DNA of 64,000 nt, taken from Tribonema minus (Eukaryota > Sar > Xanthophyceae > Tribonematales > Tribonemataceae). The notes beneath the pieces were generated by a model. That model worked only from the letters and a program-made list of their open reading frames with translations. It had not been told where the DNA came from and made no database searches. Location of the stretch: contig JAFCMP010000050.1 of the NCBI GenBank assembly GCA_017506865.1, forward strand, positions 310,001 to 374,000, read 5' to 3'. Of the stretch, positions 1 through 64,000 are shown in pieces (the first letter of the stretch is position 1; each line of letters opens with the position of its first letter). Both the position numbers and the translations under genes were made by a program.

Positions 1-551
1 CTCGAAGACAAAGGTTTCTTTACCTACTGGCAAGAAGCCACTGCCAAGCAAATGTACAACTCTGAGGCGCAATGCCTGTAAAGCATTGGCATCCACGTCC
101 GGTTGCTGGTGGACCGGCATGGGGCATTGCATGCAGAACTCGCGTTGCTGGCCAGAATGCTGCCTGCGAGCAGGTCGCTGGCAGTTGGCATTTGAGGTGC
201 GTCCGTGTATGCATGCACAGTAATGACCACATTGGCGGCATGAATCGTCTAGGCACAATACTGGCCTCGGGCACAAAGCGGGTGGGGCTCAGCTCTCCTC
301 TCCACTGGCATATCAGCGAACAGACTCAGTAGTATGTACTGCACCAAGTAGTAGCATCGCTGCCGGCACAGACATGGATTGCTGCGCACATGAACGCATG
401 AGAGGCACTCCTTATATATACACAATGCCTTGATGCCGATGCATGCCACATATTGCCATTGCCTGTGCTGCCATTGCTGCCAGGTCACATCTGTTGCATG
501 CCCTTCTGTCCTCATGATGCACGCTGCCAACCCCCCTGTCCTGGCCTCCAG
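1..551. other. Upstream/intronic stretch before the first recognisable SNM1 exon
   Basis: I see no exon I can defend here. The SNM1 gene that follows lacks the start of its metallo-beta-lactamase domain, including the expected HxHxDH metal motif, so earlier exons should lie at or before the left edge. Short open stretches exist, but none carries a family motif. The acceptor of the first recognised exon ends at 551 after a C/T-rich tract. Confidence 0.4.
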
Positions 552-2254
552 GTGCTGTTTGAGATGGTGGATGGGTCTTTGACTCTGCATGTGGGGGACT
601 TCAGGTGGGACCGCGAGACCATGTTACAGATGAACCCCGTGCTGCGTGCGCTGCAGTATCAGCAGGGGGGCGAGCAGCCGCCTGGCATGCGCAGGTGAAG
701 TTCCGTGTGAAGTCCAAACCATGGCAGTGCTCATCGTCATTACCTGCTCAGCATAACCTAACGCAGCTTGCACCATGCAGCAGTAGATCTTGAGTGGGCG
801 CTTTGCTTGCTAGGCAGCAGTGTATAGAAGTTTGTTGCTGTGTACGGTACTTGAGAGATGTTCATTGGTATGATGTATTGCCATGCGCTGCAGAGGGAAC
901 TTTCATTCATGAAGTCATGGTGGAATTCGCGTCAAACATCAGACTCATTGAATGATGAAGCTATGCGCTACCTCAAAACAACTCAGACAATCTGTTTCTA
1001 GCTTCTTGCTGCCACGCAGCAACGCAGTGCCTCACGCCCCCCCCCCCCTGCGCTGGCGTCTGCAGGCTGGACTGCTTGTACCTGGACACCACCTACTGCG
1101 ACGCGCGCTACACATTTCCGCCGCAGCGGCAGGTCATAGACGCCACCGTCGCCGCCGTCTCTCAGCACCTGCGCGGCAGCGCTCACGCCAGCACGCTCAT
1201 CCTGTTTGGAGCGTACTCGCTGGGCAAAGAGCGGCTGTACCTGGAGGTGGCACGGCGCCTGGGCAAGCGCGTGTTTGTGGACAAGGCGCGGCATCAGGTC
1301 AGCGCTCGACTGCTGCAGTGCTCAGCACTTGCGCTTTCACGCGCGGTCCTTGTGATAAACTTTGCGGTCTGCTGGCGCCCTGCCCCTTTTCCAGGACAGT
1401 CCGTCACTGCGTCAGCTGTGACTGGTGGCGGTTGAGCGTTGTGTCAAGTGGTTTGCCGCTGCTGATGAACTGCCGGAGTCAGGTACATAGTCGGCGACAG
1501 CACCTGTGAAACATTTGCGACGCGCTGGCCGTGAGGCACAGCATGCAGCTCATACGACCTATCCTGACCTGCACGCATAGATTCAGAGCGCACTCGTACT
1601 CTGACTCATAGACTTGCGTCCGCCCAAGTTTGGGTCAAGAGTGCTGCACTCAGCAATCAGCAGCACTGCAGGCATGCGCTGCTCACTGCCACGTACCCAT
1701 TTCTGTGCTATGTATGCGCGTGTCTGCGCGCCCCGCAGACGCTGTTGTGCCTGCGCTGGCCGCCCGAGACCATGCAGCTGCTCACCACGGACCAGTCCTC
1801 CACGCCCCTCTGGGTCGTCCCCATATCGCACATCAAGTTCCCCGCCATGCGCACGCACGCCGCGTCGCGCAAGGCGCTGCAGAGCGACTTCAAGTGTGTC
1901 GTAGGCATACAGCCCACGGGCTGGACCTTCGGCGGCGCGCGGGGCGGCGGCGGCGGCGGCAGCGCAGCGGCGCTCCTGAGCTGCCGCCGCCAGGGCGCGG
2001 ATGTGATATACGGCGCGCCGTACTCTGAGCACTCGAGCTTCACGGAGCTGGTGGACTGCGTGAGGTACCTGCGGCCGCGGCGCGTCGTGCCGACCGTGAA
2101 TTGCGGCACGGCGGAGAAGGCGCGCGCGCAGGTGGCGCTGCTGACGAGCGCTGCCGCGCAGCCGCTGCTGAGCGATGCTGCTCGGCCGTCAGTGAGCGCT
2201 GCTGGCGGTGCTGGCAGTGCTCAACCGCTGTCAGGGGGCATAGTAGAGGCATAG
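552..2254 (+). CDS. SNM1/PSO2-type DNA crosslink repair nuclease, 5' part missing
   Basis: Exons 552-694, 1066-1297 and 1739-2254 join in phase and end in TAG. The product is the C-terminal part of an SNM1 (DCLRE1A/PSO2) nuclease, which trims DNA at interstrand crosslinks in the nucleus. Visible family signatures are HVGDFRW (metal-binding Asp of the metallo-beta-lactamase fold), ILFGAYSLGKERLYLEVA, and the beta-CASP/DRMBL end with VVGIQPTGWTFG and IYGAPYSEHSSFTEL, whose His is the motif C ligand. The reading RHQ-TLLCLRWP across the last intron matches the family without another exon. A Gly run of about eight residues is inserted after the GWTFG motif, where plant homologues also have a charged insert. 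The 5' end was not found in the window. Among SNM1 paralogues, the PTGWTF and NCG features fit SNM1A/PSO2 better than Artemis. Confidence 0.87.
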
Positions 2255-2515
2255 AATGCAGCTGCCAAGCCTCTTCTTTGATATTGCACCCAGCATCATT
2301 TGAGCTGGCCGCTCTTGAGCGCTGCCTACCAGTGAATGGCCCTGGCCCTGTGGGCAAGAAAGATGATTTATTCTCACATTTTCCTGAAAACTGCCTCATG
2401 AAACTGCATCATCGAAATTTGCGAACACTCCTATAGCTCGAGTGGCAGCGAGAGGTCTCGCACTAAGACAAGGACGCCACATTTGACCAGGCAGTAGGGA
2501 TACTACAGGAGCGGT

Positions 2516-15710
<13,195 letters not shown>

Positions 15711-16333
15711 TCGGGGGGGGGGGGGGGGAGGTGATGAACCTGTAGGGTGTACGTGTTCCTGCAAGTGAGCATACCAAGAGCATATCAGGCATCATACGTG
15801 TCTTGGCAGCGGTAATGGGTGGGGCAACAACGAGTCATTGGACTCCCATCCCAGTGGCACATTAAGTTGCAGCAGACCCCTTGGGGTGGGGGCGGCAGCA
15901 AGATATGCAGCAAGAGAGCATTATCACAGGCACACAGACAAGCAGCTTGTACTTGACCGTCTATGTTGTCGTGCGAGGTTGTGGTAGCAGGGTGGTTTTA
16001 CCTGTGATACAGCCTCGCAATTTCAAGTGCTAGTGACGACATCGATCAATGTACATTGTACACTCTTGGCGCCATGGTTCTGAAGACGCGAATTAAATCT
16101 GTGTTGCACGTGCCGCTTGATTGGGCACCAAGTCCGCTGTCATTGCCAGAAGTCAAATGTCAACACAGGTGCCTAGATGCAATTCCTTCAAAGCATCGTC
16201 AACCACAGGCAGCACCAAACATATGAAACGCACAGAAGGCAGCAACAACTTCGATGATGCGTTGCCCAGCAAAAACTGTCACAGACATGACTGAACATTT
16301 AGGGAGCACGGATATCGCGCCCAATAAGGGCAT
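15711..16333. other. Tail-to-tail intergenic gap between copine and TRAPPC13
   Basis: I see no gene here. A G-run of about 17 bases begins at about 15713, right after the copine stop. The gap should carry the 3' ends of both convergent genes; no clear polyadenylation motif stood out. Confidence 0.5.
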
Positions 16334-19300
16334 TCACCACTCCACAAATACATCCCCCAGCTTCCCTTGTGGGTACTCTTGAGCCGTCTGCATGTCCACA
16401 ATGACACACCCCAGGACTTGGTGCACCCCCCCTACCAGGGGCAAAAACTGCACGGGACAGCGCAGTTCTTGATATGGTGCCACCTCGCCTAGGTTTCTGA
16501 TCACAGGCAAAAGCGAGGGAAAACACGATAGCAAGGTAGAAATGAGTGTTGCAGGTCAGGAAATGCTGCAGCAATAAAATGTTGATGTACTGCATGAACT
16601 GATGATGGACTTTACAAGTGAATCGCCGTCCCCAGAGAGGTGCAACTGATGCACTGTGCGAGAAAGTGTTTGCATCTCGGCATGGACCAGTGGTGGTACC
16701 TCACCTGTTTATATTTTGGCATCCAACAGACCTTGTCCGTCAACATCAACAATCTGCTCTATCTATGCACATAGTCTTGGACACTGATGATGCAACGTGC
16801 ACGCAAGCAACCACACTGCACTTCAGGCGACCGCCACAAGTTGTGCATCTAGCATAATGACAGTGTGTGCTCATGAGCTTAGTCGACTTGTGTCATGCAG
16901 CCACTGTGCCAGCATTTGTCATGAAAGCAGCAAAGGCGCCAAGAGTGCAGCTGAACAAGTACTGGTACATGCAATAACCCACACACCTCACCCTGATCTG
17001 GCGACTGCTGCAACTCTGTAAGTAGCAAGTTTCAGGTGCACGACCTTATCTTTGTGATGCATTGCAAGCAGCTCATCACTGTCTGCACAAGTCATTGCCA
17101 TGTGGACTGTGCAGTCATTGTGTACTGAACTGTGTACACCCGGTGTACTGCCCTGCGGGGGCACTCTTCATTCGATTCAACTGGAGCCCAGATAGGAGTC
17201 AAACAGCTTCCGCACATACCTGAAACTTCTGCCGTGCACGTATACGCCCGCCATGGCCTCAGAACGGAACTGCAGCTGCAAATGCATTGATCGGTCTGAC
17301 ACATTGGTGACCACGGCTGTGGCGGCAGCCACCTCCCCTAACCGGGCCGCCCGTGAGAGCCCTTCCAGAATGACCTCTACGCCTTCTTTGCCCTGCACAG
17401 TCACGAAACAGGTGCCAAAGATGCATGGAGAGCTGAGACGCACAATTGCACAAGCCAAAACCATTACTTGAAGTGGCCTTGTGCGCGATGCAGTTCGTAG
17501 AGCCCCTATCGCCGAGCAGAAGCTGGCACCTGAATGGCAAACAATGCACTGTACTCAGTTGGTGCACAACCCCACAGCCATTGGAGCAGGGTAGCTATTT
17601 GCTGTATGCACGGGATTGGCAACTTGATTGCATCCAATGTAGAGCATTGCCAAACCAACTTCAACAGGACAGATCCCTGTCACGCGCATTGAAAGACATG
17701 TTTGACTCCAACATGGACATGCGTGCACCAGCTGCAATTGTTTCCATTAACAATTGTGCATCGCTGAATAAGGGCATGGTTCTGAGTCAGTGCAAACCAA
17801 ATCTGGTCAGTGTACGTCATCAGCATGACATGCCAGTTTTTGATGCAAGGTTAAGCACCTGCGTGGAACTTCTATAGAGTGTTTGAAGTGCCTCTTCTTC
17901 ACTGTGACATCTACGACGTTAGTTGGTGGCGGTATGAATGGAAGCAAGGCATGGCCGCTCACGCACTGGCCCCGATGCTGATGAAGCGGTGCACAGCACT
18001 ACAATGCAAAACTGCAGCATGATGGCAGTTACATTTGTCAGTTACACATGTGCTCACCTGTACGTCGCATACCAACGGGCCCGACAGGACGCTCCCGCTC
18101 TCCCCCATCGTTGTCCGCCATGACAGCTCTATATGCCCCAGAGTGTGTGTCCCCCTGCTTAACCGCCCCCCCAACTCCCCCCCCTTTGTAACCCTATACA
18201 CAAACTGGTGCGTTTCGTCCGGCGCTAGCAGTATTCGCGAGTCAAAGCACTCCAGAGCGGAGACGCCATCAACGTCTGATTGGCTGCTAGGCGGCGATGC
18301 TGGCGTGTCATTGGCTCCAACCGCTGCGTTTTTGCCAATGAGTTCCGCCGCGTAGCCGCTGTCCACCTCAGGTATGAAGTCTGCAGCGACGGAGGGGAGG
18401 CGAGGTGAAATGTGCGCCAACTGTTGAGTTGCGCGTGCTGAATGTAGTGGTAGACGCGGCAGTTGGTGGTCACTGCTCAGCCGCTGGTGCATTGTAAAGA
18501 ATGGCGCTGATTGCCGTTCGGTTTCCAGGGCCTATGTAGCAGGACCACCGAACATATGCAGGTAGTGACTGACCTGCACACGTCCAACAATCAAAGCCCA
18601 CATGGCTGCGCATTGAAGGGGAACATAACACCTGCTGCTCTTGCTAAGGTCCCTTGCAATACTGCAGCGCCCCTGTGAAGTCAACACACGTGAGCTTTGA
18701 ACTCGATGACCAACACATGTAGAACATCGGTGTTCGGTGTTCGCATCGGGCCAGCCCCAGAGGTGCACTCACCGTAGCTCTCCAGCAGCAGGTCCATCTG
18801 CGTGGTGTTGCGTATCGACACCTCCACGAGCGGCACGCCGCGCACGAGCAGGCACGTGGACGACATGTTGATGGGGTTGAGCACGTTAAACCTGTAGAAC
18901 TTCCGCAGTGACTTGGCCTCCTGGCCCAGCGGCGTCAGCGCGTCGCGGTACGTGACCGCCACGCGCAGCGTGTGCGTGCCCAGCTCGTGCAGCGTGTGCT
19001 CCACGATCATGTCCAGGTGCTGCCCGTTGAGCAGTAGGGGGGCGGGGTTCTGGGGGGGCGGCCCCCCTCCCCGGTCCTGCCGCCTGTCCGCCAGGTCTTC
19101 GCGTGCGGACGGCGTCTGCAGCTTGGCGCTCATGTCGACGTCCACCAACGGCGTGTCCACGGAGTTGAGCACTGAGATGTACGCCGTGAACTTCTCGCCG
19201 AGGTAGATGTTGCCGAAGGACTCCGGCAGCTTGAGGCAGTTGCCCAGGGCGAAGTCGCCCTCGCCGTTGCTGCCGGAGGCGGAGGCGCCGCTGAGGCGCA

Positions 19301-19532
19301 TGTGCAGCGCGGCGTCTCCGTCGTCTGAGCCGTGCAGCGGCGCTGCGTGTGTGCAGCCGGGCAGCATCAGATGGCTGGCCAGTCTGGGCTTGAACAGCCG
19401 CATGACTCGGAGTGTGGGCTGCGTCTCCGTCGCAGCCGGCTGTGTGCCAGAGTGCGATGATGGTGGTGGCGGGGAGGCCGCAGCTGTTGGCGTGGCCGGT
19501 GGAGGGCCCATTGCTCCAGGGTAACCTGACAT
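16334..19532 (-). CDS. TRAPPC13-like subunit of the TRAPP tethering complex
   Basis: On the minus strand exons 19532-18773, 18380-18058, 17392-17220 and 16496-16334 keep frame and give 472 residues; animal TRAPPC13 is about 417. TRAPPC13 belongs to the TRAPP complexes that activate Rab GTPases on Golgi and autophagic membranes. Matching signatures are LPESFGNIYLGEKFTAYIS, LHELGTHTLRVAV, LRKFYRFNVLNPINM, the ETHQFVYRV segment and the C-terminal VYVHGRSFRNLGEVAPYQEL. The first 40-50 residues are Pro/Ser-rich and variable. The start at 19532 (MSGYPGAMG) was chosen because residues upstream lack conservation, though the frame stays open to 19859. The donor of exon 2 could alternatively lie 15 bases earlier without changing frame. 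It is divergent from the O-methyltransferase gene. Confidence 0.9.
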
Positions 19533-20024
19533 TGCGCTGTACGGCAGTGTTGGCGGTCGAAAAGCCTCAGGAAGCCTGTTGACAGTGTTGACAGGAGCTC
19601 GCGAGCAATACCGGTAGAGAATCAGGTAGCCATCAGGCAGCAGGGGAGGAGAGCAGCAGTTACCTGCCTCCTCGCGAGCAGGAAGCGTTGTTGGAAGACG
19701 GAGGCAGCAGAAGTACAGTATATGCCAGACTGTCTCGGCAGCACTATGTCTCGCAACAGTCGGCCAAAGCTCAAGTTGGCACGCTTTCGTTTGCTGCAGT
19801 GATTGTTTCTCGAAGCCTTGCGCACAGATTTGCGCTACCAATCTCAGATGCGCACTCAACCACCTGTCTGAGCAGCCCAGTCACTCAGCCAGCGCGTGTT
19901 CCGCAAAGCCGACACTTCAACTCCCGCTAATAAGCAAGGTCTTCCATCTACTCACATAGGCAGGAATCCAAATTGTATCTTCTGTTTAGCGAGGCAATGC
20001 GTAGCTGAAAGGTGCCGGAAGAGG
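19533..20024. promoter_or_regulatory. Divergent promoter region of TRAPPC13 and the O-methyltransferase
   Basis: The 492 bp separate two start codons facing away from each other, so promoters of both genes should lie here. Open frames from both genes extend into it. No TATA-like element is convincing. Confidence 0.45.
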
Positions 20025-21824
20025 ATGCGGTGGCTACTGCTGCTGGTATGGACGCATGGCGCTGCCGCCCTGGTGTCGCCATGCTGCCCATCGGCAGCAC
20101 TAAAGAGATCCACATTTGCAGATTGCAGCAGCAGCAGCCTTCGGAGTAGCAGCTTCGCTCCTGGCAGGCGATGTCACCAGCTGACCGCCGCCCCACCACT
20201 GCGGCCTGGTCATGCACTGGTCACCTCAATGGTGCTGCTGCCGTCCCTCAGATACGTTCTCACGTTCACAGGCGGCATAGCCTTCTCAACGTGGGTCAAT
20301 CGCCGGGTGACAAAGCGGCGAGCAGCTCAAGCAGCCATCAACAAGACGCCCAACAAAGAAGTGGCCTCCCCTAAGCTCTTCATCGATACAGCGAATGCGC
20401 ACATGGGAAGCGCCATGCTCAAGGCAGCGGTCGAGCTCAACGTCTTCACAGCCATAGCAGCGGTGACCCGGAAGGGGGAGGCCCCTCCCACTGCAGCTCG
20501 CGTCGCCGAAGCCTGCCGCTGCTCCGAGAGGGGCATGAGGATACTGCTGGACGTCCTCACCGCGGAGGGCTTTCTGGTCAAATCCGTCTCATCGCGTCCC
20601 ATGTACACCTACAAGCTGACACCCTCGAGCGGCAAGTACCTGGACAGGGCCAGCCCCTCCTGCCTGGCGGACTCCGTCTCGTGGTTCTGCGGCGACGACT
20701 ACGTCAAGCCGCTGTGGACGGGCCTGGTGGACTCCATCGTGACGGGCAGCGCCACCGCGGCGACGCGCGAGACCGCCGAGGCGCGCCGCCTCACCTTTGC
20801 GCGCGCCATGGGCCCCAAGACGCGCTCCACGGCCGTCAAGGTCGCCGCCGCCGCCCTCGCGCGCGGCGGCGCGCGCGACCGCATCCTCGACGTCGCCGCC
20901 GGCCACGGCATGTACGGCGTCCTGCTCGCCACGCAGCACGGCAGCGGCCGCGACAACGGCCACGCGACCAGCACGTTGACGGCGATGGACGCCGCGCCCC
21001 TCCTGGCGGCGGCGGCGCCGGCGGCGGCGGCCGCGGGGCTGCGCGGCGCGCGCTACGCGCAGCTCGCGGGCGACCCCGCGGCGCTGGAGTGGGGGTACGC
21101 GTCCTATGACTGCGTGATCATGGCCAACTACCTGCAGACGCTGGGCGCGGACGCGGCGGCGGCGCTGCTGCGCAAGGCGCGCGCCGCGCTCGCGCCCGGC
21201 GGCCGTGCATACATCGTGGAGGCGCTCGCGGACGAGGACCGCGAGCGCGGCGAGGGGACGCTCATGGCGCTGCCGCTGCTGGCGCTCACGCGCGACGGCG
21301 AGACGCGCACGTTCGCTGAGGTGCACGCGCTGTGCGTCGCGGCCGGGTTCGCGGCGTCGGAGGTCGTCCCGCTGCCCAACTCCACGCAGACGCTGGTGGT
21401 GGCGTACCAGGAGGCGCCGGCGCCGGACGCGGGGGTGGGCAGCGTGAAGGGGGCAGGGGTGGTGACGGCGGCGCAGGCAGGGCCGGCGCAGGTGGGGGAC
21501 GTGGCGCTGTTTGGGGAGGCGGCCAGGAGGGCGGCGCGGGAGGACTTCCCCTCGCCGGAGGAGACCACGTGGAACTACCCCATGAGTCTCGGAGGTGAGA
21601 TTGGCGCTGGGCTGGTTGGGTGCACTGAATGTTTGATCATGGTTGCGTCAATGTATCGGTACTGCGTGCGTGCTGGTGTTTCGCACAGCTCGTGCGGAAG
21701 ACATCGAGAAATGACATGCTACACAGGAATAAATCTCTCGGAGGTGAGACTGGCGCTGGGCTGGGCATGTGTGCTGGTGTTTCACACAGCTCTTGCGGAC
21801 GAAGTACGTGGAAAGTTGAGATGA
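20025..21824 (+). CDS. Family-2 O-methyltransferase with hydrophobic leader
   Basis: One exon encodes 599 residues from ATG 20025. The leader MRWLLLLVWTHGAAALVSP looks like a signal peptide, followed by a Ser/Arg-rich stretch that could be a plastid transit part, and a second hydrophobic patch near residue 70. The core has a winged-helix dimerisation part (SERGMRILLDVLTAEGFLVK) and an AdoMet fold with RILDVAAGHGMYGVLLA as motif I and LAPGGRAYIVEAL further on. Methyl transfer from AdoMet to a small-molecule hydroxyl is the family reaction; the substrate cannot be read. After about residue 520 the sequence departs from the family. The C-terminal 80 residues are built from a local duplication, and a donor-like site (GGAG/GTGAGA near 21596) means the true C-terminus may be spliced differently. 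Confidence 0.8.
   Translation: MRWLLLLVWTHGAAALVSPCCPSAALKRSTFADCSSSSLRSSSFAPGRRCHQLTAAPPLRPGHALVTSMVLLPSLRYVLTFTGGIAFSTWVNRRVTKRRAAQAAINKTPNKEVASPKLFIDTANAHMGSAMLKAAVELNVFTAIAAVTRKGEAPPTAARVAEACRCSERGMRILLDVLTAEGFLVKSVSSRPMYTYKLTPSSGKYLDRASPSCLADSVSWFCGDDYVKPLWTGLVDSIVTGSATAATRETAEARRLTFARAMGPKTRSTAVKVAAAALARGGARDRILDVAAGHGMYGVLLATQHGSGRDNGHATSTLTAMDAAPLLAAAAPAAAAAGLRGARYAQLAGDPAALEWGYASYDCVIMANYLQTLGADAAAALLRKARAALAPGGRAYIVEALADEDRERGEGTLMALPLLALTRDGETRTFAEVHALCVAAGFAASEVVPLPNSTQTLVVAYQEAPAPDAGVGSVKGAGVVTAAQAGPAQVGDVALFGEAARRAAREDFPSPEETTWNYPMSLGGEIGAGLVGCTECLIMVASMYRYCVRAGVSHSSCGRHREMTCYTGINLSEVRLALGWACVLVFHTALADEVRGKLR
21588..21816. repeat. Duplicated exon-end segment of the O-methyltransferase
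   Basis: The segment TCTCGGAGGTGAGATTGGCG starting at about 21588 recurs as TCTCGGAGGTGAGACTGGCG at about 21737. Both copies run on through TGTGCTGGTGTTTC-CACAGCTC. Each copy contains a plausible 5' splice site (GAG/GTGAGA). Confidence 0.75.
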
Positions 21825-23969
21825 GCCAATCAGGAATCATGCCTAGCTTAAGACCACGCGGACTTTGGCTTTGAGTAGCTGTTGTGGCTCTATTGAAGGC
21901 TATGAGCACAAGTGAATATGATCATTCTTCAATTGTTTATGGCATAGTGTCAGCTTAACGTGAGAGCCAATGGAAAATGTGGCGCAAGGCGGTTGTAGTC
22001 ACTGTTCACAGTAGCAATCCTGTCCTGGACGCAAGTAGGATACACAGTACAACGCCTTCTTGCGCTCACCATAGCAGGTCGCTGTGCTTCTGGCAACAAT
22101 TGCACATGAGCATCAGTCACAACAGCATTACTGTAGCTGGTTTCGATCCGAAACGTTAGTATCACGTGAATAGCCCTTACTGAATAGCCCTTACTGAATC
22201 AGTGTCACAAATGATCTCAGCTTTCCTCACATGATCACTGTATGGGCTGCTGGCAGCTGTCATGTACTGGCATGTGGTGGCACTTCATGCAGCCTTTGCG
22301 TGCCGCATTCGGTTTTGGCTATCCCCATGTAGCGTTAGGCCCAATCCTGTCTGTAGCACAAAACGCAGCAAGCATATACAATCAGAAAAGGCAGCTGTTT
22401 CTGACCCTCACAACAGCGTGGAAGTGTGTTTAACCATAGGCAGCGTTGTGAGGTGGTTGTATGCAGCAGTAGATGGCCGTTGCAGTGATGCTGCAGTTGC
22501 AGCACATCAAATGTTTGTTTTACTGTACAGATATACAGTGCATTTACATTTGGTGCTGGATGAAAGCTATTTCTCATCTAGCTGAAAAGTTGTGCGCATC
22601 CCGCATCAGCTCGCCTCTATTTCCAGTCTTCGCTGCATACATACGGCTAGGACCACAAAAGTTTGCAGATGAGGACGTAGGTGCTATTGGGCACAGCTCA
22701 ACAGACAGCTGCCAGGCTATCATCTTCAAATACTGGACACTATGATGTCCCGCCGCCATACAATGGTGGCAGACTTCCAGTGTGACTTCAATGGTATCAA
22801 CAAAATGCCACCAGCAAGGTGTAAGTCTCCAACATGACAGAGCAGAAGGCTGCCCTTAACAAGTGCAGCTTTTAATTGTGCATGGCAACGCTCACATGTG
22901 CCCCTGCATGACAACACCGTGTGTGCCATCAGGCTGAGCACTGGCTTAGCATTGTGTCCTTTGCAAATTGTACTGGGATTGCTAAGTGCATATCTGTACG
23001 TTCACAGGACAGCAGCGCAGAGGAATGACCATGTGCACTCCAACCAGTAACAGAGCACATAAGAACTTGCTTCGATCCCCACAGACGCCATTGCAGCGCG
23101 TCTGCAGTGTCAATGGGCTCTGTGCGTAGCTCTGATGTAACTTGCATTTGCATTTACCTGGCCTGCTGCTCCCACTGTTCCCTCTGCAGACTTCTTCAGC
23201 TTGGTGGAGCGCATGGTCGTCAGCTCTATCACCAAAAATCCATTTGAATAGAGGCTGGAGCGTGGCTTGCATTGAGCTGCGGCCCTCAAGTCATGGTGGT
23301 ATCGGGACATCAACTCTCTACCAGGCCAGCTGCATAAGTAGGACAGTGTACATTAAGATTTTGATAGACGCCATGTATCCCCCGGGCAAAGCGCAGGGAG
23401 AAACACACAAACGGAGTGTGGGCGGCGTTGCGCACTGCACAGCGCTCAATGTCACATTGAGGGAATATGATGAGCGTATTGAGCGTGTTGTTTTGTTGTG
23501 TTGTCTTACCCGGCCACATGTACACCATAGGAGCGATGTTCTGCTTGCATACTGAGCATATTGAGTACTGCTAAGCATCAGTGTCAAAAGTGGGTTTGCA
23601 GCACGTTGACCTGCCTGGCACCTGACAGTTTGGCACGTGTTCAATGCAAGACAGCGATGCCGACTCGACTCTTCATTTATTTGTGGCGGAACTGAAATGT
23701 CCGCTTGCGCAGCATTGCTGCGCGGCAAGTCTGTTTTATACGCACTATAAATACATCATGATGGTGCTTGCAATCATCAATGTCAGCATCCTGATACTAT
23801 TAGGCCACTTTAAAATTCTAGAAAAAACTAAACTTCAACTTCTTCTTCCGAACCGGCCTCAGCTGCCTGATCAGAGGCGACCGCAGCGCCGCCGAGGTTA
23901 TGATAATTGCACGATAAGCACTTCAACGCAGCATGCAGCAGTAAGCGTTCAGCTGATAGGCCTGATTGT
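21825..23969. other. Intergenic region, 2.1 kb, no gene recognised
   Basis: Both strands show only short frames with no family motif or phased splice series. The composition is more A/T-rich than the flanking exons. It should hold the 3' end of the O-methyltransferase and the promoter of the 5-phosphatase. Confidence 0.5.
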
Positions 23970-26900
23970 ATGGCAGCCATGCCTGCAGGGTATGCGACTA
24001 CTGCTGAAGCAGTGCAGGAGGAGCCTGACCCCCTGACCTCGTTGATAGCCGCCAACACGGTGACTGTGGCCGCATCGGAAGTTGTGAAGGCGGTGGGCGC
24101 AGCATCAAAGCCGGACACAGGCTCGAATGTCGCAATCATGGACCCTTCAGGTACAGTTTCATGCCGCGCCTTGGCACGTTGAACTTCAGATGACTTGAGG
24201 GGATGATATAGGTGCCTCGCCATCGGTGCCCTCCCATCGCGATGACAACTCTGCTGGCACCCTCATATTTGCTGTTTGCTGCTCGCCAACCTTTGTTCAC
24301 GTGCTCATGCCCCACCCCTCCTGCTCTCACTTGAACAGCTGGTCGTGCAGGTGCATTGCCCACAGCGCCCCTCTCCCCCAGAGCGCCCTCCAGCCCGCCG
24401 CCGCTGCCGCCGCGGCCAGGATCCGGCGCCCCCTGCGCATGCTCACCCCACGCGAAGGCGCAGGGCTGGGTGGCAGACCTGGCGCGCCGTGAGGGGTGGG
24501 CGGAGGAGTCCGAGGAGAAGAAGCAGCTGTCGTTGCGCATCTTCGCAGGCACCTGGAACATTGCGGGGGAGATGCTGAGCACTGCTGAGGACCTGGAGGA
24601 GTGGCTGGGGGTGGACGTATGCCCCGGCGAATCGCCTCCGGACCTGTTCGCCATTGGGTTCCAGGAGGTCATCGACCTGAGTGCGGGCAACGTGGTGGCG
24701 GACTCTTTTCTGGACAACCAGAGCAGGACGAACGCGCGGCGCTGGCTGGAGCTCATCGAGAACTACCTGGATATCTACGGCAAGCGGGTGGGTGCAGGGC
24801 AGGCAGGCACACTGCATTGCCGTCTCTAGCACGCATGCCCACTGTATTGGCATCGCGGAACTGTTGTGACTGCAGCGGCGCGTTGAAGCGGAAGATGAGA
24901 AGCGTGTGCACGCACGAAGACGCAGCGTCGCCTGTACAATGCTCCAGCATCTCTGACTTTAGGAACAGCCGCGTCGCGCTAGCCTCAGGGGCGCTGACTG
25001 TCCCCCCCTCGCCTCTGTGACGCTTCCTTCCCCGCAGCACGGCGTCAAGTACCGGCAATTGTCGCACAAGCGCCTGCTGGGCACGTACATTGTGGTCATG
25101 GCGGAGGCGAGCCTGGCGTGCCGCGTGACGGACGTGCAGCGCGCGCACGTGGCCACGGGGATAGGGGGGAAGCTGGGCAACAAGGGGGCCGTCGCGATCC
25201 GCATGGTGATAGCGCGGGAGGTGACGCTGTGCTTTGTGTGCTGCCACATGTGCGCGCACAGGGAGAACGTGCTGCAGCGGAACGCGGAGTACAGGACGGT
25301 TACGGAGCGGCGGCTGTTCAGGGTGCTGGCACAGTGAGTTGCCCTGCTGTGTTGGGTGATTGTCGTTGAGCCGCGTTGTTGTATAAGTTGCTGAGTGCAG
25401 TGGCCTGTGTTGTACGAGGCTCTTTGTCTCTCTCTGCAGTCTGCATTGCCAAATGCTGTCACGTTGTAGACAAGCGAAACTGCAGTCGTGGTAGTCTAGA
25501 TGCCAGCTAAGTCGATGCGTGTGCAGTGCTTTTGGTGCCTGTAGTGCAGGAGAACTGAAGTTTGTGCCCCACGTGAAGCGTTGGATGCTGCATTGCTCTG
25601 ACCGCCAATCACCTGCTTCCACCACCTGCTGCGACTTCAACAGCGGAACGCACATCATCATTGAAAGTAGTCAGTTGCTCAGTTTATGTACCTGCTGACT
25701 TTGGTGCCTCAGTGGCAACTCTGAGCACTGCCTCACCAGCCAGCTCTGACCGTTCAAGCATGTGGCCCAGAAGCCATTGCATGTGCACGTTGCACCGCTG
25801 GAGTTCCAGCACACGCCCATACACCACAACTTCAACGCATGCTGATGATAACAGCAGATAACCCATCTACTTCAACTTCAACTTCAAATTAAACTCACGA
25901 CGCGCCACCTCTCCCCCCCCCCCCTCCCCCCCCCCGCGCCGTGCTGCGCAGCGACGCGCTGCAGACGCGGCCCAAGTACCTCCTGGCGTCGCAGGCGGAG
26001 CAGCGCATGGGCGGCCTGGCGGCGCTGTCCACGTACGCCGCCGCCGCCGTCGCCGCCGTCACGGCGCCCACGTCGCCGAGCCGCAGCGACGACCTGTCCG
26101 CTAGCGCGTCGCCGCCGCGGCGCGTCGACTACAGCGGCAGCGGCGACAGCGGCGGCGGCACCATCGGCATCCTCGACCACGATGTCGTCGTGTGGCTGGG
26201 GGATATGAATTATAGGATAGGGGGGACGGTGACGAGCGAGGAGGTGGGGAGGATGGTGGCGGCGGGCGAGACGGAGGCGCTGCGCGAGCTGGATCAGCTG
26301 AGCACTGAGATGGCGGCGGGGCGCGCGTTCCCGCAGTTCTTCGAGGGGCGCCTGAGCTTCGACCCCACGTACAAGCTCATACGCGGGACGAGGTGAGTAC
26401 ATCGTGTATGTGTGTATGGGTGACGCAGGGTGCAATGACGGCATGTGAAATGTAGCAGATCATTGCATAAATGCGTGTTGGACTTATTTTTCTTCGGCCG
26501 GAGAGAAGGGAGGGCAGATGCTGCACTTGGCCGAGATGTCATTAAAGTAGAATGCCGCCCAGAGACAGTGTTGAGGCACGTCATGCGTCACTGTGCCATT
26601 CAGCGCTCACTGCCTGTCTGAGATGAGGCCTATGTTGCGTACAACGACATGGCACACTCACATGGGCCGTGTCTGCGCATGTTGGGGTTTATCAAAGTGA
26701 CCGCGCATCTGCACCCTCCAGTCTCTTGCAGGCAAGACAGCAACTGCTCTTGAAGTTGAAGTCGTCACCTCATCATCCTAGACACAGCTGCGCAGCCCAC
26801 ACACCCAATCACAGCGCATGGCATGTCATCCATCGCCTGCAACAGGGACTTCGACTTGCGGCCCGAGAAGAAGATGCGGTGTCCGTCGTGGTGCGACCGC

Positions 26901-28397
26901 ATCCTGTGGTCTGCGCCCCACGTATGCAACGCCGGCCCCGTACAGCGCATGAGCCTGGAGAACTACTGGAGCTCGGGACCCTATGTGTCTGACCACGCAC
27001 CCGTTAGCGCGCTCTTCGCGCTCACGCTGGCGTACATGGACAATCCGCAGCAGCAGGATCGGTTGGTGAGCGTTCAAAGCCTGTGCTTCTGGATGACATG
27101 GTGTTGAAGTTGAAGTACTTGCCCTTTGTGTAAATAGCAGTCTCTGCGCTGGTTGCGCTCAAGCTGGCCTACATGGACAATCCGCAGCAGCAGGATCGGC
27201 TCGTGAGCGTTTGAAACCTTTAGTTCTGGATGACACGGTGTTGAGGTTGAAGTACTTGCTTTCGTGTCAGTAGCAGTCTCTACACTGTTTGCGCTCAGGT
27301 TGGCGTTCATGAACGATCCGCAGCAGCAGGATCGGCTGGTGAGCGTCTGGCATCTGCATTTCATAGTGACTAATAAGGTGTTGAAGTTCAGAGTTGGCCT
27401 TGATCATAGCATTCGTGACGGGATAACATCTGCGCGTGGGGGTCTGAGTGACAGTTACACAGTGGTCCAAAAATGTGTACATGTAATGTACTCCACAGCA
27501 TGTGTATCCAGCGTCAGCCCCTTGCACCTGAGCACTGGCGCAGCTCGCTGGTCATATTCCCTTCGCAACGATCACCTGATGGTGCCCAGCAACTGCCATA
27601 GGCCGTTGCCTACACATGACCCGTGCGCTTATGGCGCTGAGCCTGTGATCTCGGCTGCCACGCGCGCTTTTGGGCCTGTTCCAGACCTGCAACTGAGCAG
27701 AACACATACATACATACCCTGGATGCAAATGAGCTGGTTGTGACCGCCCTCACCCTTCTGTGCACATGCTCTACCCCCGGCGCAGATGGCGGATAAACTC
27801 AAGCGCGAGTGGCAGGAGTGGAGCCTTGCGCAAGTCGAGGAACTCTCCCTGGCGCATTCCACCCAATCAACGCTCTGCCTATCACCGCCGCTCACAAGCG
27901 GCTACGCGGCAGTCATGGCCACGGCGACGGCAGCTCTGGCCAGCCTGCGCATAGTGGCGGCGCCTGGGGTGCTCACCGTTCAGGACATTGAGCGCACCGC
28001 CGTCACCAGCCTCTTTGTGCAGCTAATCGACGTGCCGCCGGCGGGGGCGGTGGCGGGCGGCGGCGACGTGCCACTGGCGTACCACGTGTGCGAGAGCAGC
28101 AGGCCGCCGTGGATACAGCTGTTCGGTGCCAGCGGCACGCTCAACGCGCCCGACACGGCGTCGGACGGGCTGATCGAGGTGGACATTGACCCCTCAAAAA
28201 TAGAGTTCCGGCCGCGTGCGAATGGCGGCGGGTACCTGCCTGCCTGCGCCATGTTGGTCATCACCATATCTGACGTTCGGACAGACGGCGGCAGCGGCGT
28301 GCAAGGCAATGGCGGCGCGGCGCTGGTGCGTAGGAGCGTGGCTGGAGAGGTGTTGCGCCGCATCGTCGTCCCCGTAATTTGCTTGCTGAAGGAGTGA
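23970..28397 (+). CDS. Inositol-polyphosphate 5-phosphatase, OCRL/INPP5B-like
   Basis: Exons 23970-24150, 24351-24787, 25038-25333, 25952-26392, 26846-27065 and 27786-28397 join in phase to 728 residues. The enzyme removes the 5-phosphate from inositol lipids such as PI(4,5)P2. All family signatures are present in order: FAGTWNIAG, AIGFQEVIDL, GIGGKLGNKGAVAIRM, WLGDMNYRI (catalytic WxGDxNYR), SFDPTYK, PSWCDRILW and SDHAPVSALF. A low-complexity insert of about 60 residues precedes WLGDMNYR. The last exon (about 200 residues) resembles the ASH-type beta domain that follows the phosphatase in OCRL, but no RhoGAP domain follows. The start could be further upstream at about 23907 in the same frame. 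Intron 5 begins with three tandem copies of the exon-5 end. Confidence 0.92.
27006..27400. repeat. Three tandem 136-137-bp copies spanning an exon end and its splice donor
   Basis: The unit contains the last coding part of 5-phosphatase exon 5 plus intron start. ATCCGCAGCAGCAGGATCGG recurs at about 27043, 27180 and 27316. All three copies end in the donor CGG-CTG/GTGAGC or close variants. Copies 2 and 3 are preceded by TAGCAG, a usable acceptor, yet reading either as a 62-base exon would break frame. Confidence 0.9.
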
Positions 28398-28918
28398 CTG
28401 CCCGTTGTGGGGCATGTACATGTGTAGTTAATGAGATGCTGCCAGACGCTGGCACATGTGTGTGGGATAACTGGCATTACGGTTTTTGCATTGCTCTCCC
28501 TGGTCACATGTCAGTATGCACACCCAAAATGTATACACGGAGCTGGCCTTCATGTCTGGGGCTGTGCATTGCTACAAGCTCATGCTCGACATTTTTTTGA
28601 AACATTGCCCTACATTGCAGTTGGGTTCTCCTATGGGGGGGGGGGGATGGAAGAGGAAAAAACCTCTTCAAAAAAAATCCAACTGTTCGCGTTCGACACC
28701 AGCAAGAGGCAATAATAGATCAATGCAAGAGGCAAAATGCGGAAAATCTTGCCAAGTGCGCATGGCGCGTAGGTCCTCGCACACACTGTTCTCATAGTAG
28801 CTTAGCTTAGTCGCCGCGCCGCTGTTGAGCCAAGGGAGACGACCTCAAAACTTTGTTGCAATTGATACACGTAGGTATCCTGAGGAAGAACTGCCAGAGC
28901 GGTGCATGGCGCCACAAC
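28398..28918. other. Intergenic gap between 5-phosphatase and PAS-ankyrin gene
   Basis: No gene seen. It holds a G-run near 28636 and an A-rich patch at about 28656-28680. The two genes are tandem, so it should contain a 3' end and a promoter. Confidence 0.5.
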
Positions 28919-31900
28919 ATGAATGCTGCTGCTTCCGTCGATAGAAAGACCAGGTTCTACCCTGTGCAACACCCTGTGACACCTGCTGCTATCAGCTGGG
29001 AGGAGCTGGGAGCCTTGAGTGCGGATCTGGTATGGTGCGTCGATGCACGGCAGGGCACGGTACTGTATGTCAACAGCGAGTGCGAGCGAGTCCTGGGGCA
29101 TGCCGCTGCAGAACTTATCGGCAAAGCCGTCGCAGACACGGTGATTGGGGAAGACCAAGACTCCGTGCTAGATCTGCTGGCATCCGACTACAGTAGCAGT
29201 GGCACCACTGGGGGAGTAGCTGCGGTGACCTTGCGGCGAAAGCACAAGCCAACAGGCAAGGCCATTGCACTGGACTCACGGTGGCGGTGTCAGGTGAGGT
29301 GCTGACTGCCTGTCTGTGCCTGTCAACAACATTGAAGTCACAGCTTGCCTCAGCGACAGATTGAATGCTGGTCAGTGTCGCACTTGCCTATGCTATGGCA
29401 GCAATACTACACTGCTGTGCCAAGCTTCAGCAAGACCTGCTGCCTCTGGCCTCATCGCCACCTCACACCCTCTAGCATAATACGACTCGGTGTACAATTC
29501 GCGCCTCTCAATGTCACAGGTCGGCAGCGATGGGCACCCGGAGCGGCATGTGGTGGTAGAGCGGGAGCTGGGGTCTGGCGGTGACACCGGAGCTGCGAAC
29601 ATAGACGGAGCACCATGCGGAGCGTCACAATCTGCAGCTCAGGAGCGGCGCGCTGGCGCACTTGCACAAGCGGTGAGACCATGTGCCAACACTGCGTCGG
29701 AGCCATGCAGCACAAGCACACAGGTGCAGGGTGTGTGAGGCAGCTGTTGGTGTCAGATGGTGACGCCGATGACGCAAGCTGCCAACATTACGCCGCTGAC
29801 GCCGTTGGTGGACAGGCGGTGCGCGGCAATGAAAGTGCTGCTGTTGTCATGAGGGCCGCTGATTCACCCACTCTGCACCTATCCCATAGCCTGCTGCTCT
29901 GGGCGACTGACACTGCGACTTCTTGCACAAATGTGCACGGACGTGCACCTAACCCCAACCCATGTGCTGATGCGCTGTCCTTTGAACAGGATCCGAGAGG
30001 TTGCTGTTAGAACCAATTACCTTAACAGCTGGCAGTCTCAAACATGCATCTGATTACATGCCACCACCGTAAACTTTCCTTGCCATGTTGAGGTCTGGTG
30101 AAAATCGCTCAGCAGTGCACTGGCTTAGGGTTAGGATCGACAGACGATGACAAATGGTCGTTGACTATGACTGTGGAGTACACAGCAACTTGTTGAATCT
30201 GGTGTCTGGCACCAGAAGGTTGCTGAACAGCGCGGTGTAGCCAGCACATCTGTGCTGTGATAGTAGTGCTTGTAATCATAGCTGTCATGGCTTAGGTAGT
30301 TCAATGCGAGCATCATGAAGAAACAGCACGAAGCTGCTGAGCATCGCTTTGTCTCAGCCGTCACAACTGCATCATGGCCACTGCGTGAAGTTGCGTAATG
30401 GCGGCACTCCAGCGGTGCATGACGGGCATCAGTGGCCTTTACTACAACCATGCTATCCCATCACGTTGTTCCTTGTGAGGTGTACAAGCGCGCTGCCGCT
30501 TCTTTCATGCCATCTCTACTCTGTGGGCCCAAAACCTCAGCGCGAAGGCTTGGTTGAAGTTGAACTTTGCAGCCCGCAGCAGTCAAGAGGCCGGAGCGTT
30601 CTGCCAGGTGAAAACCTATGCCAGACCTTCAAGCGCATCAAGAAGCGGTCACAAGCGCATGCCATGCTCTTACAGTATGAACTCCGGTGCCGCACTTGTG
30701 CACGACAGTGCGACCGCTGCGGCGACGCGCCCAGGGTGCCGTCGGCAGGTGTACTGGACGGCTGCTCGGACATAGTCATGTGCATGGACGCGGAGGCTGG
30801 CACCATACTCAGCGTCAGCGCGGCGTGCTACAACACGCTCGGCTTCAAGCCCGCCGACATGGTCGGCCACAACTACTACGACTTCATGGAGATGGCCAGC
30901 CATGAGAAGGTATGTAGGTAGGCAGGCTCATCAGTGACACAGGCGCTTGAAGTAGGCATCTGAAGTAGTAATCTGCTTTGTCGTGAAAGTGAAAAGCGAC
31001 TGAGATGGGTTGATTCAAGCATAGCTGTCGTGATAGGGGTTGAGGTACGGTCATGTTGTGTCTGCAGCACGTCCTCAGCTCCTTGGCTTCGGCTGCTCTG
31101 AGAAGGTAGCCCATGGTGTTGCCTGTAGTATTGAGTTGTTGTGGATGAGGCATGCATGCGTGCACGCGTGCGCTGTGCGGTCCGGCGATGGCTTGGTGCG
31201 GCGTTGCTCACAGATGCTCAAGCATCTGCTGCGTACACTGATGTGGAACACATGAGCCAACTCGCGTCTGGCGGTCTTAGGGTTAGGGTTAGTACTTCAT
31301 GAGTAAGGACACAACGAAGTATCACGATTGGCCGCCACAGTGACGCTTGAGCCCAACCACACATGCACACATGCCGTGTGATTCAACCTGTGCAGGTGAT
31401 GAAGCAGATGGCGGGACTTAAGGAACCGGGCCAGTCGCTGCTGGTGGAGTTCAAGCGGCGGCACAGAGGCGGGAAGATGGTGATTGTGGAGTGCGCCGCG
31501 TCGCTGGCGCCATCAGGGTGCTGTGGCAGCGAGCCGCAACGGCGCTGCATTGTGTGCGTGGAGCGCGATGTCACGCACAGGTGGCGACAGGTGAACGGTT
31601 ACAAAACATTCCGAAGAACAGTCTGCATTCAGAAGAACGGCCTTGCTCCAATTTGTTTGGATCGTGATGTCGTTTTCGCTGTCAATGTTGCTGCGCGAGT
31701 GCGCATAGGGGATGACAGTGCCAGTTGACAGTACGTTGCAGTACTTGATGTACGCAAAACGATTGCTTCACATTCGCTTCATGCAGAATTCAGTAGTCAG
31801 GACTGAAGCCCATGCGAACTGTTGTACACGCGAGCTTGTGGAACTCAAAGTGGCCCAGGTTCTCTTTGGCTACACTTCATGCTCGCACGATGCATGTGTA

Positions 31901-34900
31901 GCGATGCATGCGAGTGGGCACATGTGATTATGATGCAATGTTGTGGTATCAGGCCTGACGCCCCATATACACCCAAATGAAGTGTGTACATTCAGTATGC
32001 AAGCCAGGCGCAGGACACGCTGTGCCATTGGCTGCCTGTACAGTAAGGCGGCATGAGCACTAGCAGCAACTGGCGCCACTGAGGCAGCACACCGCATCAC
32101 CGGTACGTACACAGCCCTTGTGAACAGCAGTGTGCTGTCACTTGGTCTACAACAGACACCTCGTCGCTCAAACACATCAGTAGCAGACTAGGGCGCAGCG
32201 GCCACATGCTGGTACGCGTGCAAAGCGACACACCCACTCCTGTCACAGCGGTAGCTCTGACCCCCCTCCCCCGCCCCCCCCCCCAACACCCCCTTAACAC
32301 TCCCTCAGATGTACGGCGCGGAACTCAAGCGGCAGACGCGGGAAGCGGAGGCGCGCATGGGAGCGGCACAGCTGGAAGAAGCGCGCATGACCATGCTCGC
32401 CACGCGCAACTGCGACTACCTCTTCAAGATCAGCCCGGAGGCGGCGGCGCTGGACGTGGGCGCGCCCACCGGCATTGTAACTGCCGTGAGCCCGCGCACC
32501 GCGACAGTGCTCGGCGTGCCTGCGGAGGACATCATCGGCCGCAGCGACATGCACCTCATTGCGCAGGAGCAAGTCGTGCAGGTGCGTGGGGCGTGGCGGT
32601 CGTGGTGATGGCATGTTTTTGCTTTGCGGAAGGGTGTGGTGGGGCGCAGCGGTGGTTTGCGTGGAAAATTCAATGTGAAGTTGAAGACCAAGCTTATGCA
32701 ATTTGAAGTTGAGCATGAAGTTCACGCAAGGATGTGAAGAAGAAGCGCGTTACTGTCTGCTACGACATGCACGCACTGCGCAACAGCAAGTCGTATACGT
32801 CAGCAAAACAGTAGCACCATCTTGCAGTTGTGCTGTCCTGTTGAGCTGGGCAGGCCTTCAGCATCGCGCACACTACAGCAGCTCTCGTGCATGCACACAA
32901 ATAGCGCTTCAGCCTCATGACGACACACCCGCCGTCTGACCCCCCCCCTCCGCCCCTTGCACCTCGCGCAGGTCAACGAGGCGCGCGGCGCGCTCTTCGC
33001 CAAGATGCGCGAGACGGGCGGCAACGCGGGCGCGGGCGAGCTGCGCCACACGTACACGCGCAACTGCTCCAGCGGCCGCACCATCACCGTGGAGGCCTCC
33101 TACTTCGGCCTCTTCGCGGCGCCGCCGCAGCAGCAGTCGTCTGCCGCGGGCGCAGCCTCAGGAGGCAGCGCGGCGGCGCCGCCCGCGCTGCAGAAGGTCC
33201 TGGTGATGGAGCGCGACGTGACGGAGGCCATGGCGCGCGAGGACGAGGTAAGGCAGCTGCGCGCGGCGCTGGCGCACGCGCAGGGCGCCGCCGCGGACCT
33301 GGCGCGGCGGCTGCAGGCGGCGGAGGCGGCGGCGGCACACGGCGGCGGCGGCGGCAGCGCGGCCGGCGACAGGGACGAGGAGGCGCGGCGCGGCAGCGGC
33401 GACACGGCGGGGGAGGCGGACGGGGGCGGGGGCGCGGGGGGGGGAGCGGGGGGCGAGGGGGGCGGCGGCGGAGGCGAGGATGGGGGCAGCGGCAAGAAGA
33501 AGAAGCGCAGCAAGCCCAAGGGCCGGCAGCGGCGCATATCCAGCAAGGACGGGCCGTCCGCAGGTGCTGCGGCGGCAGCGGCGTTCCCGATGGATATCGT
33601 GCGTGCGCCGGTGCTGGAGCGGCGGCGCCCCTTCTTGGTGCGGTTTCTGGGGCTGAATAATGATGACGTGAATGCGTCGACGGACTGCGTGGTGCCGGAG
33701 CTGCGGTACCCGCTGGTGGTGGCGGCGGCGCAGAACAACGCATTCAGGATGAGGTGAGGCGAGGCGCTTACCATGAATTTCAAGAAGCATCTATGGCCGG
33801 CTCGAATGATATGGGCATCATCCTAGTGCTAGCGTCGGCTCTAGATGGCGATAATGTTTGTCTTGGTGGGAAGTCGTGGTGCACAAGAGCACCGTTTCAG
33901 TGCACTCTTTATATGGCAGGTGGCAGTGCTCCACACACATAGCTGATTGGTGTCCTTTGTATTAGTGCTCGCTCAGGGCGCAAGAGTACCCTGCTTGTCC
34001 GCAAACCATAATGGAATGCAGGGGACCGTGTTCGATAATGATTGTCACCTGCTGTACTTAAAAGTGGTTGGTGTGCACAGGGCAACTTCAAGCGAACGTG
34101 GCGCGCACGTGCGTACTCTGCTGATGTTACTTGCGGAGCTTTAGAATCCTGACACTTGTGGTTTGGCTCCTGTGGCTAGAGCGCAGTGATGATAAGTGCA
34201 TGTACACCATTGAAGTATGCCAGTCTCATTGCAAGTTCCTGCATTGGACTGGCATCATAATGAGGCCAACCTCGTTGCATCTACTGCTCAGCAACGATAC
34301 AGTGTTGATGCTGATCACGGCTGACAAAACCAATCCACTGGCGCCAGCGTGCACTTAATTGGGTGTCAAATGCATGGCAAATCTGGATGTTCACTCAACA
34401 ACAGCCTTGTACTTGTGCGTGGCTAAAGTTCTGCCGCAAGACTTAGCGACAGTTCGGCCCGTTTGATCACACTGAGCACGTTAGCTGTGCGCCCAACACT
34501 GGTTCACCGCTGAGCGTGGTTGGTTCGGTCCATGCAGCGATGCTATCCTTGTGTCAACACTCACAATGGAGATCATGAGTGTGATACCATAGAGATTTGT
34601 CATTTCACATCGCACATGTTGTTCTGACCTGCGCATTAGTCCTGACTTCTACTCTTCACTGTAACAAGTGAGCACACATCGCTCCTGAGCTAGGTCGTTC
34701 ACTCTCAGTGTCATCGTGATTACACTTACTATACATACCATATGCGAACACATACCATATGCGACCACATAAACTCTGTCGGGCAGCAACTTTTACAGTA
34801 ACCGCTGGTCACTCTATACCGCGCACTTGTCAGTGCCAAGACTCTCAGCGCCAGTGATCACGCTGACCGTCCACAGTCACATGGATCAGCGGAGCGTCAA

Positions 34901-35537
34901 CTGCAACTAGTTGAAAACTCTCAGCGCCAGTGATCACGCTGACCGTCCACAATCACATGGATGCCAGTGGACCGGCAACTACAACTAGTAGGAAAAACAA
35001 CCAATTGATCACGCTCCGCCACTCATTTCTCCAATGCCATCGCCTCTCAGCCTGCTGCTGGCGCTGGGCGCCGACTGCAACATCATCCCCCCCGAGGTCG
35101 GCTTCGGCGCGCTGCACATGGCCGTCATGTCCAACTCCATGGAGTGCCTCGCGCTCCTCGTCGCGAGCGGCGCGGACCTCAACATCCTCGCGCACATCGA
35201 CGACGAGACGGCGACGCCCCTCGCCATCGCCGCCAAGGAGGGCTACACGGACCTCGTCAAGGCGCTGCTCGAGATGGGCGCGGACGCGAGCTGCCGCGAC
35301 CAGGACGGCAACACGCCGCTGCACTACGCGGTCGAGCTCGACCACGCGCAGATCGCGCGCGCGCTGCTGCAGCACGGCGCCGACGTCATGGCGGCGAACG
35401 CCGAGGGCTTCACGCCCGCGACGCTCGTCGAGCGCCTCGGCGCGACCGAGTGCGCCGAGGCCGTGCGCGAGGTCGCGCGCCGCATCTCCGACGCGTGCGC
35501 CGCGGACCTGCTCGCGCTGAACTCGCAGCCGCGCTAG
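28919..35537 (+). CDS. Multi-PAS domain protein with C-terminal ankyrin repeats
   Basis: Exons 28919-29293, 29520-29672, 30676-30909, 31396-31590, 32309-32581, 32972-33753 and 35051-35537 keep frame and give 832 residues. Three PAS units are visible: residues about 30-150 (LVWCVDARQGTVLYVNSECE), about 200-319 (DIVMCMDAEAGTILSVS, ending in the PAC strand CIVCVERDVTHRW) and about 345-485 (VLGVPAEDIIGRSDMHLI, ending VLVMERDVTEAM). A short coiled coil, a Gly-rich stretch and a basic patch (KKKKRSKPKGRQRR, nuclear-signal-like) follow. Roughly five ankyrin repeats close the protein (GNTPLHYAVELDHAQIARAL). No kinase, cyclase or DNA-binding domain appears. PAS units bind small ligands or sense redox or light; the ligand is unknown. 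The exon 2 and exon 3 edges are the least certain. The ankyrin exon joins in phase, with the first repeat itself split by the last intron. Confidence 0.82.
31277..31292. repeat. Interstitial telomere-like tract (TTAGGG)
   Basis: Two and a half TTAGGG units in an intron of the PAS-ankyrin gene. A shorter TTAGGGTTAGG occurs at about 30125 in the previous intron. Confidence 0.7.
34841..34990. repeat. 76-bp tandem duplication in the last PAS-ankyrin intron
   Basis: ACTCTCAGCGCCAGTGATCA starts at 34841 and again at 34917, each copy running to AACTAGT. It lies just upstream of the ankyrin exon acceptor. Confidence 0.85.
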
Positions 35538-36158
35538 CAGCAGCGGTGATTGAGCGGCGCGCAGCAGCAGTGCGCTGGTCGGTGCGCAGCCCGTGTCGCG
35601 GTGGCGGCGGCAACAAGCCGCGCGCTGCGATGGCGGCTGCGCGTTTGCTGGCACTCCCAGGTGGCGCTGGTGCCGCCCGCTGCTGCTGCTGCTGCTGAGC
35701 TTGCCGGCAGCGGCGGCAGCGCGTGTGCAATATCGCTCATACCGTATCTCCCGTGTTTGCAGTCTCGTACAGTACAGTATGCTCGCGCGGGCACCGCGGA
35801 TCACAGCTGACAGCGTGTTGCGTTAGGAGGCAGATTGCCGAATGGTTGGCGCACTTCCCTGGTGCGCCGTGCCGCTACGTTACGTCCCAAGGGTCAAGGT
35901 GCCAGTGTTCACATGTAAAATACGAACATGACGATGCGCGTGTATATGGTGTCATAACTTATACCGCCCGCCTTTTGGCTTTTGCTGCTGGTTTCAGAGC
36001 CGCCGCATGCACTGCAATACTTGGAAGTATCACTTTTACGGAGATTCATGCAATGCAACAAGTCAACAGCGCTGCGCTCACAAAGATGTTGCTGCAGGCA
36101 GTACATTCCAGATACAGTAGGATGTACAGTACAGATACGCGAAGGACAGCAACAGCAA
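35538..36158. other. Tail-to-tail intergenic gap, no gene recognised
   Basis: The stretch lies between the convergent PAS-ankyrin and RlmH-like genes. A CTG-rich microsatellite ends near 35697. No motif-bearing frame was found on either strand. Confidence 0.5.
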
Positions 36159-37500
36159 TTATGCCTTGTGATATTTAGTCCCTTTTCTGATCTCTGTGGC
36201 TCTATAGATTTGCTCCGAGAGCAGCGCCCATGCCCATGTATGCGTGAGCACCATCTGCAGCACGGCGCGTAGTGCAACAAATGCAGCAACGGTAATGCCT
36301 GTGAGCACCGGCGCTCAGCATACAGACCAACGACGCAATAAGCATGGTGATCGCACGCCCAACAGCTGAGCCCTTGGCGTTAACAGCAGGCATGGGCACC
36401 ACCCGTGTGCAAGAGGCATGCGCGTATGCTAAGCTTCAATATACTACGAGATAGGGCCTCGATGCTGCAATGCACTGAACAACAATGAATGGACGCCTTC
36501 TACACATATGTACTCCCAAGCATATAGCCAATGCGTGCAAGACAGGCATAATCATGAGCGTTTGTTGTCACCTTGCTGAGGCTCATCTTGTCGTAGCTCT
36601 TTTCTGCCTTCATTGATGCTGGCAGGCCTTCAGCTCCGCCAATGACAAAGGCCAATCTGCTGCCTCCAATCTCCAATTTCTTGTACAGGTATTCGCTGAA
36701 AGATGTGCTGTCCAGCTGTTTCCCCCGTTCGTCCATGCAGATCACGGGGCACTGCTCGCGAAACACTGCCGCTTCCATGTCGGAGTCTGTCTGTACATAC
36801 ATAGCAGCACCTCGAGTGCAGCTTGCAGGGGTGAATGGTTTTGACAGGTCCCGATGCTGTGCACACGGGCTCACAGGTATGTGCAGCAGTGGTGTTTGGC
36901 AACGCGGGAGTAGACACAACTCAAATGCAGGTCCAAGCAGCGTGAATATGATGCGCACAGCAATGCGGTTGTGCTGGCTGCAACCCATGTTGGCAATACT
37001 ACATGCATGCCGATGGTCACCAGTGTGGACAAGCCTTGGCTGCTGCTCGCTTCACGTATGCAGCGACTGAGGTACGCCATCCAGTTGCCTGCTCGACAGT
37101 ACTGCTAACGATGGACGATGCTAAGACAATCCTCTGCTACGACAAGCACTCAAGCGTACATGCCACCACTAGCTCTAAAGCAAACGGAACGGATCCCCCA
37201 AAGCACACCACAACCAGAAACGCAACATGGCAGTGAAACAGCTGATACTCTGAAAAATGCAGACACTCACACCTTGTGCCAGACAGTTGTAAGCTGCAAA
37301 GTTGGTCTCAAGCGCTTGACGTACTCGTCATGGCCATCAGCAAGGAAACCTCGCTCCTCCTTGCCGCGTATATGAATTGTCACTCGGGGCCCGCAAGTAG
37401 GTGTCAGGCGGTATGCTGTTGCCGCAAGTGCAAGCACCGTTGGAGCTAGTGTCAGGACCGCCAGTACCGACCTCATCGTTCTCTGCCAAAACAACTTCAT
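36159..37500 (-). CDS. RlmH-type SPOUT rRNA methyltransferase, organelle-targeted
   Basis: Minus-strand exons 37500-37273, 36790-36572 and 36254-36159 join in phase 0 to 180 residues; bacterial RlmH is about 155. RlmH methylates pseudouridine 1915 of 23S rRNA at N3 in the decoding-helix 69 loop. Signatures are GHDEYVKRLRP, MDERGKQLDSTSFSEYL, LAFVIGGAEGL (knot and AdoMet loop) and the C-terminal LLSEQIYRATEIRKGTKYHK with the conserved YH. The N-terminal 30 residues are basic then hydrophobic (SVLAVLTLAPTVLALAA), so the protein probably enters the plastid or mitochondrion. The alternative start at 37506 is not ATG. The segment between exons 1 and 2 is a little shorter than in bacteria, so the exon 2 acceptor could lie slightly upstream. 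Confidence 0.88.
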
Positions 37501-37542
37501 GTTCAACTGCTGCTTGAAGTTTTCTTCCGAGGCCGCGGAGCC
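37501..37542. promoter_or_regulatory. 42-bp head-to-head spacer between RlmH-like and EEF1AKMT4-like start codons
   Basis: Start codons at 37500 (minus) and 37543 (plus) leave only 42 bp. Both 5' UTRs and promoters must overlap or lie within the opposite gene. The spacer contains TTGAAG and a C/T-rich run. Confidence 0.6.
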
Positions 37543-39861
37543 ATGGAGCGCAATGGTGGCAGTGAAGACGGCGAAGCTGCTGGCACCAGGAAGGAGAGGA
37601 TTGAGCTACCTGCCAGCAACAGCGACTACAGCAAGAGGGAGTACTGGAATACACGGTTTGCCGACGAGCAGGAATACGACTGGCTTGCAGGCTACAAGGT
37701 GAACTGCCACATTAAGCATATACCATGTCGTGCTAACAATACCATGATGTCAAAACTATGCTCACACAGGCACTGGTCTTACCTTCCTTCAACAAGTATT
37801 TGAAGGATATGATTCTGTGCTTGGCCCCCAAAACCTTGTCATGCATATCAGTAATGCGTTAAGGAATTGTATGGCACACTGATGTCCCGTGGGCCTGTAC
37901 TGCAGCAGCATCATGAGCAACATCAGCTGCATCATCAAGTCTGTTGAGGCAGCACGCCTTCCATGAGCAGTAACCGAAGTCACTTCGTGCATGGCGTCGC
38001 TGTACACCTGCAGGACATCGCAAGCATCCTCTCAGAGCTGACGCCTAAAGGCAAAGACAGCAGGATCCTGCTAGTGGGCTGCGGCAACAGCACCCTCACC
38101 AAGGACATGCACGATGCCGGCTACCGCAACCTCGTCAGCACGGACTTCTCGGAAGTTGTCATACAGGCCATGCAGCAGCGGTACGGTGACTTGCCTGGGC
38201 TGCGCTGGGAGGTGATGGACATGTTGAACCTGCAGTACCCCGAAGGTTCATTCGACATGGTGCTCGACAAGGCGGCCATGGACGCTATCACAACAGCGGA
38301 GGGAGACATGTGGGACCCCGACCCGGCTGTCATAGACGCTGTGCACAGGTGTGTGTGTGTCCACTGCGCTGTCTCAGAGATGGCGCGTAGTGCCATCTCT
38401 GCCCCGGTCGCGCGTAGCGCGAGCAAATTTTTGACAAGTACGCGTACGAGTATTCCAAAACTTGTAGCTGTGGCTACCCGTACAAGTTTAACTGGTGAGC
38501 TGTGCCAACCGGTACCCGTATACTTGTTGCACCGGTTATTACTGGTTCAACAAGTTTTCACCAGCTGCACCAGTTATTTGGAGGGACTAAGTACCAGTAT
38601 TCATGTAATGCAAACGTCATAGTATGCTCATGTGTTCACTCATAACTGGCGTTTGTGTGAAGTCGTAAGAGGTGGGCACGCATTTGCACGCGAACATCAC
38701 AAAAGTGTAATTTGCATGATCTGCATAGTGTGCGACACACACATCACAACAGCAGCATGCCAGCACAGCTTGTCCTCTACAAATGACTCACAAAGTGAAC
38801 ACATCCAGCTGAAAGCCGCGCACTGTGCAGCACTGCTTGCTGTCGGCACCTGTGTTCTGCAGGAAGCCGAGCGTGCGTCGCTACACGTAGTTTCACGAAC
38901 TCAAACCTTGCCCTGCTCAAAGCTAGAAGGCCCTTTCAAGCTGCTCAATTGTACGGAAGTGGCAAACATCGCTCGTGCCATCGGTCGCTACTACCAACCA
39001 TCAGTGATGTTACCTCGGCAAAACTACGAGCACCGACAGAATAAAGCGGAACAGGCATTTAACTTGTACCGCAAGTTATCAGCTGCGGGACCGATGGGTG
39101 TTTACGCGTTGCCTCCCACGGCAAGTTACACGTACCGGTTAACGCGTGTTGCGCAGCGGGCCACCGGTTACGGGTTAAAACCGGTACAAGAACTTGTACT
39201 CGTACCGGTGCAACAAGTTAACGCGCCATCTCTGCGTTGTCTACAACGCTGAAGGGAGCGGCTGCTGCAGCAGTTTGGGATGGAACGGCACGAGTTCACC
39301 TGACATGCACATGAGTTTGAGAGTGTGCATTGCTGCACGCTGAAGCCACCAGGTCTCATCACGTGAGATGGCACTCTCCGAAACAGCCTATACTGATTGC
39401 GTCGGCGGTTAACAAAGCGATGATGCATGCCCATGTGTCGAGGTTTTGCCAGAGGATAATGTTCTCAGTGCCTGCAAGCGAACAAGTCATCATCAGTCAT
39501 GGTTTAACAATCATGCATATCTACTCACCTACCACACAGCTCGGCGACCATGCACAGTCCGGCCTCCCAACCGAATTCTCTCTCACCCGCAGCTGTGTGT
39601 GCTGCGTGATGTCTGCCCGTGCTCAGAATGTGCACTGGCGTGAGCAGGGTGCTGGTGCCGGGCGGCACATTTGTGCAGATCAGCTTTGTGCAGCCCCACT
39701 TCCGCCTCCCGTATCTGACCGGCAAGCGCGTGGGGGCATCTGTAGACTACGGGTGGCAGTGCTCAAAGCGGGAGATTGAGGGCAAGGTCATGCCCCACTT
39801 CTGCTACATCATGCACAAGGCAGAGGCGCGCACAGCAGCACCCGCAGGCGGCGGCACGTGA
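37543..39861 (+). CDS. EEF1AKMT4/ECE2-type eEF1A lysine methyltransferase
   Basis: Exons 37543-37698, 38014-38348 and 39627-39861 give 241 residues. Human EEF1AKMT4 methylates Lys36 of eEF1A in the cytosol. Signatures are KREYWNTRFADEQEYDWL, SRILLVGCGNSTLT (AdoMet motif I), VSTDFSEVVIQAMQQRY, LRWEVMDMLNL, FDMVLDKAAMDAI and SRVLVPGGTFVQISF followed by PHFR. The order and spacing match the family closely. Intron 2 (38349-39626) is enlarged by a small hAT element. The C-terminal tail after HKAEA is short and Ala/Gly-rich. It diverges from the RlmH-like gene with a 42-bp spacer. Confidence 0.92.
38375..39234. mobile_element. Non-autonomous hAT element in EEF1AKMT4 intron 2
   Basis: The 860-bp element has perfect 13-bp inverted ends CAGAGATGGCGCG/CGCGCCATCTCTG. 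It is flanked by a near-perfect 8-bp target duplication, CGCTGTCT on the left and CGTTGTCT on the right. Both ends are dense in ACAAGT and ACCGGT motifs, typical of hAT subterminal binding sites. A second internal hairpin (AGAGATGGC...GCCATCTCT) sits at the left end. A 206-codon open frame inside shows no transposase motif. Confidence 0.85.
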
Positions 39862-39969
39862 TGTAGCAATCGTCCACTTACTGCACAACAAGAAGCCATG
39901 GGTGCCACCGCCCGAATGGGGACAAAGCAACAGTGGTAGCACCAAATGAAACGCGCGTGGGGTTGACAC

Positions 39970-42524
39970 TTACTGCAAGTGTTGCGGGCGGCCACCATGC
40001 ACACGCCAGCTGTGCAAGCCTCCCATTGCAAGCTTGCCCTCAGAAGGTTCCGGCACTGCAGGTTGTAGCATGCTGCGCAGGCGTCGGTACACTAGCTCGG
40101 TCATGACCCTGCGTCTAGTGGCTTTTCTACTGTCACCAACTGCAAAGCGCAGTCGGACCACATGTGGGAAGTAAACGCAGCAGCAGCATGCACTGAGCAC
40201 ACCTGAACCTGACAGGCGCAGGCGGACAACTCTTGAACGCTGCATCCAACAAGAATGACAAGGCGGTGCTGACAATGTCAAATTTGCAGTACTTCTTTGC
40301 CTTTGCCAATGTGTTGTTGCATTGCACAGCAGTGCGAATGCTGCAATCGAATGTATGCGGCATGATGATGTCATTGTCTGCATCATGTCAGCAACAACGC
40401 AACCAAAATAACTGAGAGCGGAGTCAGGCTTGCTCAGTCAACATGTCAGCATTGTCATTTGTCAGTCTTCATGCATGGCGTCAAGTGCAACAACAACCGC
40501 ATGCCAAGCCAGTGCCTCCCCGACTCTCACCAGACCGCTCGCTACTTGCGTGTCTGGTGCTACTACCACTTTGCCGCCACCGACCACACCCTTGCTATTA
40601 CTCTCTAAAGGGTGATCATTCCAACCCTGCATGATGTCACCCATGCTCAAAATATCTGTAGGTGCAACACCCAAAGACCGCAGTTTGCGGTTGGCATAGC
40701 GCCTGACATAGCCCTTGCCACTGCCGTCACGCAGCGCTGGCGCAGCTGTGCTTGCCCTGTGCAGCGCACTGCCTGAAGACCCGCGCTCTCGCAGCAAGGG
40801 CAGCACAGTCGCGCTGAGCCACTGGGTCGCCTGTGCTACTGCTGACGGTGGTGCTGCTGCACCCTCGCCGTTGCAAGTATGCGCGTCGCCGCTCCAGTTG
40901 AAGTAGATAGACAAGTCCAACTTCCTCGTGTTGGAGTCGGCCGATGGCAGTGGGAGCTCAATGGTACCGTCAAGTGGCAGCAGGTCTTGTTGGCGAAAGA
41001 GTTGAAGCCCTTCTGCATACCCAAAGGAGAAGAGCTTCTTTGCCGTGGTCATGGCTGCGCCGTATGTGCCAAAGACCTGTGCGCCTGCTGCGTACTTCCT
41101 GTCTGTGGTAAATACCACTTCCTGTGGAGGCACATGCAGAAGCACATCGGAGGAGCAAGCTCAGGACCCAAGTGTTGGCAGTGCCGAGGCTGGTCATTCA
41201 AATTGCTCATCGTACTGGAGCAGCATTGCAGTGACGCGTGCAGCATGCTGCAGCCACCTGCAACATTCATAGTGACGACACAGCATAAGCAACCCGGATT
41301 GCTGCATTTGCAGAAGGGTCACACTGTGAGTGAAACTGGCAGCTTGCTTGATGCCACTGCTCAGGCGTCGAGTGGCTGCTTGCATGATGGTCAAGGATGC
41401 ATGCATGATGGGCACGGGTGCATGATTCGACCACAACACCTGCCAGATCCCCTTGAGATGTTTCTTGCAATCACCCTGAGTTGATGCTACAAGCATGCGT
41501 GTGCACTGCAGGAATACAGTTGCTGCGTCATTTGCTCGCATATGTCTTGCAGTATGACCAACTCCGCCACCTCCTCTGCGGTACCAGCAATGTCATGCCA
41601 GGTTGCCTCTTGTGCAACAACCGCACTGCACTACTCTAATGAGCACACGCCGCTTTGCCCTCTCACCTCCCGAGACGCAAACACGCCATCGCCCCTCTCC
41701 ACCCCGAACGCGACGCCGTCGCTGTGGTTGCAGAAGTCCACCAGTGGCACCAGCGCATACGTGCCATCCGCAAACATGAAGGCACGGCTCATCACCGCGC
41801 AGCGCGCCCACGCCCACTGCCGCGCCGTTAAACCGTTTCGTAACCGCCGCCTGAGCGCAGCGCTGCCAACGTGGGGCAGCGCCGCGCGCACGGCTTGGAA
41901 CTCCTGCTGCAGACGCGCGCGAAACGCTGCGGTGTCCGCGGCTAGTAGGGTGCGGCGGAGCAGCTGCCGATCGCCGCGGGGCCACAGCACCGGCAGGTTG
42001 AGCTCTGCTGCCGACGGCAGCGCTGCGATGTACGGCGCGTAGAACGAGCGGCCGCCAAGGCACACTTCGACGGCGAGCTTGAGAGCAACCGTGGCCTGTC
42101 GCCAGTGTTCTGGCGGCGCGCGCGCAAATACGGCGTGCGCCCACCGCTGGTGTGATGCGTTATTTGCGCAGCCGCTGCTGCCGGTGGCGCTGCTGCCGGC
42201 GCCGCTCGTGAAGCATATGGCGAGGGGGATGGAAGCGACGGTTGCTAGGCGTTCGAGATCACGTGCGGCGCGAAGTCCCACTCGCTGTTCAGGGAACGTG
42301 TCCAGAGCGATGGCTGCGCCGTTGCTGGTGCGTCCTCCTCCGAGATCCGCGCCGTTGTTCAGGAGCCACTGAGTCAGAGGCGCAAGCTGATACGCTGCGC
42401 CTTGCGATGGTGTGGCTGGCGTCAGGCACTGCACAAGTACTGGCAGTAACAGCGAGAGGATGCACCGCAGGAGGACATGCGTCCTGCTGACGGTGGTGGA
42501 GCTAGGGCGGCAGCACCCGTACAT
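39970..42524 (-). CDS. LSMT-type SET domain protein methyltransferase
   Basis: Proposed minus-strand exons 42524-41667, 41121-40641 and 40139-39970 give 502 residues. The family (Rubisco LSMT, SETD3, yeast Rkm) methylates lysines or histidines of Rubisco, actin or ribosomal proteins. Signatures are LTQWLLNNGADL, SIPLAICF, MSRAFMFADGTYALVPLVDFCNHSD (residues split here only by position), and AAGAQVFGTYG followed by KLFSFGYAEG, the SET end and start of the substrate-binding domain. The leader has a long hydrophobic run (VLLRCILSLLLPVLVQCL), suggesting a signal peptide. The last exon is less sure: without it the frame stays open to 40462. The putative start codon lies inside the 3' end of the DPH4 frame, so an unseen upstream exon is possible. 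Confidence 0.78.
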
Positions 42525-42918
42525 TGAGGCTACAGCCTGAACAGGGCACAACATTGAGGCCTTCCCGCAGCTCGTCCTGTGTAACTTCGTAGGCCTCGCC
42601 GCAGCGGCAGGGGTGCATCAGGACGCCGTCCTCGCACAGCTGCATGTCGCTCGCATTCACGTCCTCGCTGATGGTCGCATGTTTGCTGGCCGCTTCAAGG
42701 CGCTCGTCGTAGTCCGCGCGCCTTTCTGGATCTCTCAGCGTCTCCCAAGCCTCTTGCACTGCGCGAAAGGGGTCTAAGCGGCTGAAGTCGTCGGCTGTGC
42801 CGGTCGTGTTCGGGGAAGCTTTGTCGGGGTGCAGTTTGAGCGCCGCTTGCTGGTACGCACGCTTTACCTGCTCGAGACTGGCATTTCGAGGAATGCCTAG
42901 CAGATCGTATTTGTTCAT
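42502..42918 (-). CDS. DPH4: DPH4 (DNAJC24) diphthamide biosynthesis J-protein
   Basis: A single uninterrupted exon of 138 residues. It has an N-terminal J domain (YDLLGIPRNASLEQVKRAY, with HPD in LKLHPDKAS) and a C-terminal CSL zinc finger (HPCRCGEAYEV, then VVPCSGCSLNVRVL). This is the exact two-domain plan of DPH4, which supports the first step of diphthamide formation on eEF2 and can bind iron. All four zinc-ligand cysteines are present. Its last 23 bases overlap the apparent start of the SET gene on the same strand in another frame. The gene is intronless, unlike its neighbours. Confidence 0.93.
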   Translation of the reverse strand: MNKYDLLGIPRNASLEQVKRAYQQAALKLHPDKASPNTTGTADDFSRLDPFRAVQEAWETLRDPERRADYDERLEAASKHATISEDVNASDMQLCEDGVLMHPCRCGEAYEVTQDELREGLNVVPCSGCSLNVRVLPP

Positions 42919-43270
42919 GACACTGCAACCAGCCTTTTCTTCCTACCCAGAACTTCAAAGGTTGAAGTTTAGTATCACGAGGTGCCACGTGGCGCTGGGG
43001 CTGGTTTTGCGCGCGCCAAAAAATGAGACAGTCGTTTGAATGTTCCCAGAAATCTTTAGCACAAAATACAGAAACTCAAGCACACGGATGTAAAAACACA
43101 TTTACTGACAGGCCTGCAACGTTAGCACTGCAGATTGCATGACACCCACCCGTGCACATTACATATTGCACGCATGTGACAGCAGGAGCAGAAGCTTGCC
43201 GCGATGATGTCTTCACCGCGCTGTTGCATGGCAAAACGCACATGGTCTTGAAGGATTGACAATGGTCTCA
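42919..43270. other. Gap between DPH4 start and the SMYD-P4H stop
   Basis: No gene is seen. It must hold the DPH4 promoter and the 3' end of the fusion gene, both on the minus strand. A short TTGAAG motif occurs near 42961. Confidence 0.5.
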
Positions 43271-46200
43271 TTAACTGGCATCACCAAAGCCAAAGGAAAA
43301 TGCAGAGCCAGCATCCTCTTTCCAGTTCACAGACACTTGCATAGCTTTATCCTGTCCAGCCAAAGGCCCCTGCTTGTTGCTACAACCGCTTGCATCTTGC
43401 TCATCCAGGTAGAGAAATGCGGCTATGATGTACCTGGTGCCCTCCGTTATTGGGTCCCCACCTGGACAACACCAAATAACGCATGCACACACAATAAAGG
43501 CCCGTTGTTCCACTGCCAAAGAGATGGCTGTTTGCGCAAGCACATCAACTCACGTGGTGGGAACATTGAGATAAGCCACTGTCAGCATGTGGAGAGGTGC
43601 CGACATGCCAACAGCTCGAGTTCTACATCTACAATGGATGTCACATGGGCAGCATCCATTGGTGACTCAGAATACTAGTCTACACCTTTCCTAAGGGATA
43701 TCCTTTTCTGCCTTAAAGTGCCTTTGCAATGCTGACCTGTGATGGCGACTCATCTCAGCAGTGGGGCACTGAGCAGTACCTGGCCTGACGCGGGAGCCTG
43801 TGTTGAATGGTTCGCCATGTGATGAGCAGCACATGAAAGCCCCATGAGTGGGTATCATGTGGCGTCATCACAATCATCCTGGCTTTGAACTATACAAACT
43901 GTGTGAGACACCGCATGCACAGCCCTATCGGAAATCAACAAAGTGTGCACATCAGCCACCGTCTCTTGAGGCCCAGTTCCAGCGCCTGCGAGCGTCCCAG
44001 CACACAGCACACTCACATTCGCGTGCCCCTGCCAACAAACTAGCCCTACTTGGCACGACTTACCATGAATCAGGCCGCCTCTGAACGACACGTTCGCACG
44101 ACTCACCATGAATCAGGTCACCCTTGAACGACAAGACGTGCCCCGCCTCCGTCCGCAGCGCGCTGTCCAGATGCTGGAAGTACGTGCCCCCCCCCTCAAA
44201 CGCCCCCGCGCCGTTCAGCGCCACCGTCAGCGAGTGCGTGCTCTGGTCTGCGTGCAGCGGCAGGTGGCGCTGCGCCGCGTGCGAGTAGCGCACCACAAAG
44301 GCGTCGTGCACGTGCCACGAGTGCGCAGCGCGCGCGCGCGGCGCGAACTGCGCGCTCAGCAGCGGAAACAGGCGCTCGCGCAGCAGCGCGCAGAACCACG
44401 CGCGCAGGGCGGGCACGGCGTGCACTGGCAGGTCCGTCGTCGGCACCGCGTAGTGCCTGCGGTGGCGGTTTGCGGAGCGGTGAGGGCAGGTATGTAGGTA
44501 CGACACGCCAGGTTGAAACAGGGGTGCTGGGGGGTCTGCCGTGCATGACCTGCAGTGCAGGCTACGCGCGAGTGCCAGTGAGGCGCGCATGGTTTACATC
44601 TCACGCAGCTGCGCAAGAAGCGCTGGCATGGGCGGCTGTGTTCCCTCATTCATGGCGTATCTTGCGTGATGGACTCCGTCGCTCATTTGGACGTCAAAGG
44701 ACCGCAACTGCAACAGCACAGTGTGATGATGGTACGCCAGCAGTGCTCAAACAATAGCATTGCGCACGCACTGCTCGCTTGCCCTGTGAGCTGCTGCTCA
44801 CACACATGCGACGTCACGCAAACACATCAATTGACAGCACACCTGGAAGTGGTCCAGCCCTTGTGCTCCTGCGCATGCGCCTCAGCAGTCTCCACCGCCC
44901 ACGCGCACTCCTCCCCGCTGAGCACCGGCTCGCGCGTCAGAAACACCCCCCCATCAAAGTTCTCCCACACACACCCCACTCCTTCAGTCACCACACTCGC
45001 GCTGCCACCGCCGCTGTCGCCTGCGCTGGCCGCCGCATAGGCCGCGTCCTTTGCAGCCTGCGCTGCTAGCGCGGCATGCTCCGGTGCCAGCGCAAAACCC
45101 GCCTGCCACGCACGGTGCGCATCCGCCCAGCGGCCGCAGCCCAGCAGCGCCACCCCCACCCCGTGAAGCGCATCGCCCTGCACGCCCTTCTGTGCCGCTG
45201 GCGCTGCCGCCGCCGACTCAGCGGCAGCGCGATAGAGCTCCAGCGCGGCTGCGCAGCGCCCCTCCTCGAGCGCCTGGTTGGCCAACGCGAGCGTGTCATG
45301 CGGAGGCAGCGCGGACGCGTCGACCGTGCGCGACTCCACTGCGCAGCGTGCGCACGCACACTCGTACGCGGCGTCGCCCAGCGACGCCCGCAAGTCCGCG
45401 CGACGCTGCCGCCACGAGGGCTGCGCGACGCTCACGCGCGGCACCGTGAGCGCATCGCCGGCAACAATAGAACGCAGCGCCACCAGCTGCGCCCTGAGCT
45501 GGCCGCTGCGCGCGTCCCAGCAGCCCTCCAGCTGCGCGTTCGGGCAGCAGGCGTGCGGCGCGCGCGGCGCAGAGCGCGGCAGCAGCGCCAGCGCGCTCAG
45601 CGGGGGGAACGGCGACTGCGCGGGGTCAGCGGCCACCTGCGCGAGCAGCGCGACGCGCCTCTCTGATGCTTGCATAAGGACAGGGCCTTGGGCGTCGCTG
45701 GGAAGGTGCAGCTCGGGTGGCAGCACGGGAGCGAGCGCTCGCAGCGCCGCAATCTTGACGGTGCTGTCCGCTGTGAGCAGGCTCTGCGCGTACGCGACGA
45801 GGGGGGACTCCAGCTGCAGGGGTACGAGGCAGCGCTCGAGGCCCCCTGCAATCTTGGCGAATGTAATAGTGTTCAGAGGGGGGCTGAAACGACTCAAGTC
45901 GACCGCGTGCTCGTGCTGCAGCCAGGCTTGAAGGAGCGTCCACGCCTCCTCTACTTGCTGTTTGGCAGCGGCGGCATCGCTGGTGATGACGACATCCCAC
46001 CAGGGGGGTGCATTGCGCTGTAGCGCTTCAAATGTGTCGGTAGTGGCGGTTTCGCCCGCTGCTGCGCCGCAGACCATCCTGGCGACGACTTGCGCAGCGA
46101 AGAGGAAGGTCTCGCTGGTCTGCAAGGCGTAGCGGCGGTGCTCGCGGATGGCACTGCATGGCTCAGCAGACAAGTAAAGTGGGGGCGGTGTTGGGGTGTA

Positions 46201-47030
46201 GGTTGTCATGTTGAGCTGAGCTGGCTGACATGCATGGTCAACGTCAGCTGCAACATGCAGCAGTTGCGCCGCGCTCTCCGCCAGCATCAGGAAGAAATGG
46301 CAGTAGCGGATGATGGTCTGAGTGCGACGTGTAGCCGATGCCTTGCACGGTGTGTTGAACTTATGTACCTGAAACCATTCGCTGCTCTGATGACGCACTC
46401 GCAACAGCGCCCCACTGTTTTGACTTTGACTGCACTCATCTGGCACAATCATAGTGTAAGTTCACAGTCGATGAGTACATCAAATACTTCGAGACGAAAG
46501 TGGTACCTGTTTCTGCCTCGACCTCCGCAGCATAGCAGCTTATGACCTGCTGCCCAAGCAGCAGAGCGGCAGTCCTCCGAGCAGTAGAAATCATCACACG
46601 CACGCTCGCATCGCACGATCGCGCCGTTCTTACGGTCCCGAGGCTCGTGTGGCAGCTGGCACCGCTGATGTACGCCATGCTGCTTAGCTGCATCCACCCT
46701 GGGGCGTTTACGGCCCTTACTGGTTATTAGCTCTGCCTGCTCAGCCAGAGTTCCGATGAATGCATGGCAATGCTGGCAGGCCAATACCTGGTCGCGTGAC
46801 TGCAAAGTTTGGAAGGCAATTGCTGGGGTTGCAGACAGAATCACGCCGCCCTTGACAACATCATTGCTGGCTATCTGCTGTTGCATGTCGATGAAGCTGC
46901 GGCCTGCTGTGTAGGCCAACTTCAGGTCAACTTCAAGTAGTATCTTCAACTTTTGACAAATCTTCAACTTTTTACTGGCCGCAGGCGAAGGCGCGAGCTC
47001 GCCACCCGCGTATTTTAATTCTACCTTCAT
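43271..47030 (-). CDS. Fusion of SMYD (MYND-SET-TPR) methyltransferase with prolyl 4-hydroxylase
   Basis: Minus-strand exons 47030-46507, 46153-44843, 44456-44107 and 43461-43271 join in phase to 791 residues. Residues 41-82 are the first SET half. The MYND zinc finger spans 85-167 (CQHC ... CERACDDFYCSEDC ... GHKLLC). The SET core follows (TSETFLFAAQVVARM, then HACCPN at about 375 and post-SET CACARC near 440). An Ala-rich TPR-like helical part covers about 450-550. Residues 595-747 form a 2-oxoglutarate/Fe(II) prolyl 4-hydroxylase: WTTSRHYAVPTTDLPV, LPLHADQ (H680, D682), FEGGGTYF, LIHGGDPITEGTRYIIAAFLY (H728, R738). All metal and 2OG ligands are kept. The phase match AG|G at exon 2-3, in the middle of a conserved P4H motif, makes this one gene and not two. 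The usual NHSC of SET is changed to PHACC, which could lower activity. Substrates are unknown. Confidence 0.88.
44056..44141. repeat. 43-bp duplication of the P4H exon-3 end and splice donor
   Basis: CGACTTACCATGAATCAGG at 44056 repeats as CGACTCACCATGAATCAGG at 44099, both followed by a related CTTGAACGACA stretch. On the minus strand both copies read CATG/GTGAGT or CATG/GTAAGT, so both could serve as 5' splice sites. Confidence 0.85.
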
Positions 47031-47220
47031 GCAGGCCTATTCCGAAAAGTGCGCCTGATATCGCTGCTCGTTCGTCCCTATCGGATGCGAAAGTGTGACA
47101 CTTTAGCGTAGGAAGTTCAAATTTCCCCCCGAAACGATACAGTGCGACGTTCTAGGCGCACCAGGTGTTGAAGTGTACACATGTTGAAGTAACTTTGGCT
47201 GTGAGGGCGAGCACGAGGGG
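47031..47220. promoter_or_regulatory. 190-bp divergent promoter between SMYD-P4H and FUT8-like genes
   Basis: The two start codons (47030 minus, 47221 plus) are head to head. The spacer holds TTGAAG twice, near 47166 and 47184. No TATA box is evident. Confidence 0.5.
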
Positions 47221-49098
47221 ATGTCGAGGTGCGGCGCATCCGTGTTGAGCCTTAAAAGCGTGGCTTTGAGCACAAGCGCGTTGGTGGCAATACTGCTGGT
47301 GGTTTACCACATTGGCGTCGAGGACTCGGAGTCTCGCAAGTATCTGGAGACTATCTGGCCTCGCGCCAGTCTGGTAAGCACACTTGACGGTGACGGCATA
47401 GCCCGCGATGTGCCACCGTTTTACCAGCCCAACTTTCGGCCAGAGGGGAAAGCTGATGCCCGGCTAGTGTTCACCGAGGAAGTACAGAATGACATCTGGC
47501 AGCACCAGAATCCCTCATCCTGTGAAGGACAGCAGTACCTGCAGCTGCTCCCACATAACGACGGCGGCTTGGGCTCCCTGTTGCATGTCGCAACTGTTGC
47601 CCTGGCGTGCGCTATGCAGCAAAACGCCATCCTGGTATATCATGCGGATTACGGTGCCAGGTTCAGTCATGGCAGCTTCTGTGCGCCTGACAGCAGTAAT
47701 TTGGATTGCTTTTTCATGCCGGTGTCCAACTGCTCGGCCTATGTGGCAGATTCGAACCTGACGCAGCTGCCGATACCGTTGGTCCGCAAACGGCGCCTTG
47801 AGGTGCCCGAGAAGTGGCGACAGCGGTGGGCGGAGACGCGGCAGACAGCGGACCTCCTGTACTGGTGGCGCGCACAGGCGGTCTCGTATGTCGCACGCTT
47901 GAACCCGCCGACGTCGCGCGAACTCATCACCCGCAGACTAGCTCACGCCGCTGCAGGTACCGCGCCGCTGCCGCTGCCTGATGATACGGTGTCGATGCAT
48001 GTGAGGCATGGCGACAAGGCTTTTGAGATGGTGCTGCGGTCATGGCAAGAGCACAGAACACGCGCTGACGAGCTGGCAATGGCACGCCATTTCGAGGGGC
48101 GCACCTTGTTTTTGTCGACCGAGGATCCGGAGGTGGTGACGGAGGCGCGTGCGGATGGGACGTGGGACATACTAGTGCTGCCATACAGCCGTGAGAACTG
48201 GATCTTAAAGCGGATGTAGGCGCTGGGGGTAAGAGCACACCGCTTTGTTGTTTGCTGCCATGCTGTGTTCACAGCTCCAGCTGTCTTCCCATTGGCTGCT
48301 GCACGCAGCAAATGGCGAACTTCTGCTGTTCAGATGAAGGTGCCACTTGAATGCAGATCTGCCTCAAAATGCCTTCCGAACCCCGGCATCCCTGCTCCTC
48401 TGTGCACTGATAGCCCGAGACACCGCGTGCTAGCATTTGTATCATGCAGCGGTCACATCAGATTCTGTTGACTTTCGTCACAATGTTTTCAATGACTCAA
48501 TTTCAGCATTAAGCAGCAGTGTGCCGTGTCTCTGATGTATGCAGTGCCGGCGCCCGAACTGGCTCAAAATTTGGCCTTGCTAGGCTTCATGCACGGCGGT
48601 CGTGGCACACGATGCAACCCATAACCATGCACCGTATCATTCAACTTGGACTTGAAGTTGCATCTTGTCACGGGAAATCCACTGCAGCTTTCAAGATGTC
48701 TTGCTTTCGTGCGCACTGCATTGTCTTGCATTTTTGCACGCTGCTTTGTCCAAGACTTGCATTTGTGCACTTTGCTACTGCCTAGATCCTAGAACCTTTT
48801 GATTGTATCGTGAATGACACTTGCTGATCATCCTCCCCCCCCCCCCCCCCCCCCCCCCTCCCCTTCCCGCCAGGATGATCTGATCCTATTTTCATTGGAA
48901 AATTTGCTGCTCGCACTGGAAGCAACACATTTCGTCGGTTCACGGGGCTCAAACTGGAATCGGTTAATAGATGAACTGCGCATGTTGTGGCCAGGTGATC
49001 TCAAGAGCTGCTGCGCCCCTTATGCTGAGGTAGGTTGCAATCCACCGCAGCACTTGGAAGACAGTCAGGCAACGTGCGACACATTTGACAACTGGTGA
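47221..49098 (+). CDS. GT23/FUT8-like alpha-1,6-fucosyltransferase with in-frame TAG
   Basis: Exon 1 encodes a type II membrane enzyme: residues 12-30 are a membrane anchor, then a stem and a GT23 fold with NDGGLGSLLHVATVALA, SMHVRHGDKAFEM (GDP-fucose site, HVRxxDK) and LFLSTEDPEVV. The frame closes with TAG at 48217-48219. Three codons later a strong donor (GGG/GTAAGA, exon end 48228) pairs in phase 0 with an acceptor at 48873 after a long C-run. The second exon, 48874-49098, supplies the conserved GT23 end: LILFSLENLLLALEATHFVG and SNWNRLIDELR. So the natural product appears to need read-through of one stop, or the allele is null, or the base call is wrong. TAG ends other genes here, so a changed code is unlikely. 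Core fucosylation in the Golgi is the family role. Confidence 0.75.
48833..48863. repeat. Long C-run before the FUT8-like exon 2 acceptor
   Basis: About 25-30 consecutive C residues form an extreme polypyrimidine tract ending in GCCAG. Shorter C-runs precede other acceptors at about 1037, 25914 and 32275. Length is error-prone in sequencing. Confidence 0.8.
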
Positions 49099-49718
49099 AT
49101 GGACAAAAACATCACATCATGAAGTTTTCAGGTGTGACGATGTTGTTTGTGGCTATGCATTCCAACTTGAATCAGGCAGGTCACATACGTTTGCCTGTGC
49201 CCTTGCGTTTGAGAGCAGCGCCGAGGGGGTTTAGACCCCCCTGGCAGCACTGCATGCTTTGTAACACGAACTTTCAAGTTTGGAGACGAACCTCAGGCTG
49301 TGTCCATGCATTGTCCAGCCAGCATAACATAGCATGCGTGGTGACACACACTAGATGTTGGAGTGTCACCTGTGACTGTTAAGTTACCGTAGTACTGCAG
49401 TTTGTGGCAGTTACAAGATTCGGTTCAACAAGTTGGTTTGTTTTTGCTCAGACAAGTAGCAGCCCATAATACATACACATAGCACAGTCCGGTCAGCTGA
49501 CAGTGTGTTGTATGTGCCAGTGGGTGTCTTCACCGCATTGTTGAATTTCTTCACACTTGCTGGAATGTACTTGTTTACTGAGTTGGTTCCGGCCATCGCA
49601 AAAGAGTATCGCGGAGGTCAGTGAGAAGGTCGCTACTGCGGAGTTGCGGCTGATCCACATGCCATTGGGTGCCACAGTGAGCGCCTGATGGGAGTGTCAG
49701 CGGAGGTTGCAACGGGGC
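49099..49718. other. Intergenic stretch without a recognised gene
   Basis: No conserved frame up to about 49600. From about 49610 a short frame (VATAELRLIHMPLGATVSA) continues near the retroelement insertion and again after it (PEVIARHCQEDLLRRH), so an unidentified older sequence was split by the insertion. Confidence 0.4.
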
Positions 49719-50140
49719 AAAAGTACATGGAGGTTGCCTGTTTGGCAATAGGGTCATTTGGCAGCATCGGGGAGCAGGGGCGGAAGCTGCTGGAGGCTGT
49801 GGCGACGGAGTATGCCAGCAGGATGTCAGTGCCCGGAGGAGCGCGCCCTAAAGCTCTCAAGGGCATCGCCCTGGCGCGCTTACGCTCGGCACTGTCGGCA
49901 GCGCTCCACATGGCGTACTCTGGCCGTGTCATGACACACATGGCAGAATCCAGGGGGGGGGCACATGGAGGAGGACGTAGGGGAGGACCCCGAGATGCCA
50001 TTTGGCGGCGGCGGCGTTTGAGTGGTTGTCGTTGCGACACTTTCAGACTGTCATTCGACATGTAGATTCCTTACAGCTAGATGCCAATCATCTGGGCTTT
50101 TTCGCGCCCTGAGCGAGAATTAATGAAAAGTACATGGAGG
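49719..50140 (+). mobile_element. 3' fragment of a non-LTR-like retroelement with target-site duplication
   Basis: The inserted piece (about 49734-50125, 392 bp) is bounded by the 15-bp direct repeat AAAAGTACATGGAGG at 49719-49733 and 50126-50140. It holds the C-terminal coding end of an element protein, finishing with a Gly-rich tail (MPFGGGGV), and a roughly 140-bp 3' tail ending GAGCGAGAATTAAT. Related 3'-anchored pieces occur, inverted, at 62.0-62.9 kb. Severe 5' truncation, constant 3' end and 11-15-bp target duplications are typical of target-primed LINE insertion. No reverse transcriptase is present, so the family is inferred. It is broken. Confidence 0.75.
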
Positions 50141-51375
50141 CTCCAGAGGTGATCGCACGGCATTGCCAAGAGGATCTGCTACGGCGGCACAACACTGCAC
50201 AGGGTGTGGGGGCCCTCTAGATGCGACGCCAATAAGCAGTAAAGTTCAAGTTGCAATCCTTAACGTGCAGCGTCGTATGAGACCTCTTTCCACTCTGTGG
50301 GCACTGGCAGCAACTTGATTTTTGGCAGCGCAGCGCCCAGCGTGGCTCCCGACGCGGAGGACAGCGTGTCAGTAGCAGACTTCAGCACCAGTGGCCCGGC
50401 AGTGCCACTTGCTAACTTATAGGACGGTCCGGAGCAGCAGCGTGGTACGACCGCACATTGCGCATCGTATTCCGCTGCACCGTTGGCTGGGGCTGGAAGA
50501 CGTGTGTCGCTGAGCGCATCGGCGGCGCCGACCATTCTTCTAAGTAGTACTGGCGGCGCGGACGCCCGGCCGCTGCGTCAACAGTTGGATTACGTAACGA
50601 CCAGCGCGACACTCAGTCTGCCAGTGCTAACTCATTGGACGCGGCTTTGGCACCCACAGCGCAGCCTACAAATTGTATGAAGCCCGACGCCCAGTTGCAG
50701 CTGCAGCATGCAGCGGACCAGAGCCACCTCCATCAGGCTCTGATGACACTTACTATACAGCGCGATGCAGCTACGGCAGAGGCTCGGCAGCTACGGAGCG
50801 CCAACGCTGCTCCATCGGCGGCACCAACGGCTGCAATGGCAGCCGCCCCTGTTACCCCTCCAACAGCGGCTGCCAGTGCCCAGCAGAGGGCTTCATCGGC
50901 AGCTGCGCCAACTACCTTGCCTACTGCCACCCTGGCGAACGGCGGCAGCAGCGACATTGGCGCCGCACTGGCAGCGCGTAGCGCCAGCGGCAGGCGCGAC
51001 GTCGGCAGCAGCGGCGGCACTGGCGGCAGCGGCGGCGCCGGAGGCACACAGGCGTGCGTAACGCTGATTGACCAGTTGTTGTTGTGGATTTCCACAGGTA
51101 GATGCCACGTGTCACTGACAAGTGGCACTGATCGCACGCAAGAGCGTTTTGGACTACAAACTCTAGCATCGCAGAGGCGTCATTACGTCAGCAGGCAAAC
51201 GTACAGTGTACCTACATAGCATGACCATGCAGCCACAATTAATTGCAGCAATGCTGTCTTCCATTCTGCTGCATGACACAACTCGCATGTCGCAAAAAGG
51301 CTGGCACATCGGACCAGGCGCAACATGAATGCACCACGGGCGAATGCCGGCCTTGCAAATACGCTCCCTTGTTAT
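50141..51375. other. Unassigned stretch with an Ala/Thr/Gly-rich open frame
   Basis: On the plus strand a 194-codon frame from ATG 50635 to 51219 is mostly Ala, Thr and Gly with one short hydrophobic end. Another frame at about 50256-50423 (SNLIFGSAAPSVAP) is open too. Neither matches a family I know, and no phased splice series links them. I do not claim a gene. The LRRC45 stop codon lies at the right edge. Confidence 0.3.
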
Positions 51376-54300
51376 TTACGTGTCTCGAGCACGCGCAGCC
51401 TCGAATGCCTCTGCCAGGCTCTGAGCAATGCTTTTGTCCAGCACGCCTAGAGTGCGCGTGTGCTGCGCCCTCGCCGCCGCCATCTCTTCTGCGCAGTCCG
51501 TGAGCTTGCCCTCGAGAGCACTGATGGCGGCCCGTGCCTCTTGAAGTTGACGTTCCAGGGCGCGCACTTCTGAGGCGTGCTGCATGCATTTGAGGAGAGT
51601 CACAACGTCACGGCGGTGTATTGCGTGAGAGTGCCTGCCACAGCAAGGCTGCAGGGCCAAGCAGCTTGCTGTGCACGAAAGGCAAACGCGTGATGTCCAA
51701 CGCCGCCGCCGCCGGTTCTGTTGGCGTGAGCCAACGTCTACAGTCTCCCCGCATGCGATGAACAAGCGTGTAGCCAAATACTTGTTCCTGACGAGACCAG
51801 AGTCAGAGTATGTATGAGGCTGGCGGCAGATCCACGCGTGCACGTGCGCTAAATGCACGTGCATACGAACTGTACCTGCGAGTCACACACGAACGTAAAT
51901 ACACAGTGCCGTAGACTACCTGCATATCGCATCGACGTAGACGCTAAAATGACCATCTTCCGAATCAGGCGTTGAGTGTTTTATCACTCACAAACTGTGC
52001 GCTACCGGACGCCGCACAGACGCCGTGCGTGAGGTACAGGTCAGAAGAACCGCCGCTGACCTGGGCCTGCAGCTTGTCTGTGCTGCCCTGGTGCGCCTCT
52101 GCGGTGTGCTGCCGGTCCCGCTCGAGGGAATCGCACTTGCTCTGCAGGACCTCCGCCTGCACAAGCAAAAAAGTGGTGCATGCACAGTGGAAGTCAGCCT
52201 GGGGTGTGGGTTCGCTGCGTAATGAGTGCATCACTTTGCTGTTTTTGGCGTTGTTGTCACATTTTCTGAGCGGTGCCATCCAGCCTGCGCCTGTGAGGCG
52301 GTCACAATGTCAATTACCACCCGTGCACTGAAAATGGCGCGTTCTGCACAGCCTGTCTGAGTGCACTCGACTGTCACTCTGTTGAGGAGTTATAAGCAAG
52401 TAAAATCCCTGCCCATGGCCAATTGTGAAGTCAGCGCAGTGAATCTGTCAGCGGCTGCGCTTGAGTGGCCACATCAACACCGCTGGCAACAACAAGCAAG
52501 GCTAGGAGTGCTTCACAGCATTATCCTTGCGTCCCCACCTTGCGCTGCAGCACCCCCACATCAGTGCTCAGCTTGGCTGCCTTCCCCTCCGCAGCGCGGC
52601 TCCCCTCTCTTGCGGCGTCTAGCTGGTCGCGGTAGCGCAGCAGCTCTTTGTTGAGCTCCCGCAGCTCGGCCGCAGACTGTGAGCGCTGCGCGTCCAGCTG
52701 AGCCGTGAGGCCCTTCAGTTCGCCCTCCTGGAGTATTGGCAACAGTAGGGAGGGGGGGCGGGGGGGGGGGGGGTGGGGTTACGGAATGTACTGCTGAAGT
52801 ACCTCTACATTGTGTTGTTTAAATGCCCAAATGTTAATGCGAGGCTGCTCGTGCCAGCTTTGACGCACGAGCTGCTGTGTTATGGTCAGTGGTAATGCCA
52901 TGCCTCGTGCAGAAAACCAGGGTCATCATGCCATGCCTGACCATGACAAGCACACTTGCACTTTGAACTGGCATTAGCTTCAACAACAGCATGTCATGTA
53001 CGCAGGCCCCCGCAGACTGTCATACTTTGGGTCTACACCTGTAAGCTGAGGCTTAGCTGAGGTCAAGGAACGAGATCTCACAACTGCTATGGACGCAACA
53101 TCATTTTCCGGAAAGACGCCAGAACAGCGGTGCTCTGGCACTGACAATGCGGATGCAGCAGCACCAAAAAGACATTCCGTACTTCTTTCAACAGCTTTGA
53201 ATTGGACAATTGAAGACCACAGTTGATGTGAACATATGTAGACAGGCCCTAGTCCTGCAACCAACTCTTGCTTATTGTCGTGAGTGCTCAATGAGATTGT
53301 GGTTTGTATTAATAGTTTGCAGCGATGCGCATACCTGAAGTTCGCGCATCTTTTGCACGCTTTCAATGCGTTCCACCAACTCCTTCACTTCCGCATCATA
53401 TCTGCAACAGTTACAGCAGAAGTGGTCTTACAAACAGTGGAGTGACAGCACACCACCAAGCCAGCAACAACACGCAAATGCCGATAAGATTGGTGTGCAA
53501 CGGCTTGCCCAAAGCACCAAAACTTCATGTGCTCACATCATGTCCCATCAGTATGAGATGAAGTGCTTCATGTACAAACACCTGTGTGCATGGACCTTGA
53601 ACACCATGAACACTTGACCCACGTCTACTTCAAAAGTCCCTCGAGACATGCCCTTCGTCTGTGCCAGTGTCGACTGCATCAGGTCTGAAGCCCGACCTCA
53701 GGTTATGATGGAAGTGCATTCAGCATTAGCAAGTGTTGTAGAGTTGTCCTACCCTTGAAGCTCAACTGCCACCCTCAAATCGGCACATATCAGAAATCAT
53801 GCATGTGGTGTTGCATGCATGACCATTGCGGTCTCCATTGAGCAATGCAGTCAATACCACCTTTCAGTACGGACCAGGTAGATTTTGCAAGTGAAAATTC
53901 GAATGATGCCCGTGTAAAGGTACACCCAGAAACAGCAGTACAGTACCATGCCATGACCCTAGTGTTGCTGAATGCACATATTGCGCTGTCTCTGCGTAAC
54001 CTCACTGCAATCGAACTTGCCACTTTTCCCTGCCATTACACACTGCGGCAAATAAACACTACAAACTGCTTCGAGGAAACACAAGAATGGCCACGAAACT
54101 TTGGAGCGTCAGTTGAACAAGCTGTTGTTCCTGCAATGTTTTCTAATAAGAGTCAAGCAAACGTACATACGTGATACTGTTTGACTCGTGGCCAATTGCT
54201 GCAGCAGCGGCGACCACGGTTATTGATGGAAGGCGCTTGCGGCTTACCATCCCTTGTCACCTAGAGCTCTACGATCTTTTGATTCGTTTTCATACCTACA

Positions 54301-57300
54301 TACCTATTGCGCTGCTCATCGCGCACGGATCTCTCCGCTTCTGCCACTTTCTCTTCCAGCAGCACCTGAAGCCGCGCCAGCTCCCGCTGTGCGGCCTGAC
54401 GCGCTGCCTCTGCCTTTTGACGCTCATAGTCTGCGCCTTTTGCGCGCTCTTCGGCGCTGCAAAGTGATACAACCGCATACCGCGCATCCACATGGTGAGG
54501 AAGCATCAAAGTCGACGCACGACATGGTTGTGTTGCTGAGCACCTATGATGTACTCTTCAACTTCAAGTAGCATGGAGTAAGGCATGTGCTTGTTGGAGG
54601 AAGGAAACCCACCATTATGACAAGTGCATACCAGGCTACCTTGTGAACTACTGAAGAGTACCCTCCCTCCCCTGCTGAACAAATGAGCACTGACACGCCC
54701 CATCTACAAGAATTGCTGCGCTGCAGAGCACAACAGTGTGGAAAGTATATGGGAATGGTGATGTGCGAGGAACATGTGCGCAGCAAAGCAGAAAAACACA
54801 TTGCGCGACTGCACCTAGGCAGACTCGTCCCGCACTTTGCCCGCACTGTTTACTTCAAGTTGAAGTGTCTCAGCCGCACCACCTAATGACTCAAGCAAGC
54901 GTTGATACGCTGAGACAAGTTAGATTTTGCACTTGTGCATGCTGCGACAACGCCACGGCCGACTTCCCAAGAACCTTGAAGTACAGTAGTGATGTGCCTG
55001 CTATACCATGAGCTTGAACCGGTCACGCATATGAGCATTCAATGTAGCTGTTTAAAGGTACTGTGATGTACCTGTTGTCCACTGCGATGCACTCGCGGCT
55101 GTCCTCAAGCAAGACATGTGATGCACCTGCACTAAAAGCAGTGCTTGAGTAGTACCTACTTACCCCTTGGCTCGAGCCTCGTAATCTCTTTTGATGGCCT
55201 CCACACGCTCTTCGTACATGCGGCGCGTCTCCTCAACCGCCGCCCTAGTGCAGCAGAGAGCAAGGTCGATCGGTGAGTATATTCGGCTAGGGTTGCAGGT
55301 GACAAACAATAGCTCATGCCATATCCGTTGCTGCAAGCATCAGCAGAGGCTTCAATGGCGAGCACCTCTGTTGATAGCTGGAGTTTACACTTGTTTGGTG
55401 ACTTCTAAGTGATCAACATTGCTTGCGTACGCCAATGCACTGACGCATGGCACCAACGATATGTGTGCCCCCTACACCTGCCAGATGCCTTGTAAAGTGG
55501 GATCAGGCGCGACATGTGATGGTTTGCACAAAAAGTGTGTACAAATGTCCCCATTGAGCAGTGTCTGCAGGGTACAATTATTACTACAATACCATGCATA
55601 TGGGCGCAGCGATGCCAATGGCAGTTCAGCGATGGTCACAACCATGAAAGCACAAATCATCATTGTACCATAATCAGTTGACTGTTGTCACCTGAAGTAA
55701 GCCCTGCAGGCAGCATGGAAGACACACGACACATGCAAGCCACCATGACCGTGTACCCACGCTTTCACCGACAACACGGTTGCCGCTGACTTGAAGTTCA
55801 CAGTACGCCCGCCCCTACTCGAGGCAACTTGCACCTCAAGCGGTGCATCCCACTTGCCTCTTCTGGGTGGTATGCATGTATCACAAAATGACATCAGCAT
55901 CCGCCTACGTACCTGCCCTCCGATGCCGCGCGCGCAGCCAGTGCCGCGTGCTCGTCGACGCGCTCGTGCAGCAGCCGCACCTCCGCATGCGCCGTGTCGA
56001 GCGACGCCTGCAGCTGATCGGTGAGCGTCTGCAGGCGCTTGCCGTTGCGCAGCGCTCTGTCGAGCTCCGTCTGTAACCGCCGCGCCTCCTCTACAGTCTG
56101 GCGGCAGTATGAGCAAGCGCGATGAATGCATTGGTGTTAGGGCAGGGTCAATGTGGCGCATTATACTTTACTGCATCGCACCAGAATGAGATGACAAGAT
56201 TGCCATACTTCGAGTGCTGCACGGGCGCTGACGTTCTGCAACACTTGAACGGGGTAATGCCGCATGACATGACAAAGTCAAGTACACATGGTCGCTGCGG
56301 CGTTCAAGGTAGTGTCGCACTGGGAGGGGTCATCCACACCACCGATATGTGGAACTTCAACTGCATTGTCCGCATGCAGGGCACCGACAGCATGGCATTT
56401 GTCGATGTACAATGCAACTTGTGTTGACTTCTGCTTTGTGCCCTTCAACTCTGCCGTGGTTAGCCAGTCACACACTTGACTTCAACTGCCTGAGTTGCAT
56501 GACTCCCTGTATCGTTTGCGTTGCCTCGATTGTCAACTTCACGTGAGCGATGCGCTGGTCAAGTTGTCATACTGGGAATGGTCATCCGCACCACTGAAAG
56601 GCGGCACTGCAACTGATACGTGGGGCTTCCACTGCGCTGTCCGCATGCGGGGTACGGCCAGCATGACATCCACATCTGGTGCACTTGCATGATGTACGCC
56701 AAAATCTTGTGTTGACTCAACTGCTGTTTGTGTACTTCAATTCTGCCATGTCCAATCAGTCAACGGTAACAGACTTGACGTGAAGTGCACGAGTTGCATG
56801 ACTTCCTCGATTTCCTGTACCGTTTTGAGCTGCCTCATTTTTCCCAGGCATGCAAATTCACCGCAGCTCTCCTTTGTAGGCCTTGTCTTCCCTGTGCGTA
56901 TACCTGTACTTCCCCTACAGTACATACATGCTTCCTGGTGTGGTCAAACTGTACTGTCTACTCCAATTAAATCTGCACACAGTGTCGCATACCTCAGCTA
57001 GTTCCTTGTCCAGGCTGGACCTTGCTAGCTCGCTTTGTCGCTGCTCTGATCGCCTGTCCTCGTTGGCACCATCCACGGCTGCCTGCAGCCGTTCCACTTG
57101 CCGCTCTAGCCCTCTTTTTGTCTGCATGTTCATGCACGTAGAAAGCATGAACAGCTTGAGCAGTTCAAACGCATAACAGGTGAGGCACACGAAGCACAGC
57201 ATGCAAGCAGATGACAAGTGCACTGATGCACACCTTCATTGCAGCAACTGTTCACAGCAACTAGTTCAGCAGTACAGCTGCAGACTGTGCCCTAGACATG

Positions 57301-60300
57301 CTATCTGCATGTATGCCAGTGTCAACCTGCTCAGAATCATCTGTGTCCTAGTGTGTTCTTCCAAATGCGCATGCAGCACAAAAGCGACACACAAGACCAC
57401 CATATGCAGCTCGGTGCATGCCATCTGCATGAACTGTGCAGCCACGAGTGTCCGGGGCACTCAAACATTCATTACCTTTGACACTCTCAGTTGAAGTCTC
57501 ACGCCCCCAGACATCTTCAACATGGGGAGACCATCAATATGCATGTCGGCACTAGTCCTTGTGCGCGCCTAAATCATGTCCAGCCAGACATGTACGGGCA
57601 CAATATCAGAAAAGCGAAACTATCCCAGAACATCCACCTGGCAACCCTACCTGTAGTCACAAACACCGTTCACAAAGCACGAAGACACTCATATTTATAA
57701 AAATACTTTTGGGACATGGAAAAACGTGTCAAAACAACACAATGTGTAGCAATGCGCACACCTTCCATGAATGCACTCAAAACACCATGTCAGACGCTTC
57801 CAAGCGTACAAGAGAACATTATACTTCACAGAAATTTTGTCACCTCAGCAGAGCTGGCCCGTGTCCTTTCGAGCTCCTCCTGCAGCCCCTCCTTCTTTTC
57901 CCGCTCCCCCTCAAGCCTCCCCTGCAGATCAGCGCACCTTCCTTTCTGAACGGCGCACTCTTCTTCAAGTTCAGCAGTCCTTGAAGCTGCGGAGGCAAGC
58001 TGCCGCTCAGCGTCCGCACGTGCTTCCCTGGCCTGCAATACATACATGCACACATACATTGGCCCTGGGATAAGTGTATGTCACGAGCCCTGTGTTCAGG
58101 GCAGCATGTCATGAGCGTCAGGTGTTGCTGCTTTGGTTGCGCTCTTGTCATGAGAGTCAGGTGTTGACTGTTTTGGTCGCGCTCTCGGCTGAAATCATCA
58201 GTCAACTTCCCCTTTTGGATTACATTGTCACTTGACAGTTGTAGCGACAGGCACAAGTTGTGGGCAGCATAGGTGGACATGTTCACTATAATACCAGACT
58301 GGCATGCAGCAGTGAGCCTCGCGCTCACCCCATCCCTGACGGAACCCACAACCGACAGTGCCAGTAAGCCCATTGCAGCTGTCATTCACACACTGCCTCA
58401 ATTGACGCCAATCGCGCGCGCCACAGCATCTGTGTGCGCGCCACAAGCATCTGAAGCGTGCATAAGGCTTTGGAGCGCTGCCATTTCAAAATCATTAATA
58501 ATCATTAGGCGGAACACTGCTACTTCAACTTCAACAGCCCATCTGAGCACTATACGCCATCGGACAACCCTAGACTACTTACATTGCACTTCACGCAGTG
58601 AATGAGGGACCACCAGGCCATCACCTTGTGTTCCCAAGCAATATGCGCTAGTTCATATCTATGCCACATTATTCTGGTGTCCACCTCCGTCTCCCTGCTC
58701 CTGCACAATGCATTATGTGTAGCGTTGCTGCTCAGATCGAGCCTTCACATCGACAGCTATGTTACCTCAGCTGTCACCATCAAGCCTGTAGGTTTATCGG
58801 GCACCAAGGCCTTTGCACTTGACAGCCTCTGCATGCTCCTTTTCTTACAACACCTGCCACCCTGCTCCTGAGCGCTGCCTCTGCAGCAGTGCTCAACCTA
58901 CTCAAATACATACTTGCGCCAGCACACATGCAGTCGCCTGGGATTTGCAAGTAGCTGCGTTCAGCGCGTAGACATGCCTCCGCCTTGACGTGCACAGCCC
59001 CCGCATGCCAGTCGCGCTCACGCCCTCCTGAGCGCTGCTTCATCCGCAGCGCTCAACCTGCACAAACACATACCTTTTGTCACCGCACGTGATCCCAGTT
59101 GCACTCACTTACCAGCTACCTCTATATGTCATATACATACATACCTCCGCATGTATGCGCGCCAGCTCCGCATGCCACTCGCGCTCGCGCTCTGCCTCCT
59201 TGCTCCTGAGCGCTGCCTCATCAGCAGCAGTCCGCCTGAGCCGTGCCTCCAGCTGCTCCGCTCTCTCGCGCGCCACGTGCAAGTCGTCCCGCGTCGCGAG
59301 AGCGAGCTCGCCCGCTGCGCCGCGATCGTTGAGGAGGGCCTCGATGTTCTCAAGGAGCATGGGGTCCACCTTCAGCAGCGGCGTGACAAAATGGAGAGCC
59401 GGCACTGTTGCTGAGCGCTGATTGCGTTTTTCATGCGGGGTCCACCAGTGGCATATTTGAGGTAATACTATTGTCAAGCAGAGCATTGCCTGGATGCAAG
59501 GCAGATCTTGTGTAAACAAGCAAGCAGAACACGCATGGTGCACAATAAGCTCTTGATGCTCGTCGCCTAACCCTAACCCTAACCCTAAACCCTCAATGTT
59601 CACACGCTCGCACAGGGACAGCATGGTTGAGGACGGTCTCGGTGCATTCTTCCAGCCTAGGGTTCACCCAACGTTGGCACAGACCAACAGCATGTGCTGT
59701 TGTTAGCTGGTGTCATGCTGTGTGTCCATGTGCATGTAACGCAGGAACGCCTAAACAAATAATAACATATGTATCTGCAGGCACTTAAGACCAGCCTGTC
59801 CGACAGCATCACCCACCATCAGCATTGCATAGTCGTGCAATCAGCATCTGCACTCAGCATCTGTTGTGACCGCTGTGGTATATAAGTACCGTCGACGCGG
59901 TCAGGACACCAGCATATCGCAGGGCTAGACCGGGTGATACCGCAGACAAAAATAGCTGACCAACTGCAATGGACAGCAGTATCAGCACATTGCGGATACA
60001 CCAGGTCATTGAATTTACCTTGTTGCCAGCAAGCAGCAGCGACTCCAGCGTCGTGTTCACGTTCAGGGCATCCTTCAGAGCGCGAGCACCGTCATTCCCA
60101 AGCTCATTCCACCGCAGGTCCAGGGAGCGCAGCGTGGTGTTGGACCGAAGGCAGCGCGCCAGGGCTCTGCCGCCAGCAGGGCTGATGACAAAGAGCGGAG
60201 TATGGTACTAAATGTTATTTACAATCATGCACTTGGGGAGCATGCGCAAGGACGGTCAAAGTTTTGGCGTGCATTCCTCGCATGCTGCTCCTTACTAGGC

Positions 60301-61198
60301 AGGGGCAATAGTAGGGCACAAGCTTGTGCGCCAGCGCTTTGCCGACACGAGTGCTGCCTATGGCAACCGCACCTTGGTTCTGTGCACACAGGAGAGCAAA
60401 GATGTAGTAATTGAGTGCTGCACTACATGGCGGAAATCATACGGCGATGGAGTGCAGGCAGCGCAGAAGTCGCCTGTCGCGCTAGCAATGTGCGATGGCA
60501 AAAGCAGCGCACGGAGGCAGATTACCCTATGCTTGAAAGCAGTGTTTAGGGTTGCAGCACAGCGCTGTGTGCTGATGTGGCTATACTCGAATTGGCATGT
60601 GGATCCTGGCGTGAGCTCATGGAGCCAAACTTATCCTCCCACCTGATGCAATTGTTGCGTAAATCAAGGGTGGTAACAGATCTGTTGAGCTCCAAAGCAC
60701 TGGCCAAGCTCTCCAGCCCACTCTCAAAAAGCCCAATGCTGTTCCATTCCAGGCTCACGGTGGTAATGGAGTCGTTCACTCGCAGCGCATCCGCCAGCGC
60801 TGCTGCGCCCTCCGCGCTGACCTGCTCAGCACAGCGAACACCAGCTGGCACGTCTGAAAGGCAAGATAAAATATGAATGTGAACTGCGATGACGATAAAC
60901 AGCAACGACTAAGTAAGCCCGGTGTCAACTGGCAACTGGCAACTGCACACATCAGACTTCAACTTGATGCTTCTTGCATCAAAGCGCTGACCTGTGAACC
61001 TCGCAGAATTAGAGCGTGCTGTGTGCAATCAGTGTGCCTGAGGCTGTCGGCGATGTGCTGCACGTCTGCCTCGTTCAAGATAGTATCGCTCAGATTGAGC
61101 TCGTCTTGATCGTAGTCACCATCATGGTGCATGAGGTGGAGATGGCGGTCCGCTTCCAGATGAGAGGAAAAGCTGCCGAAGGTGTCGATGTCGACCAT
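51376..61198 (-). CDS. LRRC45-like centrosome linker protein, thirteen exons
   Basis: Minus-strand exons, first to last: 61198-60992, 60821-60643, 60181-60019, 59369-59145, 58032-57844, 57121-56993, 56097-55913, 55244-55164, 54456-54304, 53401-53335, 52727-52539, 52156-52061, 51579-51376. All join in phase to 688 residues; human LRRC45 is 670. The first 190 residues are leucine-rich repeats with VSLEWNSIG, TLDLRNNCIS, LRSLDLRWNELG and LLLAGNK, in the same order as LRRC45. The rest is continuous heptad coiled coil (for example ERQVERLQAAVDGANEDRR). LRRC45 links centrosomes and works at basal bodies in ciliated cells, so its presence implies a flagellate stage. Introns hold degenerate exon copies (58.86-59.06 kb), a telomere-like tract and a tandem duplication. 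The C-terminus ends on ARARDT. Confidence 0.92.
56315..56800. repeat. Degenerate tandem duplication (about 250 bp) in an LRRC45 intron
   Basis: CACTGGGAGGGGTCATCCAC near 56318 recurs as TACTGGGAATGGTCATCCGC near 56570. Further matches include CTGTCCGCATG and TTGTGTTGACT in the same order. The copies are clearly diverged. Confidence 0.75.
58856..59056. repeat. Two decayed copies of LRRC45 exon-4 sequence in the next intron
   Basis: TGAGCGCTGC(C/T)TC, part of exon 4 at about 59208, recurs at about 59028 and 58868, both followed by GCTCAACCT and an ACATAC donor-like end. The 58985-59055 copy also keeps CGCATGCCA-TCGCGCTC. The copies are not in phase with the gene. Confidence 0.7.
59566..59593. 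repeat. Interstitial telomere-like tract (CCCTAA)
   Basis: Three perfect CCTAAC units and one CCCTAAA variant lie in LRRC45 intron 3. It is the longest such tract in the window. Confidence 0.8.
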
Positions 61199-61998
61199 GA
61201 CAAGCAGGCCAAGTGCAGCTGCAGCTGCCGCTGCCGCCAAGCAAGCCTTTCACTTTTTTCCGTTTTTTCCAGACGTGAAGTTGAGTGCGGTTAACGCATT
61301 GTTTGAAACGGCGAAGTGTGCACTCAACGGGCTGAAACAAGCTGCAGTAGCGCGCAAGGTACTGATTTGATCGATGTAGCTGCTAACATGCTACTACTAG
61401 CAGCAGTAAGCCATGCAGAAGCGTACTTTGAAACACGTTTTTCATATGCAATGATCTTCACCATGCCTTCACTACTTTTGTTTGGTAGATTATCTGCTTG
61501 CCAAATTTTGAGCACAACACCAACGCACTTGAGAAACACAATTCTCTGATGCTCCTGTGTCAATTCTGAGGAGAGAGAAGAGGAGGCTCCATGATATGCA
61601 GAGTTGCTGCTGGCAGGCCTCAAGCAGGGCTGGTTCTGATGTGTTGATAGCGTAGACCTACTTTAATAGTGCACAGCCAGGCATATGCATATGCTACGTC
61701 TGTTGTCAGGTGCGTGTGGTCAATCATCAGTCATCCACATGCCAGTCATACCCACAAGCACCATCTGTCACAGGGTGCATGTAGGCTGCGCATACAGTGC
61801 CACACGGTTGGTGCATGCTTCTATCACAGTGACTGCCTCCAATATACGCTGTGCCACCTGGCATAATTATGATGCCGGTTGTATCTGGATACAGTTCACC
61901 ACCCGCACAGAATACCACGCAACGAGATGGTTACTAGTAGATGTCACTGCAGACGTTGCCTACCTTGGGCTGCAGGTCGAGGGCAGAGGGGCGGGAAT
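61199..61998. other. Upstream of LRRC45; no further gene recognised
   Basis: The LRRC45 promoter should lie just right of 61198, where a CTGCAG/GCC-repeat patch occurs. Beyond it only short frames without family motifs are seen. Confidence 0.45.
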
Positions 61999-62308
61999 GT
62001 ACTTCTTATTAATTCTCGCTCAGGGCGCGAAAAAGCCCAGATGATTGGCATCTAGCTGTAAGGAATCTACATGTCGTATGACAGTCTGAAAGTGTCGCAA
62101 CGACAACCACTCAAACGCTGCCGCCGCCAAATGGCATCTCGGGGTCCTCCCCTACTTTTTATTAATTCTCGCTCAGGGCGCGAAAAAGCCCAGATGATTG
62201 GCATCTAGCTGTAAGGAATCTACATGTCGTATGACAGTCTAAAAGTGTCGCAACGACAACCACTCAAACGCCGCCGCCGCCAAATGGCATCTCGGGGCGG
62301 GAATGTAC
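61988..62308 (-). mobile_element. Two adjacent retroelement 3' tails sharing one target duplication
   Basis: Two 145-155-bp tails (about 62003-62155 and 62153-62297) lie head to tail, inverted relative to the 49.7-kb copy. Together they are flanked by GGGGCGGGAATGTAC at 61988-62002 and 62294-62308. Both start at the constant 3' end ATTAATTCTCGCTCAGGGCG and stop at nearly the same 5' point. They are heavily truncated and broken. Confidence 0.8.
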
Positions 62309-62640
62309 ACATAGATTCACTACTTTTGAACAGGTAGCAGAGCTGTAGGCAACTTCAGATCAAGTAGGTACATGCATGATGCCTGCGCCACTGTTGGTGC
62401 TGCTGGTGCGGCACACATGTAGCTGGCAGCCTCACAGGCCACGACTTCCACATGGCATGCACGCTCACGTGCAACTATGGCATATTATATGTATGTAGTG
62501 CCTGAACATCTCTGGATCAGTCAGTCAGGCATCTATGTAACAGTAGTTTTTGAAACGGCACAGAGTTGCTGCAACAGCATCAGCTTGCACATGCTCGAAT
62601 TCTGTCCGTAGTGCATCAAGGCGTACGGTTTGCCAACGAT

Positions 62641-62870
62641 AACAGGTACTTTCTATTGATTCTCGCTCAGGGCGCGAACAGGTACTTTTTATTAATTCTC
62701 GCTCAGGGCGCGAAAAAGCCCAGATGATTGGCACCTAGCTGTAAGGAATCTACATGTCGTATGACAGTCTGAAAGTGTCGCAACGACAACCACTCAAACG
62801 CCACCGCCGCCAAATGGCATCTCGGGGTCCTCCCCTACATCCTCCTCCATGTGCCCCCGAACAGGTACTT
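62641..62870 (-). mobile_element. Nested retroelement 3' tails at an AACAGGTACTT target
   Basis: A fragment of about 25 bp (62652-62673) and a 175-bp tail (about 62685-62859) are separated and flanked by three copies of AACAGGTACTT (62641, 62677, 62860). This fits two insertions into the same target. Same family as the copies at 49.7 and 62.0 kb; broken. Confidence 0.75.
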
Positions 62871-63181
62871 CAATGGCGGTCGGGGCGAAGAGAGGGTGGA
62901 CTGCCATTAGCAGATTACAGCATCGGACAACAAGGCACTCTTGGGGACTAGGATAACCCTGTTCAGTATTGTTCAAGAGCAACAATTTGTCATGACAAGA
63001 CAATGAATGTTGTGCATCACAATGTGTACAGTTTTGTTACGCCCTGCACGAGAAACTGTGACAGCAGCAGCTGCTTACAGTGTGCATGCATGCCTGCAGG
63101 CCACCAAATGTTATGATGCACATAACCTAACACGCTCAGGTGCTCAAGACCAGCGATATGGAAGCGTAAAATGGTCATGAG
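62871..63181. other. Intergenic stretch, nothing recognised
   Basis: Only short frames; no repeat or motif that I can support. Confidence 0.4.
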
Positions 63182-63416
63182 TAGGGTTGCCAAAACCGTA
63201 CCTTTTTTACAAATATACTCCGTAAATCGTACCGTAATTTGACCCTAAACTCCTGCCCATTGAGGTTTTGGAGAACTTCGATACCATTTTTGCGTCTGGC
63301 ACAGTAAGCCCGAAGATGAACCTCAGGGCACCCAAAACTGTGGTCAAGATCAGCATGGTTTACGCTACAAATACCGTTGACCGTATTTTTTCAATAACAT
63401 TGTTTTGGCAACCCTA
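63182..63416. mobile_element. Small hAT MITE related to the copine-intron element
   Basis: The 235-bp element has inverted ends TAGGGTTGCCAAAAC/GTTTTGGCAACCCTA, close to the TAGGGTTGGCAA ends of the large hAT element. It also carries subterminal CCGTA motifs. GTCATGAG on the left (63174-63181) and CTCATGAG on the right (63421-63428) form a 7/8 target duplication, with four extra bases before the right copy. It has no coding capacity. Confidence 0.75.
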
Positions 63417-64000
63417 GAGACTCATGAGCGGTTCTCAGTAGCACCAATTCAACAAATCAGGGACGCACACGTTCTTTGTTAGAACCGCGGTGTTGCGCAC
63501 TAACAAAGGCAGCAGAGCAGGCTGGGAGGCATCGTCAGACCGTGGGTGCTGGGCTTACGAGAGTGAATATTTCTAGACACACACAAATCAAAATGTAACC
63601 GTCAAAGGGCAGAAGTAACCGTCAAGAAACACACATCCACACGAACACACCGGACACGCGCTATCAAGTTGCTGGGTCTGACCCCCCCCCCCCCCCTTGC
63701 TCATCGAGACTGTAGACTATGATACTTCTATGTGAAGCTTGTTGTGTGCTGGCAGATGTTGTGCTGGGTCTATATGCCAGACCAGCGTGCCGCGCTAGCC
63801 TCCAGCAGCTCATAGTCTGCGGTCCCGCATTGGTGCTCCTCACCGGAGGTGTCATGAGGGTCGATTGCATACACGCTGTGCCACCGCAAGCTGAGCCACG
63901 CTGCAACACGCCCAAAACCGCTTTTCTGCGTCACCACCTGGTAGTCCGTCATTGACATTGCCAGAATCGTGCCCGCGGCGGAGACCAGGGCAGATGCGAG
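63417..64000 (-). other. Window edge with a possible partial exon (minus strand)
   Basis: From 64000 down to 63770 the minus strand is open (VSAAGTILAMSMTDYQVV ... WHSVYAIDP). It begins outside the window and may be an exon end, with GGT-GAG near 63850 as a possible donor. I recognise no family. A C-run lies at about 63681. The rest is featureless. Confidence 0.3.

Follow-up and report, generated by a model that had tools for sequence, protein, structure and literature searches.

A predicted Tribonema minus gene joins a degenerate SMYD scaffold to a lysyl hydroxylase-type oxygenase

The DNA studied here (the window) is a stretch of 64,000 nucleotides from Tribonema minus (assembly GCA_017506865.1, contig JAFCMP010000050.1, positions 310,001 to 374,000 of the forward strand), and coordinates are given as window positions. 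On the minus strand, positions 47030 to 43271 are predicted to carry a single gene of four exons with matching phases, GT-AG introns, and a TAA stop codon, encoding a protein of 791 amino acids (termed the fusion protein herein). Exon 1 (46507 to 47030; amino acids 1 to 175) encodes a degenerate N-SET region, the first cysteine pair of a MYND zinc finger, an insert, and the remainder of the MYND finger. Exon 2 (44843 to 46153; amino acids 175 to 612) encodes, in one open frame, the I-SET, C-SET, and post-SET regions, a TPR-like region, a linker, and the start of an Fe(II)/2-oxoglutarate (2OG) oxygenase. The oxygenase core lies in exon 3 (44107 to 44456; amino acids 612 to 729), with the HAD iron motif at 44254 to 44246, the stretch FEGGGTYF, and the distal histidine at 44110 to 44108, and exon 4 (43271 to 43461; amino acids 729 to 791) supplies the end of the oxygenase with its 2OG-binding arginine (43435 to 43433), a tail, and the stop codon.

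Intron 1 (46154 to 46506; 353 nt) has the donor GTACCA at 46506 and seven acceptors in frame with it. The acceptor at 46154 was preferred because exon 1 then joins AIREHRRYALQTSETFLFAAQVVA, a stretch that aligns with a SMYD paralogue; the other in-frame acceptors merely add residues at the exon 1/2 join. Introns 2 (44457 to 44842; 386 nt) and 3 (43462 to 44106; 645 nt; donor GTGAGT) complete the model. Two further sites were rejected as out of frame, an intron 1 acceptor at 46369 and a GTAAGT donor for exon 3 at 44059, 47 bp past the chosen one. Exon 2 (1,311 nt) is open in the frame of the gene, and the two remaining frames of this strand contain 7 and 8 stops. Of 5,000 Markov sequences generated with identical dinucleotide transitions, 3 were open in the given frame and 9 in any frame.

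The N-terminal half had been taken in an earlier note for a SMYD lysine methyltransferase with a MYND finger, a split SET domain, and TPR-like helices. The MYND finger (46530 to 46781) was borne out: its first cysteine pair (46781 to 46767) is followed by a long insert and the remaining ligands (46616 to 46530), and its cysteines and histidine align with those of the paralogue, although the PF01753 score falls marginally below the Pfam cut-off of 22.7 bits (E value of 0.00011 and 22.6 bits in exon 1; 19.7 bits in the whole protein). The finger is inserted in the SET region, and the alignment with the paralogue retains the SMYD order. The layout of a split SET domain around MYND thus stood, as did the post-SET cysteines (45343 to 45366; YECACARC versus FACDCARC in the paralogue), but the catalytic residues did not. 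The site corresponding to NHSCxPN (45538 to 45558) reads PHACCPN when aligned against SMYD2, SMYD3, and the paralogue, and the motif of the catalytic tyrosine (45430 to 45459) reads GDALTVPRVS versus GEEL..SYID in the paralogue. When the fusion protein and these three sequences were aligned together, both MAFFT modes placed proline at the asparagine and arginine at the tyrosine; the register of the NHSC site is that of the motif, SMYD2, and SMYD3 alignments, and the pairwise alignment with the paralogue places the site otherwise than the motifs suggest. In the N-SET region, AGRSF stands in place of the paralogue's RGRGL, so that GxG has probably become GRS, based on this one alignment. The histidine and the cysteine of the NHSC site are retained and were counted against a reading of the domain as inactive. 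No Pfam SET match was obtained for the fusion protein with a limit of E = 10, a search whose filters drop most matches above 0.1.

Loss of Y239 removes the activity of SMYD3, and substitutions of G15, G17, and H206 abrogate it (PMC3136521); likewise, SMYD5 Y351A is described as dead (PMC11369092). The SMYD half is therefore probably a pseudo-methyltransferase, a designation drawn from sequence, and the attribution of lysine methyltransferase function to it was not sustained. In the split SET around MYND and the post-SET cysteines, the fusion protein resembles SMYD2 and SMYD3 by sequence; it differs from SMYD proteins in the loss of the catalytic asparagine and tyrosine, probably also of the second glycine, and in its added C-terminal oxygenase.

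The same genome carries an intact SMYD paralogue (on C101) that has no oxygenase match and retains GRG, NHSCDP, and SYID, with a Pfam SET E value of 1.3e-11. The SMYD part of the fusion protein scored 103 bits against it (maximum of 29.6 in 200 shuffles), the alignment covered amino acids 61 to 456, and the two were mutual best matches outside their own loci. They share the MYND insert. As assembled, the paralogue ends soon after the post-SET region, whereas the fusion protein continues into the TPR-like region. Searched as DNA against its own genome, exon 2 found nothing beyond itself. By anatomy, as judged from its description, SMYD5 is the SMYD protein to which the fusion protein was likened; the long MYND insert fits SMYD5 as described in PMC3136521, but the fusion protein has TPR-like helices after the post-SET region, and the SMYD5 subfamily is marked by the absence of a C-terminal helical domain.

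These TPR-like helices (45037 to 45300; amino acids 460 to 547) gave matches to TPR_2 (E values of 0.049 and 0.083) and TPR_14, all below cut-off, and helices were predicted for about amino acids 456 to 535 with a mean pLDDT of 72 to 83. The earlier designation is in this way weakly supported, but no PDB sequence match to the region was found up to an E value of 0.01. When exon 2 was modeled by itself, the prediction was poor overall (mean pLDDT of 47.6) and only the TPR-like stretch had a usable fold; modeling exon 3 together with 16 relatives from viruses yielded none (mean pLDDT of 45.6). Both models are too poor to test the SMYD or the oxygenase fold.

The first part of the oxygenase (44843 to 44982; amino acids 566 to 612, delimited by alignment with viral proteins) is encoded in exon 2. 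The previously noted complete ligand set was confirmed by alignment, with HxD, the distal histidine, and the arginine matching His667, Asp669, His719, and Arg729 of LH3. The distance from histidine to arginine is 10 residues, equal to that between His719 and Arg729 in LH3 (PMC6082870). The domain had been called a prolyl 4-hydroxylase (P4H), and this name gave way: in a PDB sequence search, LH3/PLOD3 was found at an E value of 7.4e-10 and mimivirus L230 at 8.3e-7, versus 0.46 for P4H, and a profile search gave 7.4e-33 for LH3 versus 4.4e-4 for P4H. By sequence, the oxygenase thus belongs with the lysyl hydroxylases LH3 and mimivirus L230, with which it also shares the FVVRY and EGGG motifs, rather than with the P4Hs. 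Homology to PLOD does not, however, prove a lysine substrate. A human LH3 fragment used as query against the 158-Mb assembly matched exon 3 at an E value of 2e-5; its only other hit had an E value of 2.69, so that exon 3 carries the sole such domain found with this query.

Other libraries returned general 2OG or oddly named matches (PHROG 61, 1.8e-12; PHROG 2297, "DNA endonuclease," 6.8e-9), a PKHD-type NCBIfam match lay far below cut-off (0.0011), and Pfam scans gave no 2OG match in the fusion protein. The OGFOD2-like family PF25238 likewise had no match there, whereas all four viral relatives scanned matched it, three over the cut-off; a search of the T. minus genome with PF25238 was silent, as were all of its controls. 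To our knowledge, OGFOD2-like proteins are catalytically undefined. An HMM contrast was excluded as evidence, since the loci behind its lysyl hydroxylase model had been collected using the window sequence as query, and L002, L003, and L005, three of its five own-genome comparators, were apparently in the wrong frame. Viral contigs gave no match either to the 2OG domain taken singly or to a DNA motif, and a search of genome contigs gave 32 pattern matches, none of which was confirmed.

Because the SET domain lacks active-site residues and the oxygenase is kin to lysyl hydroxylases, the earlier proposal that one enzyme installs methyl and prolyl-hydroxyl marks on the same or nearby sites is unsupported. 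The MYND finger, the split-SET layout, and the complete oxygenase ligands would suit an active SMYD methyltransferase joined to a P4H, but with the SET asparagine and tyrosine gone, no Pfam SET match, unlike the paralogue, and an oxygenase closer to lysyl hydroxylases, such a bifunctional protein is very improbable. A whole gene drifting without an enzymatic role would account for the lost SET active site, the weak codon-position bias of exons 1 and 4, and a decayed partial copy on C48. We consider this unlikely, as the oxygenase ligands and the MYND and post-SET zinc ligands are kept, codon-position bias is present in exons 2 and 3, and the 791-codon model contains no internal stop.

Exon 2, a single unbroken exon, encodes the C-terminal SMYD part, the TPR-like region, and the oxygenase start, and the exon 2/3 join falls within a conserved motif, WTTSR|HYAVPTTD, which viral homologues hold in one frame. 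Among the 80 viral ORFs examined, 58 had W...RH at this position in a single frame and 40 (32 distinct) the full WT..RH...PT.D, and 56 of the 80 viral loci aligned from query residue 12 or 19, upstream of the join. The join had been placed inside a P4H motif; its conservation holds, with the lysyl hydroxylases as kin in place of P4Hs. The alternative of two genes, in which the SMYD-TPR part would terminate within or beyond exon 2 and the oxygenase would have its own start ahead of exon 3, could draw on the open frame upstream of exon 3, with an in-frame ATG near 44.59 kb, and on a TGTAA within intron 2. TGTAA is a possible poly(A) signal in green algae; it occurs in intron 2 (44598 to 44594), a position counted against the fusion, and also past the stop codon (43163 to 43159), and is not enriched in the window. 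Separate genes are nevertheless disfavored, and in our estimate highly unlikely, because exon 2 is shared, with the conserved oxygenase start (PVLSGEEC...GWTTSR) in frame with the SET and TPR-like parts, and because the join restores a motif that is unbroken in viral homologues. The fusion is thus supported as a predicted gene model. Among the titles and abstract openings listed in literature searches, we found no description of a SMYD-oxygenase architecture.

We favor, with a probability of roughly 0.55, a dead SMYD scaffold fused to an intact PLOD-type oxygenase, acting as a soluble protein oxygenase on a scaffold-guided target, most likely at lysine. A SMYD gene, SMYD5-like by anatomy, would have been duplicated, and one duplicate would have lost its methyl-transfer chemistry and kept the zinc-binding MYND/post-SET scaffold, which a TPR-like linker would have joined to an intact oxygenase of the PLOD type; viral relatives of this oxygenase match OGFOD2-like proteins as well. 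Target binding may fall to the dead SMYD part together with the TPR-like region, and the oxygenase would then oxidize the bound target. Unlike PLOD/LH proteins, the fusion protein has no glycosyltransferase domain in Pfam scans and no obvious signal peptide on inspection. It is probably soluble and possibly nuclear. The MYND insert in exon 1 carries a basic stretch, KGRKRPRVD. The joining of a methyltransferase-like module that has lost its active-site residues to an intact oxygenase points to an old "writer" scaffold that came to direct another kind of chemical mark. If this is right, a protein methylation scaffold has been recycled to steer oxidation, and a lysyl hydroxylase-type domain sits in an apparently soluble setting, away from collagen. 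This reading also corrects the functional guess to which a bare list of domains would lead, namely methyl marks paired with prolyl-hydroxyl marks.

The paralogue in the same genome makes one question direct: do both proteins meet the same target lysine? The dead methyltransferase might aim a lysine oxygenase at the residue marked by the paralogue, either to compete with that mark or to reverse it, an extension that we hold only tentatively and with little probability; writer and counter-writer would then share a single ancestral gene, and hydroxylysine (or demethylation) would be opposed to methyl-lysine. A related and similarly doubtful reading has the oxygenase strip, by methyl-lysine hydroxylation, the methyls added by the paralogue, through the shared target-binding scaffold. 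The intact paralogue favors it, but no PLOD-type enzyme is known to be a demethylase. A plant parallel may be ICU11, a 2OG oxygenase required for lowering H3K36me3, although its direct activity proved not reproducible (PMC7368280).

The joining of MYND to a 2OG oxygenase is also seen in EGLN1/PHD2, a HIF-directed prolyl hydroxylase with a MYND finger and without SET or TPR; no chain of this name was among the 12 PDB sequences from the oxygenase search. In 80 viral loci, neither the SMYD part nor the TPR part found a match (tblastn, E value of 0.1). Viral OGFOD2-like/PLOD-like proteins (IMG/VR) share the oxygenase, including the motif at the exon join, and some of them are fused to GT25 or GT4-type domains. 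The residue corresponding to Cys691 of LH3 is threonine in the fusion protein, as it is in the 17 viral relatives aligned.

The fusion gene is predicted to lie on the minus strand and to consist of four exons (47030 to 46507, 46153 to 44843, 44456 to 44107, and 43461 to 43271), which were obtained by splice-site enumeration and assembly, with GT-AG introns, agreeing phases, an ATG start, and a TAA end, encoding 791 amino acids. This sequence-based model bears out the single gene at 43271 to 47030 that an earlier note had proposed. Seven acceptors keep the frame with the intron 1 donor at 46506; we adopted 46154, because exon 1 then meets a stretch that can be aligned with the intact SMYD paralogue on contig C101 of the same assembly. 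A near-duplicate of the exon 3 end is located at 44040 to 44140, with a second donor (GTAAGT) 47 bp on, out of frame.

Exon 2 is stop-free and encodes the I-SET, C-SET, and post-SET regions, the TPR-like region, and the start of the oxygenase; the remaining two frames of the same strand contain 7 and 8 stops. Among 5,000 sequences from a Markov model with matched dinucleotide transitions, the given frame was open in 3 and any frame in 9. Viral contigs were searched with an alignment of the window oxygenase and a human LH3 (lysyl hydroxylase, PLOD3) fragment, and the best 80 of 99 relatives were kept. In 56 of these 80, the match starts ahead of the exon join (query residues 46/47), namely at residue 12 or 19. 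The motif WT..RH...PT.D was found in one frame in 40 of the 80 ORFs (32 distinct), and W...RH in 58. Eighteen of the 40 ORFs lacking the full motif are close relatives, and all 7 inspected carry WT..RH..YPATD; in the other 22 (L086 to L107), the match is confined to the later part of the domain. Since the window sequence WTTSR|HYAVPTTD spans the exon 2/3 join as the motif of the viral homologues, exon 3 very probably continues exon 2, and the earlier placement of this join inside a conserved motif holds.

The oxygenase had been described as a complete prolyl 4-hydroxylase (P4H). Completeness is supported, with the HxD, distal His, and Arg all in place and a His-Arg spacing of 10, but the assignment to P4H is not: phmmer against the PDB gave LH3 (7.4e-10) and the mimivirus lysyl hydroxylase L230 (entry 6ax6; 8.3e-7) ahead of P4H (0.46). 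LH3 and L230 led again with the core alone, and a profile of exon 3 and 16 viral relatives gave LH3 at 7.4e-33 versus P4H at 4.4e-4. His719 and Arg729 of LH3 have the same spacing of 10 (PMC6082870). Pfam returned no match up to E 10. Among other libraries, PHROG gave family 61, a general phage 2OG family (1.8e-12), together with families annotated as DNA endonuclease (6.8e-9 and 9.8e-4), and NCBIfam gave a PKHD-type dioxygenase far under the cut-off. Searched against the 158-Mb assembly, the LH3 fragment found window exon 3 (E 2e-5) and one other place (2.69); each exon is matched separately in this search, so that a second copy, if heavily split, could escape it. The general 2OG family PF13640 matches five places elsewhere in the genome, none of which was retrieved by the window oxygenase up to E 10. 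All four viral relatives scanned match OGFOD2-like PF25238 (three exceeding the cut-off), with GT25 in two and GT4-type domains in two. LH3 joins transferase domains to its oxygenase, and the environmental viral proteins L034, L040, and L065 likewise combine GT25 and/or GT4-type domains with the same oxygenase family; no SMYD or TPR part was matched at E 0.1 in the 80 viral loci (best 80 of 99).

The SMYD part matched one solved structure, SMYD2 (E 0.75), and a second locus in its own genome, on C101. This paralogue, taken in a computed assembly of 492 amino acids (one of the versions allowed by ten acceptors compatible with exon 4), matches Pfam SET (1.3e-11) and SMYD3 (8.1e-9), retains GRG, NHSCDP, and SYID, and terminates shortly after the post-SET region. 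At C101:164060-165013, parts of its exons recur as short repeats: three lie between exons 2 and 3, and a fourth follows exon 3. The two proteins align with 103 bits (121 of 465 columns identical; shuffled maximum, 29.6 bits, n = 200), and in the reverse search the window gene was the paralogue's top match beyond its own locus (E 7.8e-11). In a four-way alignment with the paralogue and fragments of SMYD3 and SMYD2, both MAFFT modes aligned PHACCPN to NHSCxPN and VPRVS to SYID, and Tyr is likewise absent where SMYD3 has Y257, its second aromatic position; GxG is GRS in one pairwise alignment with the paralogue. The zinc ligands of the MYND and post-SET regions and the active-site His are retained. 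The Tyr, two Gly, and His are described as essential in SMYD3 (PMC3136521), and the Tyr in SMYD5 (PMC11369092). With the catalytic Asn and Tyr replaced, and probably the second Gly, the SET domain is probably dead, though its folding may persist, and the earlier label of SMYD lysine methyltransferase is not confirmed.

The protein combines known domains, one apparently disarmed, in an arrangement for which no description was found: among the matches listed, open-licence PMC papers, judged by title and abstract start, described no SMYD-2OG oxygenase protein. The comparison covered viral contigs, the PDB, domain libraries, and the own genome, so the architecture may already sit unremarked in eukaryotic protein databases. 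We propose that the dead SMYD module and TPR-like region would bind a client that the oxygenase would oxidise, probably at lysine, using Fe(II), O2, and 2-oxoglutarate. Inspection revealed no obvious signal peptide and an NLS-like stretch, KGRKRPRVD, in exon 1, which makes a cytosolic or nuclear location probable, rather than one in the secretory path of collagen-type hydroxylases. On a bolder reading, it might oppose the intact paralogue at a shared lysine. A loose parallel would be the plant oxygenase ICU11, which is needed for H3K36me3 reduction, with direct activity not reproducible (PMC7368280).

Several observations count against the proposed dead-SMYD oxygenase. Codon-position bias is weak in exons 1 and 4, MYND scores marginally under the Pfam cut-off, and both structure models are poor except for the TPR-like stretch. 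TGTAA, not enriched within the window, occurs in intron 2 and could terminate a shorter transcript. A partial SET-TPR copy with stops (46% identity over 69 residues) at C48:353901-354107 (positions 5405 to 5608 of retrieved locus L020) shows that a copy of the gene has decayed.

Next downstream, at 42502 to 42918 on the minus strand, lies a gene with a J domain (PF00226, 6.9e-19) and a CSL zinc finger (PF05207, 6.2e-14), the layout of the diphthamide factor DPH4. A minus-strand open frame at 41631 to 42617 contains a SET-like VDFCNHS and resembles Rubisco LSMT/SETD3 by eye, with no Pfam match up to E 0.01. An alpha-1,6-fucosyltransferase-like gene (47221 to 48219, plus strand; PF19745, E 9e-6, slightly under the cut-off) is divergent and lies about 190 bp from the ATG of the window gene, so the two may have a common promoter region.
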